DNA from: Siphonobacter sp. BAB-5405
GTDB lineage: Bacteria; Bacteroidota; Bacteroidia; Cytophagales; Spirosomataceae
Assembly (NCBI RefSeq): GCF_002872335.1
Contig: NZ_NJAG01000023.1
Coordinates: forward strand, 1-60,888
Direction: 5' to 3'
Length of the DNA stretch: 60,888 nucleotides
The notes beneath the pieces are model-generated. The model had not been told where the DNA came from and did no database searches. It saw nothing but the letters and a program-made list of their open reading frames with translations. Below, piece by piece: positions 1 to 60,888 of the stretch (the stretch's first letter is position 1; each line of letters opens with the position of its first letter). The translations under genes and the position numbers were made by a program.

Positions 1-1223
1 CAAACGGAATGTAAATTTTGTTTATTGCCTTCACCATATGAAGTATAGTGTACAATATTTGATGAATTTAGAATATATTTTGGCATACCAAGGTATGCAT
101 TTGTAGCAAATGCCTTATCATTATCGCTAGCTATATCCTGATTCACGCCATTAGGATGAGTATGATAATGCCCTGCAACTGTGTGAGTTCTGTATTCAAC
201 TGGATTCTTACTATAATCATAAGTAGTTATTTCCCATGTACCATTGCTTGATTGACCCATAGAAAAAACAGTTCTGTTGCTTTCATCTGTATATTGATTA
301 GAAGTATATGAAGTTACCGGGTTATTCTCAATACTGGGTAAGATAAAAACCTTACCATCTGTAGTATATATTCCTACAATTTCTCTGTCAAAACCAGCTT
401 GTAACTGAAGCATCAGTTTGAGGGCAGCACATTGGCCATTAACTATCCTGATTTTTCTAAGTTCAGTGTCATCTGCACCTTCTTCAGAGGAGGCTGGATT
501 ATCACCGCCGCCGCTTGACGTACTACCACCACTACCACCACCACCAGTATGGCCTGGATCATATTGATGAGGGTGAGGGTCAGTGGTACAACCACAATAA
601 TTACCATCATCTGTAAGCCTAGGAGCCCTAACTACAATTTCTTCCAAATTGACTGTCTCATTATAAGGGTCTGTTTGCGTAGCCTTGAAAATTGTACCTC
701 CTTCGGCATAAATGTTTAATTCAGAAATACCAATTTCTTTTTTACTAAGGTTGCTTATAGAAACTATAGCATAACCGTCTTTTTCAATGTAACTTTTATT
801 ATCTATAATGTTACTTTTGCTATTTAAATATCTTCTAGATAGTGAATGTGATTGTAATTTTCCATTTATATCATAAGCAGTAACCTCCATTTCAACTATA
901 GATTTTTTCATCTTTTTTAGCGTGTATGGCAATACAGCTAAGCTTACCTGATATGGTGGTTTGAACCTGTTATGTGACTCATTATCAATATTTATTACAG
1001 AAGGAAGGACGCCTAGTCCAATAGAATAGATAAAAGCTTTCCAAGTTGAAGAAGTGTTAAATGGAGTAATTCTAATAGATGTAAGTAAGGAATCACCTCG
1101 GTGTACTTCAACTTTGATATGCTGCTGTTGTAAACCCTTTAAACGGTTACTTGAGGTAATACTTTGTCCAAATATGGATAATGATACAAAATAAAAAAGA
1201 GAAAATAGTACTGTTTTTTTCAT
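1..1223 (-). CDS. Secreted protein with a JAB/MPN-like (DUF4329-like) C-terminal domain, 3' end outside the window
   Basis: The reading frame opens at an ATG at 1223 and stays open for at least 407 codons to the left edge, so the C-terminus is missing. Residues 1-20 form a signal peptide (MKKTVLFSLF, then FGQS), which predicts export. A glycine/serine linker (GGGGSGGSTSSGGG) at about residues 225-240 separates an N-terminal region I do not recognise from the C-terminal part. Residues 349-369 read VAGHYHTHPNG followed by SDND, which resembles the zinc-binding HxH...SxxD core of JAB/MPN isopeptidases and DUF4329, although the spacing (nine residues between the second His and the Ser) is longer than the usual seven. 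The gene is AT-rich and sits just inside the recombinase-bearing end, so it is probably element cargo. Peptidase or effector activity is inference. Confidence 0.65.
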   Translation of the reverse strand, partial: MKKTVLFSLFYFVSLSIFGQSITSSNRLKGLQQQHIKVEVHRGDSLLTSIRITPFNTSSTWKAFIYSIGLGVLPSVINIDNESHNRFKPPYQVSLAVLPYTLKKMKKSIVEMEVTAYDINGKLQSHSLSRRYLNSKSNIIDNKSYIEKDGYAIVSISNLSKKEIGISELNIYAEGGTIFKATQTDPYNETVNLEEIVVRAPRLTDDGNYCGCTTDPHPHQYDPGHTGGGGSGGSTSSGGGDNPASSEEGADDTELRKIRIVNGQCAALKLMLQLQAGFDREIVGIYTTDGKVFILPSIENNPVTSYTSNQYTDESNRTVFSMGQSSNGTWEITTYDYSKNPVEYRTHTVAGHYHTHPNGVNQDIASDNDKAFATNAYLGMPKYILNSSNIVHYTSYGEGNKQNLHSV

Positions 1224-1831
1224 AATTGAATTTTTTGGTGAATTATCAGCCCTATATCAATCTAGAATTAAAAATGTAACCTCTATATAAAAAAAATACA
1301 AGCAAAAACTTTAATTACTGATAATGTTCTTGGAATAAGATAATTATAATATTAGTTTGTAAAAGATTATTAGTAGTTGTTATTAATTAAATTGTATGTT
1401 TTTAATCTTATCATTTTAGCATGATACTTTACTTAAATGTTAAAATGTAAATAAAATTAGATAATTATTAATATATACATACTTTATTTTATTAAAGTAT
1501 TCATAATGAGGGTTTTATATAGGGAGTTGGTTTGTTGAATACCAGTAAGTGTTTAAACACATAAGATTATTTAAAAATACGCTTTATAATACAACCGTTA
1601 TAATAATAGGTTTTAAGGGTGTACATGGGCTAGACTCTTCATTTTCATACTAAAAACAGCTTCGCTTAATGTAAAGTAAACGGTCTATAAATACGATTTG
1701 AATGAAAGGCCAGGATATATATATAGAACGGGCGTAAGAAAAGAATATTTGAAGGTATAAGCTGAAAAACGCTGGAGTTCTGATGGCCGATACAAAAAAT
1801 ATTTGGAAAGCACTAATCACGATGTATACGA
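1224..1831. other. AT-rich gene-free gap
   Basis: About 600 very AT-rich bases separate the recombinase stop from the start of the leftward secreted-protein gene. I found no open frame of note, no RNA gene and no convincing TAnnTTTG-type promoter. It presumably contains the promoter of the gene starting at 1223. Confidence 0.5.
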
Positions 1832-3193
1832 TCAGGGTTTTTTTTCTTGATTATTAGGTAATAAGTTAGCTACGTATTTTTTGTTTTGCTTTTTACTAAA
1901 TCGACCTAAATACCGCTCAGTGGTTGAAAAGGTAGTATGTCCTAACGCATCTGAAATAAAGTAAAGAGGTACCGATTCTGACTGCAACAAAACGGTTGCG
2001 AATGAATGTCGAGCCTCGTACGTTCTTAGTTTGATCGAAATGCCTACTTCTTTCGCTATGATAGATAAGTGATTGTTCGTGACGCTGATTAAAGAGTCGA
2101 TAACTGATCGTTTCCGGCTTTCATCCATGTCATCGCTGAGAAAGGGGAAGACATATTCATTGGGTGAATAAGGCGTGCCCCAACGCTTGAATATTTCAAT
2201 ACTCTCATCGTGTAGGTTAACGATGATATCTTTTTGACGCTCTTTCCGAGTACGTAAGGTCTTTTGGCGTTTGAACGTAATCTCTTTGGTAATTAAATTG
2301 ACCTGGTGCCAGCGAAGCATACAAAGGTCTTTCATGTTAATTCCATTCGATAAGTACGTAAGAATCCATAAATCTTTACTACGCTGACGAGTGGAACCCG
2401 CTTCAGCCTCGTATTTGAAGATTTTCTCTATGTCAGTAAGTTCTAGTGCTTTGGGGTTACCTTCTTCACTGGGAATCACGTAAGCTGACTTGAAAGGGTA
2501 GGCGTTCTCCGAAATGATTTTATCCTTAATGGCTGAATTAAAAGCTTTCCTGATTTGCCTGGTGTAAATGTTGACGGTATTGATAGAGGCGGGTAGGGGT
2601 TTACCGTTTTGTTTTTTAGAAGCTTTCCCGTATTTCAGCATCCATGACTCGTATTTTTCTAAGAATTCGGGGGTAATGTCCGTAAAGAGCAATTGATCTG
2701 CACCCTTTTGAAACCTGATCAGTGATTGACTGGCCGATATACAGAGATTTCCGTTTTTGATGCTGCCAAGGGCGTACTCTTTCTCTTTCAGTAGTTTGAA
2801 CCGGGCGTGAATATTCAAAGGATTGCCGTTGCTGGGTACATGCGAATCAGATAGCTTCTGGCTGGTTGATTCTGCACCAGAATTGCTAAATAAGATTTTA
2901 AAGGTTTTGAAGTCAAAGGGAGATAGCTTTTCTATGATCGCTTTTGCAGTGTCCAGGTGGGATCGGATCAGAAAGTACTGTTGTCTGACTTCCTCGGAGA
3001 CTCTTAAGTTACCCGTAGTATGAAATAATACGATTTTTGCATAAACGGCCTTAGAGACAATAACGGGCTCAGCGTTGGGCAAAGCGTATTTTCGTTGTTC
3101 TCTTTTGAAAGTAATGCGTATTTTTACGGATACTCGGTGGTCTTTTAAGGTGTCAAAGCTCAGGTTTACAGAAACAGCATTCATTGAAATCAT
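1832..3193 (-). CDS. Tyrosine recombinase / phage-type integrase
   Basis: This 453-residue protein has the layout of Bacteroidota tyrosine recombinases: an N-terminal arm-binding region (about 1-100), a SAM-like core-binding domain (about 130-235) and a C-terminal catalytic domain (about 250-435). In the catalytic domain, ARHSFAT gives box II Arg395, LGHT gives His419 and ERYLG gives the nucleophile Tyr428. Box I reads YLSNGINMKDL with Asn286 where most family members have the first catalytic Arg, and Tyr392 takes the place of the usual box II His. Deviations of this kind are known in Bacteroidetes integrases such as IntDOT, so they need not mean inactivity. The gene abuts a tRNA-Arg fragment, which indicates that it inserts its element at that tRNA. 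Start: ATG at 3193, with an alternative in-frame ATG at 3184. Confidence 0.9.
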   Translation of the reverse strand: MISMNAVSVNLSFDTLKDHRVSVKIRITFKREQRKYALPNAEPVIVSKAVYAKIVLFHTTGNLRVSEEVRQQYFLIRSHLDTAKAIIEKLSPFDFKTFKILFSNSGAESTSQKLSDSHVPSNGNPLNIHARFKLLKEKEYALGSIKNGNLCISASQSLIRFQKGADQLLFTDITPEFLEKYESWMLKYGKASKKQNGKPLPASINTVNIYTRQIRKAFNSAIKDKIISENAYPFKSAYVIPSEEGNPKALELTDIEKIFKYEAEAGSTRQRSKDLWILTYLSNGINMKDLCMLRWHQVNLITKEITFKRQKTLRTRKERQKDIIVNLHDESIEIFKRWGTPYSPNEYVFPFLSDDMDESRKRSVIDSLISVTNNHLSIIAKEVGISIKLRTYEARHSFATVLLQSESVPLYFISDALGHTTFSTTERYLGRFSKKQNKKYVANLLPNNQEKKP

Positions 3194-3203
3194 GGATATG
3201 GAT

Positions 3204-3256
3204 ACTCACCTACAAACTCACCTACAATGCAGGAACTCACCTACGAACTCACCTAC
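3204..3256. repeat. Nested direct repeats upstream of the integrase
   Basis: Four exact copies of ACTCACCTAC start at 3204, 3216, 3235 and 3247. They form two pairs with 12-base spacing, and the pair is itself repeated with a 31-base period. They lie 11-63 bases upstream of the integrase start and contain stop codons in its frame, so they are not coding. Plausible roles are recombinase or excisionase arm-type sites, or an operator for integrase expression. Confidence 0.7.
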
Positions 3257-3381
3257 ATTGCCTACAATTATAAGAGATAAAAAGGGTATGTGAAAGGATG
3301 AGTATATAAAGTAAAGTGCTGTGTATCTGTAAAGTATTTTACTTAGGTAAGGAACAGGTATAAGATAGGTATTTTATTTTC

Positions 3382-3428
3382 ACTGCCTTCTAAGCAGTAG
3401 GTTGCAGGTTCGACGTCTGCTGGGATCA
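3382..3428 (+). other. tRNA-Arg(TCT) 3' fragment; attachment-site remnant
   Basis: The segment folds as the 3' two-thirds of a tRNA: anticodon stem ACTGC/GCAGT, loop CTTCTAA (anticodon TCT), a five-base variable loop, T-arm GCAGG-TTCGACG-TCTGC, and the 3' acceptor strand TGGGATC plus discriminator A. No D-arm or 5' acceptor strand precedes it. It is therefore not a functional tRNA but fits the duplicated 3' end left when an element integrates in a tRNA gene. Confidence 0.75.
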
Positions 3429-3462
3429 CTTATCAACACGCTGGCAATGGCTGGCAATCTAT

Positions 3463-3500
3463 AACGCCCTAGAAATCACGTTTCTAGGGCGTTTTGCTTT
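3463..3500 (+). terminator. Rho-independent terminator downstream of the tRNA fragment
   Basis: A perfect 13-base-pair stem (AACGCCCTAGAAA pairing with TTTCTAGGGCGTT) closes a five-base TCACG loop and is followed by TTGCTTTT. It probably terminated the original tRNA-Arg transcript before the element separated them. Confidence 0.8.
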
Positions 3501-3575
3501 TATCTGCGTTCGTCAGCGTTTGCCACAGTTTGGAAAAAGTTACACCCTAGTCTTACACCCAAACCTGCAATCTTC

Positions 3576-4272
3576 ATGAGGGATATATCCATCACACCCG
3601 AATCTTAAATTACGAATTTCTTAAAGACCACACTCAACAGATTCAGCTTCGAATTACGCAGAATAAATAGCATCGCCGTGTGGCTACGGAATACAGTGTA
3701 CACGAAAATTTCTGGAACACTGATAAACACAAGGTGCGTAAGGAGCATCCCATCGCGACAGCTATTAACGCCGCTATTCGGGAGAAGGTCAGCAAGCTCA
3801 TGTCCGAAATAAGTAAGGCGAATGTGCAAAACACCAGCCTATCGGCTCGCGATCTTTAGCGGAAAGCTCGTAAAGAGGTAGTAAGGGAACTTCTTTGATT
3901 TGCAGATAAGCACATCAAACGTATTACAATTCTTTCCAGAACAAAGTAATTTCCGTAGTGAATAAGCTCCGAAAGGACCGGCAAGGAATAAGATATCCTT
4001 ATTAGAGCTGGCCCGCTGAAATCAATGGTTTATTGAAAGAATCAGTCAGGCAAGCCGGTATAGACAAACCCATCAGTACGCATGTTGCCCGACATAACTT
4101 TGCTGAAATGACTCGTGAACTGACGGGCAATGATATTTATTTCATCTCGGCGGGTTTAGGTCATAGCTCTGTGAGTATCACCGAAGGGTATTTCAATAAA
4201 GAATTGAAAACGGGAGCTGACAAACTATCGCAGATTGTCGCTCCCGCTGGTAATCGAGATGAATCTAATTGA
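3576..4272 (+). pseudogene. Decayed tyrosine recombinase
   Basis: Pieces of a second integrase lie in different frames. From 3611 the frame encodes an arm-binding region (RITQNK, then a stop at 3668, then YSVHENFWNTDKHKVRKEHP and INAAIREKVSKL) up to a second stop at 3857. After a frame change and the loss of most of the core-binding domain, 4033-4272 encodes the catalytic end: HVARHNFAEM (Arg), LGHSS (His) and EGYF (Tyr). An ATG at 3576 starts a short frame (MRDISITPE) that appears to be the original N-terminus, broken by a frameshift near 3606. Several stops, frame changes and a deletion make it a clear pseudogene, and probably the relic of an older insertion at the same tRNA. Confidence 0.85.
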
Positions 4273-4277
4273 TTCAG

Positions 4278-5489
4278 TTATTTGATATACTTCATAGGCG
4301 AAGAAGATGGGTAGTAGCCTTTATTGTTCAAATCAATAATTAAAGGATATTGTGAAATAGATATAGTATGCGGCTTAAATGTAGTTGACCATTTTCTACG
4401 GCCTGTTAAGGCGTCAATTGCATGAAAGGCGTCAGAACCCACGAGATAGAGCACTTCATTTGCTAAAGTTGGTAAATTGTAAAAGTCAAAATCTTTATCC
4501 TCTATTTGCCATTGAAGTGTTCCATCAATCTTACTATAGAGACTTAATTTATCGCCTATAACATAGATTCGCTCGTGATCGATTGAAATAGAGATATGCT
4601 TTCCAGGTACCTTAACTTTCCATATTAACTTTCCTGTAGTGAGTTCTAGTGCAAAAAGATACCCTGCTCCATCTCCTACGTAGAGTATAGTATCGGCTAT
4701 CTCAATCGTTGAACCGTTATCTATTTGTTTATTTTCCCAGAATTTACGTCCTGTTTGAGCATCATATGCTTCAATTCCTGATGTAAGGTCAGAGCTATAG
4801 TTTTGTCGGGACATAATTATATAATCCTGATAGCCTGCTGGTTTAGGTCCTCCAATTTCAGAATAGGGAAAATCTATTTCCCATAATTTGTTGCCTGTAG
4901 AAGCATCTAAAGCTAAAAAACCTAGGGAAGTTTCTATGTACAAGGCATTTCTATGAAATTGAGGATGACCCAGAGGAATATAGTCTTTTGTTGTCCCATC
5001 ATAAGAACGGGGTGACATTTCATAAGACCATCTAATCTGACCATTGCTTATATCAATAGCTAGAATACTAAAGTTGGTGTTGTTGTAACCGAATCTTTCT
5101 AAGTGGTCCTTGCGTTGAAAAGCCCCATAGATAAGTCCATCTCTAATAACGAGAGAGTTGAAATTAGTAAAAAGGTTAACGTAAGGCGTCTGGTTCTGAT
5201 AGGGAGAAGTCAACTGACTTTCCCATACCTTTTTACCCGAATGCACATGGTATCCGTAGATTTTGTTGCGAGCCGTACGAACATAAATAGTCGAGTCAGC
5301 TAATACTGGACCTGCAAAAAGGCTATCATTTTCTGTAACCCATACAATCTTACCCGTTTGTGTATCAATAGCATATAAATTAAGATCGCTCAAGACCATA
5401 AACGCTTTATCGTTTCGAACAGAATTTTGTTTTTGAGCGTATCCCAGAATGCTGTAGAACAAAAAGAACAAGAGGGGAAGTCGTTTCAT
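4278..5489 (-). CDS. Exported PQQ-repeat beta-propeller protein
   Basis: This 403-residue protein has an N-terminal signal peptide (MKRLPLLFFLFYSILGYAQ). It is otherwise built from PQQ/BamB-like propeller repeats, each ending in a version of 'A-x-D-x-x-T-G-x-x-x-W', for example AIDTQTGKIVW, ALDASTGNKLWEI, AYDAQTGRKFW, ALELTTGKLIWKV and AIDALTGRRKW. Such proteins are scaffolds or sensors in the periplasm or outer membrane. The protein lacks an obvious lipobox and partner genes, so no role in BAM assembly can be claimed. It is AT-rich compared with the genes to its right. It ends six bases from the decayed integrase, consistent with acquired DNA. Confidence 0.85.
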   Translation of the reverse strand: MKRLPLLFFLFYSILGYAQKQNSVRNDKAFMVLSDLNLYAIDTQTGKIVWVTENDSLFAGPVLADSTIYVRTARNKIYGYHVHSGKKVWESQLTSPYQNQTPYVNLFTNFNSLVIRDGLIYGAFQRKDHLERFGYNNTNFSILAIDISNGQIRWSYEMSPRSYDGTTKDYIPLGHPQFHRNALYIETSLGFLALDASTGNKLWEIDFPYSEIGGPKPAGYQDYIIMSRQNYSSDLTSGIEAYDAQTGRKFWENKQIDNGSTIEIADTILYVGDGAGYLFALELTTGKLIWKVKVPGKHISISIDHERIYVIGDKLSLYSKIDGTLQWQIEDKDFDFYNLPTLANEVLYLVGSDAFHAIDALTGRRKWSTTFKPHTISISQYPLIIDLNNKGYYPSSSPMKYIK

Positions 5490-5530
5490 AAAGAGGAGTA
5501 CTCAATCAAGAAGGCTTATTGTTGGTAAAA

Positions 5531-5568
5531 GTAGATCAGTTGCTTAGGATCCTAGCCAACTGATCTAC
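5531..5568 (-). terminator. 38-base near-perfect palindrome, probable terminator of a lost gene
   Basis: GTAGATCAGTTG and CAACTGATCTAC are perfectly complementary and enclose a further palindrome, TAGGATCCTA, with only two mismatched positions per side. On the minus strand it is followed by TTTT and lies six bases after the stop of an orphan coding tail at 5574. It lies about 40 bases upstream of the propeller gene, so an operator role is an alternative. Confidence 0.6.
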
Positions 5569-5573
5569 AATAA

Positions 5574-5678
5574 TTAACCAAACGTACTCTGGCCGGCCGT
5601 AGCCCCGTTCCGGCTAATCGCGTCTGCGAATACACTCGGCTTGGCATTGATACTCCAGAGAGCACTGTTGCTTTCGCC
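5574..5678 (-). pseudogene. Orphan C-terminal coding tail (34 codons)
   Basis: On the minus strand an open stretch without a start codon encodes residues such as ALWSINAKPSVFADAISRNG and ends QSTFG-stop. It is GC-richer than the gene to its left, has a coding-like appearance, and is directly followed by a terminator-like palindrome. I do not recognise the family. A stop just upstream (TAG, near 5684) and the absence of any frame further right suggest the remains of a truncated gene. The rest of the 5490-5906 gap shows no gene. Confidence 0.4.
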
Positions 5679-5853
5679 CTATAGTTACAGTAAGCGGCGA
5701 TCAAATACCGTTAGCATTGCTGATCCAATAACCCCTCGTTAAAATGAAGCGAATTATAATCGTTGGGACCTAACAAAGCCAACGTTTACGGTTTTGGCTG
5801 TATTGGGCACCCTCTAAATGATATAAGAAAACGAACTCGATCCCTATAAAACC

Positions 5854-5885
5854 AAAAAACCCAAGCCCTAAGACCCAGGTTTTTT
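5854..5885 (-). terminator. Terminator after the ferritin-like genes
   Basis: AAAAAACC and GGTTTTTT are complementary across a 16-base loop, giving an A/T-flanked hairpin 22 bases past the stop of the minus-strand ferritin-like gene. The arm is short in GC pairs, so strength is uncertain. It could act in both directions. Confidence 0.45.
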
Positions 5886-5906
5886 GATAAACGGATACTT
5901 TCGAAT

Positions 5907-6674
5907 CTACATTACAATCAACGGAGACACAATCGCGAGTACCTGCTCTTTCGTCAGGGGCTCGTCGAAGGCTTCCGAGACCACGATGTCCGAGAATCCG
6001 GGGCCCAGTTTGGTTACGTCCACTTTCTGTACCACGTTTTCCTCGCCGGCGTATACGGCAGCAGGGGCTCCGTCCGGTTCGTTTTTGGTGATCCAGACGC
6101 GGCCTTCGCGAATGCGACGCACTTCGGCGGCATGACGGGCTTCAACCGCGTGAATTTGCAGGGCCGTGGTCAGTACCGCCTGTTTGTACAGTTTCGGAGC
6201 CTGTCCTTTGTAGGCCCGAACGCCCGTATCTTCAAAGGCCTGCGAAACGATCAGGAAGGTTTGGTAGTCCGAGAATACGTTCGGAAATACTTCTTCGAAT
6301 TTGAACATCTTGGGTTTGGCTACCGCAGCACTGCCCAGGACTGATTTCAACAACTTGACGTGGGCGTCCTCGTGCTTGCTGATTTGCTCAAATACGGGTC
6401 GATCCCCACCAAACGACAGGCTAGTGCTCAATGCTTTTTTGTAGAATTCGTCTTCCAGGTATTCCAGCGTCAGAGCAAAGTTCAGCACTTCCTGTACTTC
6501 AGTGGACTGAGCAAAGGCTTCCTGTGTGACGCTGGCCAGGGCGAGAGGTAGGGCGGCCGCTGTCGCTGCCTTCGTGCCCTTGCGGAGAAAATAACGACGC
6601 GAGTAGAAGGATAAACGCTCCGTAGCGTCGCCATCTATCTTTTCAATATCGGAAAAAATCTGAAAAATATTCAT
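5907..6674 (-). CDS. Tat-exported ferritin-like domain protein
   Basis: This 255-residue protein belongs to the ferritin-like family seen in Bacteroidota as tandem pairs. A twin-arginine signal (SRRYFLRKG followed by an Ala-rich hydrophobic stretch ending AFAQS) occupies about residues 25-57, so it is exported folded. The four-helix domain carries acidic/His metal-ligand candidates in LEYLEDEFY, KHEDAHVKLL, FEDTGVRAY and IHAVEARHAAEV. The ATG at 6674 leaves about 24 residues before the Tat motif, which is long but usual for this family. It lies 58 bases after the second ferritin-like gene and is probably co-transcribed with it. Iron or manganese binding and an oxidative-stress role are inference from the fold; no enzymatic activity is established for this group. 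Confidence 0.85.
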   Translation of the reverse strand: MNIFQIFSDIEKIDGDATERLSFYSRRYFLRKGTKAATAAALPLALASVTQEAFAQSTEVQEVLNFALTLEYLEDEFYKKALSTSLSFGGDRPVFEQISKHEDAHVKLLKSVLGSAAVAKPKMFKFEEVFPNVFSDYQTFLIVSQAFEDTGVRAYKGQAPKLYKQAVLTTALQIHAVEARHAAEVRRIREGRVWITKNEPDGAPAAVYAGEENVVQKVDVTKLGPGFSDIVVSEAFDEPLTKEQVLAIVSPLIVM

Positions 6675-6732
6675 GGATTGAATCGAAGTTCAAGAGAGAG
6701 TCAAGTAGTAAGTAGATAGAAAAAGGCCGATG

Positions 6733-7464
6733 CTATTGAACGGGAATCCGCTCCGCCGTGATTCGCTCTTTGATGTAGGGCTGAGCCAGTACGACCACTT
6801 GTTGCGGGTACAGGGCCCGATCCAGACCCGTATCGGGCGTGATGATGTCATCGCCGGCAAAACTGCCTGGCATGTTGGATCGTGGATGCAGCAGATCGCG
6901 GAGCAGAGCCGCATGGCGAGCTTCTACGGATACGATTTTACCCGAAAGATTCAACAGTTCCATATCCGTTACGAAACGGCCCGCTCCGTTCAGAGCGGCA
7001 ACGCCCAGGTCTTCGAACGTATGACCCGTTTTCAGAATTTCTTCACGCGATCCAATCTTGATGTTGTCGAAGTTCGGCGTCAGCATTGGAATGGCTTTGT
7101 CTCCCAGCAGATACCGGAACAGCTCCAGGTGCGTACGTTCCCGGTCACGGAGATCCACAAACAGGGCTTTTTCTTCCGCCGACAGTTGATTAAACGCGGG
7201 ACTTTCAATCACGGTTGAATAAAACGCTACTTCCAGTTGCTCCTGGGCATACGACAGGTTCATAATGCCCACATCGCCAAATCCTAAATCAATGAAGTTA
7301 GGATCATATACGATGGGTTTGTGGTCTTCACAGGCTAACGTGGTTAACGTAAGAGCTGAAATAGAGGACAAGCCGGCAAAACGGAGAAAGGTGCGGCGAC
7401 CTACAGCAGTGGTACCGTTGTTCGAGCCGCCCGATGCGGCTGAACCCGTAGAAAGTTGATTCAT
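6733..7464 (-). CDS. Second Tat-exported ferritin-like domain protein
   Basis: Starting at the ATG at 7464 the protein is 243 residues long. A longer frame back to 7515 adds residues before an already complete signal and is less likely. A Tat signal (GRRTFLRFAGLSS) precedes a hydrophobic stretch ending in LACED, so it may be a lipoprotein anchored by that Cys, although the lipobox is imperfect. The ferritin-like domain shows SYAQEQLEVAFY, RDRERTHLELFRYL, FEDLGVAALNG and VSVEARHAALLRDL, matching the helices and ligand positions of its downstream partner. The pair probably acts together at the cell envelope. An upstream region of about 390 bases separates it from the next gene. Confidence 0.85.
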   Translation of the reverse strand: MNQLSTGSAASGGSNNGTTAVGRRTFLRFAGLSSISALTLTTLACEDHKPIVYDPNFIDLGFGDVGIMNLSYAQEQLEVAFYSTVIESPAFNQLSAEEKALFVDLRDRERTHLELFRYLLGDKAIPMLTPNFDNIKIGSREEILKTGHTFEDLGVAALNGAGRFVTDMELLNLSGKIVSVEARHAALLRDLLHPRSNMPGSFAGDDIITPDTGLDRALYPQQVVVLAQPYIKERITAERIPVQ

Positions 7465-7623
7465 AGAACGGTTAAAAAAGATGAAAAAGGACAAATACTC
7501 AAGGTTCAGGCACATCTTTCAACTTCGTACGCGAAAACACCCCTCGGGTGGTTCGGGCACGACTGAACACATGCACAAGCATTCACTTTTATTAGAGTAA
7601 CTGAGTAAAATGTGCTAATGGCG

Positions 7624-7694
7624 GTACGTCTACGGTGCGGTTTTTCCCTCCACAGTTTAGGGCTCGTAGAGGAAGCCTCGACGTACGGTTTTTT
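7624..7694 (+). other. Structured segment ending in a T-run (possible small RNA)
   Basis: GTACGTC (7624-7630) pairs with GACGTAC (7680-7686). Inside, CTACG pairs with CGTAG, and there is a small GAGG/CCTC hairpin. The outer stem is followed by GG and six T. This looks like a terminated structured transcript on the plus strand, but no plus-strand gene leads into it. It could equally be part of the ferritin-operon leader on the other strand. Confidence 0.25.
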
Positions 7695-7705
7695 GTAAGG
7701 GGCAA

Positions 7706-7746
7706 CAAAAAACGCTGGTATACTTCTAAAAAAAGGTATACCAGCG
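7706..7746 (-). terminator. Terminator of the HD-PycTM gene
   Basis: Read on the minus strand, CGCTGGTATAC pairs perfectly with GTATACCAGCG (11 base pairs) around a 12-base loop and is followed by a run of six T. It lies about 110 bases past the stop at 7857 and should end leftward transcription from that gene. Confidence 0.8.
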
Positions 7747-7856
7747 ATCCAACGAAGGTGAATAAACGTTATTAACTATAGGTAAGCTGGAGCGTGCTAA
7801 ATCTAGTACCGTAGGTTAACCATAGGAGACGAACCTGTCAGGGATATACGCAAAGG

Positions 7857-9029
7857 CTAATCTTCCAGGAACGTGAATACAATCAGATACGATAAAATGG
7901 ATACGACAAACCCGAACATAAAAATGTTATAGGCGATGCGGAGGAGCTTATATTTCTTGCCCAGTACGACGCCCAGGTGGTAGATGTCGCGGGTCATGCT
8001 GCCGTAGAGAAATTCGCTGTCCTTCATCATGGCGTCGATGCCACGTTCGTAGTCTTCCAGGGTCATGTTGTAAAAATTACCGAAAAAGAGCAGGTTGGCT
8101 TTCTTCTGCCGAATGTCATCCATACTCACCGTGCCCCGGGTAATGTTCGGTCGCGTGGCCAGTACGGCAAAAATGATGGTCAGGACAGCCGTAAGCAGAA
8201 AGATGGCCGTAGGCGGAATCAATTGCGGGTGATTTTCCAGCCGGTGCGACAAGACCGATACCACCACCGAAACCATGATGGAATTGACCGAAATCATGAT
8301 GTTGGCTTTGCTGTCGGCAATTTCACTCAGGCGTAAATGGTTGGTGGACGTCGTCCGAAACATGGTTTCGATCCCGCGTTCGGGGTCTTTCTTTTTCTTT
8401 TCCGCGACGAGTGGCTGCATGGGTGCGTCGGTTTTTTCGGCCTGCTTATCCAGGAGTCGCCGCAGGTTTTCGGCTTTCGTTGCGTCAAACATTTTTCGGG
8501 CCATCGGCGTGAAATACTGATGCGACTGGATGAATTCGATATTACCCATTCGCCAGAGGTTTCCCGAAATCTGGATGCCTTTCATGGCCTCTATTTCTTT
8601 CCGCAAAAGTTTGGTTTTGTCCTTATAATCGACGCTACCCAGGTGCGACAGATCCGCATCGCAGATAATTTCTTCCAGTAAATTGTGGGGCTTTTGGGGC
8701 ATTCGGGTCGCCAAAATGCAGCCTTCCACCTGGGCAATTAGCTCGGCAGACTGTCCTTCGCTCTGCAGGAATGCCGTCGCCAGCTCGGCACTTTTTTCCT
8801 CGTGTTGCATCTTCGGGCTGAATAAATAGCCCGCATCGTGAAACCAGGCGGCTACGAGTACCGTCTGGTACTGGATGTCGTTCAACTGATACTGACGGCT
8901 CAGGGCCTCGGCGGCTTGCACGACTTCCTGGGTGTGGGTAAGCGTATGGTACGCCAGTGAAGGCGTGGGATGTTCGTCGTACAGACGCAGCACATGAGCT
9001 TCCGCTTTCGATACTAAGGGATCAGTCAT
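7857..9029 (-). CDS. HD-domain phosphohydrolase fused to a Pycsar-effector-like membrane domain
   Basis: Residues 1-200 form an HD domain: His28/His32 in YHTLTHTQEV, His64-Asp65 in AWFHDAGYLF and Asp124 in CDADLSHLG are the metal ligands expected of a nucleotide or cyclic-nucleotide phosphohydrolase. Residues 215-390 match the PycTM (DUF5706) effector domain: the motif LRLSEIADSKANIMISVN enters transmembrane segment one (about 244-261), followed by segments at about 274-292 and 366-387. In Pycsar defence a PycTM protein responds to cCMP or cUMP made by a PycC cyclase; no cyclase gene is nearby. The fusion could sense a nucleotide signal or degrade one at the membrane. It follows the large metallophosphatase gene by 50 bases. 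Family identity is fairly sure; function is inference. Confidence 0.8.
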   Translation of the reverse strand: MTDPLVSKAEAHVLRLYDEHPTPSLAYHTLTHTQEVVQAAEALSRQYQLNDIQYQTVLVAAWFHDAGYLFSPKMQHEEKSAELATAFLQSEGQSAELIAQVEGCILATRMPQKPHNLLEEIICDADLSHLGSVDYKDKTKLLRKEIEAMKGIQISGNLWRMGNIEFIQSHQYFTPMARKMFDATKAENLRRLLDKQAEKTDAPMQPLVAEKKKKDPERGIETMFRTTSTNHLRLSEIADSKANIMISVNSIMVSVVVSVLSHRLENHPQLIPPTAIFLLTAVLTIIFAVLATRPNITRGTVSMDDIRQKKANLLFFGNFYNMTLEDYERGIDAMMKDSEFLYGSMTRDIYHLGVVLGKKYKLLRIAYNIFMFGFVVSILSYLIVFTFLED

Positions 9030-9079
9030 TACGACTCGGTTTAGAAAAATACGGACTGGTAATATAAGTCAACTTTTGC

Positions 9080-12000
9080 TTAAAAACGGAATCCTACGGA
9101 AACGTAGGGTAGGGTTCCTTCCCTCGAAAATGCCACGGAAGCGTTGAAAATGAGTAAACTGGCTGGTGAAACGTACAGCCCAGCTCCGTACCCATCGTGC
9201 CAGCGTTGGGAGTTTTCGTTTTTCACCCAGACGCGTCCGAGGTCGTTGAAAAGCGTAAGCCCCACGGTTCCCGGAAAGAGGTACGAGTTAAAATTAAATA
9301 GCTTCGTCCGGATTTCGAGGTTATGATACACCTGTTTCTCTCCCGCAAAACGGTACTTCCGGAAGCCCCGCAGGTTGTCCTGTCCACCGAGGTACTGCAA
9401 CTGATAAAAGGCCGGGTTGCCGTAGGTTAGTCCCCCGCCAATCCGGTTGACAATGACGATACGGGCGGCGTTCGAGAAACTGGCATGAACGGTCAGGTCG
9501 GTACTCAACTGCGTCATGTGGTTTCGCTGGTCGCTAAAACCCTGTAGGGTCATTGCGGTCGTATTCCAGTACAGGCCCCGGGTAGGGAGCGTAGGGTTAT
9601 TTCGGTTGTCGATGACGACACTCGCCTGCAAACCGCCGTAAAACTGTCGCCGCAAAAAGGGTGCATTATTTTTAGCTAAATAGCGTTCCAGGAATCGCCC
9701 CTGATTATCCTCCATATCTACGTTAAAATACTGAAAAACCGGACCCGCCATGACTTGCAGGTGCTGACCCAACCGACGTTTGAGTAGGGCCGATACCGTA
9801 CTTAAATCGTAGCGGGTGCGGTAATAACGAATTTTCCGCCCTTTTTCGTAGACCGTTTCGTTACCAATGCCGAAAAAGTTGGTCACGTTGTCAGGAGCCC
9901 GCAGATACGCGTTGATCCAGAGGTCGTTTTTGCCCAGCAAATGCGTAAAAATACCGTCGTACTTGATGGCCGTCGCTTCCGTAGCCAGGGCGTGGCTGAT
10001 GAGCAGCCGGTTCATGGACGCGTAGGGCGACTTACGGAAGCCGTGTTTGGTAAACTGAAATCCGGCTCCAAGCAGGATACCATCGTCCAGGTTAAAGCCC
10101 GCCGAGGCCAGCGGAGCCAGGCGGTTGTACTGGAAGGCGTGGTTGTCGTAAGCGTTGATGGTAGGATCGCTGGAGGCGTGCACTTGAGCCGTTTGGGGCT
10201 CGGGCCAGACATTGGCTTCCGTACGAAGGTCGTACACCTGGGTCTGCCTTTTTCGCGTATCCTGAAGGGCAAATCGGTCAATGCCTTCGCCACCGATGAG
10301 GCGTATTTTTATACCGGAAGAAGCCGTACCCCGCACGACAAACTGGTCGGTACCCGCCTGACCGTACAAGCGGATTTCCTTCGTCTCGGCTGGGTCAAAT
10401 ACGCGGTGGTACAATTGCTGTTTCAACGTACTATCCTTGCCGATTTTGTACACCCGGACCGACACGCGGCCATCCGGCTGATGTTCCACCTCAAAACGCT
10501 CGGCTTTGTTACTGCCGGGAATATCGACCGCCCGGGCCAGGAAACGGTAATAGGTAAGGCCTTCACTGAGCAGATTGGCCCGACGGGCTTTGAGGGTCGA
10601 TAGAATGTCGGTTCCGAAATTTTTCTGAATTGGATCGGGAAACTGCCGGACGGCTGCTTCGAGTACGGCATCGGTCAGCTTGCCCTGCAGAGCGGTGATT
10701 TCTTCCTGCCAATCCTGCTGACTAAGCTCCTGTAAGAACATCCGGTCGAAGTACCGGGCGTTGTACATAAATCCATTCACATTATGCAGGTGGTCGCGAA
10801 AACCCTGGAATTTGGGCTGTAACCACGAACGGGCTGCAATGTAGGGGAACAGTCCACCCGATTTGAAAAAGACCTGATCGCGATCGCGGGGAATGGGTTC
10901 GTACACCTTGCCGTTTTTGGTTTTTCGACTGCTCCACCGCCACTGATCTTCGTGTCGATCCCAGTCGCCCATCACTAAATCCAGCATACGGGCCCGAACG
11001 ACGGCCCGCTGATTAACGCGGTCATCGTTGTCTTTTTGCAGGGCATCGATCAACTTGGGGGTACTAAGGCTTTTTTCGGTAACGGGATTGCGTTCTTCGA
11101 GCAAACAGACGGTTCCGGCAAAATCAACGCCGTATACGCCCAGAGCCGGATCGTCCGGTACATAAACTATTTTGGGGTTGGCATGCGGTACGTCAGCGGC
11201 TTCCGCCAGCGTGGATACCGCCAGGGGGGCGAAAGGAAATGCCGCCGAAATCTGATCCTGAATAATGTCTTTCGCCACGGTTTGCCGCAGGTACGCAGGC
11301 AGGGCTTTTTCGGGAGCCTTCTGAATGGTACGAAGTACCCATTCCTTGCCCGAAGCATCTTCCAGCCGCAGGGATTTGGTTTGCTGACCGCCGCCGCGTT
11401 GGAGAATTTTGAAGCCTCCCTTTTCTTTGGTAATGTCGAATACCGGCAGGGTGACGGGGGTCGCCCAGACTTTGCGATAGTTTTCTCCGAACAGTCGACG
11501 GTGCAGGGTACTCACGCTATCGTAGTCCGGAGCAATGGCTACGGTTACGGAATCGGGCCAGGATTTTTCCCGGATCCGGGCATGATCTGGCGTGGCCTTG
11601 CGGTCAATTTTGTAGATCGGGGCCGTATGAGCCAGGGTGGCCTGAGCGGCTTCGTCGACGGTGTAGAACGCGGCCTGTACCCGACCGTCCCGTAGTTCGT
11701 CGAGGACTACGTACCCCCATTCACCACTAACGAAACGAGCCTTCTTGCCCTTTTTGACCCGTTCCCGATTGATACCTGATCCACTGACAATAAAATTCCG
11801 GTTCCCGTCTACGATATGCTGTAGGGCATGGTCGTGCCCTGAGACAAAGACAACGTTGGGGGCAGGCTGGGTGGCTTTCTCCAGTACCTGAGCCATGTGT
11901 TTGTAAATCGGATTGGGCAAATCCTGCACGGTACCGAATACGCCCCGGGCGATGGGATAAATCGATCCAATGACCGGTAACGGAATGTACAGGTGAGGGT

Positions 12001-12730
12001 TAATATCGGTAAATGGAAAAATATGCTGCTTGAGCGTATAATAGCCCCCGTGAATGCCGTAGCTGCGGAAGGGCTGGTGCGTCGCCAGAATGATTCCCTT
12101 GTCACGATTGAGGTATACCAACTCCGAGAGTCGCGTGACGACTTCATCTTCGGTTTTGCAGGCACAGTCTGAATCTCTGCCGGGTTTATCGTTGGGATGT
12201 AGCCACCACTGCGTATCAACGATGATCAGAACCAGATGATCGTTTAGCTCCACCAGTTCAGGACCAGGACAGCCGCCGGCGGGAAGCAAACGGATGTTGG
12301 GCGAATTCAGACTGTCGAGCCAACGGCCCTGGCGTTTGATTTTCTCCCAGCCGTCGGGATGATCCTTACTCCAGTCGTGATTACCCGGGATGAACAATAC
12401 CTGAGACGCTTTCCCAATGCCAAGCTGGGCCTGGTAACGCAGAATGGTCGTCAGGGAGTCGTAATCCGGACTGGCTTCGTCGGATAATCCGTGCGGGTAC
12501 ACGTTATCGCCGAGGTACAGCATCGTTGTCTGCGGATCGTCGAAGGAATATCGGGCTCGTACCGCATCTACCACCGGATTTTTGCCCTTGTACAGGCGTC
12601 CGGCGTCCCCAATGAGTACGAGTCGATGCACGACGGAGTCGGGTCGGGCCTGCTGGGCCCGTATCGGAAGTATTCCACCAAAAACCAGCAGCAGAATCAG
12701 GCTTCGGCGGAGGAAGAAGAACGTACGCAT
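9080..12730 (-). CDS. Metallophosphatase / kinase-like / Omp85-type barrel fusion protein
   Basis: Starting at the ATG at 12730 (a longer frame to 12811 would bury the signal peptide), the 1216-residue protein begins with a signal peptide (MRTFFFLRRSLILLLVFGG...IRAQQ). Residues 35-340 are a calcineurin-like metallophosphatase: LIGDAG, YLGDNVYP, GNHDW, ATHQP and SGHDHA supply the usual Asp/Asn/His metal ligands. Residues 440-720 are unrecognised but contain GDWDRHEDQW (588-597) and PIPRDRDQVF (612-621), preceded by VLRTIQK (465-471), a layout like the active site of Fam20-type secreted kinases. About residues 860-1216 form a BamA/TamA-type surface-antigen barrel (YLGGQDNLRGFRKYRF; final aromatic GFRF). 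It is probably an outer-membrane protein with periplasmic or surface-exposed enzymatic domains. The kinase comparison is inference. Confidence 0.85.
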   Translation of the reverse strand: MRTFFFLRRSLILLLVFGGILPIRAQQARPDSVVHRLVLIGDAGRLYKGKNPVVDAVRARYSFDDPQTTMLYLGDNVYPHGLSDEASPDYDSLTTILRYQAQLGIGKASQVLFIPGNHDWSKDHPDGWEKIKRQGRWLDSLNSPNIRLLPAGGCPGPELVELNDHLVLIIVDTQWWLHPNDKPGRDSDCACKTEDEVVTRLSELVYLNRDKGIILATHQPFRSYGIHGGYYTLKQHIFPFTDINPHLYIPLPVIGSIYPIARGVFGTVQDLPNPIYKHMAQVLEKATQPAPNVVFVSGHDHALQHIVDGNRNFIVSGSGINRERVKKGKKARFVSGEWGYVVLDELRDGRVQAAFYTVDEAAQATLAHTAPIYKIDRKATPDHARIREKSWPDSVTVAIAPDYDSVSTLHRRLFGENYRKVWATPVTLPVFDITKEKGGFKILQRGGGQQTKSLRLEDASGKEWVLRTIQKAPEKALPAYLRQTVAKDIIQDQISAAFPFAPLAVSTLAEAADVPHANPKIVYVPDDPALGVYGVDFAGTVCLLEERNPVTEKSLSTPKLIDALQKDNDDRVNQRAVVRARMLDLVMGDWDRHEDQWRWSSRKTKNGKVYEPIPRDRDQVFFKSGGLFPYIAARSWLQPKFQGFRDHLHNVNGFMYNARYFDRMFLQELSQQDWQEEITALQGKLTDAVLEAAVRQFPDPIQKNFGTDILSTLKARRANLLSEGLTYYRFLARAVDIPGSNKAERFEVEHQPDGRVSVRVYKIGKDSTLKQQLYHRVFDPAETKEIRLYGQAGTDQFVVRGTASSGIKIRLIGGEGIDRFALQDTRKRQTQVYDLRTEANVWPEPQTAQVHASSDPTINAYDNHAFQYNRLAPLASAGFNLDDGILLGAGFQFTKHGFRKSPYASMNRLLISHALATEATAIKYDGIFTHLLGKNDLWINAYLRAPDNVTNFFGIGNETVYEKGRKIRYYRTRYDLSTVSALLKRRLGQHLQVMAGPVFQYFNVDMEDNQGRFLERYLAKNNAPFLRRQFYGGLQASVVIDNRNNPTLPTRGLYWNTTAMTLQGFSDQRNHMTQLSTDLTVHASFSNAARIVIVNRIGGGLTYGNPAFYQLQYLGGQDNLRGFRKYRFAGEKQVYHNLEIRTKLFNFNSYLFPGTVGLTLFNDLGRVWVKNENSQRWHDGYGAGLYVSPASLLIFNASVAFSREGTLPYVSVGFRF

Positions 12731-12785
12731 AAAAGAATGACAGGTGAAACACAAGAGCGGCACCGCTTCGTTGTCAGCAATGAAG

Positions 12786-12809
12786 GGCCGTCCCGAACCC
12801 GGAACGGCC
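12786..12809 (-). other. GC-rich hairpin between the GAF and metallophosphatase genes
   Basis: On the minus strand GGCCGTTCCG and CGGGACGGCC pair over ten positions (one G-T) around a GGTT loop. It lies 20 bases after the GAF gene stop and 55 bases before the next start, without a T-run. It could be a weak terminator, attenuator or mRNA-processing element. Confidence 0.5.
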
Positions 12810-12828
12810 AAAGCTACGGTTTATCTAT

Positions 12829-15210
12829 TTAGGATTGAGCGACCAGCAGTTCCTGCTCAGGTACCCCCAGGGGTTCCGCGTATTGAATGGCCAGCCGAAT
12901 GGCTTTTAGTCCAACAACGCCCTGCAAAGGCTCCAGATCGAGGTATTCCAACGTAGGGCTAATCCGGTTCTGTTCCTGTAATAAAGTGATTAAAGGAAGA
13001 TAATCCGCGATTTCCTGCTGATGGGTATACACCAGGGCAATGTGGTCGGGTTGCGTCAGGCGTTCGTTGGTACCACGCACCAGGGCCTTGTCGATCCGTT
13101 TTTTAATGACTTCATACCGGATGCTGTAGGAGCCTTCCACGTCAAAGCGGTGTTCATCCTCCCGGAAACTGATGTTCACGGGCTGGGAATGAGCCAGAAT
13201 CAGCTGCGTCGTTTGCAGGGGTCGCGGCAGGTGCGGTAACAGACGATGCGTGAGTTGAGCCAGATCCACCATCGACGTCAATTGCCAGAGTCTCAACCGC
13301 CGTAAGTCATTGGCTACGAAAGGATTTTGCGGGGAAATCGACTGTCCCACGTAGATATTGTACTCCATGCCGTCGGTCCGGTACTTCTCAAAATAGTGCG
13401 GATAAACGGCCTGTAATTGCTGTTCTTCCTGCTCAATGTACCCGTTAACGGCCGCGTTGATCCAGTCCAGACTGCGTTCATAATTCCGGGAAGCCTGGTG
13501 GAAATGGCCCGTTTGTGGATCGGTTTGCTGAAAATAATACTCAAGGGATGGTTCCAGTGCTTTGGAATCGAGCTGCAAACGGCGGAAGTAAGGCGTAACC
13601 TGCTGCGACAAAAACAGGAGAATACTTTCTTCGGTATCGGGCGTCAGATCGTCGAGCAATAACTCCTGCCAGTACCGGGTTTCCACCTGCAATTGCTGCG
13701 ATCGCTCCGAAGCTACACTAGGTTCCTGCAACAGCGAAGCAGCAGCAGCCAATTGATGGCTCAGGTCCGTACGGATGGCCCAGTGCCGTTCCAGCGACGA
13801 ATTCCGAATGTCGATGGCTCCGTATAAGGGATACACCTGCGGAAAACGAATGCGGGCAGTTTCCCGGTCCGCCGGTTTTTTGCCACCAGCCCGCAGATAC
13901 TGCCAGGCTACTTCGTTGAATTTCCATTCAACGGCCGGTTGCAGGGTCGTGAATTTTTGCCGAATCAGTCGTTGAATGCGTTTATTGAATTCACTGATCT
14001 GGAAGAGTAATAATTCCCGAACGAGCGGAATGACGCGTTCGACCTTGAAGAGAATTTCGTCGTCCAGAGCGTCGGCGTTGGGGCTGCCAATTTCGAGTAC
14101 ACCCACGACCTGATCCGCCGCTTTAATGGGATACAGAATAAAACTTTGCAGGCCGTTAGAAACCAGCCGCTGTAACTCGGGCTCCGAAAACTTGTTCAGG
14201 TTACAGAAAACGTGCGGGTAATCGTGTTGAGCGAGTCGCTCGGCAATGCGTTCCTGCATGGTCTGCTGACTGCCTTCCACCCAGGCTTCGCCGCAGGTTT
14301 TCTCAAAATCGGCCATCGCCAGTACCACACTACGACTACCAAAATCGGGGTGAAAAACGTACTGCTGATTGATTTTGATGAAGGGCATCAGACCAATCCG
14401 GATGTCGGGTTGTCCGCACAAATCCCGCATGGCTTTCTCGAAGCGGCGGTAGATCATCTCCTCCGAATCACTCTGCAAGTGTACAAACACCTCTTTGAGC
14501 TGCTGAATGGTCTTGTCCTCGGTAATGTCTTCAATCAGAAAAACGCAAAATCCTTTGAGAACAAACTCGCCGAGGGGCAGGGGCGAAGGCACGCGATCCA
14601 GGGTACGATGACCTTTAGCGAATTCCGTCCATTCGGGCTGTAGAGGCGGCAAGGCAGAGCCCTGATGTTGCGGTTCTACGAAATTGACGTTTATCGTTAA
14701 ACGATAGAATTTCGTAACGCCATTGACGACCCGCTGAAACGACAGCGAAGGCGTAAGTTCCTTGATAAAATGAACGCCGTAGCACTTATTCAGAATCAGC
14801 TGGTACAGAAACCGTAGTTTCTCTTTGTGATTATGAGCCTCGTCCACTTCCAGCCCTTCGTACGTATGCAGGAGAGCGTTGAACGAATCCGAAGCGTGAA
14901 ATAAGTCCAGCGGAATCGGCAATCCAAAGCCATAGGGTATTTCCTTTTCGTTACTCAGTAAGGGTAATACGCTCAGCTTGAGTAGCTGAGCCATGTCTTC
15001 CAATTGCTGTGGCGTATACGTTTCATCAATAGAGTCTTCGGAAATGAGTGGCGTAAATTGTTGAAGTAAGTAATCAAATACGTGCGAGCGGGCAGCACCC
15101 GTGGACGTAGAACCCTTTTGCTGCTGTAAGTACGCAATAAAGGGTTTAAAGGATAACCTGAACTGTACCGGGAACTCGGCTACTTCAGGGGGTATAGCGA
15201 TGGTATCCAT
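12829..15210 (-). CDS. GAF-domain protein, cytoplasmic
   Basis: This 793-residue protein has no signal peptide or membrane segment. Residues of about 250-405 form a GAF-like module (LQSFILYPIKAADQVVGVLE followed by an acidic, helix-rich end); the N-terminal 240 and C-terminal 380 residues are not recognised. No histidine-kinase, cyclase or receiver domain follows the GAF, so the protein seems to be a ligand-sensing or scaffold protein. Relatives of similar length occur in other Cytophagales annotated only as GAF-domain proteins. It is the first gene of a leftward set with the metallophosphatase/barrel protein (98 bases) and the HD-PycTM protein, and its promoter must lie in the 1.1-kb gap to its right. 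Confidence 0.7.
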   Translation of the reverse strand: MDTIAIPPEVAEFPVQFRLSFKPFIAYLQQQKGSTSTGAARSHVFDYLLQQFTPLISEDSIDETYTPQQLEDMAQLLKLSVLPLLSNEKEIPYGFGLPIPLDLFHASDSFNALLHTYEGLEVDEAHNHKEKLRFLYQLILNKCYGVHFIKELTPSLSFQRVVNGVTKFYRLTINVNFVEPQHQGSALPPLQPEWTEFAKGHRTLDRVPSPLPLGEFVLKGFCVFLIEDITEDKTIQQLKEVFVHLQSDSEEMIYRRFEKAMRDLCGQPDIRIGLMPFIKINQQYVFHPDFGSRSVVLAMADFEKTCGEAWVEGSQQTMQERIAERLAQHDYPHVFCNLNKFSEPELQRLVSNGLQSFILYPIKAADQVVGVLEIGSPNADALDDEILFKVERVIPLVRELLLFQISEFNKRIQRLIRQKFTTLQPAVEWKFNEVAWQYLRAGGKKPADRETARIRFPQVYPLYGAIDIRNSSLERHWAIRTDLSHQLAAAASLLQEPSVASERSQQLQVETRYWQELLLDDLTPDTEESILLFLSQQVTPYFRRLQLDSKALEPSLEYYFQQTDPQTGHFHQASRNYERSLDWINAAVNGYIEQEEQQLQAVYPHYFEKYRTDGMEYNIYVGQSISPQNPFVANDLRRLRLWQLTSMVDLAQLTHRLLPHLPRPLQTTQLILAHSQPVNISFREDEHRFDVEGSYSIRYEVIKKRIDKALVRGTNERLTQPDHIALVYTHQQEIADYLPLITLLQEQNRISPTLEYLDLEPLQGVVGLKAIRLAIQYAEPLGVPEQELLVAQS

Positions 15211-16327
15211 GCGATATGGATGATTAGTACGTAAACAAGGAGTTAATCTTGAAGTATATAATCTAAACTTTTGACTTTGGGTTCAAATATTTCCAAAATA
15301 TCGTGTGGATCGTGCGAAAGGAGGGTTGAACGGTTTGTACTGCCAGGGAATGGAAAAGGTGGAATAACAAAGGTAGGAGCATTTTCAAAATCCGTTTATG
15401 CACTTTAAAATTTCTTTGCTATAGAAAAGTTGAAAGTTTATCTTGAAATTATCTTATATCAAAGTAGTAGGTTGAAGTGAGGGATCTATTTAAGAACTAA
15501 AATAGCGTTTATTACGTAGTTGAATGCCCCTAATTTTAACGGGTTTATTTCAATTAAAATCAATACTATTTATTGATAAGAATGCTGTTTAGTAGGTATT
15601 TAAAAATGCATGATTTGATGAATTGAACCAATACATCATTGTTTTAAAGTATTGAGGAAGTTTAATGCGTTTTGAGTAATTAAAATCTCTTTATACGCCT
15701 TTGATTCCTCATTCTGTTGACGGTAGTCTACATTCAATAAAAGCCAGTTATGCAATAACCCTAAAATTTGTGGGTGTATGAGCTGCTTAGATTGACCAAC
15801 ACGAATGAGTAGCCTTTAAGATAAATGCCAATGTATTGTGAACTTATAAAATGAGTTAGTGTCAGGTTAATTGTGTTTCCAGGGGTTGGGAAGCTATAAA
15901 TCTAAAATTGAGATTAAAATTTAATTTTGATCCTAAGGCGGTAGTGGATTTATGCATAAACAGAAAATACATGAACAGCCAAGAGTTTTAGCTGTCAGGA
16001 TTCATGAGTAATGCTAGCTAAGGAGAGTTGAGGAAAGCCTTAATTTTGTGTCTGTCAATCCTTTTTGATCGGGATAATGGATGCATGTATTTACTTATAT
16101 TAGTCTGGTTTTTGTATAAATGAGAAAATAATTTTCATGTTTTAATGAAGTGAAAATGAATCGTAATGAGAAGTAAATACGAGAAGTAATTCCGAAATTG
16201 GTATGGGTCTTTTCCGAAGTAAATCCTGTCTGATAAAGTCGTTTTTCATATCAGTAATTCTAAGAAGTAAGTCGCCCGCCGGAATTTGCTTTTGGAAGGT
16301 TTTGCGTACCAATCTCTGCTCGCATTT
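15211..16327. other. 1.1-kb AT-rich gene-free gap between divergent genes
   Basis: The gap is far AT-richer than the genes on both sides. I found no open frame with coding character, no tRNA and no strong hairpin. TAnnTTTG-like boxes occur (TAATTTTG at 16041 on plus; TACCTTTG at 15375-15368 on minus), but neither has a TTG box at the proper distance. It presumably holds two divergent promoters and perhaps an unrecognised RNA. Confidence 0.5.
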
Positions 16328-18190
16328 ATGGAACTCAAGTACAAAATTGCACTCATCAGTGACCATGCTTCTCCATTGGCCATTTGCGGCGGCGTCGATG
16401 CCGGCGGGCAGAATATAGCCGTAGCCGAGCTGGCTCAGCACCTGGCGGATCTGGGTTATTCCATCGACATCTTTACCCGCTGGGCGGATGAAAAGCTGCC
16501 GCAGGTGATTCAGTGGCAACCGCAAATTCGGGTCGTGCACGTAAAAGCGGGTCCGAAGACCTTTCTGCCCAAAGAAGAATTTCTACCCTACATGCCGGAG
16601 TTTACGGCAGATGTACTGCGTTTTTCCAAACGCGAAGGGCATCCGTACCGACTCGTTCATGCCCATTTCTTTCTGTCGGCAATGGTCGCCGCTGATTTGA
16701 AAAAGATGCTCGGTATTCCCTTCGTCATTACTTTCCATGCCCTGGGAAAAGTCCGGCGACTCATTCAGGGCGATAGCGATAAATTTCCTGCTCTACGGTT
16801 TGATCTGGAAGATCGGGTCATTCGCGAAGCCGATCAGGTGATTGCTCTGTGTCCGCAAGACCGCGACGATCTGCTGACGCTGTACAACGCCGATCCGAAC
16901 AAGCTAACGATTATCCCGAATGGCTTTAACCCCGGCGAATTTTTCATCACCGATCAAAAGCGGGCACGGGCTAAAGTAGGCCTTCCCGCCGACGAGAAAA
17001 TCATTTTACAATTAGGCCGGATGGTGCCACGGAAGGGAGTGGCTACCGTCATCGAAGCCCTAGCTCGCCTGAAAAAGCAGTACGGTCAACAGGCTCGTCT
17101 GGTGATTGTGGGCGGGGAATCGGATGTGCCTGATCCGGTCATCACGCCCGAAATGGGTCGGTTACAGCAACTGGCGGAAACCGAAGGAATTGCCGATTCA
17201 GTAACCTTTGTGGGCCGGAGAGACCGGGCTCTGCTTCGGTATTACTACAGTGCCTCGGATGTCTTCGTAACCACGCCCTGGTACGAACCCTTCGGTATTA
17301 CGCCGCTGGAAGCCATGGCCTCGGGTGCTCCGGTCATTGGAGCTAATGTGGGTGGCATCAAGTACACCATCACCGACGGCGAAACCGGCCTGCTGGTACC
17401 ACCCAAAGATCCCGAAGCTCTGGCCGAAAAATTAAACGAGGTTTTGTCGGATAAAATGCTGGGTACTTCACTAAAAGAAAAGGCTTTACAAAACGTACAC
17501 GCTCACTTTACCTGGGAGAAAGTAGCCCGGCAAACGGCTCAATTGTACGAACAATACGCTCTGCCGACCTTTCGTCCGTACCGTCATAGTCAGAAGGCTA
17601 TATTTCTGGACAAAGACGGAACGCTCATTCCTGACATTCCTTACAACATCGATCCCCGGAAAATCCGCCTGTACTCTGACGCGGGAGAAGCTTTGGCTCG
17701 CCTCCAGCGGGCCGGATACCAGATTTTTGTAGTTTCAAATCAGTCGGGTGTGGCGAAGGGATTTTTTCAGGAAGAGGCCTTGACGGGCGTGGAAAGTCGC
17801 ATTCGTGAACTGTTACTGCCCTGGGGCGTGCAACTGAGCGGATTTTACTATTGCCCGCATTCGCCGCAGGGTTCGGTACCTTCGTACGCCATTGACTGTA
17901 CCTGCCGAAAACCCTTGCCAGGAATGATTCTGGAAGCGGCCCAGCAACACGGCATTCACCTGTCCGAATCCTGGATGGTGGGCGATATTCTCAACGACAT
18001 TGAGGCGGGCCGCCGGGCGGGTTGCCGTACCGTGCTCCTCAATAACGGCAACGAAACCGAATGGGTGCCGGGGGAATTTCGGACGCCCACGCACACGGTT
18101 CAATCCCTGAAAGAAATGGCCGATACCATTCTGAATCCAGTCGTGATTCCGGTGGCACCGCGACCGCTGCAACGACCCATTCAAGCGTAG
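16328..18190 (+). CDS. GT4 glycosyltransferase fused to a GmhB-like HAD phosphatase
   Basis: From the ATG at 16328 the protein has 620 residues; an upstream ATG at 16286 would add 14 residues of non-homologous sequence. Residues 1-405 are a GT-B family 4 glycosyltransferase: GGVDAGGQN donor loop, LQLGRMVPRKG, and EPFGITPLE (320-328) for nucleotide-sugar binding. Residues 420-600 are a HAD-IIIA phosphatase: DKDGT (428-432), SNQSG (470-474), and GD at 552. The zinc loop C509-x-H511 ... C524-x-C526-RKPLPGM is diagnostic of D-glycero-D-manno-heptose 1,7-bisphosphate 7-phosphatase (GmhB). Joining an ADP-heptose-pathway enzyme to a transferase, with two GT9 genes nearby, points to heptose glycan synthesis. 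It starts a plus-strand run of closely spaced genes. Confidence 0.85.
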   Translation: MELKYKIALISDHASPLAICGGVDAGGQNIAVAELAQHLADLGYSIDIFTRWADEKLPQVIQWQPQIRVVHVKAGPKTFLPKEEFLPYMPEFTADVLRFSKREGHPYRLVHAHFFLSAMVAADLKKMLGIPFVITFHALGKVRRLIQGDSDKFPALRFDLEDRVIREADQVIALCPQDRDDLLTLYNADPNKLTIIPNGFNPGEFFITDQKRARAKVGLPADEKIILQLGRMVPRKGVATVIEALARLKKQYGQQARLVIVGGESDVPDPVITPEMGRLQQLAETEGIADSVTFVGRRDRALLRYYYSASDVFVTTPWYEPFGITPLEAMASGAPVIGANVGGIKYTITDGETGLLVPPKDPEALAEKLNEVLSDKMLGTSLKEKALQNVHAHFTWEKVARQTAQLYEQYALPTFRPYRHSQKAIFLDKDGTLIPDIPYNIDPRKIRLYSDAGEALARLQRAGYQIFVVSNQSGVAKGFFQEEALTGVESRIRELLLPWGVQLSGFYYCPHSPQGSVPSYAIDCTCRKPLPGMILEAAQQHGIHLSESWMVGDILNDIEAGRRAGCRTVLLNNGNETEWVPGEFRTPTHTVQSLKEMADTILNPVVIPVAPRPLQRPIQA

Positions 18191-18199
18191 GACAAGGCT

Positions 18200-19282
18200 A
18201 TGACAAAGACGTGGCAAAACGCTCGCAACTTGTTGTGCATCCGGCTGGATAACATGGGCGATGTGCTGATGACGACGCCCGCGTTTCGGGCCCTGAAAGA
18301 AGGGCTCCCGCAGGTTCGGCTTACTTTGCTGGCTTCCTCGGTAGGGGCGGCCATTGCTTCATTCATTCCCGAGGTCGATGAGGTAATGACCTTCGATGTT
18401 CCGTGGATGAAAGGGGCTTCGGAGGAAGCTTCCACGGCTGTAAACGACCTGGTTGAGCAACTAAAAGTGAGGAATTTTGACGGGGCCATTCTCTTTACCG
18501 TACAAAGTCAGAATCCGCTACCAACCGCTCTGGTCTGTTACCTGGCGGGTATCCCGCGATTGTTGGGGTATTGCCGGGAAAATCCGTATCAGCTGATGTC
18601 GGACTGGGTGCCGGATCCCGAAGTGCTGTACGCCACGCGTCACGAAGTAGAACGGCAACTGCATCTGGTCGCCCGGATTGGATGCGTTACCGAAAATCAA
18701 CGTTTATCAGTTAGCGTTAGTGAAAACGTCCGGCAACGGGTTCGGTCGTATCTGGATCAAATCGGTCTGCAACGCGACGAATCCTGGCTGGTCCTGCACG
18801 CGGGTGTCAGTGAAGAGAAACGTCGCTATTCGGCTGAAGGCTATCTGGAAGCCTGTCAGGAACTCATGCAGGAGCAGGGTTTTCAGGTGGTGTTGACGGG
18901 AAATGCTTCCGAAAAAAGCTACGTCGCCACCTTACAACAAACCCTGGGTGACCGGGCTTTTGCCGTAGCGGGCGATCTATCGCTCGAATGGTTTCTCGCC
19001 TTGATTGCCGAGACTCCGGTGTTGGTTTCCAACAATACGGGGCCGGTACATATCGCCGCTGCCCTCGGGACACCGGTGGTGGTTTTGTACGCCATGACCA
19101 ACCCGCAACATACCCCCTGGCTGGTCGAGAACCGGGTATTGTATTTCGAAGTGCCCGAAGCCCTTCGTTCCCGAAACGTGCTATTACAGGAATTCCCCGG
19201 CACGGCCGAGCCGAAGGCTTCGCCCCAACGCATTGTCGAGTCGGTACGGGCTGTAATGCGTCCCGTAGAAAAGGCGGTATAA
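18200..19282 (+). CDS. GT9 heptosyltransferase-like glycosyltransferase
   Basis: This 360-residue protein is a GT-B fold family 9 enzyme. LCIRLDNMGDVLMTTPAFRA at the N-terminus is the family signature, and SNNTGPVHIAAALGTPVVVL (about 270-290) is the C-terminal donor site of ADP-heptose:LPS heptosyltransferases. It starts nine bases after the GT4-GmhB fusion and is almost certainly co-transcribed with it. The preceding GmhB domain and a second GT9 gene at 22342 support a heptose donor, but GT9 enzymes with other donors exist. Cytoplasmic, probably membrane-associated. Confidence 0.85.
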   Translation: MTKTWQNARNLLCIRLDNMGDVLMTTPAFRALKEGLPQVRLTLLASSVGAAIASFIPEVDEVMTFDVPWMKGASEEASTAVNDLVEQLKVRNFDGAILFTVQSQNPLPTALVCYLAGIPRLLGYCRENPYQLMSDWVPDPEVLYATRHEVERQLHLVARIGCVTENQRLSVSVSENVRQRVRSYLDQIGLQRDESWLVLHAGVSEEKRRYSAEGYLEACQELMQEQGFQVVLTGNASEKSYVATLQQTLGDRAFAVAGDLSLEWFLALIAETPVLVSNNTGPVHIAAALGTPVVVLYAMTNPQHTPWLVENRVLYFEVPEALRSRNVLLQEFPGTAEPKASPQRIVESVRAVMRPVEKAV

Positions 19283-19320
19283 CCGCAGCGACTCAATCCA
19301 TCTAAACCCATTTTTAATCC

Positions 19321-21084
19321 ATGTACACACTAGGAATCAACGCTGCGTTTCACGATCCGGCTGCTGCTCTCGTCAAAGACGGAGTAGTGCTGGCCGCTGC
19401 CGAAGAAGAACGCTTTACGCACATCAAACACGGTAAACGGCCCATTCCTTTTTCTACCTACGAACTTCCGTATCATGCCATTGATTTTTGCCTGAAGAAA
19501 GCTGGAATCACGCTGGCCGAAGTGGATCACATCGCTTATTCGTTTGATCCGTATATTCAACTGGGCGAGCAGTCGCAGGCCGAAACGCTACTAATTCCGC
19601 TGAAACCTACGGCCTCGACGGGTGACTGGCATAATCCCTGGGATTCGCTGTTTTTGTCGTCCATTGTCAATGCTCCGGGGCATTTGGTGGATGGCGTACC
19701 GCTGCACCTGGCGGCCCGATTTAAAGGAGCTTCCCGACTGGGACCGTACCAGTGGCATTTTACCAATCATCACTTATCCCACGCGGCGAGTGCCTTCCTG
19801 CCCAGCCCGTATACGAACGCGGCGGTACTGGTACTGGACGGTCGCGGGGAGGTGGCTACAACGAGTTACTGGCACGGGCAGGGCAATCAGATGACTCTGC
19901 TTGGGGAAGTAATCATGCCGCATTCCCTGGGACTGATGTACGAGCAGATGACGACTTATCTGGGCTTTTTGCACTCCTCGGATGAGTACAAGGTGATGGC
20001 TCTGGCCTCGTTCGGTAACCCCGTCTACAAAGATTATTTTAAAGGACTGATTCATTTAAAAGAAGAGGGTCAATACACCATCGATCCGCTCAACCTGGAA
20101 GCCACGTTTGGCCCGGCCCGCGAGAAGGGTGGTCCACTGGAGCAGATGCATTACGACATTGCTCATTCGGTGCAGGTAGTGCTGGAAGAGACGGTACTCG
20201 AATTGCTTCAGTTTTTGTACGAAAAAACGCAAGCGGATTCGGTATGTCTGGCCGGTGGCGTCGCTCTGAACTGCGTGATGAATGCTCGTCTGCGGGATCG
20301 CGGTCCATTCAAAAACATCTGGGTACAACCCGCCGCCGGGGATGCCGGTACGGCTTTGGGAGCGGCGATGTGGATTGACGCCCAGCAACGCAAAACCGAC
20401 GAGCGGAGTTACGAAATGGAACACGTATACCTCGGCCCCAGCTATTCGGACGAAGAAATCGAAACGTTTCTGCAATGGTCGAAACTGCCTTACCGTCGCC
20501 TGAACAACGTAGCGGAAGAAGTAGCCGAGTATCTGGCCGAAGGAAACATCATCGGCTGGTTCCAGCAGGGGATGGAATTTGGTCCGCGTGCTCTGGGGGC
20601 CCGGTCGTTGCTGGCGGCTCCGTTCCCGGCGGAAATGCAGGCTCGCCTCAATGACCTGAAAGACCGGGAAGATTTCCGTCCCGTAGCCCCGGTAGTATTG
20701 GAAGAAGAGGCCGCCGCCTGGTTTATCAATTCCCGGAAATCACCGTTTATGTTGTTCGTGAATGATGTACGCGAGGAAAAAGTAGACGCCATTCCCGCCG
20801 TAACCCACACCGACGGCACGGCTCGGGTACAAACCATCAATCCGCAACAGAATCCGGCTTACTATAACTTAATCAAATCATTTTACGAAAAAACAGGGGT
20901 GCCCATTCTGGTCAATACTTCGTTCAATACGCGTGGAGAACCCGTAGTTTGCTCCCCCCGCGACGCTGTAGAATCGTTCTGGACTTCCCCGCTCGATGCT
21001 CTGATTATCGGCAGTTTCATGCTCGAAAAGAATCCCAAAACTGTGGAGGTGAGTTTTCAGTCTTCGGTTTACAATTTTCAGTAA
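19321..21084 (+). CDS. NodU/WapO-family O-carbamoyltransferase
   Basis: This 587-residue protein has the two parts of the NodU/CmcH carbamoyltransferase family. The N-terminal ASKHA-type domain contains LGINAAFHDPAAALV, AAEEERF, NHHLSHAASAF (His150, His151, His154) and LDGRGE. The C-terminal domain has WFQQGMEFGPRALGARSLLA and REDFRPVAPVVL. These enzymes transfer carbamoyl from carbamoyl phosphate via carbamoyl-AMP to a sugar hydroxyl. WapO of this family carbamoylates a heptose in the Pseudomonas LPS core, so with heptosyltransferase-like and GmhB-like neighbours a carbamoylated heptose is the likeliest product here (inference). The last dozen codons are encoded by a low-complexity repeat arm, so the native C-terminus may have been replaced. 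Confidence 0.85.
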   Translation: MYTLGINAAFHDPAAALVKDGVVLAAAEEERFTHIKHGKRPIPFSTYELPYHAIDFCLKKAGITLAEVDHIAYSFDPYIQLGEQSQAETLLIPLKPTASTGDWHNPWDSLFLSSIVNAPGHLVDGVPLHLAARFKGASRLGPYQWHFTNHHLSHAASAFLPSPYTNAAVLVLDGRGEVATTSYWHGQGNQMTLLGEVIMPHSLGLMYEQMTTYLGFLHSSDEYKVMALASFGNPVYKDYFKGLIHLKEEGQYTIDPLNLEATFGPAREKGGPLEQMHYDIAHSVQVVLEETVLELLQFLYEKTQADSVCLAGGVALNCVMNARLRDRGPFKNIWVQPAAGDAGTALGAAMWIDAQQRKTDERSYEMEHVYLGPSYSDEEIETFLQWSKLPYRRLNNVAEEVAEYLAEGNIIGWFQQGMEFGPRALGARSLLAAPFPAEMQARLNDLKDREDFRPVAPVVLEEEAAAWFINSRKSPFMLFVNDVREEKVDAIPAVTHTDGTARVQTINPQQNPAYYNLIKSFYEKTGVPILVNTSFNTRGEPVVCSPRDAVESFWTSPLDALIIGSFMLEKNPKTVEVSFQSSVYNFQ

Positions 21085-21160
21085 TGGGCCCCGCTCACTC
21101 CGATTTATAATCGGAACGAGCAGGTGAGTAAGCAAACAACTGTAAACGGAAGACCGAAAA
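21054..21160. repeat. Imperfect inverted repeat enclosing a hairpin
   Basis: TTTTCAGTCTTCGGTTTACA (21054-21073) and the reverse complement of 21141-21160 match at 18 of 20 positions. Between them GCTC..TCCGATT/AATCGGA..GAGC (21093-21121) forms a compact hairpin. The left arm overlaps the end of the carbamoyltransferase gene, and the right arm lies just before the next ATG. The 'TTTTCAGT' phrase recurs in the flanks, giving a low-complexity character. Confidence 0.7.
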
Positions 21161-21180
21161 CTGCAAACTGAAAAACTGAG

Positions 21181-22149
21181 ATGCAACTTTCCGTAATCAT
21201 TCCCACGTTCCGTCGGCCCGAACTACTGAAGCGGTGCCTGCAAGCGTTGACCAACCAGACCCTGGACCCATCAACGTACGAAATTTTAGTCGTCGATGAT
21301 GGCAACGACATTTCTACGCGGGTGCAAGTCGTGAGTATCGCTGCTCACACCAACGTACGGATTCGGTATTATGGACAGCCCCAGCGTCGCGGACCTGCCG
21401 CTGCCCGAAACCGGGGCTGGCAGCAGGCCCGGTCGCCCTACGTCGCCTTTACTGATGACGACTGTATTCCCGATTCCAACTGGCTGAAAGTCCTGCTCGA
21501 CGCCTTTGCTCAGGGATCCCAGGTGATTACGGGTCGGGTAGTCGTACCACTTTCGGAAACTCCCACGGATTACGATCGCACGACGGCTTTACTGGAAACG
21601 GCTGAGTTCGTTACGGCTAACTGTGCCTGTATCCGTTCGTTGCTGGAGCAGGTCGGTGGACTGGAAGAACAGTTCGATCGGGCCTGGCGGGAAGACAGCG
21701 ACCTGCAATTCAAATTCATTCAGCACGGTATTTCGATTGTGAAATGCAATCAGGCCGTGATTATCCATCCCATTCGACGTGCGAAATGGTGGGGTTGCCT
21801 GAACGACGAAAGCAAAAACCGCTACGATGCCCTCCTGTACAAACGGCATCCCCAATTGTTCCGCGAACGCATTCCAACGTACGCTCCGCTGGTGCGACTC
21901 TACTATACCATAGTGCTGAGTTTTTTGCTGGGACTAGGAAGCGGAATGGCGGGAGCGGGTACGGTCAGCACTGTAGCTTTTGCGATCTGGGCTCTTGGAA
22001 CGCTAATTCTGGTGGGGTGGCGATTGCGAAATACGGCTCAGCCCCTGCGGCATTTGCCTACTACGCTCGTGTCTGCTCTGGCGACGCCCTTTTTATCCAT
22101 TTACTGGCGACTCTACGGAGCCGTTCAATACCGGGTTTTGTATGCCTGA
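21181..22149 (+). CDS. GT2 glycosyltransferase with C-terminal membrane segments
   Basis: This 322-residue enzyme has a GT-A fold: LSVIIPTFRRPELLKRCLQA at the N-terminus, LVVDDGND, RGPAAARNRGW, and the metal-binding FTDDDC motif near residue 95. An acceptor-side WREDSDLQFK motif lies around residue 163. Two hydrophobic stretches near residues 245-290 probably anchor it to the inner membrane. It belongs to the plus-strand heptose/carbamoyl locus and follows the carbamoyltransferase by 96 bases that are mostly repeat. Its stop overlaps the start of a 58-codon reading frame. Confidence 0.85.
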   Translation: MQLSVIIPTFRRPELLKRCLQALTNQTLDPSTYEILVVDDGNDISTRVQVVSIAAHTNVRIRYYGQPQRRGPAAARNRGWQQARSPYVAFTDDDCIPDSNWLKVLLDAFAQGSQVITGRVVVPLSETPTDYDRTTALLETAEFVTANCACIRSLLEQVGGLEEQFDRAWREDSDLQFKFIQHGISIVKCNQAVIIHPIRRAKWWGCLNDESKNRYDALLYKRHPQLFRERIPTYAPLVRLYYTIVLSFLLGLGSGMAGAGTVSTVAFAIWALGTLILVGWRLRNTAQPLRHLPTTLVSALATPFLSIYWRLYGAVQYRVLYA

Positions 22150-22318
22150 CATCCGTATCGTGATTGTCACCCGCGATAACGTAGAGGTTTTCGTACAAAG
22201 GCTGAACATTTTACTGCAAGGGCTCGAAGCCATAGTGGATCGAGAGGCCCGAAAAGATTGGCGGGGAGCTTTCAGAAGTACTCCAGAAATCTGTTTAAAG
22301 TGGCGGGTAGTACCGTAA
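22142..22318 (+). CDS. Possible small protein of 58 residues overlapping the GT2 gene end
   Basis: An ATG at 22142 sits inside the last codons of the GT2 gene (overlap of eight bases) and opens a frame of 58 codons ending TAA at 22316-22318. The product begins MPDIRIVIVTRDNVEVFVQR, a beta-strand-like start reminiscent of GT-B N-termini, then turns charged. It could be translationally coupled to the upstream gene, or the leftover start of a truncated glycosyltransferase. Without homologues I cannot decide. Confidence 0.35.
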   Translation: MPDIRIVIVTRDNVEVFVQRLNILLQGLEAIVDREARKDWRGAFRSTPEICLKWRVVP

Positions 22319-22341
22319 CGATCCGTTTACTCGATTAAACG

Positions 22342-23367
22342 ATGGACAAATTCACTTGCCTATTAGGATACACGCCCGAACGCATTGCCGTTTTTCGGGC
22401 TTTGAAAGTCGGCGACCTGCTTTGTGCCGTACCCGCCTTCCGAGCCCTTCGACGGGCTTTTCCAAACGCTCACATCAGTCTGATCAGCTTGCCCTGGGCC
22501 GAAGAATTTGTGGGAAGGTACGCTGCTTATTTCGATGAATTTATTCCCTTTCCGGGTTATCCTGGTTTGCCCGAACAAGCCCTGGACGCTTCGCGTACAA
22601 TAGCTTTTTTACAGGAGATGCAGGGCCGGAACTTCGATGTCGTGCTACAAATGCAGGGCAACGGTACGATTGTCAATGCTATGGTACTGTTGCTGGGAGC
22701 GAAAGCGACGGCGGGGTATTATCCGACGCAGCACGCCGAGCAATTTTGTCCGGACGAACGGTTGTTCATGCCTTATCCGCCGGACGAACACGAAGTAAAA
22801 CGACACGTGCGATTGATGGAATTTCTCGGGATTCCGACGCAGGACTTTTCGCTGGAATTCCCGCTGACCAAAGCCGATGCCCGGCGGGCGGAAGCTCTGT
22901 CCGCATGGTCCGAAATAATTCAGCAACCATTCGTTTGTATCCACCCCGGTGGTATATCCGCCCGCCGCTGGCCCGCTTCACACTTTGCCAAAGCCGCTGA
23001 TGCACTGGCGGCTCAGGGCTATACGGTAGTGCTGACGGGTACGCAGCCCGAAGAACAAACGGTGGAGGAAGTACGGCAGCAGATGCATTATCCGGCATTA
23101 TCAGTAGCAGGAGCCACGGATCTGGGGAGTCTTGGTTGGGTCCTGCGAAAATCCTCGCTGTTGTTGAGTAACGATACGGGAGTAGCTCACCTGGCTGTTG
23201 CCTTGCAGGTACCCAGCGTAGTGATCTACACGACGTCCCGCCCCGAAGAATGGGGACCCCTGAATCCACAACGGCACCGGACGATACGCGAAGCCGAGGC
23301 AACCGACCCCGAGCGAGTGATTGAAGAGGCTATGAAGCTGTTGGCATATCAGGGGTTTGAGGTGTAA
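22342..23367 (+). CDS. Second GT9 heptosyltransferase-like glycosyltransferase
   Basis: This 341-residue GT9 protein has the signature RIAVFRALKVGDLLCAVPAF near the N-terminus, CIHPGGISARRWP mid-protein, and SNDTGVAHLAVALQVPSVVI in the donor-binding C-terminal half. It resembles the GT9 gene at 18200 in architecture but is clearly divergent. It closes the plus-strand run, and the downstream intergenic region is low-complexity repeat. In the context of a GmhB domain and a carbamoyltransferase it probably adds a second heptose or similar sugar to the same glycan. Confidence 0.85.
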   Translation: MDKFTCLLGYTPERIAVFRALKVGDLLCAVPAFRALRRAFPNAHISLISLPWAEEFVGRYAAYFDEFIPFPGYPGLPEQALDASRTIAFLQEMQGRNFDVVLQMQGNGTIVNAMVLLLGAKATAGYYPTQHAEQFCPDERLFMPYPPDEHEVKRHVRLMEFLGIPTQDFSLEFPLTKADARRAEALSAWSEIIQQPFVCIHPGGISARRWPASHFAKAADALAAQGYTVVLTGTQPEEQTVEEVRQQMHYPALSVAGATDLGSLGWVLRKSSLLLSNDTGVAHLAVALQVPSVVIYTTSRPEEWGPLNPQRHRTIREAEATDPERVIEEAMKLLAYQGFEV

Positions 23368-23627
23368 GGTTTGAGGGTTTAAAGTTTAAGTGTTTAAAGT
23401 TTATTTAAGGTGTGAATTAAAGTTTAATGTTTGAGCGAACGACGCTGGGATTTGAAATGTAAGGTTGTTATGGGTTAAGGTTTGCGTAATCGATAGTAAA
23501 CCATGCTTATTCGAACTTTGTACCTGAAACGCTAATTCAAACCTCAATCCTAATTCAAACTCAAAACCCTAAACCCTAAACCCTAAACCCTAAACCCTAA
23601 ACTCAACCCTCTAAATCCCATCACCGA
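23368..23627. repeat. Low-complexity convergent intergenic region with telomere-like CCCTAAA repeats
   Basis: The 260-base gap between convergent genes starts with a G/T-rich arm (GGTTTGAGGGTTTAAAG and related phrases, 23368-23450) and ends with an A/C-rich arm that includes five perfect tandem copies of CCCTAAA at 23567-23601, preceded and followed by degenerate copies (AATTCAAAC, CTCAACCCT). The arms are roughly reverse-complementary, so the transcript of either strand could fold into a long imperfect hairpin. No gene is present. It may terminate both genes. Confidence 0.75.
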
Positions 23628-24572
23628 TCAACCGACTACCTCGGCAAATACCGCATTCCAGTCCCGAACAAATCGTTCTTTGCCAAAACGGTCCTGAGCC
23701 AGTTTTCGGGCATTGGCTCCCATACGTCGGGCTTCTTCCGGATGATCGATCAGGAACTGCATGCGTTCAATGAGAATCTTAGGGTCATTGGAGATAAAGC
23801 CCTGAACGCCATCTTCAAGCACCGTAGGAATCTCGGTAGTCGCCAGAGCCACCACGGGCATCCCAATCGTCAGGGCCTCGACCACCGCCAGCGGCAGACT
23901 CGTATACCGCATGGGACTAAACAGGAATCGGTATTCCGCCACCCGCTGGTGCAGGTAGCGGTAATGAATTTCACCGAGACCGCCAATTTCATCGGACTTC
24001 ATCCCGACGGTCGTCAGTGGGACACGTTGCCGGGCCTGTTCGTACAGGTCAAAACCCACCATTCGCCCGCGTCGTTTGAATTCGTTGAGTACGGTAATTC
24101 CCTGCGAAAGATGACCGGAATACCGAAGGTCGGGGTTAATGGCAACGTTGTGTTCAATGACCCGCGTCGGTAGTTTGCCGCAATCCCACATCAGACGATT
24201 GAAATGCGTGACGTGTACCACCAGCACATTCGGATCGTCCATGGGATGTTTTGAAAAGACCGGATGGGGTTCGGGAGCATTGTGCTCCAGATAAATGCGG
24301 GGTAACTGCCGCTGGGTTTCCGTCAGGATTTCGTACTGATCGTGCTGATAGTTCTGAGGTGTCTGAAAAATAATCAGATCGAGGGGAAGGTGGCGTACTT
24401 CCTCGGCGGGAACTTCCCGAACGTAATTCGGCATCGTAGAATCCTTTCCCCGGCCCGCGTACCCTTCCGGGGAACCGACTTTCGTAGGAACGTGCCAGTT
24501 ATGTTCGGTCTGCGTAATAGCGGTTAAATAACTCCCATGAATGTGCCAGATTAAAATGTTTAACGGTCGCAT
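23628..24572 (-). CDS. GT4-like glycosyltransferase
   Basis: This 314-residue protein starts MRPLNILIWHIHGSYL, a GT-B N-terminus. Its C-terminal half has the family 4 donor-site pattern SPMRYTSLPLAVVEALTIGM, followed by PTVLEDGVQGFISND. The usual E-x7-E is altered at its first position (MRYTS...VVEAL), so donor specificity may differ. It is transcribed towards the heptose locus from the opposite strand, sharing the repeat-filled convergent gap, and probably contributes to the same surface glycan. The 222 bases to its right hold the divergent promoter region. Confidence 0.8.
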   Translation of the reverse strand: MRPLNILIWHIHGSYLTAITQTEHNWHVPTKVGSPEGYAGRGKDSTMPNYVREVPAEEVRHLPLDLIIFQTPQNYQHDQYEILTETQRQLPRIYLEHNAPEPHPVFSKHPMDDPNVLVVHVTHFNRLMWDCGKLPTRVIEHNVAINPDLRYSGHLSQGITVLNEFKRRGRMVGFDLYEQARQRVPLTTVGMKSDEIGGLGEIHYRYLHQRVAEYRFLFSPMRYTSLPLAVVEALTIGMPVVALATTEIPTVLEDGVQGFISNDPKILIERMQFLIDHPEEARRMGANARKLAQDRFGKERFVRDWNAVFAEVVG

Positions 24573-24794
24573 GAAATTGAGGTTGGTGGATCGATACGTA
24601 TAGGGAAGTAAATACAGCTGTAAAAAAGATGAACCACTTCGTAAAAGGTTAACTGAAAAGATAAAAGGTGATAAAATTGAATTACTACTAATAGATTGTA
24701 GTAGCTACTGAATTTAAGTTGAACAGGTATGGTATTAGTTTTTATTCAATTTTTGAACGGATGAATAGATTACCTATCAAACTGACTTATCTGA

Positions 24795-25520
24795 ATGAAA
24801 ATTATGCGGAATAAAGTTTGCCTTCTGGGTGGACTATTGCTGGCTTCTTTTACATTGAAAGCCCAGCAAACGATTTTTAATGTACCCTCCTCGGACATTA
24901 CTCCTAAACGAAAAATTTTAGCTCAGCAACAAGTAGATTTTAGCCGGGAAGAATTTCGTTCATCGACAACCTTTAACTATGGGTTAGGGAAAAACTGGGA
25001 AGTAGGAGCGAACCTGTACAATCTTGAATATATGCCTCAGGAAGGTAGCTGGCTTCATAACGACACGACGACGCAGATGCCCTACGCCCCATTGGTACTT
25101 TTGAATGCCCAAAAGGTATTTGATCTGACCGACGAAATTCATGTGGGTTTGGGCGGGCATACGGGCTTAAACGTAGCCGCCGAGCATCATACAAAATGGC
25201 TTGGGTTTGCGTACGCCACCCTGGGTGGAAGCTTTCAGGATGACCGTTACAAGCTAGTAGTGGGGACGTATACGGGTACCCGTCGGTACCTCGGTGATGG
25301 GGCTTTAGTAGGGGCACATCTGGGCTTTGATATTGGAATTATTAACCAGAAATTCCACGTGTTGGGCGACTGGGCTTCGGGTACGCATGAGTATGGACAA
25401 CTGATTGTAGGAGCAGAAGTGTACCTGACCAAACATCTACCGCTGGCGGTCGGTTGGCGACGGAATAACGAAAATGGTGACCAGGGAGTAGTGGTACAAT
25501 TGACCTATACGCCGAAGTAA
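24795..25520 (+). CDS. Exported beta-strand-rich envelope protein of unknown function
   Basis: A signal peptide (MRNKVCLLGGLLLASFTLKAQ, starting at residue 4) leads a 241-residue protein made of alternating polar/aromatic strands typical of small outer-membrane barrels (for example FNYGLGKNWEVGANLYNLEY and LAVGWRRNNENGDQGVVVQL). I recognise no named family. An in-frame ATG at 24804 is an equally good start. It stands alone, with 220-370 base gaps on each side. Confidence 0.6.
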   Translation: MKIMRNKVCLLGGLLLASFTLKAQQTIFNVPSSDITPKRKILAQQQVDFSREEFRSSTTFNYGLGKNWEVGANLYNLEYMPQEGSWLHNDTTTQMPYAPLVLLNAQKVFDLTDEIHVGLGGHTGLNVAAEHHTKWLGFAYATLGGSFQDDRYKLVVGTYTGTRRYLGDGALVGAHLGFDIGIINQKFHVLGDWASGTHEYGQLIVGAEVYLTKHLPLAVGWRRNNENGDQGVVVQLTYTPK

Positions 25521-25889
25521 ACGAAAGCTGATCTACTGACTTTGAAAATTTATTGATTATTGATTTAATGATCAGATAAATACTAATGGATTGTCTCATT
25601 AACATGTATATAATTTATAAAGAAAAGTTTGCAATCCTCCTTTAAACTAGGAATAGGTAATTAGAATACAAGTTTTTTTAAATCCTTTCAATAAAAGTAT
25701 GAAATGAATATGGTTATCATTGGATAATGGTATTAGAATATTATTGTTTATTTCTTTTTTACGTGTGTTGAGGGGATTGCTCAATCGATTAGTAGGTATG
25801 GATTTTTCGCAATTAATAGATACTTATTTTAATACGCTGTTTCATCGAATACAGCCTTATTTATTATCCATTTTAACCTGAAACAGAAT
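25521..25889. other. AT-rich intergenic gap
   Basis: About 370 AT-rich bases with no open frame, RNA gene or clear terminator. It presumably holds the promoter of the SRPBCC/alcohol dehydrogenase pair, but no TTG-N19-TAnnTTTG match is seen. Confidence 0.5.
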
Positions 25890-26681
25890 ATGGTATTTCA
25901 ACGAAAGTATTCCGTTGAGGAAACGATTAATCCTCAGCCTAGCGGATCAGGTCAGGTCAATATTGGCTCTACCGAACGCATGATTTCTGCCTTTAGTGGA
26001 GCTTTGTTAACCTTCTACGCCATTCGTCGTCCGGTCAAACACTGGGCTCTGCTATCGGCGGGTGGCTATATGCTATATCGCGGCCTTTCGGGTTACTGCC
26101 CCATAAATCAGGCCGTGGGGCGTAATACGGCTGATAAGGAAATTGAACCCCTGCAAATCAGTCGAACAATAACCGTAAACCGACCCCGCTCGGAGGTATA
26201 CGCTTTCTGGCGACAACTCGATAACCTGCCCCGGTTTATGCAGCATTTAGCGAGTGTAATCCCCATCGATGCCAAACGTTCCCATTGGGTAGCGGCGGTT
26301 CCCAAAGGTTTAGGGACTATCGAGTGGGATGCTGAAATACTGGAAGAAGTGGAAAATGAACGATTGCTCTGGCGTTCGGTAGCGGAAGCCACCGTCGATA
26401 ATGCCGGAGAGGTCTACTTTAAAGATGCTCCCGGTGGACGGGGTACTGAAATTCACGCCATCATTCGGTATCAGGCACCAGCGGGTTACGCCGGGCAGGC
26501 CCTCGCTTCGCTGTTTAATCCTGCCTTTGGTCAGATGGTCAAAGAAGACCTGCGTCGCTTTAAAAATTTGCTTGAAACGGGCGAATTGCCGGTGAGTGAA
26601 GCCCAGTATTCCGGCCAACGTGTATCCGAATCTACTGAACCATCTAAAAAGCAAGAAATCTATGAGAGCCCTGTGTTATAA
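25890..26681 (+). CDS. SRPBCC (polyketide-cyclase-like) protein with an N-terminal DUF2892-like membrane segment
   Basis: In this 263-residue protein, residues 25-75 (STERMISAFSGALLTFYAIR then LLSAGGYMLYRGLSGYCP) match the short hydrophobic DUF2892 pattern. Residues 90-235 form a START/SRPBCC lipid- or ligand-binding fold (ITVNRPRSEVYAFWRQLDNL; GTIEWDAEILEEVENERLLW). The family is annotated as cyclase/dehydrase or coenzyme Q-binding, with no known reaction. Its end overlaps the start of the zinc alcohol dehydrogenase by 20 bases, so the two are translated together and probably function together. Confidence 0.8.
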   Translation: MVFQRKYSVEETINPQPSGSGQVNIGSTERMISAFSGALLTFYAIRRPVKHWALLSAGGYMLYRGLSGYCPINQAVGRNTADKEIEPLQISRTITVNRPRSEVYAFWRQLDNLPRFMQHLASVIPIDAKRSHWVAAVPKGLGTIEWDAEILEEVENERLLWRSVAEATVDNAGEVYFKDAPGGRGTEIHAIIRYQAPAGYAGQALASLFNPAFGQMVKEDLRRFKNLLETGELPVSEAQYSGQRVSESTEPSKKQEIYESPVL

Positions 26682-27834
26682 TGGCGTCCGCGATTTGCGG
26701 GTCGAAAACGTCCCCGATCCGGGCATTATCAATCCCCACGACGCCATTATTCGCGTTACCCTGTCGTCGGTATGTGGTTCTGATCTGCACTTAATTAACG
26801 GCTACGTTCCCACGGTTCAGTCGGGCGATATTTTGGGTCATGAGTTCATCGGTGAAGTGGTGGAAACGGGTCCACAAGTCAAGAAACTTAAAAAAGGTGA
26901 TCGTGTAGTCGTCGCTTCAGTGATTGCCTGTGGGGAATGCCAGCATTGTCAGGAACAGTCCTATTCACTTTGTGACAACACCAATCCGAATGCGTACATA
27001 GCCGAAAAAATGTTCGGTGATTCCGGGGCTGCCATCTTCGGATACTCGCATGCCTTTGGCGGATACGCGGGGAGTCATGCCGAATACATTCGGGTACCCT
27101 TTGCCGAAAAAGGCTGTTTCGTAATCCCTGAAGGCATTGCCAACGATTCTGCCGTATTCTGTTCGGATGCTTTTCCTACAGGATTCATGGCGGCGGATAT
27201 GGCCGATATAAAACCCGGTCAGGTCGTTGCCGTCTGGGGTTGCGGTGGGGTAGGACAGATGGCCATCCAGAGTGCTCGCCTGCTCGGAGCCGAACGAGTC
27301 ATCGCGATTGACGGTCACGAAGAACGCCTCCGAACCGCTCAACTGATCGGGGGAGCTACCGATATTTTGAATTACAAAAAAGTAAACATTCAGGATGCCC
27401 TCAAAGAGCTAACCGGTGGCCGTGGCCCCGATGTCTGTATTGATGCGGTGGGTATGGAAGCCTTCGGCGAAGGGATCGGCTACTACTACGATCGGGCCAA
27501 ACAATATGTACGCCTGGAAAACGATCGGCCATTAGTATTACGGGAAGCCATCATGGCCTGCCGCAAAGGAGGGACCGTTTCTATTGTGGGCGTCTACAGC
27601 GGTTTTGCCGACAAAATTCCGATGGGGGCGGCCATGAATAAAGCTCTGACGTTTAAGATGGGTCAGATGCACGCCCAGAAGTACATTCCACGATTACTCG
27701 AATACGTACGGGATGGTAAAGTAGACCCTTCCTACCTAATTACGCACCGGGTAGAGCTGGAGCAGGGACAACAGGCCTATGACCTGTTCTACGAGAGTCG
27801 TGACCACTGTATGCGAGCCGTTTTTGTTCCCTGA
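26662..27834 (+). CDS. Zinc-dependent alcohol dehydrogenase
   Basis: The ATG at 26662 gives 390 residues; the longer frame from 26596 would overlap the upstream gene by 86 bases. It is a medium-chain dehydrogenase. Cys38, His60 and Glu61 (GHEFIGE) are the catalytic zinc ligands, Cys90/93/96/104 (IACGECQHCQEQSYSLC) form the structural zinc site, and VWGCGGVGQ (191-199) is the NAD(P)-binding loop. Length and insertions resemble the glutathione-independent formaldehyde dehydrogenase branch, but the substrate is unknown. A 7-base-pair hairpin (GGCCATG/CATGGCC, 27848-27871) lies just after the stop without a T-run. Confidence 0.9.
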   Translation: MRALCYNGVRDLRVENVPDPGIINPHDAIIRVTLSSVCGSDLHLINGYVPTVQSGDILGHEFIGEVVETGPQVKKLKKGDRVVVASVIACGECQHCQEQSYSLCDNTNPNAYIAEKMFGDSGAAIFGYSHAFGGYAGSHAEYIRVPFAEKGCFVIPEGIANDSAVFCSDAFPTGFMAADMADIKPGQVVAVWGCGGVGQMAIQSARLLGAERVIAIDGHEERLRTAQLIGGATDILNYKKVNIQDALKELTGGRGPDVCIDAVGMEAFGEGIGYYYDRAKQYVRLENDRPLVLREAIMACRKGGTVSIVGVYSGFADKIPMGAAMNKALTFKMGQMHAQKYIPRLLEYVRDGKVDPSYLITHRVELEQGQQAYDLFYESRDHCMRAVFVP

Positions 27835-27946
27835 AACAGGTTGGATCGGCCATGATTCAGGGAGCATGGCCCATTCAATTCTTTCTAGAAACAACTAGCC
27901 GAATTTTTGAAAGCTTTAACTAAACTCCTTACTAAATCCATTGCTT

Positions 27947-28249
27947 ATGCGTACGTTATCAGTAGCGGGTCCAACGTTTCTGACCGATAAACGGAAAGTT
28001 ACAACTACGGGTGAATTTTCGCAGCAGGCGTCCGACTTGCTGTCCAGCACAGGTGAGTTTACAAAAGCAGCCGTCGTTGGCGATGATTCCTGGACGGACC
28101 TCTTAGTCGATATCCATACGGGCCAGTTATACGCCGTCTATGTGGCCGGGCAGGGTACCCCTTTTTATTCGGAAATTCAATACGTTGAGCTGTCCCGCGA
28201 GGATGTACCCGAAGCCTGGGAGGCTGCCCAGAGCGGAACGGCCTCTTAA
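27947..28249 (+). CDS. Small cytoplasmic protein of unknown function
   Basis: From the ATG at 27947 the gene encodes 100 residues, acidic, without signal peptide or membrane segment. The second half (DDSWTDLLVDIHTGQLYAVY) looks like a compact beta-sheet domain. I do not recognise the family. It lies 112 bases after the alcohol dehydrogenase and 38 bases before the fasciclin gene and could share a transcript with either. Confidence 0.65.
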   Translation: MRTLSVAGPTFLTDKRKVTTTGEFSQQASDLLSSTGEFTKAAVVGDDSWTDLLVDIHTGQLYAVYVAGQGTPFYSEIQYVELSREDVPEAWEAAQSGTAS

Positions 28250-28287
28250 GCAATCCTGATTAATCATCCATCCCACTTTATACAATA

Positions 28288-28872
28288 ATGAGAATGAAAA
28301 CCGTCATGCTTGTCACGGGTTTGCTGCTGAGCTTTACGCTGCAGGCTCAAAAAAATCGTCAGGAGCGAACCGAATCTACCTATGATACTACCATGCGGGT
28401 AACCAACCGGAAGCCCGTAAAAATGGATCCTACCAAGGATATCGTACAAAACATCAATAACTCGCACCTGTTTTACAGTTTCATGACTGCCATCCGGGGC
28501 GTAGGACTGGTCCAGACTTTGCAGGGACCGGGACCATTTACGGTATTTGCTCCCACCGATTCGGCTTTTCAGGGAGCCTCTCAAGTTCATCCCTTAATGG
28601 AAGACGATAATCACGTTGCTGAGCTTAAGAAAATCATGTCTTTACACATCGTACCGGGTAAATGGACGGTACGTAGTTTGCAGGAAGCTTTGAAGAAAGT
28701 AAACGGTCAAGTCGCCCTAGTGACGCTGGACGGAGAGAAAATTATGGTCGTACAAAAAGGTAAACAACTGGCCATTCAGGATCGGAAAGGAACGTTGGCG
28801 TATTTGAGTCCGAAGGAGGAGCTACAGAAAAATGGTGTCGTTCACATGGTGAATTCAATTTTAAGACCCTGA
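28288..28872 (+). CDS. Secreted fasciclin (FAS1) domain protein
   Basis: This 194-residue protein starts with a signal peptide (MKTVMLVTGLLLSFTLQAQ, start at 28288 or 28294) and has one FAS1 domain over residues 50-193. The two conserved FAS1 boxes are visible: GPGPFTVFAPTDSAF and SLHIVPGKW, followed by the terminal NGVVHMVNSIL. FAS1 domains mediate adhesion or matrix contacts outside the cell. A strong terminator follows. Confidence 0.9.
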   Translation: MRMKTVMLVTGLLLSFTLQAQKNRQERTESTYDTTMRVTNRKPVKMDPTKDIVQNINNSHLFYSFMTAIRGVGLVQTLQGPGPFTVFAPTDSAFQGASQVHPLMEDDNHVAELKKIMSLHIVPGKWTVRSLQEALKKVNGQVALVTLDGEKIMVVQKGKQLAIQDRKGTLAYLSPKEELQKNGVVHMVNSILRP

Positions 28873-28986
28873 ACAAAGCCGTGTACAGAACATTCGTTTG
28901 TAAATGCTGAATTCTGATCAAACCAATCAATTCACCAGCTCTTCGTGCTCAAATGAATTGATATATGTTAGAATTTACGCCAGGTC

Positions 28987-29022
28987 AACGCTCACTTTCT
29001 CCAGAAAGTGAGCGTTTTCGTT
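28987..29022 (+). terminator. Strong rho-independent terminator
   Basis: AACGCTCACTTTCT and AGAAAGTGAGCGTT pair perfectly (14 positions, tight CC loop) and are followed by TTCGTT. It separates the fasciclin gene from the signalling operon. Confidence 0.8.
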
Positions 29023-29252
29023 AAAATTAAGCCTTAAGTATTTCGCTACAGCAAACATATTTTTATCGGAATGGTTATTCTCGTTGGGTAGAGATGCCCT
29101 TGTTTGGATAAACTAAACGAATTCTATTGTAAATTTACCAGACCTTATCCAGTGCTTTCTATGGACGTACGGTTCGCCTTTCTTAAATCGTATATAAACC
29201 CCGGTATGTGCTTAAGGCTCTATTATTTTGATTTAAAACAGTTTCGTTGGAT

Positions 29253-30839
29253 ATGATTCTTCTTGTGGATGATAGGCCTGAAAATATTCTTCCCCTCAAA
29301 AAGATCCTCGAACTGCATGAATTTTCCGTTGATACTGCAGTATCAGGAGAAGAGGCACTCAGAAAAGTCCTGAATCAGAGCTATTCAGTTATTATTCTGG
29401 ATGTCCAAATGCCGGGTATGGATGGTTTTGAGGTGGCTCAGGCCGTTGCCGGATACAGTAAGGCGAAGGATACGTCCATTATTTTCCTCTCCGCAGTTAA
29501 CAAAGAAAAGGAGTTCATTGCCAAGGGCTATACGTCTGGTGGAATGGATTACCTCACCAAACCCGTAGATCCCGATATTCTGCTACTCAAAGTCAAAACG
29601 CTCAATCGTTTGTACGAACAGCAGCAGGAATTAAGGGCCATTCAAAGTTCGCTGCTTACTGAAATCGAAGTGCGGAAACAGGCTCAGGAAGAACTCGCCG
29701 AACGCATGCAGGAGCTACGCTCGACGCTTGAGTCATTGCCCCAGATGGCCTTTACCGTTACGGGTGAGGGACAAATCGAATTCGTTAATGAACACTGGTT
29801 TCATTACTCGTCCGATTCGGGGACCTTTCCGGAAACGCATCCGGATGATGTCGCCTGGGAAGCCTGGAATCAGCAGCGAAATACAGGCGTTGAATTTACC
29901 TGCGAAGTGCGTTTAAAAGAGCTTCAATCAGAGGAATGCCGCTATCATCTGCTACGCATTACACCCATCAAGCGACAAGGCATCATCGTTCGCTGGGTGG
30001 GTACGCTGACCGATATTCATCAGCAAAAATTAGCGGCTGAATTATTGGAACAAAAAGTTGAATCGCGGACAAAAGAGCTGCTCATTAAAAATGTTGAACT
30101 GGAACGTACGAACCACGAATTACAACAATTTGCCTGGGTAGTTTCGCATGATTTAAAAGAACCGCTACGAAAAATTCAGATCTTTAATGACGTTATTAAA
30201 GAAAAATATCTGAAAGAAAACCAGGAAGCAGTGGCTTATCTGGAGCGTTCGATTCATTCCTCCGCCCGGATGTCACGCCTGATTAATGACGTATTGGAGT
30301 ACTCCCAGCTTTCCGTATCGGCTGCCTTTCAGCCTACGAATTTAAATACGCTTATTCAGGAGCTGTTAAATGATTTTGAAGAAATTATTCGTAGCAAACA
30401 GGCTACTTTATTCATTGAAGAATTACCGGTAATTGATACCATTCCCAGTCGTATCCGACAGGTTTTTCAAAATCTGATTAGTAATGCTTTAAAATTTACG
30501 GCTGCGGGAAAACCACCCGTTATTCAGATACGGGCAGAACGAATTGAGGAGAAAAGTGTCGAAAGTAAAGTTTCTTCAAGCGGCGACTATTGCCGGATCG
30601 TCGTGGAAGATAATGGCATTGGGTTTGATGAAAAATTTCTGCAGCGTATTTTTATCATCTTCCAGCGGTTAAACGATCAAAGTAGTTACGAAGGTACCGG
30701 TATTGGTTTGGCCATTGCCAAGAAAAATATGGACAAACATAACGGACTTATTTCCGCAAAAAGCCGACCAAACGAAGGTGCTAGTTTTATTTTGATTTTA
30801 CCCATACATCAGACCAACGAAACGCCGGAATCCCTATAA
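29253..30839 (+). CDS. Receiver-PAS histidine kinase
   Basis: The ATG at 29253 gives 528 residues (a TTG two codons earlier is possible). A receiver domain at 1-120 has its phospho-acceptor at Asp50 (IILDVQMPGMDG) and the conserved TKP lysine. A coiled segment and a PAS-like domain (about 150-260) follow, then HisKA with His299 (VVSHDLKEPL) and an ATPase domain with NLISNALKFT, EDNGIGFDE and GTGIGLAIAK. It is cytoplasmic with no membrane segment. An N-terminal receiver places it downstream of another kinase, plausibly the hybrid kinase encoded eight bases later. First gene of a five-gene operon. Confidence 0.9.
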   Translation: MILLVDDRPENILPLKKILELHEFSVDTAVSGEEALRKVLNQSYSVIILDVQMPGMDGFEVAQAVAGYSKAKDTSIIFLSAVNKEKEFIAKGYTSGGMDYLTKPVDPDILLLKVKTLNRLYEQQQELRAIQSSLLTEIEVRKQAQEELAERMQELRSTLESLPQMAFTVTGEGQIEFVNEHWFHYSSDSGTFPETHPDDVAWEAWNQQRNTGVEFTCEVRLKELQSEECRYHLLRITPIKRQGIIVRWVGTLTDIHQQKLAAELLEQKVESRTKELLIKNVELERTNHELQQFAWVVSHDLKEPLRKIQIFNDVIKEKYLKENQEAVAYLERSIHSSARMSRLINDVLEYSQLSVSAAFQPTNLNTLIQELLNDFEEIIRSKQATLFIEELPVIDTIPSRIRQVFQNLISNALKFTAAGKPPVIQIRAERIEEKSVESKVSSSGDYCRIVVEDNGIGFDEKFLQRIFIIFQRLNDQSSYEGTGIGLAIAKKNMDKHNGLISAKSRPNEGASFILILPIHQTNETPESL

Positions 30840-30847
30840 TCGTTACC

Positions 30848-33800
30848 ATGCCTAAAACAACGCATTCCGTAATACGACAATTGCAGGTCGTATTTTCCAT
30901 TTCTACGGTATTACTGCTCATTAGTTTAGCGGCTTCTTTCTACAGTATTCAGGGGTTAATCGATAACTCGAAACTAGTCAATCATACCAATCAGGTGATT
31001 TTAGAGTCGGAGAATATCATCTCGTACATGAAAGACGCTGAAACCGGACAACGCGGTTTTCTGCTAACGCTGGATTCGGATTATCTGAATCCTTACAACG
31101 GAGCTTATGAGAAAGTCAATGCTACGTATGTCAAGTTAAAAGAGCTGACGCAGGAGAACGTAGCCCAGCAACAGAGTCTGAATCAGGTAAAGGAACTTTA
31201 TACGGCCAAGTTCGACCAGATGCAGAAGATCATCAATCGGGCTCGGCGGGCTAAATACATGACGCGTGACACGGCCCAGCAAAACGAGGAAATGGCGGTT
31301 GGTAAGAAGATTATGGACAATCTTCGGGTTTCGGTAGAGCGTATTAAAAAGTACGAAACATCCATTCTGCAGAGTCGAATCGAGAAACAGCAATTCTACA
31401 TCAATTTCACCCCTGTTTTATTAGGAATTGCTGCCATTATTTCAACGTTAATTACAGCCTATGCTTACGGTCGGATTAAAAAAGATTTAGACAATCGCCT
31501 GGTACAACAGCAATTGGCTCAGCAGCAATACGATGAATCGGTTCGGCGAATTGTTGCGATGGAAGGCGTGGCCGCCAGGATCTCCGCGGGAGATTATTCT
31601 ATCCGTAGCGAGGACGAAAAAGAGGATGAACTCGGCCGGATTTCCAAAGCTCTAAACGGTATGGTAGAGTCTCTGGAAACTACCTTTAATGATCTGCAAC
31701 GCCGGGATTGGCTACAAACCGGAGCAGTTGAACTAAGTACGGCCATTGCGGGCGAGCGTAATTTTAAAACGCTGGCTTCCCGTATGATTGAGACGATTAC
31801 TAACTACGTTAAAGCTCCCGTAGGAACGGTATACTTCATTGATACCAGCTCTAAATTTAGTCTGGCGAGCAGTCAGGCCGTAGTAGAAGTGCCGGAATTT
31901 GTATACACGGGTCAGGGGATTTTAGGACAGGCGATTGAGCAGAAAAAAATAAAAGTAATCGAAGATTTACCCACCGATTATCTACCTATCACTTCTTCCT
32001 TAGGAACGGCTCCAATTCAGGCCTTAGTGGTACTGCCTTTGCTTTACGCAGGAAGTTGTATTGGGGTGATTGAACTTGGATTTTTACAAAAGCCCAGTGA
32101 ATTAGAACTGGAATTTTTAAGAAGCAATCAGGATGATCTGGCCATAGCTACGAACGCGGCTTTGGATTATATTAAATTGCAGAACTTCTTGGAGGAAACG
32201 CAGGCTCAGTCCGAAGAATTGCAGGCTCAACATAACGAACTTGAAAACCTCAATGCGGAGCTGGAAGCACAGGCTCAGAAGCTGCAGGCTTCGGAAGAAG
32301 AATTGCGGGTACAGCAGGAAGAATTACTGCAAACCAACACGGAATTAGAGGAGCGAAGTGTCTTGCTGGAAGAAAAGAACGACGAAATCCAGAAAAAGGC
32401 GGAAGAACTGGAATTAACGACTCGTTATAAATCAGAATTTCTGGCGAATATGTCGCACGAGTTGCGTACTCCGCTCAACTCCATTCTTTTATTAAGTCGA
32501 TTACTGGCCGAAAATTCTGAAGACAATTTATCGAACGACCAGATTGAATACGCGAAGGTCATTCAGTCTTCGGGCAATGGATTACTGGGGCTGATTGATG
32601 AGATTCTGGACCTGTCTAAAATTGAAGCAGGGCAGATGAAACTCGAATATTTGAATGTGGCTATCTCGGATATTCTGGAAGAACTCCGGGCCTTGTTTAC
32701 GCCACTGGCGAAAGAAAAAAATCTGGAGTTTGCTATTGAAGTAGAACCCAATATTCCTAGCGTCATCGAAACAGACCGGATGCGACTGGGTCAGATTCTG
32801 AAAAATCTGCTCTCGAATGCCATCAAGTTTACCGCCACGGGTTCGGTATCGATTATCGTGAAGAATGATGCGGAACGGCCCGGCATGATTGACTTTGTGG
32901 TGAAGGATACGGGTATTGGCATTCCTCGGGAGAAACAACAACTCATTTTTGAAGCCTTTCAGCAAGCTGATGGCTCTACGAAACGCAAGTATGGTGGAAC
33001 GGGACTGGGATTATCGATCAGCCGCGAATTAGTGAAACTGCTGGGTGGAGAGTTGGTACTGGCTAGTGAAGCCAATCAGGGCAGTGAGTTCACGGTTCGG
33101 ATTCCCGTTTCAAACGTGTATGCCCTTACGGTACATGAGCCCGTGGTACAAATCGTATCGCGGAAAGCCGAAGCAGAAACGCCAGCACCGATTCCGGTGA
33201 AAGAAGAGTCACCGCAGTTTATTAGCTCATCCATTCCCGAAAGTATTCCCGATGATCGGCAAAGTATTAAGGAAGATGATAAGAGCATACTGATTATCGA
33301 GGACGATACTGCTTTTGCCAAGTCCCTGCTGGAATACGCCCGGCGAAAAGGATACAAAGGAATTGTATCCGTTCGTGGGGATGAAGGATTGAAACTGGCC
33401 AGCCATTACAAGCCCATGGGCATTCTCCTGGATATTCAGTTGCCCGTCATGAGCGGCTGGGAGGTCATGGATGCGTTGAAGGCTAATCCGCAAACGCGTC
33501 ACATCCCGGTACACATCATGTCGTCTCACAAGCTGAAAAACGAGAGCCTGATGAAAGGGGCTGTAGACTTCGTAGACAAGCCTATGGCTTACGAACAGAT
33601 GCATGAGGTATTCAAGAAGATCGAGTATGTCCTCAACCGAAATCCGAAGAAGGTACTCATCATTGAAGACAACCCCAAGCATGCGAAAGCCCTGGCGTAC
33701 TTCCTGGAAACGTTCAATATTAATTCTGAACTGAAAAGCGATATTTCCCAGGGCGTTGAAGCGTTAAAACGAAACGAAGTCGACTGCGTCATCCTGGACA

Positions 33801-34459
33801 TGGGCATTCCGGATACGAAATCCTACGAAATGCTCGAAGCAGCCAAGCGTAACCCGGGACTGGAGAACTTCCCAATCATTATTTTTACGGGGAAGAGCCT
33901 GTCCATGTCAGAAGAATTACGCATTAAAAAGTACGCAGATTCAATCATCGTCAAAACGGCCCATTCCTACCAGCGGATGCTCGACGAAGTGTCGCTATTC
34001 CTGCATTTGGTGGAAGACCAAAAACAGTCGGCTCAGGCCACGGGAGGTCCTAAAAAACTGGGTGAATTGAGTCAGATTTTGCATAACAAAACCGTACTGG
34101 TAGCCGATGATGATATTCGGAATATTTTCTCGCTGTCGAAAGCCCTGGAGAATTATAAAATGAACGTCATTACGGCCTTGGATGGTAAGGAAGCACTGGA
34201 GAAATTACAGGAAAATCCGACGATCGATGTGGTGCTGCTGGACATGATGATGCCGCAAATGGACGGGTACGAAACAGCCCGTAAAATTCGCGAAAATTAC
34301 CAGTGGAAAGACTTGCCGGTCATTGCCGTTACGGCTAAAGCCATGACGGGCGATCGGGAGAAATGCATTCAGGCGGGAGCCTCTGATTACATCACCAAAC
34401 CCGTGGATGTCGATCAGTTGCTGTCGTTGTTACGGGTCTGGTTGTACGAACGATCTTAA
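30848..34459 (+). CDS. CHASE3-HAMP-GAF hybrid histidine kinase with three receiver domains
   Basis: This 1203-residue membrane sensor has TM1 at about 12-34, an extracytoplasmic CHASE3 domain (35-180, with DAETGQRGFLLT), TM2 at about 187-208, HAMP (225-275) and GAF (290-445). A Glu/Gln-rich coiled coil runs from 445 to 525. HisKA follows with His537 (MSHELRTPLNS), then HATPase (NLLSNAIKFT, KDTGIGIP, GGTGLGLSIS). The three receivers have phospho-acceptors Asp862, Asp984 and Asp1132. In the middle receiver the lysine after beta-5 (IVKTAH, Lys1035) is followed by Thr instead of Pro. The gene follows the first kinase gene by eight bases. It is the only membrane protein of an operon with CheR and CheB, so its coiled coil is a candidate methylation target (inference). 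Confidence 0.9.
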   Translation: MPKTTHSVIRQLQVVFSISTVLLLISLAASFYSIQGLIDNSKLVNHTNQVILESENIISYMKDAETGQRGFLLTLDSDYLNPYNGAYEKVNATYVKLKELTQENVAQQQSLNQVKELYTAKFDQMQKIINRARRAKYMTRDTAQQNEEMAVGKKIMDNLRVSVERIKKYETSILQSRIEKQQFYINFTPVLLGIAAIISTLITAYAYGRIKKDLDNRLVQQQLAQQQYDESVRRIVAMEGVAARISAGDYSIRSEDEKEDELGRISKALNGMVESLETTFNDLQRRDWLQTGAVELSTAIAGERNFKTLASRMIETITNYVKAPVGTVYFIDTSSKFSLASSQAVVEVPEFVYTGQGILGQAIEQKKIKVIEDLPTDYLPITSSLGTAPIQALVVLPLLYAGSCIGVIELGFLQKPSELELEFLRSNQDDLAIATNAALDYIKLQNFLEETQAQSEELQAQHNELENLNAELEAQAQKLQASEEELRVQQEELLQTNTELEERSVLLEEKNDEIQKKAEELELTTRYKSEFLANMSHELRTPLNSILLLSRLLAENSEDNLSNDQIEYAKVIQSSGNGLLGLIDEILDLSKIEAGQMKLEYLNVAISDILEELRALFTPLAKEKNLEFAIEVEPNIPSVIETDRMRLGQILKNLLSNAIKFTATGSVSIIVKNDAERPGMIDFVVKDTGIGIPREKQQLIFEAFQQADGSTKRKYGGTGLGLSISRELVKLLGGELVLASEANQGSEFTVRIPVSNVYALTVHEPVVQIVSRKAEAETPAPIPVKEESPQFISSSIPESIPDDRQSIKEDDKSILIIEDDTAFAKSLLEYARRKGYKGIVSVRGDEGLKLASHYKPMGILLDIQLPVMSGWEVMDALKANPQTRHIPVHIMSSHKLKNESLMKGAVDFVDKPMAYEQMHEVFKKIEYVLNRNPKKVLIIEDNPKHAKALAYFLETFNINSELKSDISQGVEALKRNEVDCVILDMGIPDTKSYEMLEAAKRNPGLENFPIIIFTGKSLSMSEELRIKKYADSIIVKTAHSYQRMLDEVSLFLHLVEDQKQSAQATGGPKKLGELSQILHNKTVLVADDDIRNIFSLSKALENYKMNVITALDGKEALEKLQENPTIDVVLLDMMMPQMDGYETARKIRENYQWKDLPVIAVTAKAMTGDREKCIQAGASDYITKPVDVDQLLSLLRVWLYERS

Positions 34460-34503
34460 GGGTATCGGCTGGAACGATTTTGTTTTCTAACGAAGCATTC
34501 GCT

Positions 34504-34869
34504 ATGGGTAAAAAACGCGTATTGATCATCGATGATGATGCCAAAAATATCTTTGCACTAACGGCTACCTTACGGTCCAAATCCTACGAATGCGTGTCGC
34601 GTATGAGTGCTCAGGAGGCCCTGGATTTACTGCGAACGGATGAACTCATTGATGCCATCTTAATAGACATGATGATGCCCGAAATGGATGGATACGAGGC
34701 TATGCCCCTGATACAGGCAATCGAACATCGACGGAATACGCCGATTTTTGCCGTAACGGCTCAGGCGATGGTGGGGGATCGGGAAAAATGCCTGCGTGCC
34801 GGAGCGACAGAATATATTTCTAAACCGATTGATGTAGACCGCTTATTAGCTCTGCTGGATCGGGTGTAA
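34504..34869 (+). CDS. Single-domain response regulator
   Basis: Started at ATG 34504 this is a lone receiver of 121 residues: acidic pocket IDDDAKN, phospho-acceptor Asp55 (ILIDMMMPEMDGYE), Thr/Ala switch (FAVTAQAM) and SKPID lysine. Without an output domain it acts as a CheY-like diffusible partner or phosphate sink. It lies 44 bases after the hybrid kinase, whose last receiver it closely resembles (shared DMMMP.MDGYE and GDREKC), suggesting duplication. Confidence 0.9.
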   Translation: MGKKRVLIIDDDAKNIFALTATLRSKSYECVSRMSAQEALDLLRTDELIDAILIDMMMPEMDGYEAMPLIQAIEHRRNTPIFAVTAQAMVGDREKCLRAGATEYISKPIDVDRLLALLDRV

Positions 34870-34880
34870 CCGGATAGAGT

Positions 34881-35693
34881 ATGATGATTGAAGAGGATGA
34901 AATAACTATTTTGTTGAGTGATTTATTTGAATTATACGGATACGATTTTACGAATTATTCAAAAGCTTCTCTCAAACGACGAATCTTACGGCTGTGTTCG
35001 TTAGACAAGTTTCCCAGCTTTGCGGAACTTCGCTACCGAATCAAGTCCGATCCTACTTACCTGCAACGATTTGTAGAAGAAATTACGGTTAATGTAACCG
35101 AAATGTTCCGCGATCCTCAGTTTTATAAAACGCTGCGAACCGAGGTATTACCCAGCCTGGGTTCGAAGCCTTTTCTGCGAATCTGGCACGCGGGTTGTTC
35201 GACGGGCGAAGAGGTGTATTCCATGGCGATTTTGCTGAAAGAGCTGAATCTTCTGCACAAATCTTTACTATACGCCACTGATCTCAATCCAACGGTACTT
35301 GAAAAAGCCCGTAAGGGAATTTTTCCGTTACCGCACCTGAAACTATACTCCGAAAACTACATTGCATCGGGAGGAATTCATGACTTTTCTTCGTACTATA
35401 CCGCTCATTACGGGCAGGTAAAATTCAGGGAAGAACTGAGTGAAAAGATGATCTTTTCCACCCATAACTTGGTGTCGGATCGTTCGTTTAATGAATTTGA
35501 TTTAATTCTTTGCCGGAACGTCTTAATCTACTTCGATAAAGACTTGCAGGAGACGGTGTTACGCCTCTTTGATGAAAGTCTGGGATCGCTGGGGTATCTG
35601 GCTCTGGGCTCCAAGGAAACGCTGAAGTTTTCAAGCGTTGCTGCCCAGTACCGGCAGTTGAACCGAGAGAAAATATGGCGGAAAATTTATTAA
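34881..35693 (+). CDS. cheR: CheR-type protein-glutamate methyltransferase
   Basis: This 270-residue protein has the short helical CheR N-domain (YSKASLKRRILRL) and a Rossmann methyltransferase domain binding S-adenosylmethionine: IWHAGCSTGEEVYSMAI is the SAM loop, YATDLNPTVLEKA the acidic strand, and FDLILCRNVLIYF the conserved active-site region. It methylates glutamates on receptor-like coiled coils. No chemoreceptor is encoded here; the neighbouring hybrid kinase is the obvious candidate substrate. Start ATG 34881 (34884 also possible). It overlaps cheB by 19 bases. Confidence 0.9.
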   Translation: MMIEEDEITILLSDLFELYGYDFTNYSKASLKRRILRLCSLDKFPSFAELRYRIKSDPTYLQRFVEEITVNVTEMFRDPQFYKTLRTEVLPSLGSKPFLRIWHAGCSTGEEVYSMAILLKELNLLHKSLLYATDLNPTVLEKARKGIFPLPHLKLYSENYIASGGIHDFSSYYTAHYGQVKFREELSEKMIFSTHNLVSDRSFNEFDLILCRNVLIYFDKDLQETVLRLFDESLGSLGYLALGSKETLKFSSVAAQYRQLNREKIWRKIY

Positions 35694-36256
35694 CCCCTTC
35701 GCACCGGCTGGTCGTTATTGGCGGATCAATGGGTAGCATTGATGCGTTAATGAAGTTATTGCCTAATCTAAAGGTATCGGTGCCTTTTGCTCTGGTCATC
35801 GTATTGCATCGCAAAAGCTCCGTGGATTCGACATTGGCCGATTTGTTTGCCACCCGAACCCGGATTCCCATTCGCGAAGTAGAGGATAAAGACACGCTGG
35901 AAAAAGGAAATATTTACATTGCTCCGGCGGACTACCACCTGCTGATCGAACAGGAAATGATCTTTGCCCTGGATGCTTCGGAGAAAGTGAACTACAGTCG
36001 GCCTTCCCTCGATGTAACCTTCGAATCCGCAGCGGATACCTTTGGTTCGGCAACGGTGGGCGTGCTGCTTTCCGGGGCGAATGCTGACGGTACGGCTGGG
36101 CTGACGGCCATTAAAAAAGCGGGTGGCCTGACCATTGCCCAGCATCCGGAAACCGCACAGGCCCCATTTATGCCCCAGCACGCCATCACGCATACGGTCA
36201 TTGATTACATTTTCTCGATGGACGAACTGGCTGCTTACCTCAATTCCCTGGGCTAG
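35675..36256 (+). CDS. cheB: CheB-type methylesterase without receiver domain
   Basis: This 193-residue protein is only the catalytic half of CheB (the classical protein is about 350 residues with an N-terminal receiver). The catalytic triad is visible as Ser18 (IGGSMGS), His45 (VLHRKSS) and Asp138 (SGANADGTAGL). It would remove methyl groups or deamidate glutamines added on by the overlapping cheR's target. Lack of a receiver means its activity is not controlled by direct phosphorylation. Confidence 0.9.
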   Translation: MAENLLTPSHRLVVIGGSMGSIDALMKLLPNLKVSVPFALVIVLHRKSSVDSTLADLFATRTRIPIREVEDKDTLEKGNIYIAPADYHLLIEQEMIFALDASEKVNYSRPSLDVTFESAADTFGSATVGVLLSGANADGTAGLTAIKKAGGLTIAQHPETAQAPFMPQHAITHTVIDYIFSMDELAAYLNSLG

Positions 36257-36308
36257 GCAGAGCAAACACATTCCCGAAAAAATCAGGCACTACCGGAGAA
36301 CTAGCCCG

Positions 36309-36352
36309 GAAAAGTTTCCGCATATTCGTCCCGTAAACTTTTCTTTCTTTTC
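36309..36352 (+). terminator. Possible terminator after the signalling operon
   Basis: GAAAAGTTT (36309-36317) and AAACTTTTC (36335-36343) pair over nine positions with a 17-base loop, followed by TTTCTTTTC. The stem is AT-rich and runs to within a few bases of the esterase start, so termination may be partial. Confidence 0.4.
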
Positions 36353-36354
36353 GT

Positions 36355-37179
36355 ATGCGTACCCTTTGTACTCTTCTCCTGTTTTGTGTGTGGTTGGGTA
36401 AGGCTGAACGTAGCCAGGCCGCCAAAGTAGACACTGTCAATACCTACAGTGCCTCCATGAAAAAATCGATTAAAGCAGTCGTGATTACGCCGGACGCGTA
36501 TACCGCCGGGAAAGCCTTTCCGACGGTATACCTGTTGCATGGCTACAGCGGTAATTACAGCGACTGGGCCAAGAAAATGCCCACCATCGGGCAATGGGCT
36601 GATGCCTACCAGCAAATCATCGTGTGTCCAGATGGACAATTTTCGAGCTGGTATTTCGATAGCCCCGTGGATCCATCGTATAAGTACGAAACGTACGTAG
36701 CTACTGAATTAGTTAACTGGATTGATGAACATTACAAAACGCTAAAAGACCGTCAACACCGGGGTATTACGGGCCTGAGTATGGGTGGTCACGGAGCGTT
36801 GTATCTGGCCTTTCGGCATCAGGACGTGTTCGGTGTAGCGGGTAGTATGAGTGGCGGGGTCGATTTCAGGCCCTTTCCCAATAACTGGGACATTGCCAAA
36901 CGCTTAGGCACCTACGCTCAGGCTCCTGAAAAATGGGAGCAAAACACCGTCATTAATCTGGTGCATCTGCTGACGCCAAATTCCCTGGCACTGATTATTG
37001 ACTGCGGAAGTGAAGATTTCTTCTATCGGGTAAACTGCAATCTGCACGACAAACTGCTGGAGCGGAACATTCCCCATGACTTCATTAGTCGTCCCGGTGG
37101 TCACAATTGGCCGTACTGGAGCAATGCCCTGCCGTATCAGTTACTCTACATGCGGACGTACTTTGATCGGCAGAAGTAA
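36355..37179 (+). CDS. Secreted esterase of the esterase D / antigen 85 family
   Basis: In this 274-residue alpha/beta-hydrolase, residues 1-22 are a signal peptide (MRTLCTLLLFCVWLG then SQA). The fold markers are VYLLHGYSGN (oxyanion region), GLSMGGHG with nucleophile Ser142, DCGSEDFF with Asp221, and GGHNWPYW with His250. Exported relatives act as feruloyl or acetyl-xylan esterases or deacylases, so the substrate is open. It lies between the signalling operon and the convergent polysaccharide locus. Confidence 0.9.
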   Translation: MRTLCTLLLFCVWLGKAERSQAAKVDTVNTYSASMKKSIKAVVITPDAYTAGKAFPTVYLLHGYSGNYSDWAKKMPTIGQWADAYQQIIVCPDGQFSSWYFDSPVDPSYKYETYVATELVNWIDEHYKTLKDRQHRGITGLSMGGHGALYLAFRHQDVFGVAGSMSGGVDFRPFPNNWDIAKRLGTYAQAPEKWEQNTVINLVHLLTPNSLALIIDCGSEDFFYRVNCNLHDKLLERNIPHDFISRPGGHNWPYWSNALPYQLLYMRTYFDRQK

Positions 37180-37196
37180 GAACCCTGATAACAAAA

Positions 37197-37223
37197 AAAA
37201 CACCGGTGATGAGCCGGTGTTTT
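37197..37223. terminator. Bidirectional terminator between convergent genes
   Basis: AAAACACCGG and CCGGTGTTTT pair perfectly over ten positions around a seven-base loop, with A-rich sequence before and TTTTCG after. It sits between the stops at 37179 (plus) and 37237 (minus) and fits termination in both directions. Confidence 0.85.
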
Positions 37224-37236
37224 CGTTTCTGGAAAG

Positions 37237-38412
37237 CTAGTTTTCGTATACTTTCCGAAGGCGTTTGATCTTTTTAAGCCGGGCCTTGGCTTCGCGTTTG
37301 ATTTGCTTTTTCTGAGCCGTATCCGCCAGCGAAGGGTCAACGTAACCCACGCGGCGAATCAGCAGATAGCTCGCATAGTTGTAGGCAATAAACAAGCCTA
37401 CTAAAATCAGCAGGCTTTGATTCGTCGTGATGGAATGACGAATGAGCAGGAAAAAGCCCGTTAAACTAATCGTCAACCCACAAAGGGCACAAGTGGCCTG
37501 AAAGTGGCTGAGTCCCTGAGCCAGCAGAATGTGGTGCGTATGGTTTTTATCCGGAGTAAACGGAGAACGACCGTCCATGATCCGAATGATAAACACGCGA
37601 AGTGTATCGAAAATCGGTACGACCAGTACGACGATTGCCAGAATAGGGGCATCGAGAATGGCTCCGGCTCCCGTATTCAGGTGAATAAACTTAACGGCAA
37701 ATAGCGTCAATACAAAGCCCAGAATCAACGAGCCCGTATCACCCATGAAAATCTTACTGGTCCGGGAAAAGTTAAAGCGTATAAACCCGAGTAAAGACCC
37801 CGATAGAGAAGCCGCCAGAATGGCCAGCGGATACTGGGCATTCAACAGGAACCAGGATCCAAAAATCATCGAAGCAATCAATCCAATGCCGCCCGCTAGA
37901 CCGTCAATCCCATCAATCAAATTGATCGCATTTGTAAGGGCAATGAAGATAAAGACCGTGAGTAATACGCTAATCAGGTAAGGAATCTGGTGAATACCCA
38001 AAATTCCAAAGAAATCGTTGATTCGTAAATCCGCACCAATGATGACCAGAGCCGAGGCGAAAATCTGGGCCAGCATCTTTTTCATGGGAGCAATCACCAG
38101 AATATCATCTTTAACTCCCGTGAAAAAGAGAATGATGATACCGGCAATGGCTAAGTGGTGCAGATGTGTCTCACCATCGGGCTGCCAGAGAAAGTAGCCG
38201 ATCATGGTACCGGCAAAAATGGCAATACCACCCAGCGTGGGCGTTCTGTTGGAGTGAGCACTCCGGGCTTCGGGTTCCTTCATCAGGTTACGGAGCCGGG
38301 AAATGTTTATAATGACTGGAATTGCTTCAACCGTAAGCCAACATGCGGCAAGGAGGGAAATGATGACCTGAACAAATGCTTCGTTCAGGAATTGACGTAA
38401 CGCTGTTATCAT
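37237..38412 (-). CDS. WecA/TagO-like undecaprenyl-phosphate sugar-1-phosphate transferase
   Basis: This 391-residue polytopic protein belongs to the MraY/WecA family. The family's acidic motifs are visible as GVKDD, NLIDGIDGLAGG and FMGDTGS, and the C-terminal cytoplasmic loop has PDKNHTHHILL. It transfers a HexNAc-1-phosphate from a UDP-sugar to undecaprenyl phosphate and thus starts a lipid-linked polysaccharide at the inner membrane. It is the last gene of the minus-strand locus but has its own promoter-like sequence 180 bases upstream, in keeping with a shared initiating role. Confidence 0.9.
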   Translation of the reverse strand: MITALRQFLNEAFVQVIISLLAACWLTVEAIPVIINISRLRNLMKEPEARSAHSNRTPTLGGIAIFAGTMIGYFLWQPDGETHLHHLAIAGIIILFFTGVKDDILVIAPMKKMLAQIFASALVIIGADLRINDFFGILGIHQIPYLISVLLTVFIFIALTNAINLIDGIDGLAGGIGLIASMIFGSWFLLNAQYPLAILAASLSGSLLGFIRFNFSRTSKIFMGDTGSLILGFVLTLFAVKFIHLNTGAGAILDAPILAIVVLVVPIFDTLRVFIIRIMDGRSPFTPDKNHTHHILLAQGLSHFQATCALCGLTISLTGFFLLIRHSITTNQSLLILVGLFIAYNYASYLLIRRVGYVDPSLADTAQKKQIKREAKARLKKIKRLRKVYEN

Positions 38413-38594
38413 ACCGTTTGACTCAATACAGTTGGTTCGATCAAGTATGGCGGGTGGGCTCTGCCAGGTACTTCTACTAGGGACTTCACCAAAAATCTGT
38501 TAAAACTACTAATCAAAACGTAGCCTTTCACCATTTGTCTAGATTTATAACGTATAAAGTTGATAAAAGCTGACAAAGGGCTGCCCATCGGTAA

Positions 38595-38624
38595 CAAACC
38601 TACCAAAGATATACCGAGCGGCAA
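38595..38624 (-). promoter_or_regulatory. Bacteroidota-type promoter for the WecA-like gene
   Basis: On the minus strand TTG (38624-38622), a 19-base spacer and TAGGTTTG (38602-38595) match the Bacteroidetes -33/-7 consensus TTTG/TAnnTTTG. The predicted start of transcription leaves a leader of about 175 bases before the ATG at 38412. It is the only full match I found in the window. Confidence 0.55.
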
Positions 38625-38641
38625 TACATACGTCTGGACAC

Positions 38642-39205
38642 TTACTCAATGACCCGGGTGCGTACTTTTGCGGCTGGATTTCCCCGATAAATCCCATACG
38701 CTTCCAGATTAGTCGTTGCTACCGAGCCTACCGCTAACATGGCATGGGAAAAACAGGTGACTCCCGGGCATACAATCGACTTGGCACCAATCCACACGCC
38801 AGCTTCGAGGGTGATGGGGGCGGTCATCAGGTCAAAGCGGGAGGATTTGTAATTATGATTGCCACAAAGTAACATGGCTCCCTGCGACAGACAGGCATTG
38901 GAACCGATGCGAACCTGTACCAGATTGTCGATCCACACTTCTTCGCCAATCCAGACGTAATCGCCTACTTCCAAAAGCCAAGGGAACTTAATATTCACAC
39001 TGGGCTTGATCATGACCCCGGTACCAATCGTTGCCCCAAACTTACGTAAGATCCAGATTTTCAGACTTACCGGTATGGGCCAGTTACTGGCGAATAGCAA
39101 GGCATTGATTACAAACCAGAGACGATTCCGCCAGCTTTTGCTGGAGTACTGCGGCAGTTGCTGGTAACGGGACAGATCAACGCTTCCCGAGTACGTCTTT
39201 TCCAT
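38642..39205 (-). CDS. WcaF-like hexapeptide-repeat acetyltransferase
   Basis: This 187-residue protein has the left-handed beta-helix acyltransferase pattern: GATIGTGVMIKPSVNIKFPW, VWIGEEVWIDNL, CLSQGAMLLCGNHNY with the catalytic-type His, and a closing YGIYRGNPAAKVRTR. It is closest to WcaF-type colanic-acid acetyltransferases that use acetyl-CoA to O-acetylate a lipid-linked oligosaccharide. Its start overlaps the end of the upstream GT2 gene by 29 bases. Confidence 0.9.
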   Translation of the reverse strand: MEKTYSGSVDLSRYQQLPQYSSKSWRNRLWFVINALLFASNWPIPVSLKIWILRKFGATIGTGVMIKPSVNIKFPWLLEVGDYVWIGEEVWIDNLVQVRIGSNACLSQGAMLLCGNHNYKSSRFDLMTAPITLEAGVWIGAKSIVCPGVTCFSHAMLAVGSVATTNLEAYGIYRGNPAAKVRTRVIE

Positions 39206-40121
39206 ATTCGGTTAGAAAAAATTGAGCGATGCCTTCCTTCGAGGTCCCCGCCCGGTGATATACTTCAAAAATTTTGGCGTCGACCAGAAATCGGTACCAG
39301 AAGCCCTGTAAAAAGTGCCAGACGATTCCACGTTTGCCGTCCAGAAATCCCATCTTGAAGAAGTACCGAAACAGGAAGTACAGGAAGGGCCGTGTAAACA
39401 GGGGCAAACTGGCGTATTTGATCTTCAGGTAACGTTTCCGCTGTTCCTGCGTACCAAAGAGTTTAGGGGTGACGATTTCGACGTTTCCGAAATCATACTT
39501 TACATTGAGCAGATCAATGGCCTCCCGAATGGCGTACAGATTGTGTTTCTGCGTCCACCAGGTCAGGTTATTCAGGTTATGATCGACGAGATCGTGCTTC
39601 ATCCGGGCCGTTTCACCTTCAGAAAGCTTGATGTGTTCGTCCATCCATAATTCTTCGCAGTGACCTTTCCCACTTCGCCAGATTCGCAGAAGCCAGGTGG
39701 GATAGTAGCCGCCGTAACGAATCCACTGATCCATGAACATCACCCGCCGTTTGATGTACAGACCCGAAACTGAAGCGGGAAGCGTCGGTAAGGTTTGTCG
39801 GATTTCCTGAGCAAGTTCGGGCAGAATGTATTCGTCGGCGTCCATCCGCATGAGCCACTCCGTCTGATACGGGCAGTGCTGAATGCCAAAATTGAACTGA
39901 TTGGCGTAGTTGACCCAGGGATTTTGAACGACCCGGGCACCCAATGCAGTCGCTAGTGCGACGGTACGATCCGTCGATCCGGAGTCAACGATGAAAATTT
40001 TATCCGTGACGAGCAACAGGCTTTTCAAACAACGTTCAATGTGTTTCTCCTCATTGAATGTCAGTAATATGACCGTCAGATCCGGAACGGTAGGAGACAG
40101 GGGTAACGGAGTAGGGGTCAT
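39177..40121 (-). CDS. GT2 glycosyltransferase (WaaE/KdtX-like)
   Basis: The ATG at 40121 gives 314 residues and avoids the 41-base overlap that the longer frame (to 40178) would have with the upstream gene. It is a GT-A enzyme: LTVILLTFNEEKHIERCLKS, VDSGSTDRTVALA and MRMDADEYIL with the metal-binding DxD-type acids. The motif set is that of the LPS-core beta-1,4-glucosyltransferase subgroup, but the sugar is not predictable. Cytoplasmic face of the inner membrane. Confidence 0.85.
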   Translation of the reverse strand: MTPTPLPLSPTVPDLTVILLTFNEEKHIERCLKSLLLVTDKIFIVDSGSTDRTVALATALGARVVQNPWVNYANQFNFGIQHCPYQTEWLMRMDADEYILPELAQEIRQTLPTLPASVSGLYIKRRVMFMDQWIRYGGYYPTWLLRIWRSGKGHCEELWMDEHIKLSEGETARMKHDLVDHNLNNLTWWTQKHNLYAIREAIDLLNVKYDFGNVEIVTPKLFGTQEQRKRYLKIKYASLPLFTRPFLYFLFRYFFKMGFLDGKRGIVWHFLQGFWYRFLVDAKIFEVYHRAGTSKEGIAQFFLTEYGKDVLGKR

Positions 40122-40137
40122 GGGAAAAAGGATACAA

Positions 40138-41277
40138 CTACAGAATAGATTCGAAGGCCCGATACAATCGGGTAGCAACCTTTTTAATGTCGGCTACGTC
40201 ACGGGCAAAAGTCTGACCTTTAGCGGCCAGTTGCAAACGATACACCGGATCGTCGATCAGGCGTCGCAGGCCACGTTCCACGTCGCTTACGTCGTGCGTG
40301 ACCAGCTCGGCGGCGTGATTTTGTTTGAGTAAATGACCAAAGCCAATCCGGTCGGTAGTCAGTACTGCCGTGCCGCAAACCATTGCTTCCAGAGCCGCCA
40401 GTGAAAAACTTTCCGAATACGTGGGCAGAGCAAAAACGTCAGCGTCTACAATAGCTTCGAGTTTATCGGTACCCGTCAGCATGCCGGTCAGAATGATTTG
40501 CTGGCTCAGTTGATGTTTTTGAATAAAATCAGTAACGTAGGACAGGTAGCCATCATCCGGACCCGTAATGCACAAACGGGCTTCGGGATAGGTTTTAAGC
40601 AGATTTTGGAAGGCCGGTAGTAGTAGATTCAGTCCCTTCTTGACATTGATGCGGCTCAGGAAAAGAATCAGCGGTACCTGCTCGGCAATACCGAATTTCT
40701 TCCGAAAAATACCTTTTGCCGGTAATTGATCATAATCAGAAAGAAGCATCCCGTTGTTAATCATCACCACATGCGGGTGCGTGTGCCCGAGGTAACGCTT
40801 CAAATCTTCCTCTTCATCGGGATTGTGTACCTGAATCAGATCGCACTGAGCCACGTATTTTCGCTGAAAAAGAGCGGAAATGAGCTGTTTCTTCCAGCCC
40901 GATTTTTGCATCGCCCAGCGGTCAAGCGTACCGTGGACGGTGAATACTTTCTTCGCTTTCGACCGTACCCAGAAAGGCACCCAACCCGCAAAGTGAAAGG
41001 GGCCGTGGATGTGAACAATGTCGTATTCGTGGGCATGTTGCCGGTAGTAGCGGTACAATTCAGGCGAAAACTCGGGAATAAACCGGGCCAGCCAATGCCG
41101 TTTGGTTGTAACGACTTTCGCTCCTTCGGGAATGATATAGAGCCGTTCTCCTTCCGACAAGGGCGTAAGAATGGTGACTTCGGCTCCCAACTGAATCTGT
41201 ACGTTGGTATGATCATAAATCACCTTCGCCGGTCCACCAATTTCCCAGGAATACCCACACAGATTTAATATTTTCAT
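40138..41277 (-). CDS. GT4 glycosyltransferase
   Basis: This 379-residue GT-B enzyme opens MKILNLCGYSWEIGGPAKVI and contains FTVHGTLDRWAM, ILFLSRINVKKGLNLLLPAF and the donor-site motif SESFSLAALEAMVCGTAVL. Its ATG overlaps the stop of the upstream GT4 gene (ATGA at 41277-41274), indicating translational coupling. It builds one linkage of the polysaccharide repeat. Confidence 0.9.
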   Translation of the reverse strand: MKILNLCGYSWEIGGPAKVIYDHTNVQIQLGAEVTILTPLSEGERLYIIPEGAKVVTTKRHWLARFIPEFSPELYRYYRQHAHEYDIVHIHGPFHFAGWVPFWVRSKAKKVFTVHGTLDRWAMQKSGWKKQLISALFQRKYVAQCDLIQVHNPDEEEDLKRYLGHTHPHVVMINNGMLLSDYDQLPAKGIFRKKFGIAEQVPLILFLSRINVKKGLNLLLPAFQNLLKTYPEARLCITGPDDGYLSYVTDFIQKHQLSQQIILTGMLTGTDKLEAIVDADVFALPTYSESFSLAALEAMVCGTAVLTTDRIGFGHLLKQNHAAELVTHDVSDVERGLRRLIDDPVYRLQLAAKGQTFARDVADIKKVATRLYRAFESIL

Positions 41278-42422
41278 GAATTCGCTGCTGATAAAATTCG
41301 TTGGTAACCCTGCCAGATTTCCTTGGCTACCCGCGTGATGTTAAACGGTGCAATCAGTTGCAGGGAGTGTTGACCCATGCGGGTCCGGTCGGCATCGTTT
41401 TGCTGAACGAAAGACTGCATCAGAGAGGCTAGTTCGCGTTCGTTGCGGGGGTCAAACGTATAACCGTTTTTCCCTTCCTGCACCAGATCATTCACACAAC
41501 CGCATTGGGACGAAACCAGAACGGGAAGCCCGCAAACCATTGCTTCGTTCACAACCAGTCCCCAGGGTTCAAAGTAACTGGGTAAAATCAAGGCATCCGC
41601 TAAAGCCAGGTACGCTGGAATCCGGTCCCACGGTTGTCCACCCATCCAACGAACGCCCGCCTGATTTTCTACCTGAGATCTCAAGGGGCCGTCGCCTACG
41701 ATGAGCAATTCCCACTCGTGAGCCTGCGGTTCATTCGCCTTCAGCCAAGCAAAGGCCTTCAGCAAGGTGGGAAGATTTTTCTCATCGGCCAACCGGCCTA
41801 CGAAAACAAACTGATGCGGGGCCAGTCCCTGTGTTTGACGTAAGTCTTCCCGCTGGGCGTAGGCCTGCGTATAAACCGATTGAATCACCGCCTCGTTTAC
41901 TACGGCCGCGTGTTGCGTTAGCAGTTGCCGGGGCTGAGCTCCCAGACGCAATACGTACTGAGCGGAGGAAGAGCCAAAATTGATGAAGCCGTCGAACTGA
42001 CGAATAATGTACTCTTTGATTCGTTCTTTGACACCCGCACGGGCTCCATCTTTTTCACTAGATTCATTGCTCAAGACTAGGGCAATCCCGCGTAGTCGGC
42101 AGTACATCATGACAACCCAGTACGCAGGGTCGTAATAGCCGGATAAGTTGACCACATCAGGTTTGAAACGGCGAATGGCCCGTACTAACCCCTGCACTTT
42201 TTTAGCCAGGGTTAGCGTATGCAAGGGACCTTCGTGGAGCAATTCGTAGGGGTAGTCATGGGTAATGGCACCGGCTTTACCCAACTGCTGGTATTTGCTT
42301 TCCGACTCGGCCAGTTGCACGACCAGAAACGCCGATTGGGACGGGCACTGACGAGCCAATTCTGAAAACAAAGCTGCCTTGTAATGAGACCACAAAATGT
42401 TATGAACTACAAGTACTCGCAT
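41274..42422 (-). CDS. GT4 glycosyltransferase
   Basis: This 382-residue GT-B protein has N-terminal MRVLVVHNILWSHYKAALF, FVFVGRLADEKNLPTLLKAF mid-protein, and FEPWGLVVNEAMVCGLPVLV as the E-x7-E donor motif. It is separated from the polymerase gene by three bases and coupled to the next GT4 gene by a four-base overlap. The donor sugar cannot be told from sequence. Confidence 0.9.
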   Translation of the reverse strand: MRVLVVHNILWSHYKAALFSELARQCPSQSAFLVVQLAESESKYQQLGKAGAITHDYPYELLHEGPLHTLTLAKKVQGLVRAIRRFKPDVVNLSGYYDPAYWVVMMYCRLRGIALVLSNESSEKDGARAGVKERIKEYIIRQFDGFINFGSSSAQYVLRLGAQPRQLLTQHAAVVNEAVIQSVYTQAYAQREDLRQTQGLAPHQFVFVGRLADEKNLPTLLKAFAWLKANEPQAHEWELLIVGDGPLRSQVENQAGVRWMGGQPWDRIPAYLALADALILPSYFEPWGLVVNEAMVCGLPVLVSSQCGCVNDLVQEGKNGYTFDPRNERELASLMQSFVQQNDADRTRMGQHSLQLIAPFNITRVAKEIWQGYQRILSAANS

Positions 42423-42425
42423 ACG

Positions 42426-43745
42426 TTAAGCAACAGGAGCCAGTTTCTGGGCTTTGGGTACGGGCTTCGCGTCCGCGACATCTTTTTCAAAGTTCATGAA
42501 GCGGGCCATTAATAAGAATGGATAAATGAAAGTAGTATCATTCGGTTGTCCCTGTGAGAATACCGAAACCGTAATGGGAATGAATACAAAGCCTAAGAAA
42601 GTCGAAAAAGGACTGATAACCGATCGTATACTTTTGTAACACTCCTTGACAATTTCGATGACAGATTTACCGAAGAAATAAATACCGGCGAGTCCGTAAT
42701 TGTACATCGATTCAAGAATGGGGAAGTCCATATAAATAGCCCGGTATCCATTGCCCAGAATTAATGAAAGCGGATTATAGAATAACGTATTCTTGAATGT
42801 ATTAAACGAAATAACCCGTTGTAAAGCGGAATAATCGGCTACTTCATCCGCATCCGCACCCTGCACACTGGTTTCAAAAACGTCCAGGAATTTCTGGAAA
42901 AACGTTTCCGATATCCCAATCAGCAGGTTTATAAAATCCATCCGGCTGATTTTGTAAATGACGTAATAAACGACAACCAGCAGGATGATCAGGTTGCCGG
43001 GTTTAAAGACAGTACTGGCAATTCGCTTTAAATTACTGAGCTTGAAGTGAAAAAAAAGCAGTACGCCCAGCGACAATAGAACGGAGAGTAGCGTAGAACG
43101 ACTTTGCGTCAAGATTACCGTTACCAGCGAAGCGAAAAAGTTAACCAGAGCCAGTAATTTGTAAAGAATATTCTCTTTCGTAAGGAATAATAAGATGGCC
43201 GAGCCAATAACGCCAAAGAACCCATTACGGGCAAACACGTGCGGATTGCCGCCGTATTCATCATCAAAATAAATGGAAGCCCGGGCTCCCACAACGTAAA
43301 AGGGGTTGGTAAGCAGGGAATAAAAGAGCCCTAGGTTTCCCAGAAATATAAATAAAATAAAGACGGGCAAGGCGTGATCTTTTACTTCATCCGGCGTACT
43401 AATGAGCAGGAAACAAAAAGCAAAAGACATCGCGTAGTTAATCAGCTCGCGGGAGAGCGAACTACCACCCGGGTTGATGATAAACAGATAAAAAATACAA
43501 AGACCAATCCAGCCCAGAACGGGTACCGCAATCTTTTGATTAAGACTATAATACTTTCTGAAAAGGGTCTTGGGAATCATCAGCAACAGGCCCAACGCCA
43601 GACAGATGGCCGTAAAAACGGACGACTGGGGAGCTAATTTGAGTCCATCCCGTAGGAAGAAAATGATGGGATAGCCCATGGAGAATAAGGCAATCCCCAA
43701 AGCCATCCTCTTGTATTGGAAACCTTCAAACAGGCTTTTAAACAT
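42426..43745 (-). CDS. Wzy-like O-antigen polymerase / ligase family protein
   Basis: A very hydrophobic 439-residue protein with about ten predicted membrane segments and a larger extracytoplasmic loop (about residues 285-345). A segment rich in Arg/Ser after a membrane helix (LTQSRSTLLSVLLSLGVLLF) is typical of the O-antigen polymerase/ligase (Wzy_C/WaaL) family. It would polymerise lipid-linked repeat units in the periplasm or ligate them to an acceptor. Its presence in a locus with an ABC exporter is notable. Confidence 0.8.
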   Translation of the reverse strand: MFKSLFEGFQYKRMALGIALFSMGYPIIFFLRDGLKLAPQSSVFTAICLALGLLLMIPKTLFRKYYSLNQKIAVPVLGWIGLCIFYLFIINPGGSSLSRELINYAMSFAFCFLLISTPDEVKDHALPVFILFIFLGNLGLFYSLLTNPFYVVGARASIYFDDEYGGNPHVFARNGFFGVIGSAILLFLTKENILYKLLALVNFFASLVTVILTQSRSTLLSVLLSLGVLLFFHFKLSNLKRIASTVFKPGNLIILLVVVYYVIYKISRMDFINLLIGISETFFQKFLDVFETSVQGADADEVADYSALQRVISFNTFKNTLFYNPLSLILGNGYRAIYMDFPILESMYNYGLAGIYFFGKSVIEIVKECYKSIRSVISPFSTFLGFVFIPITVSVFSQGQPNDTTFIYPFLLMARFMNFEKDVADAKPVPKAQKLAPVA

Positions 43746-43751
43746 TGCTTC

Positions 43752-44648
43752 TTACGCTTTAGGGGTAAACCGGAGTCTATAAAAGAAATAGCCTAAATCA
43801 CCACTGGTCAGAAATAAAAAGAATTTACGGAATCGGATGACTTTTTGTAGCATACGCTCGGGAAACGAAGGCCGTATCGTCTGGGAATATTTATGTTTGA
43901 TTTGCTCGTGTTCGGATAAGCCAACCGTAAAAATGGTTGAACTTTTAGCTAATTCATGTTGACGAAAACAGCCCCAGAAATCATTAACCAAACGGAATTT
44001 AATTTCCGAATGCGTACCCCAGCGGGTACAAATTTCGTAATCAAAAGCAAAGCGGTAATTTTCGTCAAAGTAGCCGTACTTCGTTAATAAGTCCCGCTTG
44101 AAAATCATGCACTGGTTAAAGACCTGCATCCCCTCGTACACCTGAGCCTGCATCCAGAAGGGAATCTGCTTTTTGTGTTCAAAAACCCGGTCTTCGCCAT
44201 CAATCATCAACAGATGACCGTAGAATACTGAATCTTCGGGATGATTTCGGATCGCTTTGGCTACGTTCAATAACGCATTGGGAGCAAAAACGTCATCGGA
44301 ATTCTGGAAAGTAACCCAATCGCCGGTTGCTTTTTTAAAGCCGGCGTTAATGGCTGCGGTTTGTCCGCCATCCTTTGCACTAACCCAATGGGCAATGTAC
44401 TTTTCGTATTTCTTGATTACTGCAACACTGCCATCCGTGGAACCACCATCCATGATGATGAATTCCAGATTGGGATAGTTCTGATTGAGTATACTTAAAA
44501 TGGTTTTTTCCAGGAACTCCGCCTGATTATACGAAGGCGTAATGACACTTATTTTCGGATAATTCTGATCTTTATTCAGGAGAACCTGCTCATCAAAGGA
44601 AGCTTTGCTGACAAATTCTTTTATAGCATTCTCTTTAAAAAATCCCAT
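43752..44648 (-). CDS. GT2 glycosyltransferase
   Basis: This 298-residue GT-A enzyme has ISVITPSYNQAEFLEKTILS, FIIMDGGSTDGSV, AKDGGQTAAINAGFKKATGD and VTFQNSDDVF, the last with the metal-binding acids. The arrangement is standard for polysaccharide GT2 enzymes that use a UDP- or dTDP-sugar. It lies six bases upstream of the polymerase gene in the same transcript. Confidence 0.9.
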   Translation of the reverse strand: MGFFKENAIKEFVSKASFDEQVLLNKDQNYPKISVITPSYNQAEFLEKTILSILNQNYPNLEFIIMDGGSTDGSVAVIKKYEKYIAHWVSAKDGGQTAAINAGFKKATGDWVTFQNSDDVFAPNALLNVAKAIRNHPEDSVFYGHLLMIDGEDRVFEHKKQIPFWMQAQVYEGMQVFNQCMIFKRDLLTKYGYFDENYRFAFDYEICTRWGTHSEIKFRLVNDFWGCFRQHELAKSSTIFTVGLSEHEQIKHKYSQTIRPSFPERMLQKVIRFRKFFLFLTSGDLGYFFYRLRFTPKA

Positions 44649-44668
44649 ATACTCGGTTGATCATAAGG

Positions 44669-45391
44669 TTAAATCGTATACCCTTCCTGCTGAAAAAACG
44701 GCCGCCAGAAGTTGAGATCGTATTTCTCCCAGGCATGGCAGCCAAAGGGTAACTGTGATTGAGTTAATTCGTACCCGTAGTCCGGAAATTGCTCGAAAGC
44801 AAAGGAGATGGCCTGTCGGGGTGTGGGTAAATGCATGAGTGGTCTGAAAACAACCAGGCGAGTCGAATGCAGCGAAAAAAGCATGTCTTCATTGCCGGGC
44901 CACTGACCGTACAGACGTTGGTACGCCTTGATTAATTGTATCGAAGCCTGCACCTTCCGTAAGGAAAGCCCTCCGTTCAACAAGGGCTTCTTGAGGTCCG
45001 TCAGCGAACGCGGAGCAGCATGCGGTGCCAGCAAGGGAGCTCCTACGTAATCGTAACCTTTCTGACACCAGCTGGCCAGTTCATCACTGAATACGAAGGC
45101 ATCGAGCTGATAGATGAGTATGTATTCGTAGGCGGCGAAAGCCTGATAAAAATCCGTTTGGGTCAATAGTAAATTATAAGCGTCAATTCCTTTGAAATAA
45201 GCGTCCGCAAACGACACAAAATGAAAGTCCGAATACCACTCGTTCAGGTACGTCAAATCCAGCGATTCGGGCTTTACAATAACGATGGGATACTGACTTA
45301 ATTTCCTCAGGCATTGTTGTAAAGCTATTTTTTCGTATGCGTTCAGGTCAGAACGATACATGGGAATAACAACGGCTACCGATGCGGACAT
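44669..45391 (-). CDS. DUF5672 family protein, probable glycosyltransferase
   Basis: Using ATG 45391 the protein has 240 residues. It matches the DUF5672 family found in polysaccharide loci: VAVVIPMYRSDLNAYEKIAL, YILIYQLDAFVFSDEL with a DxF-type acid pair, LLNGGLSLRKV, and NEDMLFSLHS. The fold and motifs resemble GT-A glycosyltransferases that lack the usual first Rossmann glycines, but activity of the family has not been shown to my knowledge. It lies between two GT2 genes. Confidence 0.85.
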   Translation of the reverse strand: MSASVAVVIPMYRSDLNAYEKIALQQCLRKLSQYPIVIVKPESLDLTYLNEWYSDFHFVSFADAYFKGIDAYNLLLTQTDFYQAFAAYEYILIYQLDAFVFSDELASWCQKGYDYVGAPLLAPHAAPRSLTDLKKPLLNGGLSLRKVQASIQLIKAYQRLYGQWPGNEDMLFSLHSTRLVVFRPLMHLPTPRQAISFAFEQFPDYGYELTQSQLPFGCHAWEKYDLNFWRPFFQQEGYTI

Positions 45392-45405
45392 ACCTACCAA
45401 TTAGA

Positions 45406-46386
45406 TTACTCAAACAGGTCGCCTAAAAAGGGCAACCACCAATCTTTACTACTGTACCGATACCGGCCCTGAATACACTCGCCAAGCACCCTAGGCAGGC
45501 GTTTCAGCCGCGACTGGGGCAGGGTAGCCCGTACCTTAAAATGTTTTTGCCGTTCAATCAGCTGAGCCAGCTTTTCGCGGGGGATGTCGTTTCGGGCCTG
45601 TAGCAAGCCATACAGCGTCTGATAGTTGGCTGCTTTTTCCCGGAGTGGAGCCAGTTTAAGGGTACGGTCTCTTGAAAAACGGCTTTTCAAGGTGACTTTC
45701 TTCTTCTTTTGCCCGAAGCCAACCTGTTGGGTGGAATGTTTTCGGTAGAAGAGCAGCTCGTCGGCAATGAAGCCGATTTTATCCTGTAGCGACAGCACCA
45801 GAGCGATCCAGGCATCGTGGATTAATTCCTTGTACGCCACCGGGAACGGTGAAACCCGGGCCAGGATGGAACGGCGAATCGCTAGGGTCGCTCCGGTCAC
45901 CACATAACCTCCAAACAAAATATCATAAGCCTGACCCGTGGACCAGCGTTGCTGAGCGTCGGCATCAAATTCAATCTCAGCCCAGATGGTTCTATCGACG
46001 GGCTGTGAATCATCGTCGATAATCTGGGCATTCGTAAATACGGCGTCCATTTCCGGATGCTGCTCCAGATACGCTACCTGCCGGGCTACTTTGGTTTCGT
46101 GCCAAAGGTCATCCTGATCACAACAGAAAATGACGTCGCCCGTGCATAAATTCATACACTTTTCGAAATTCTTCGTTGACCCTAAATTACAGGGATTAAC
46201 GTGAATATGTACGGGAAAAGAAACGGTAGCCGCAAAGGTTTCCAGCAGTTGAATAGTAGTATCCTGCGACCGATCATCGCACACTACCAGTTCATGAATG
46301 GGAAGTGTCTGACGCCGGATACTTTCCAATTGTTCGGGTAAATACCGGGAACCATTGTAAGTACACATCGCCACTGAAACTTTCAT
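45406..46386 (-). CDS. GT2 glycosyltransferase
   Basis: This 326-residue GT-A enzyme has VSVAMCTYNGSRYLPEQLES, VVCDDRSQDTT, NLGSTKNFEKCM and FCCDQDDLWHE with the catalytic DQDD motif. The pattern is that of rhamnosyl- or other hexosyltransferases in O-antigen loci. The C-terminal 90 residues are basic and probably contact the membrane. A 126-base gap upstream contains no gene. Confidence 0.9.
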   Translation of the reverse strand: MKVSVAMCTYNGSRYLPEQLESIRRQTLPIHELVVCDDRSQDTTIQLLETFAATVSFPVHIHVNPCNLGSTKNFEKCMNLCTGDVIFCCDQDDLWHETKVARQVAYLEQHPEMDAVFTNAQIIDDDSQPVDRTIWAEIEFDADAQQRWSTGQAYDILFGGYVVTGATLAIRRSILARVSPFPVAYKELIHDAWIALVLSLQDKIGFIADELLFYRKHSTQQVGFGQKKKKVTLKSRFSRDRTLKLAPLREKAANYQTLYGLLQARNDIPREKLAQLIERQKHFKVRATLPQSRLKRLPRVLGECIQGRYRYSSKDWWLPFLGDLFE

Positions 46387-46512
46387 ACAGACAAATAAGG
46401 GCCTTTACAGGAATTCGGTATACAGATACATCCTTCCCAGGGGTTGAACTCAAAGAAAAAGTATTCAAAGTTAGCCGTTTCTTGGGGAACTACGAAGGAG
46501 TACTCCAGGAAC

Positions 46513-47463
46513 TTACTGCGGCTGCGATTGACGGAACATGAAATCGGGTTGGTAGGTATTAATGGTTTTGATCCATTTCTGTACCCAGGCCGCCCAGTGT
46601 TGGCGTTGCAGACTGACGGGTTCCGGCGGGTCGGGAAGACCGAAGGCCGGTTGCCGGGACTGCGTTTGCGTATATACGGGTTGCCTGGTCACCAGGGTTT
46701 TATATCGCTTACTGGCTTCCTTGAAATAAACAGGCATGGGTCGGTTGGTTAGATAAGACGCATAATGACCGCTTGGGTAGGAAAGTCCCCCGTGGTGTAA
46801 GGTAACCGGTTCAGCAATCGTACGCTCAAACGCGTTACCGGCGTGAATACCGTAGGCCGCGTTTCGTAAGGGAAGCACCCCTTCAAACAGGGCCGGAGCC
46901 ATGTCCAGCCAGAGTTGGTCGGAACCCTGACCTTCGCACAAACGATAACCGCCCCGGGTTTCCAGATTCTGGCACCACCACGCCAGAAACGAATCCGTTA
47001 TCGCATCCGGACGAATGGCCCAGATGCCGGAAAAATACGTTCCGTAGTTCAGAAAATATTTACTATCCGGAAATTGCGTATCCGGATGGGGCTGGAGCCA
47101 TTGCGAAAACAGCACGGCTGGTCGTTGCTCAAGAGCTATGACTAGTTCGGTCAGCGGGCGGAGTACCTGCGTTTCGGGTTCCAGAAAAATCAGGGCATCC
47201 TGGTGTAAGAGATGTCGTCCCAGCCAGACCCGACTGATATGCAGAAATTCGGTTTTCGTATAGCGTTGAGCCAGGGGTAATAAACCGGGAATATCTCCGA
47301 CCTGAATCATCCGTACATTGGCCGGAGCCGCTACGTCGAAGGGCTGGTCCATCCATCCCACCCACAATAGAGAATCGGGATGATGCTGGGCCAGTTGATC
47401 GGCTAAGAGAAAGACCTGGGCTAGCTGCCGACTCCAGCACGCGGTAAAAAAATGAACAGACAT
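46513..47463 (-). CDS. Putative glycosyltransferase, unassigned family
   Basis: Started at ATG 47463 (316 residues; an upstream TTG would overlap the preceding gene). VHFFTACWSRQLAQVFLLAD at the start, ALIFLEPETQVLRPLTEL mid-protein (where a nucleotide-sugar GT would have DxD, here LEPET), and NYGTYFSGIWAIRP suggest a GT-A-like fold related to the next-but-one gene at 48544. I cannot place it in a named family. The weak DxD makes activity uncertain. Confidence 0.6.
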   Translation of the reverse strand: MSVHFFTACWSRQLAQVFLLADQLAQHHPDSLLWVGWMDQPFDVAAPANVRMIQVGDIPGLLPLAQRYTKTEFLHISRVWLGRHLLHQDALIFLEPETQVLRPLTELVIALEQRPAVLFSQWLQPHPDTQFPDSKYFLNYGTYFSGIWAIRPDAITDSFLAWWCQNLETRGGYRLCEGQGSDQLWLDMAPALFEGVLPLRNAAYGIHAGNAFERTIAEPVTLHHGGLSYPSGHYASYLTNRPMPVYFKEASKRYKTLVTRQPVYTQTQSRQPAFGLPDPPEPVSLQRQHWAAWVQKWIKTINTYQPDFMFRQSQPQ

Positions 47464-47467
47464 ACGT

Positions 47468-48517
47468 TTAGACAATCCGTTTGGTAAAGAGTTCCGTCAT
47501 GCGGCGACCCGCCAGGTATTCCTGAATGGGCTGCCAGACCTCTTCAAAGGAGAGGGATGACGCCGGACCTTTCCGCTTCCAGATCACCCGGGCGTTGGTA
47601 CCTTCTCCGTAACCTCCCGTGTACAAATTGAAATCTTCAAAATGGCCTAATTGGCCAATGAGCAGAAACCCGTACGTTCCTACCGCATTCGCCAGGTGAG
47701 CCGGGCCACTATCAACGCCCACAAAAAAACTAGCCCGACGAATCACTTCGGCCGTTTCCAGGATACTCAGCTGGCCGCATAAATCGCGGAATTCGGGCGA
47801 GGAACTTTGAATTTGTCCCTTTAGCCCTACTTCCACAACGGGGCCAAAATCCTCCAGCACGCGAGCCGTTAACTGATTCCAGTGTTGGGGTTGCCAGTCT
47901 TTGACGGGCTGATGGGAGAACGTATGGAAAACAGCGAAACGGGTCGGAAGTTTGAGCGAGTCGATTTTCGTCCGTACCGTATCGGGAATGTACAGGCGAG
48001 GAGCTTCTGTACGGTCTGGTAGTGGCAATCCACCCGCCGCCGCAAACACTTCGGCCAGTCGGCCAAAATGCAGGTAATTGTGAATGGTTAGATTTTGCTG
48101 ATCTGCGTGGGTATTGACCAGTCGTCTGTTGAGGGGAAAATACACCCGGTTTGATAAGTGCAGATTGTACAGTTGATCAAAGGGATTTTTCTCCAGCAAC
48201 AGGCAGGAAAATAACACGTTTGGTTCTTCAATGCGATACGTAATGGCGGGATTATATTCAACCAGCTCCCGGAATGATTTCTTGACAATCCAGAAAATCT
48301 GGGCATCCGGATGCCGCTCCCGAATGGTACGTGCCAGCGGCTCACAGGCCACAATGTCGCCCAGGTGCTCGGCCATGAGTACACCAATGGTGGGTTTACC
48401 ACTGGTGATTTTTACCCACTTAATCCAAACGCAGGCTTTCCAGAATTGAAGATACGTCCGCAGGATCTCGGAGTATTTTCGGTATCGATGTTGCCAGAGG
48501 GCAATGAATTTTTCCAT
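47468..48517 (-). CDS. GT9 heptosyltransferase-like protein
   Basis: This 349-residue protein is GT9-like: TIGVLMAEHLGDIVACEPLA at about residues 42-60 is the family's N-terminal signature with the catalytic-type Asp, and FFVGVDSGPAHLANAVGTYG is the donor-binding segment. It has an extra 40-residue basic N-terminus. No heptose-synthesis gene lies in this locus, although a GmhB-like domain is encoded at 16.3-18.2 kb. Confidence 0.85.
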   Translation of the reverse strand: MEKFIALWQHRYRKYSEILRTYLQFWKACVWIKWVKITSGKPTIGVLMAEHLGDIVACEPLARTIRERHPDAQIFWIVKKSFRELVEYNPAITYRIEEPNVLFSCLLLEKNPFDQLYNLHLSNRVYFPLNRRLVNTHADQQNLTIHNYLHFGRLAEVFAAAGGLPLPDRTEAPRLYIPDTVRTKIDSLKLPTRFAVFHTFSHQPVKDWQPQHWNQLTARVLEDFGPVVEVGLKGQIQSSSPEFRDLCGQLSILETAEVIRRASFFVGVDSGPAHLANAVGTYGFLLIGQLGHFEDFNLYTGGYGEGTNARVIWKRKGPASSLSFEEVWQPIQEYLAGRRMTELFTKRIV

Positions 48518-48543
48518 ACAAGCGAATCGCGTAGCCGCAGTAC

Positions 48544-49533
48544 TTAGGCCTGCGGGTTTAACCAGTGAGCGACTTTTTCAAAAGGCATCCGCAGGGCTTT
48601 TCGAACCCGTAGTAATCGAATGAGTTTCTTGGGACGCACGTATACGCAGGGAAAAAGCCGGTAGTACGCGTTAAAATTCGCATTCATCCGTTCCGCGTAG
48701 TAATCGAATAAGGGCCGTACGTCGGGTCGATCTTCGAAGGTAAACCGATTCTGGTACCGCGAAATGGAATCGGGCGAAGTGGGCGAATAGCCAGAAAAAT
48801 GAAAAAACTGTAAGGGCCAGGTATCGTTGATGAGCCATTGTCCATCGCGATACGTGAACTGCCTTTCGTGGAGATTCCAGTACGCTACGTTATGACCGGG
48901 ATGCCGACTAATATACACGCCATCGAAATAGTGAGGTACATAATTAATCCACTTCTGATCGGTAAACAGCCCATTACAAATGTCATTATAGGCCTGATAC
49001 GCCAGCTTTTCCGCCCACCAGTTAATAAATTGCTGCGTTTGATCGGTTTTCCGCAAAGCAATAAAACCCAGATTGAACGTACCCGTATTGAGCAGATCGC
49101 ACTCGTTAGGCATACACGTGTCCGGAAACGGACTAAGGGTATGCGGCGTCAGTACAAACTGATGCTCCTGCAAGCGGTCGAGTAAGTACGTTAAGCGGGT
49201 AAAAACAATAATGTCCGGATCGAAGTAAATAAAATTCTGATAATCAGGATACTGTTTGTAGAAATGCTGAAAGAACAGGGGCTTTACCGCCGTATTCAGC
49301 TCCGTAATATCGTAATTCTTCTCCATCCACTCCCGGTTTGGAATGTGGATGCGATGGAGTTCCAGTAATTCAAAGGAAGGAATTTTGTCCGATTCGAAAG
49401 CTACTCCTTCGAGTCGGTCTACCAAACCAATGACGTAATGAATGTCGGGATTGGTAACCGCCAGCGATTCGCCCAGTGTACGAGCCTGGGCTAGGTAATT
49501 GATCGAACAAATGGTAAAAGCAAGCGTTTTCAA
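48544..49533 (-). CDS. GT8-like glycosyltransferase
   Basis: This 329-residue protein begins at a TTG codon at 49533: an in-frame stop lies five codons upstream, and the first in-frame ATG is about 70 codons in. It has a GT-A character: LAFTICSINYLAQARTLGES, YFDPDIIVF as the DxD motif, LLNTGTFNLGFIAL and HPGHNVAYWNL. The set is close to family 8-type nucleotide-diphosphosugar transferases seen in Bacteroidota loci. It is separated from the upstream GT4 gene by 112 bases. Confidence 0.75.
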   Translation of the reverse strand: MKTLAFTICSINYLAQARTLGESLAVTNPDIHYVIGLVDRLEGVAFESDKIPSFELLELHRIHIPNREWMEKNYDITELNTAVKPLFFQHFYKQYPDYQNFIYFDPDIIVFTRLTYLLDRLQEHQFVLTPHTLSPFPDTCMPNECDLLNTGTFNLGFIALRKTDQTQQFINWWAEKLAYQAYNDICNGLFTDQKWINYVPHYFDGVYISRHPGHNVAYWNLHERQFTYRDGQWLINDTWPLQFFHFSGYSPTSPDSISRYQNRFTFEDRPDVRPLFDYYAERMNANFNAYYRLFPCVYVRPKKLIRLLRVRKALRMPFEKVAHWLNPQA

Positions 49534-49645
49534 GGGGTTGAAGCGTTAAGGGGCTCTTCCGCTTTGAGCGATGTAAAATCTAATTTTTATTAAAACGGCC
49601 AACCAGGCAGTCGTGTTTCTAACCGGCGGATTTCACCCGAACGTC

Positions 49646-50824
49646 TCAGGAATACGTTGCCCGCGTAGGCTTCGAGCCACGGGTTTCAGCCAGACTCTTT
49701 TCCAGCAGTTGCACAAACACCTGCATGGCATGGTCGTCCTGATGGCGGGTAAACACTTTTTCCCGAGCCTTGTTCCCCATGGCTTCCCGTAAGGCAGGGT
49801 CGCCGAGTAATTGGGTGATTTGCTGACTCATCATCTGGGTATCCAGGTAGTCGGCTACAAAGCCCGCATCGCTTTCCACGAAATCCGGAGCTCCACCCGA
49901 CTGAGCAAAGCAAACGATGGGTTTGGCCAATAGGGCGGCTTCCAGTACCACCAGCGGATACGGTTCTTCCCGGGACGTCAGCACGAATACATCGAAGGTA
50001 GCCATGAAGTCGAAGGGCCGGTCGGAATGCGGAATCAGATGGACCCGATCGCTGAGTCCCAGCCGACGCAGATCTTCCGTAATCATGTGATACTCGACCT
50101 GATGCTCATGGCCGCCTACCCACACAAAATGCGTATTGGGCGTCGATTGCCGGGCGAGTTGCACGAAAACATCAATTCCCTTACGCCAGTCAAAGGTACC
50201 TACAGCTCCTACCAGCAGAGCCTGTTCCGGTAAATCCAGCAGTTGCCGGATTTGCTGGGTAGCTTCTGCGGAAGGCTGCAAATCCCAGGCTCCATCGGGC
50301 AGGAGCGAGGGCAGTACCGCAATGGACTCGGGTGAAATACCGAAACGTTCGATATACACCAGACGTTGAGCCTGCGAACAAGCCCAGTATTGACTAGTAT
50401 GCCGAAGGGTCTGATTAAAACTTGAAGGGTCCGTATACATCGAAATACCCATGGGCATTTCGTGGGCGTAAGTCACGATGGGGCAGGATACCAGCGGGCG
50501 TAGCAGATTCAGTAGGTCGCCATTGGTAATGGTGTTCGAGACAATCAGGTCGAAACCTTCATTCTGAATATCCTGAAGAACCTGATCGTGAAAGGTTTTA
50601 CGGTTCAATAAACGCGAAACCTTACTCCGCTGCTGGGTATCGCGGTGATACCAGTGGTAGACGGGAGCTACTCTTTCAAAATCACGGATGAGTGTACCGC
50701 CGTGTTTGAGTAAAACTTTAAACTGATACTCAGGAAGTTGTTTAAGCTTCTTCAGAAAACGAAGCAACAGAATCTGTGCACCTGCCCGGTTGGCGTCGTG
50801 ACTGATGAACAGAATTTTCTTCAT
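49646..50824 (-). CDS. GT4 glycosyltransferase
   Basis: This 392-residue GT-B enzyme has KILFISHDANRAGAQILLLR at the start, VGAVGTFDWRKGIDVFVQLA, and SREEPYPLVVLEAALLAKPI as the donor-site motif. It is architecturally close to the next gene upstream (50903-52006), with the same SREDPFPLV-type motif, so the pair probably arose by duplication and adds two similar sugars. Confidence 0.9.
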   Translation of the reverse strand: MKKILFISHDANRAGAQILLLRFLKKLKQLPEYQFKVLLKHGGTLIRDFERVAPVYHWYHRDTQQRSKVSRLLNRKTFHDQVLQDIQNEGFDLIVSNTITNGDLLNLLRPLVSCPIVTYAHEMPMGISMYTDPSSFNQTLRHTSQYWACSQAQRLVYIERFGISPESIAVLPSLLPDGAWDLQPSAEATQQIRQLLDLPEQALLVGAVGTFDWRKGIDVFVQLARQSTPNTHFVWVGGHEHQVEYHMITEDLRRLGLSDRVHLIPHSDRPFDFMATFDVFVLTSREEPYPLVVLEAALLAKPIVCFAQSGGAPDFVESDAGFVADYLDTQMMSQQITQLLGDPALREAMGNKAREKVFTRHQDDHAMQVFVQLLEKSLAETRGSKPTRATYS

Positions 50825-50902
50825 AAGGGGATTAAGGGTTTATTGCTCAAACAAGGGGGCAAAAATACGACTCTTTCTCAGAAAGAAAGCCTTTTTCGTC
50901 GA

Positions 50903-52006
50903 TCAAAGCTGTCGCATGATGGTTTCCCAGCGGGAAATAATCACGGAAACATCAAATTGTTGGGCTCGATTTTTCGCTTTTTCAGCGTTGAAAATCAACT
51001 CTTTATTCATTACTTTCTGTAGGACAGTAACTACATCCCGTACATTCCAGGAATCGACAACTTCGCCCATTTCTTCCTGTACAAACTCAGCCACACCCCC
51101 TGAATTAAACGCGACGATGGGTTTTGCCAGAGCTGCCGCTTCAATCATTACCAAGGGAAACGGGTCCTCTCGGGAAGTCAGCAGAAAGCCGTTGGCGAGG
51201 GATAGATAGTGATAATAATCCTCCCGTTGCACGCCCAGTACATCAACTCGGACGCCCGAATTATGTTTTAATTTTTCCTGTGTATACGTTACGAATCCGT
51301 CATCAATAACCTGTCCCAACCAAATGATACGAGCAGGAGAGCCCTTTAACTGCTCCGCGAAATCGGGTAGGAGATCAAACCCCTTGCGGTACGTGCTTTG
51401 TCCGGACATTACCCATACGAACTCATGGGGCTGAATACCCAGTGATTGGCGAAGTTGCTGTACGCGGTCCGGCTGAATCTGAATGCGAGAATGATCGATG
51501 AGGGAATGGCAGAGTTCGATTCGCTGTCCACCAGCCTCGCGAATACGTTGGCAAACGATTTCCGAACAGCCAATGATGCGATCGCTTTCGGTAATTAATC
51601 GCCGGAATGCCTCTCCCTTCAAAGCCATGTATTCAAGGGGTAGTTCGTGAAAATGCGTCACTACCCGCACACCCAGCTCCTGAGCCAGCGGTAATAAGAA
51701 GGCCGGTACTAAGGTGTTCAGATACCAGATATCGGCTTTAAACTGTTTCTGTACGTTTCGCAGGTACCGGAAAATCGGGTTTTCGCCGAATTTATTTTGT
51801 AATTTCTGAACGACTGAAAAGTGGTGCGGAGCCGTAAACGTAGGAACATCCGGGGGAAGGTCATTCAGTAATTCACCGGGCTGCAGCGTACACAAGCCCA
51901 ACTGAAAAAGATCCCGATTGAATCGATTCAGCAAATACCCCATCATCATTTCTGATCCGGTTCGACCTGCGTAGGGAGTGATAATCAGTATTTTACGAGT
52001 AGGCAT
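50903..52006 (-). CDS. GT4 glycosyltransferase
   Basis: This 367-residue GT-B protein has ILIITPYAGRTGSEMMMGYL at the N-terminus, WVMSGQSTYRKGFDLLPDFA, and SREDPFPLVMIEAAALAKPI for nucleotide-sugar binding. It lies 12 bases from the upstream GT2 gene and is the likely paralogue of the following GT4 gene. Confidence 0.9.
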   Translation of the reverse strand: MPTRKILIITPYAGRTGSEMMMGYLLNRFNRDLFQLGLCTLQPGELLNDLPPDVPTFTAPHHFSVVQKLQNKFGENPIFRYLRNVQKQFKADIWYLNTLVPAFLLPLAQELGVRVVTHFHELPLEYMALKGEAFRRLITESDRIIGCSEIVCQRIREAGGQRIELCHSLIDHSRIQIQPDRVQQLRQSLGIQPHEFVWVMSGQSTYRKGFDLLPDFAEQLKGSPARIIWLGQVIDDGFVTYTQEKLKHNSGVRVDVLGVQREDYYHYLSLANGFLLTSREDPFPLVMIEAAALAKPIVAFNSGGVAEFVQEEMGEVVDSWNVRDVVTVLQKVMNKELIFNAEKAKNRAQQFDVSVIISRWETIMRQL

Positions 52007-52018
52007 AAGTGTACAGAC

Positions 52019-53005
52019 TCAGGCAATGTTTTCTTCCGGTTTTATTTTGTAAAAACCCGGACGGTTGAATACCGTCGGCCAAAAATATCGTAATAACATT
52101 TGAAATCGCCGGGCAAAGCGACGTTGATTTTCCATTTCACTGCCCAAGGGTCGCCGATTCTTCAGATTCACAAAGGCTTTCCAGCCCGTAAAAATCGGAA
52201 TCAATACCGCATAATTCAGCATGACGACCAGGTACGCCCCCACGCCGTATTGCTTGCGTAACCAGAGCAGATTTGAGACCTGCATCTGTACATTGAACCG
52301 ATTGACGTAGGAAACATCCGTCCGGCGGAAGGGGGAGTCACTGGTAAGATGCAGGAAACCTAAATCTTTATAGTACAACAGCTTCCCAACTTTACCAAGC
52401 CGGTACGACCATTCCACATCTTCGCCGTACATAAAGAAACTCTCATCCAGAGCACCGACTTTTTGTACGGCTTCCCGACGTACCACCAGAAAGGCTCCTA
52501 CGAGCCAGTCGTGCTGGCGGGGATCGGTATACACCGTAGCGGGTAACATGCGTTCAACCCAGGCCTGTAAGCGGATGGGAACGATGTAGAAAATGCGACG
52601 AAACTCGGCAAAACTCTCAAAATAGGGTTGAGGGCTGCCATTCCCGTACAGTTGCATGGGAGCTGACGCAGCAACGTCCGGTTCAGCATCCATGCGTTCC
52701 ACGCACACATCAATGGCGTCCATGTTTTGCAGCGTATCGGCATTCAGCAGCAGATAGTACCGACCCTGAGCTGCCTGAATGGCCCGGTTGTTGGCCCGGG
52801 CAAAGCCCGCATTGTAGCCCATATCGATCCACTGAATATCGGGGTGTTGCTCCAGTACCTGGACTTTACTCTGATCCTGTGAATCGTTATCCACCACAAT
52901 CACTTCGTAACTGACCCGTCTGGTCCAGTCTTTAACGGATTGAATGGCGGCAATCGTCAGATCCGCACACTTATAATTAATAATCAGAATGGAAACATCA
53001 ACCAT
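52019..53005 (-). CDS. GT2 rhamnosyltransferase-like glycosyltransferase
   Basis: The ATG at 53005 (328 residues) places the GT-A signature VDVSILIINYKCADLTIAAI at the N-terminus; the longer frame to 53047 would overlap the WbqC gene's restored end. Further motifs are VIVVDNDSQDQS, GYNAGFARANNRAI, LLLNADTLQN and MYGEDVEWSYRLGK, typical of WbbL/RfbF-type rhamnosyltransferases. A C-terminal hydrophobic stretch near residue 260 may anchor it. Confidence 0.9.
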   Translation of the reverse strand: MVDVSILIINYKCADLTIAAIQSVKDWTRRVSYEVIVVDNDSQDQSKVQVLEQHPDIQWIDMGYNAGFARANNRAIQAAQGRYYLLLNADTLQNMDAIDVCVERMDAEPDVAASAPMQLYGNGSPQPYFESFAEFRRIFYIVPIRLQAWVERMLPATVYTDPRQHDWLVGAFLVVRREAVQKVGALDESFFMYGEDVEWSYRLGKVGKLLYYKDLGFLHLTSDSPFRRTDVSYVNRFNVQMQVSNLLWLRKQYGVGAYLVVMLNYAVLIPIFTGWKAFVNLKNRRPLGSEMENQRRFARRFQMLLRYFWPTVFNRPGFYKIKPEENIA

Positions 53006-53043
53006 ACAAAAGGGCCGTTTCAAATCCGGCTTTTGAGACACGA

Positions 53044-53743
53044 TCACTCCAGTACGTACGCTTTTAACAGCTCATCCACTTGTTCTTTGGTGTTGAACAT
53101 CAGTACATCTACGATACTCAACCAGGGGACAAAGTCGTCCGCCCAACTGGGGATATTCTACCGTTTCGGAACGAATGAAATTTAACCGGATCTGGTGTTC
53201 GGCAAACCGCTCGTGGCTGTACAGTTCTTTCCCACCAATGGGATTGATGTAATGATCCGCTTTTTCCTGCAAGCAGATGTCAAGAATGCGTTCCTGAGCC
53301 TTTAAATCCTGGTTCTCGTAAATCGTCGAACTGGGTACCAGCTTCGTCGTAATGCCCAGATACGTATTGATTTGTACCAGACTATTAAAGATATAGGTAC
53401 TGATGTTTTCCTCCGGGAATTGTAAAATTTCCTCCAATACTGGATACACCGTCGCGTACTGCGGGGCTTTCCGGTACGTTTGCTGAATGGTCTTTAGCAA
53501 TTTATCCCGCCATTTCTGCTGTGTATCGATGGAAATTTCCCGAATCAGTTTGTTCTGACTGGCATCTTTCAGTGGAATCGTAAACAGTTGGGCTTTGCCG
53601 TTATTGAGCAGGTTATTCCGATTGATCCAACCCCGGTTAATGAAGGCGACATCATCGTAAAGGACAAACGTATCCACCGCTTTCATTAGCTGAAAATAGC
53701 CAATGTACGGAAACAGATAGGGTTGCATGATGGCTAAAGTCAT
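53044..53743 (-). pseudogene. WbqC-family protein, frameshifted near its 3' end
   Basis: From ATG 53743 the frame encodes a typical WbqC protein (LAIMQPYLFPYIGYFQLMKA, YDDVAFINRGWINRN, NPIGGKELY). Near 53145 it slips: the read frame ends in a short unrelated tail at 53072, whereas the next frame gives the family's conserved end (DDFVPWLSIVDVLMFNTKEQ...) to a stop at 53044. One extra base pair near 53145 explains this, and removing it restores a protein of about 232 residues. WbqC-type proteins occur in O-antigen loci, often near DegT aminotransferases, with unclear chemistry. The change may be real or a sequencing error. Confidence 0.8.
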
Positions 53744-53815
53744 ATCGGCTGGGTTCAAGGTAAAAGAAGGTTGATTGCTCTCTACGAATGAGAGAATGTA
53801 CGAAGGATACTGAAG

Positions 53816-53853
53816 CGGGAAAGAGCAGAGCGTTCAATGTCTGCTCCTTCCCG
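53816..53853 (-). other. GC-rich hairpin between the GT-C and WbqC genes
   Basis: CGGGAA-A-GAGCAGA pairs with TCTGCTC-C-TTCCCG (13 pairs, one mismatch) around a ten-base loop, six bases past the stop at 53859 on the minus strand. No T-run follows. It may attenuate or stabilise the operon mRNA. Confidence 0.55.
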
Positions 53854-53858
53854 GCTGT

Positions 53859-55913
53859 TTATTTCAATTTCCGGAGCCAGTAATCTTCCGCCGGAACGAT
53901 CATCTTCGCTCGGGTAGCGGCTGTTGTATCCGTTCCGAGCCGGATGTCGCCGGGCTGGGGTTTGATCACGCTGGCCGCAAAAAACAGATATTCCGCTTCT
54001 TTGGGAATGGGCTGCAATCCACGTTCAAAAGGATTGATGGGAATGAGTTTCCGCGTCAGGTCTTTGCCGAACAGAGGATATTCGTAATCGTCGTTGATGT
54101 CCGCCAGAGCAACGGTCGCATGTTCAGGCACGATTCGATCAAAATTCTTGTACGCTGGTGTAATATCCTCACGGGCGTAAGACATACGTTCAATCCGACC
54201 TTCGTTAAACGCCGAAGGATGGCCGTTGTGAGCTACTGGCAGGCAACGTTCGTTCCACCATACGGCAAAAAATGCGGAAGCACAGGCGAGAGCAACAATG
54301 AATAAAATATAACTTTTCAGGACGAGTTCCCGCGAACCTAGTAAGGAATGCCGTTTGGTAAACAGGACCGTCAGGAAAGGAATCACGTAAATGCTTGTAC
54401 TGATGAAGTACCGACCTTTGAACGGATCGTAGGGAGCCGAGTATGACAACGCAGCCGCGTGCAACAAAGCCGCTCCGGCCAGGAAAAGCAAGGGTTTGGA
54501 GCGAATAACCCCAAACAGCACCAGAAATACTAGCGGCCACAACAAAGCAAAACCCATGATGCCCCAGTAGGGTAGGCCATTCATGAAAATGTAATCCCGG
54601 TTGTAGCTGAACGGTCGGATCGTAAAATCCGTCTCTTCCCGAAGGCGTGCGTGTACCTTTCCTTCCAGCCATACAAACGGAGCTTTAAACCATTGATTAG
54701 GCCCTTCAATCACGCCGGGCAGGTTGGTAAGACCGTCCAGGTTCATGAAATCAAAACCGTAACGCAGGAAATTCCGGGTGCCTTGTTCGTAAAGATTTGG
54801 GCTAAAGATACCACCGGCTCGTTCCACCGATTGGTGACGCGTAGCCGTTGGGGGTCCAATGGGGTGGTTGTACCGCTGAAGGTTAGACAGATAACCCGTA
54901 GGCAACGTAAACAGCAACACGCCGATAACCGCCGAGGTAAAGAAGTGCTTCAGCTGACCCAGGGAATATTTGACATTGGGCACACCGAATACAAAAACGT
55001 ACAACGCCACCATGAATAACGAGGGGAATTGCAGAACCAGCGTGATCTTGTGACCCAGGCCAATACCAAAAATGAGTCCGGCCAGGTACAGATACCGGCG
55101 GCGGTGCGTCTGGTGGTAGGCAAACAGGAAGTACACCAGACAACTAACGTAACCCATCAGCACGATGTCGGTATCGGTCGTTGTAGACTGCAGGAGTACG
55201 TTCGGTAGCAAACCCATCGCCAGGGCACTGAATACACTGGCTGTGGTATTTCGGCTGATGGATTGAGCAATGCCGTAAGCCGCCAGTACGGAGATCCAGT
55301 AGCTGAGGTAATTGATGAGCTTGAAAGCATTCTCGATTTTTCCCGTAATCAGGTAGCTGTAAATCTGAATGCCGCAAACGCTACGGGGATAGGTGTCAAT
55401 ATTCCAGTTGGTACCGTAGAACGGAGCCATCGTACCCCGCTGAATGAAGTACATGACACGTACCAAATGGCCCGTCATACTGTCCCATTCATTCGGAACG
55501 GTGAACAGCACCAGCAGTAAACTAATCAGAGACACCGTAGCCAGTGTCGTGATCATTAAGCCGAAAACCACTTTCAGGTACAGCGACAGCTCTTTATACC
55601 AGATCCAGGTCTTTTGAAGCGTACTGCCCAGAAGACTGATCACAGAAAAATCCTCGTACTCCCGAATGAATACTTTCGAGAATAAGAGGTAAAAAATGAA
55701 AGGCGGAATGAATACAAAGCCCGCCCAGAAGCGTACATCCGCCGTTTTATGCAAAAACGATAAAATGAACCCGGAGACAATGATACTACCGGCAAAGACC
55801 GTAAATGCCGTGATGATTACATCTACTAAAGACTTTCGTGAGACCTGGGCGGCTACCCGGAAGCAGAAGCCCACGAACATCAGAAAGAGTAGGCGGTACA
55901 ACCAATCCCACAT
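53859..55913 (-). CDS. GT-C fold membrane glycosyltransferase (GT39-like)
   Basis: The ATG at 55913 (684 residues) is preferred because the longer frame to 56036 overlaps the aminotransferase gene. The protein has about twelve membrane segments, and an early extracytoplasmic loop reads NEWDSMTGHLVRVMY, where the Asp matches the catalytic position of GT-C enzymes that use polyprenyl-phosphate sugars. A soluble C-terminal region (about residues 560-684) is periplasmic. It would add a sugar side group outside the inner membrane. Confidence 0.7.
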   Translation of the reverse strand: MWDWLYRLLFLMFVGFCFRVAAQVSRKSLVDVIITAFTVFAGSIIVSGFILSFLHKTADVRFWAGFVFIPPFIFYLLFSKVFIREYEDFSVISLLGSTLQKTWIWYKELSLYLKVVFGLMITTLATVSLISLLLVLFTVPNEWDSMTGHLVRVMYFIQRGTMAPFYGTNWNIDTYPRSVCGIQIYSYLITGKIENAFKLINYLSYWISVLAAYGIAQSISRNTTASVFSALAMGLLPNVLLQSTTTDTDIVLMGYVSCLVYFLFAYHQTHRRRYLYLAGLIFGIGLGHKITLVLQFPSLFMVALYVFVFGVPNVKYSLGQLKHFFTSAVIGVLLFTLPTGYLSNLQRYNHPIGPPTATRHQSVERAGGIFSPNLYEQGTRNFLRYGFDFMNLDGLTNLPGVIEGPNQWFKAPFVWLEGKVHARLREETDFTIRPFSYNRDYIFMNGLPYWGIMGFALLWPLVFLVLFGVIRSKPLLFLAGAALLHAAALSYSAPYDPFKGRYFISTSIYVIPFLTVLFTKRHSLLGSRELVLKSYILFIVALACASAFFAVWWNERCLPVAHNGHPSAFNEGRIERMSYAREDITPAYKNFDRIVPEHATVALADINDDYEYPLFGKDLTRKLIPINPFERGLQPIPKEAEYLFFAASVIKPQPGDIRLGTDTTAATRAKMIVPAEDYWLRKLK

Positions 55914-55924
55914 GTTTGGTACTA

Positions 55925-57006
55925 TTACAGGTTTTCGTTGATGATCGAAATAATTCGTTCGACGTCGTGATCCGGCAGATCCGGATACAGCGGCAGACTC
56001 AGGGCACGCACCGCCATATACTCCGAAACCGGGCATGACTGATGAGCGTGCAAAAAGCTCAACGTGTTTAAGGAAGGATAAAAATACCGACGAACGAAGA
56101 TGTTCTGAGCGGCTAAGGCATCGCGTACCTTCAGCAAATCAGCTTCCGTTTCGAAGAAAACGGGATAGTACGCGTGATTCCACTCCACATCTGCCGGTAT
56201 GGCAGGTTTTGTAAGCCTGTCCCAGTTCAGGTGCTGATCGTAGCTTTCCGTAACCCGACGGCGGCCTGCAATGATTTCATCCACCCGGGGCAGGTTACAC
56301 AAACCCATCGCGGCATGAAACTCCGAGTTCTTGGCGTTAATGCCAATGTCGAAATAGTCATCCCCTACATGACCGAAGCTACGGTAGAGTTTTAACTGCT
56401 CGGAGAGTTCAGCATTAGGCGTTGTAATCATGCCACCTTCCACCGTATGGAATACTTTCGTCGCGTGAAACTACAGGTCGAAACGTCGCCGTAACTCAGC
56501 AATGATTTGCCTTTGTACTGAACGCCGAAGGTATGGGCAGCATCGTAAATGACGTACAGGCCGTGTTGCTTGGCAATGGCTTCGATTCGTTCAATCTGGC
56601 AGGGAATTCCGTACACGTGCGTAGCCAGGATAGCCTGCGTTTTTGGTGTAATCAGGGCCTCAATGCAGTCCGGATCGATGCAGAGATCTTCTTTTCGGAT
56701 GTCCGCGAAAATGGGCGTGGCATTTTCCCAGGCAATGGCGTGGGAGGTCGCACAGTAGGAAAAAGGCGTTGTAATCACTTCGCCCGTAATCCGGAGGGCC
56801 TTCAAAGCCATTTGCAGCACAATGGTACCATTGGAGCTGAAATGCAGGTGCTCAAGACCGAGGTATTGTCGCAATTTTTGTTCTAATTCCAGAACGAGCG
56901 GCCCCTGGTTGGTCAAATGATAGCGTTCCCAGATGCCGTTTAAGTACGCGATATATTCTTCTTGAGGAGGAAGGTAAGACTTGGTTACAAATATTTTCTC
57001 GCTCAT
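55925..57006 (-). pseudogene. DegT/DnrJ/EryC1 aminotransferase, frameshifted
   Basis: The 5' part (57006 to about 56470) encodes a typical sugar aminotransferase start: SSNGTIVLQMALKALRITGE, TTPFSYCATSHAIAWENATP, ATHVYGIPCQ, IYDAAHTFGV. Near 56468-56470 one T (minus strand) appears to be missing, and the frame ends at 56428. In the next frame the sequence continues FHATKVFHTVEGGMITTPNA to the stop at 55925. The PLP-binding lysine lies in that HATK segment, directly after the break, so the 5' product alone cannot be active. Restored length is about 360 residues, making a 4-amino-dideoxy sugar of the VioA/FdtB/WecE kind. ATGA overlap with the ABC ATPase gene. Confidence 0.85.
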
Positions 57007-58256
57007 ACATTAACCTCCTCTGCCTGTTCGATAGTGAAGGGGAAATAGGGACGAACGGAACCCGGCCATTTACCGTACCAGGCCACTTCGCCGCGATAAT
57101 CGTCAATTTCAAAAAGAATGGATTCCTGTAAGTGATAGAGTACCGTCGCGGCATCTTTCACAATCATCATCGTAATGGTATAGGTACCATCGTTGAGGAA
57201 GTTGCCGGGCAGTTCTACTTCACCCGTAATCAATCCGGGATTGGCATCGAGTTGGGGAGAGGCCAGATTAAAAATGGTTTCACCCGTCATCGAATTGAAG
57301 TGCATACTCAGGTTGAGTTTGGCATTCTTAACGAAATTCCAGAACTCGAACCGAACTCGAATCGGCGTACGTACGTCAATGCGGGTCTGAGTACCGGCGA
57401 GCGTAGGCATCAGTTCAATCTTCTTGATCCGTACCTGATCATTACCGGGAGCTGATTCGGGCGTAGTCCATTCCCGTACCAGACTGGTCTGGTTGATCTT
57501 GGACATGTAATCGGTAATGATCTGCCCCGTTTCACCGACGGCCACCATTTGGCCGCGGTTCATGAATACGGCTTTATTACACAGACTTTGTACGGCCGTG
57601 AGGTTATGACTTACGAACAAAATCGTCCGGCCGCTGTCTGATACATCCTTCATTTTGCCGAGACACTTCCGCTGGAATTCAGCATCACCTACGGCGAGTA
57701 CTTCATCGATGATCAGAATTTCGGGTTCGAGGTGAGCGGCAATCGCAAAACCCAGCCGCACAAACATCCCCGAAGAGTAACGTTTCACGGGGGTGTCCAG
57801 AAATTTCTCGATACCGGCGAAGGCTACGATTTCATCAAAGTGCTGCTTGATCTCGGACTGCTTCATGCCAAGAATGGCACCGTTGAGAAAGATGTTCTCG
57901 CGACCCGTAAGCTCCTGATGAAAGCCCGTACCGACTTCCAGCAAGCTGGCGATACGGCCCCGAACCGTTACCCGGCCTTCGGTAGGCTCGGTAATCCGGC
58001 TGAGTACTTTCAGGAGGGTAGACTTACCAGCTCCGTTGTGACCAACGATTCCGATTCGGTCGCCCTGAGCTACGTCGAAACTTACATTTTTAAGAGCCCA
58101 GAATTCTTCTTTAACGGAAGTTTCCTGTGGCTTGGAACCGAAGAGCGATTGAAGGCTATTAACAACGGTTTCTTTCAACCCCGCCGGGCCACCATATTTT
58201 TTCTGGTGGTCGATGAAGTAGCGTTTACCTATATTTTCAACCTGGATGGCATTCAT
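57003..58256 (-). CDS. Wzt-like polysaccharide ABC transporter ATPase with C-terminal sugar-recognition-type domain
   Basis: In this 417-residue protein, residues 1-245 are an ABC ATPase: Walker A GHNGAGKST (72-80), signature YSSGMFVRLG, Walker B LIIDEVLAVGD and the switch SHN. Residues 255-417 are a beta-sandwich like the Wzt C-terminal domain, which in ABC-exported O-antigens recognises the terminal modification of the chain. It pairs with the permease gene 60 bases upstream. The C-domain implies a capped polysaccharide, although no capping methyltransferase or kinase is in the window. Confidence 0.9.
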   Translation of the reverse strand: MNAIQVENIGKRYFIDHQKKYGGPAGLKETVVNSLQSLFGSKPQETSVKEEFWALKNVSFDVAQGDRIGIVGHNGAGKSTLLKVLSRITEPTEGRVTVRGRIASLLEVGTGFHQELTGRENIFLNGAILGMKQSEIKQHFDEIVAFAGIEKFLDTPVKRYSSGMFVRLGFAIAAHLEPEILIIDEVLAVGDAEFQRKCLGKMKDVSDSGRTILFVSHNLTAVQSLCNKAVFMNRGQMVAVGETGQIITDYMSKINQTSLVREWTTPESAPGNDQVRIKKIELMPTLAGTQTRIDVRTPIRVRFEFWNFVKNAKLNLSMHFNSMTGETIFNLASPQLDANPGLITGEVELPGNFLNDGTYTITMMIVKDAATVLYHLQESILFEIDDYRGEVAWYGKWPGSVRPYFPFTIEQAEEVNV

Positions 58257-58316
58257 AACAGGGAAGGTTAACGGAGGGCTCCAGCCAACCTGTTGGTTGA
58301 GAAAAAGCTTTGAAGA

Positions 58317-59165
58317 CTAAATATAGTCAACAAAACCGTTTTCGCGTTTACGGAAAAAAGCAACAGAACTAAGCACAACTACTAAAATGATAATCAGACT
58401 GGGGATAAAACTTTCCCAGTTGAACGGAGCAGTGCCCCCTAAAAGGGTCCAGCGAAAACCATCGATAATACCTACGATGGGATTCATATTGTAGAGCGGG
58501 TACCACCACTGATCGGCGTACTGCCGAATGTTCATGGAAGAGTACGCGACCGGACACGCGTAGAAGCCAAACTGGATAATGAAAGGCGTCAGTTGCGTAA
58601 AGTCACGGTACTTCACATTCATAACGGCCAGAAATAAACCGAAACCGAACGAAGCCAGGTACGCCATTCCTAAAAACAAAGGCAAAAAGATTAGTTGCCA
58701 GGAGGGCATAAAATCCTGCTTGAAATAGTACCAGAGGTACATGGGAATAATCAGGGCAAAGCCAACCAGGAAATCAACGAAGCCAACCATAACCGAACTG
58801 GTCGGTAGGATCAATCGGGGGAAGTAGACTTTCGAAACCAGGTTGGAGTTACTTAAAATACTGTGACTGACCTGCGAGAGTGAATTGGCAAAGAAGTTCC
58901 AGATCAGTACGCCCGCAAAAATAGCCAGCTTGGGCGGAACACCCGGTTCAAACTGCAAACCTGCTACTTTACCAAAGGCAAAAAAGAGGACTGCCGTCGT
59001 AAGTACGGGGCGAACGACACTCCAGACAATGCCCAGCACCGTCTGTTTGTAGCGAACGGTAATATCGCGTTTGGCAAGGATCCAGAATAATTCAGTAGAT
59101 TTCCAAAACTCAGACCAGTAATTCTTCTGCGACCTGCCGTGTTCTATAATCGTTTCCTGGGTCAT
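58317..59165 (-). CDS. Wzm/TagG-like ABC transporter permease
   Basis: A 282-residue ABC-2 type permease with six membrane segments. The N-terminal segment reads LFWILAKRDITVRYKQTVLG, then VVRPVLTTAVLFF, and FFANSLSQVSHSILSNSNLV. It forms the channel for undecaprenyl-linked polysaccharide together with the ATPase. It overlaps the Wzz-like gene by four bases (ATGA). Confidence 0.9.
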   Translation of the reverse strand: MTQETIIEHGRSQKNYWSEFWKSTELFWILAKRDITVRYKQTVLGIVWSVVRPVLTTAVLFFAFGKVAGLQFEPGVPPKLAIFAGVLIWNFFANSLSQVSHSILSNSNLVSKVYFPRLILPTSSVMVGFVDFLVGFALIIPMYLWYYFKQDFMPSWQLIFLPLFLGMAYLASFGFGLFLAVMNVKYRDFTQLTPFIIQFGFYACPVAYSSMNIRQYADQWWYPLYNMNPIVGIIDGFRWTLLGGTAPFNWESFIPSLIIILVVVLSSVAFFRKRENGFVDYI

Positions 59166-60280
59166 GAATTCTGCAATTTTTTCATCATGTTTTGATAGGT
59201 ATGAATCAGGAACATGGCCGCCAACGACAGCACAATGCCCAGAGCAATCCCAATTTTAATGGCTTTTCCTTTAGGGTAGGGAGTAACCGGCAGCGGAAAA
59301 GTCGGCTCATCGATAATCATCACTAAGGGACTTTCCCGAATGAGCGAAGTACGCAAGGCGTCAATGTTCCGGATGGACTCCATGTATAAGCCCTGCAGAT
59401 AAGTCGTATTCTGCGACAGACGCTGTTCGTTCACCCGACCCGAAGGCATAATCATGTATTGACTATAATCTTGAGATGAGGCTAATCTGCGTTCAGCTCC
59501 GGTTAGTTTCGTCAGTACCGAATCGCGACGGTGAACGTTCAAATCAAGCAGTTCCAGCGTTTTCTGACTTTGCGTTTCTTTGTAGAAATCAGTCATTCGG
59601 GCCAGCCAGGTTTCCACCATCAGCTTTGATAAGGTATCGGATTCAGTCTTGATGGATAACTCCATGAAGCTGGATTTCCGGTCTACGTTCTCAATCTGCA
59701 AATCCTGCGAGGCGTAATCACGGAACATATCCAGATAGGACATTTGAGCATTCGTGTACTCTTTGATGGGCTTATCCGGGAACTCGAATTTCTTACCCAG
59801 AAACTCTTCGTTTTTCGTACGACGCAGGGCTCCCGAGCGGTTTTTGTAAAAGTTAGCGAGCAGGTCCGTTTTGTTCCCAATCGTAACTTTCGTCAACATA
59901 ACCCGGTTTCCAATTTTTTTGGAACGGAACAGCGAAACGAAGTTCGGTCCCGAGAACATATTCGCACTGGAGCCACCTCCCGACATACCGAGAGCACTCG
60001 CGAAGTTCGACAATTCTGAATTCCCTGAACCGCTTTCCAGGTTAAAAATCAGAGAGGCTTCGTACTGATCAGGTACTTCATTAACCTGGTCATAAATCCA
60101 GCCACCCAGACCGCCGAGCAGCACGCATATCAACAACAACCACCAATACTTAAGGATTGTTTTGAATACGGTATTGACATTATTAACCAGTTTCCGGGGG
60201 TCAAATGGGGGTGCCTGCTCTACGACAGCCACCTCTCCATTGGGCGTAAGTACGGGTTTATGAGATTCTTCTGTTGCCAT
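59162..60280 (-). CDS. Wzz-like chain-length determinant protein
   Basis: This 372-residue protein has the two-helix Wzz layout: a membrane segment at about 42-62 (LKYWWLLLICVLLGGLGGWI), a long periplasmic coiled region, and a second membrane segment near 340-360 (IKIGIALGIVLSLAAMFLI) preceded by the proline-rich PTFPLPVTPYPKGK typical of this family. It lacks the tyrosine-kinase half of larger co-polymerases. It would set the chain length of a Wzy-made polymer or organise the exporter. Confidence 0.85.
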   Translation of the reverse strand: MATEESHKPVLTPNGEVAVVEQAPPFDPRKLVNNVNTVFKTILKYWWLLLICVLLGGLGGWIYDQVNEVPDQYEASLIFNLESGSGNSELSNFASALGMSGGGSSANMFSGPNFVSLFRSKKIGNRVMLTKVTIGNKTDLLANFYKNRSGALRRTKNEEFLGKKFEFPDKPIKEYTNAQMSYLDMFRDYASQDLQIENVDRKSSFMELSIKTESDTLSKLMVETWLARMTDFYKETQSQKTLELLDLNVHRRDSVLTKLTGAERRLASSQDYSQYMIMPSGRVNEQRLSQNTTYLQGLYMESIRNIDALRTSLIRESPLVMIIDEPTFPLPVTPYPKGKAIKIGIALGIVLSLAAMFLIHTYQNMMKKLQNS

Positions 60281-60307
60281 AATGATTATGAAAGGCTGGA
60301 GTTACGA

Positions 60308-60888
60308 TTATAACGTTCGGAGAATAGCGTAGATACCCAGGAGGCCTGACAGCGAGCCACCAATGGTACCAATCACACCCATCACCTGAGCGGCTGTAAT
60401 GTCGGCCTGCGTCCGTACGGGTACGATGATGCGAGAACCAGGGCGTACTTCCGGATACGAATTGAAGAACAGGAATCGCTTCGTCTTCTTGGCATACCCA
60501 TTCGCGTAGATTACGTACGTACGTTTCTTCACACTACGGGAAGTGAAACCACCGGCCCGTGAGATGTACTCACCAACGCCCACATTTTTCGTATAACGGG
60601 TGGTCGTAGGTAACTGTACTTCACCTTCAATTTTAATCGTTGGGTTAAACTTCGGAACCGTTAGTAAATCACCATCCTGAAGAATCAAGTCAATATCCGT
60701 ATGCGGTTTTTCCAGGATTTTCTTCAGATCAATACCGATGGCTTCTTCTTTATTTTCGGCTACTACATCGGCTTGCAGAGCAGATTTCCGACCATCGTTA
60801 CTGATGGTATTCAAGGTCTTCTGCTGCTGGTCAATTTCTGCTTTCGTAAGCTTGGTTCTACGAATCAGTGAAGCTCCTTCCACGTAGG
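60308..60888 (-). CDS. SLBB-domain polysaccharide export protein (Wza/GfcE-like), 5' end outside the window
   Basis: Only the C-terminal 193 codons are present; the frame is open to the right edge. One full SLBB module is visible: DLILQDGDLLTVPKFNPTIK, GEVQLPTT, GVGEYISRAGGF, and RPGSRIIVPVR. A final hydrophobic stretch (VMGVIGTIGGSLSGLLGIYA) may be a membrane anchor. Such proteins form the outer-membrane exit for capsule or exopolysaccharide. It lies 27 bases before the Wzz-like gene in the same transcript. Confidence 0.85.
   Translation of the reverse strand, partial: YVEGASLIRRTKLTKAEIDQQQKTLNTISNDGRKSALQADVVAENKEEAIGIDLKKILEKPHTDIDLILQDGDLLTVPKFNPTIKIEGEVQLPTTTRYTKNVGVGEYISRAGGFTSRSVKKRTYVIYANGYAKKTKRFLFFNSYPEVRPGSRIIVPVRTQADITAAQVMGVIGTIGGSLSGLLGIYAILRTL

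Follow-up and report, generated by a model that had tools for sequence, protein, structure and literature searches.

The window, the whole 60,888-nucleotide stretch of Siphonobacter sp. BAB-5405 DNA analysed here, carries on its reverse strand a reading frame of 1216 residues plus stop (9080–12730, −), with its ATG at 12730 and its stop codon at 9080–9082. The mechanical open reading frame begins farther out, at TTG 12811; the ATG was chosen over it because it gives a signal peptide, judged by eye. The encoded protein comprises a signal peptide (residues 1–26, followed by Q; 12653–12730, −; by eye), a TRAP-like purple acid phosphatase domain (residues 34–345; 11696–12631, −; Pfam and structure model), a kinase-fold domain in the predicted structure (residues 401–735; 10526–11530, −), a region of short beta strands that in the model occupies the usual POTRA position (residues 740–860; 10151–10513, −), and a 16-strand Omp85-type barrel (residues 861–1216; 9083–10150, −; Pfam and model). 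In the Pfam search of the 1216-residue protein, Omp85 matched residues 1004–1199 (E 6.3e-15) and Metallophos matched residues 36–234 with 19.6 bits against a cut-off of 21.5; in the genome search Metallophos reached 23.1 bits, over the cut-off. Residues 346–860 have no match in Pfam or NCBIfam, which agrees with the original prediction that the middle region, a discrete domain, lacks annotation. The triple-domain frame and its three named motifs were likewise confirmed by the frame itself, Pfam, motif positions and conservation: VLRTIQK starts at residue 465, the catalytic-loop motif GDWDRHEDQW spans residues 588–597 (10940–10969, −) and the metal-Asp motif PIPRDRDQVF spans residues 612–621 (10868–10897, −). 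The motifs exist as described, but the residue numbers first given were off by one to three, the correct ones being D589/D591, H593 and D616/D618. The locus is predicted to encode a large Bacteroidota outer-membrane protein with a purple acid phosphatase domain beside an undescribed kinase-fold domain, which suggests that phosphate groups are both attached and cleaved off extracytoplasmically in these bacteria.

The N-terminal domain has a purple acid phosphatase (TRAP/ACP5) fold with seven metal ligands that include a tyrosine (D42, D75, Y78, N117, H218, H299 and H301); in the PDB sequence search, TRAP matches were weak (E 0.45 and 0.5). A phosphatase was classed as altered when any of the seven ligands was changed, L117 differing at the Tyr only. 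Rows L093, L098, L118 and L121 were counted as altered because their ligands are changed, the incomplete rows L128, L065 and L067 were set aside from the ligand classification, and one set of 16 altered rows includes L117 and the incomplete L128. The phosphatase can also be encoded separately. At two loci (L080, L087) it is a gene of its own, with only the GAF-like gene between it and the kinase-barrel gene, at two others (L046, L047) it adjoins the kinase-fold gene, and at L076 a phosphatase match of lower strength is found immediately upstream.

The middle domain is predicted to adopt a two-lobed kinase fold, as had been proposed; a fold unrelated to kinases, named beforehand as grounds for rejecting that proposal, was looked for and not found. 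In the model, the glycine-rich loop GGGQQTKSLR (residues 446–455; 11366–11395, −) lies where predicted beta1 turns into beta2, D591 comes after a helix (574–587) and D616/D618 come after a strand (608–614), in the order of the PKL fold. Two of the motifs therefore sit at the catalytic-loop and metal-Asp positions of a kinase fold as anticipated, but the nearest folds among the matches listed are PI4KII, CotH and CtkA rather than Fam20, and the domain is predicted to share the PI4KII fold. Foldseek placed the Fam20C structure 4kqb at rank 9 (E 2.4e-3); Fam20C is absent among the 50 VIA rows listed, an absence that excludes nothing. The PKL lysine is not found within beta3 (463–468), which holds R467, a residue proposed to correspond to the beta3 lysine of kinases; K471, the candidate Lys originally picked in VLRTIQK, lies three residues past the strand (R467 to K471; 11318–11332, −).

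Sequence comparison with known kinase families gave little. At E<=10 the window domain had no Pfam match; across alignment A1 (33 members) the best kinase-family match was CotH, in one member (E 0.018), and alignment A2 (71 members) had none. No PI3_PI4_kinase match is listed in the Pfam results for the window domain, A1 or A2, and PDB sequence searches found no kinase. Membership by sequence was considered and rejected for Fam20C (PF06702; best relative 17.2 or 20.4 bits against a cut-off of 26.8), for CotH (PF08757; E 0.018 in a single relative out of 33, and a profile score that shuffles also reached) and for HipA_C (PF07804; one of 33 relatives at E 0.18, profile comparison weak). The Fam20C cut-off was exceeded in none of 148 genomes. 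Profile–profile similarity to kinase families is weak and unstable: HipA aligned to A1 with the motifs in register (E 0.021, probability 2.3) and to A2 out of register (E 0.15). The HipA–A1 score lay above all 150 column shuffles, narrowly (25.6 vs 24.7). For CotH, six of 150 shuffles reached the real score, with one outlier at 132.6, and the alignment covered a C-terminal helix, with the motifs outside it; a regular-expression look for motifs in 19 CotH sequences found little. On the structure model, the middle domain appears to be a new family of protein-kinase-like fold, not Fam20, and is most likely an active phosphotransferase.

Among 53 sequences from the whole-domain search, a set that includes 20 loci picked for unusual length or low score, D584 is kept in all 53, E545, D589 and D616 in 51, K471 in 50, R467 and D618 in 49, D591 in 48 and H593 in 47, motif conservation beyond chance. 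The 71 sequences of A2 were drawn from the 80 top loci obtained by scanning for the pattern W[DS]R[HRL]x[DGE][QN]WxW. This alignment is invariant at G446–448, S453, R467, D527, E545, R581, D584, D589, D591, R592, H593, D616 and D618, the invariance of GDWDRH being partly selection because the loci were fetched with a pattern spanning it; the counts are unbiased only for residues outside the pattern, such as D616, D618 and R467. K471 is kept in 70 of the 71, and the catalytic-loop Asn position (Q596) is Gln in 65 and Asn in the other six.

A further set of 182 domains (203 ORFs, 202 of them long enough, 182 unique once identical rows were dropped) mixes whole-domain-search loci, pattern-fetched loci and further picked loci. 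All ten of its domains without R467 (three gaps, one Lys) also lack D616 or D618, as does one of the 172 with R467. This co-loss represents three to four independent events, so few that a sign test cannot reach significance. R467 is the better beta3-Lys counterpart because it lies inside beta3 and is lost with D616/D618, while K471 is kept in five of the ten R467-less sequences. Kinase motifs are intact in 94 of 95 phosphatase fusions, part of which were fetched by the motif pattern, and altered in 20 of 87 sequences without a phosphatase; eight of these 20 are one paralogue and most others were fetched as divergent-looking, so the value is not a frequency.

Altered copies also occur next to intact ones. 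In eight of eight genus g5 genomes examined (L044, L045, L197–L202), two stand-alone kinase-fold genes lie head to head; GDWDRH is intact in one, while the other has GDWSRR (D591S, H593R) and an intact DRD. This pair, active-looking and inactive-looking, resembles the active–inactive pair of Fam20C and Fam20A. Kinase-barrel proteins with altered motifs, mostly in both lobes, are found at L051, L052, L053:4452–7112, L058 and L205–L211, and at L053 the degenerate kinase-barrel copy directly adjoins an intact copy.

The domain (query residues 420–860) is present in 112 of 296 Bacteroidota genomes and, within the window's order, in 35 of 118. It occurs once in the window's own genome, and its nearest named relative is from Siphonobacter, with 72% identity. 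One kinase-fold locus (L109) lies in an assembly titled Chlorobiota. A separate genome collection yielded, in its 80 best loci, 86 frames with the kinase-fold domain: 48 complete and 3 edge-cut frames also have both phosphatase and barrel, 30 complete and 1 cut frame have the barrel but lack the phosphatase, and 3 complete and 1 cut frame have the domain alone, counts that are not population frequencies because the best-80 rule favours close relatives. One frame counted as domain-alone, L073, is interrupted by a stop just past the domain.

The C-terminal region is modelled with 16 long strands, as in a 16-strand Omp85 barrel. POTRA domains, usual though not universal in Omp85 proteins, are absent from the model, in which the residues between the kinase-fold domain and the barrel are beta strands and one short helix on the barrel side. 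A domain N-terminal to a barrel of this kind would be expected in the periplasm, where that of PlpD has been shown to lie (PMC11116518). A lipobox-like pattern precedes the domain in 16 of 30 short frames, by a simple pattern that misses some likely cases and counts the interrupted frame L073, and five stand-alone forms of family f7 (L039–L043) have an N-terminal hydrophobic segment, judged by eye. Most forms examined are predicted to lie outside the cytoplasm because of the PlpD-like barrel layout, the lipobox patterns and the f7 hydrophobic segments.

In the window, the kinase-fold gene is flanked by an HD-PycTM gene and a GAF-like gene, one on each side. The downstream neighbour encodes an HD and PycTM protein (7857–9029, −), a recurrent member of the neighbourhood. 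The upstream neighbour encodes a 793-residue protein (12829–15210, −) with no Pfam match at E 0.001; it belongs to the GAF-like neighbour family, a relative having a sub-cut-off GAF match. Neighbour families are named after Pfam matches of their representatives. In 20-kb stretches from 40 genomes, picked among the 112 carriers and mostly one per genus, HD-PycTM profile matches occur in 35 (some short), the SdiA-regulated-type propeller in 21, the GAF-like gene in 16, PPK1 in 10, class III cyclase in 9 and the SixA-like gene in 8. Around the best 80 loci, with flanks of up to 6 kb, the corresponding numbers are 37 for HD-PycTM, 32 for the propeller, 20 for GAF-like, 17 for PPK1, 16 for class III cyclase and 4 for SixA-like. 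Genes that join HD to PycTM, a Pycsar effector domain, regularly accompany the kinase-fold family. Elsewhere in the window, two adjacent Ferritin_2 genes lie near the family locus (5907–7515, −), and one frame encodes both a glycosyltransferase and a HAD-type hydrolase (16286–18190).

PPK1 lies within 15 kb of a family gene at 18 of 57 PPK1 places, in 16 of 41 genomes, against 0.58 expected by chance; the lineages are related, so these are not 18 independent events. In the window's own genome PPK1 is on another contig. In two genomes (G072, G166), both PPK1 copies lie within 9 kb of separate kinase-fold gene copies. The PPK1 link is clear as genome context and says nothing certain about the phosphate donor.

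The window protein is probably an outer-membrane-anchored, periplasm-facing phosphoryl-transfer enzyme with a kinase-fold core that is predicted to be active. The Omp85 barrel would serve as the anchor, the glycine-rich loop and R467 would hold the phosphate donor, D591 of GDWDRH would be the catalytic Asp, and D616/D618 would bind metal. A TRAP-like phosphatase precedes the kinase-fold domain in many members, so that phosphate addition and removal could be united in a single protein, the target being an extracytoplasmic protein, lipid or glycan. The gene neighbours suggest that the protein works with polyphosphate or phosphate metabolism. Fold, conservation, architecture and neighbourhood are computed here; activity, membrane side, donor, substrate and residue roles are inferred. 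The donor is a real problem for an active enzyme because the periplasm is held to be without ATP (PMC11116518). The missing sequence-family matches, the weak profile similarity, the lineages with altered motifs and the small number of co-loss events also count against this reading. A specific version, in which polyphosphate rather than ATP is the donor of an outer-membrane kinase coupled to PPK1 through the recurrent locus and reversed by the fused purple acid phosphatase, is improbable as a whole. If true, a polyphosphate-driven kinase and a phosphatase would give the bacterial envelope a phosphorylation cycle that runs without ATP.

It is rather doubtful that the kinase-fold domain phosphorylates outer-membrane lipids. 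PI4KII is followed closely, among the matches listed, by the folds of CotH and CtkA, which are protein kinases. A shared fold also shows no substrate, and the neighbour families examined, part of them annotated, include no recognised lipid-synthesis gene. CotH has been described as a protein kinase (PMC7821199). It is unlikely, to a greater degree, that the domain is a pseudokinase scaffold that keeps the fold, binds a ligand and regulates the phosphatase or barrel, with no phosphate transfer. The Arg at the beta3 Lys position and the Gln at the loop Asn position, which speak against an active enzyme, favour this, as do the altered motifs in the non-random sample of phosphatase-free sequences and the D591S/H593R paralogue of genus g5. 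Against it stand the catalytic-type residues in 47–53 of the 53 whole-domain-search sequences, the intact motifs of nearly all phosphatase fusions in the partly motif-fetched set, and the joint loss of both-lobe motifs in divergent members. Moreover, in the Lani_1194 kinase family, whose active site is conserved, an Arg is proposed to take the place of the PKA lysine (K72) (PMC9758233). The case for the active enzyme is slightly weakened, and that for the pseudokinase slightly strengthened, because part of the invariance is motif-selected and the match to HipA did not hold with A2.

Membrane side bears on a further reading, that the barrel exports the enzyme domains to the cell surface, where they would act. 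An enzyme placed ahead of an Omp85 barrel has the arrangement formerly named type Vd secretion (PMC11116518), and surface export was what was first proposed for patatin-Omp85 proteins. However, the enzyme domain of PlpD was found in the periplasm (PMC11116518), and the hydrophobic segment of the f7 forms, judged by eye, is predicted to be an inner-membrane anchor facing the periplasm. Surface export is quite improbable, and the periplasm-facing enzyme is preferred. How phosphorylation proceeds in the Gram-negative envelope is difficult to account for, since the periplasm is considered ATP-free. A widespread, conserved kinase-fold family that is predicted to be periplasmic, in many cases fused to a phosphatase and in many encoded close to a polyphosphate kinase, would make the question of donor and substrate directly testable.

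The domain resembles Fam20C in its kinase fold, in weak sub-cut-off matches of one relative, in the 4kqb match and in the extracytoplasmic setting typical of Fam20C. The original prediction of a phosphatase and a kinase-like domain on one outer-membrane protein holds for the architecture, in Pfam and predicted structure, but not for the Fam20 identity. With PI4KII, CotH and CtkA/HipA, its nearest solved folds, the domain has in common the order of catalytic loop and metal Asp shared by the kinase fold. It differs from them in matching no sequence family, in having R467 in place of the beta3 Lys and Gln at the loop Asn position, and in being membrane-anchored and predicted to be extracytoplasmic. 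Fusion to a kinase-fold domain and an outer-membrane barrel distinguishes the phosphatase from ACP5, the tartrate-resistant purple acid phosphatase. Like the patatin-Omp85 protein PlpD, the window protein has an enzyme domain preceding a 16-strand Omp85 barrel, whereas PlpD has a patatin-like domain and POTRA, the latter absent from the window model (PMC11116518). Judged by titles and the beginnings of abstracts, no paper in the open-access collection searched deals with the kinase-fold family, its TRAP-like pairing or the PPK1 neighbourhood. The arrangement is not entirely new, since the fusion of PF00149 with Omp85 was described as the 'Metallo' subfamily of Omp85 (Heinz and Lithgow, 2014; PMC4104836), but the word 'kinase' does not appear in the main text of that paper. 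That subfamily, which has a PF00149 domain and an Omp85 barrel as the window protein does, probably includes proteins like it. The PF00149 domain is named there as a metalloprotease domain (PMC4104836), whereas the window model is a TRAP-like purple acid phosphatase, an assignment that would correct the label of this Omp85 subfamily.
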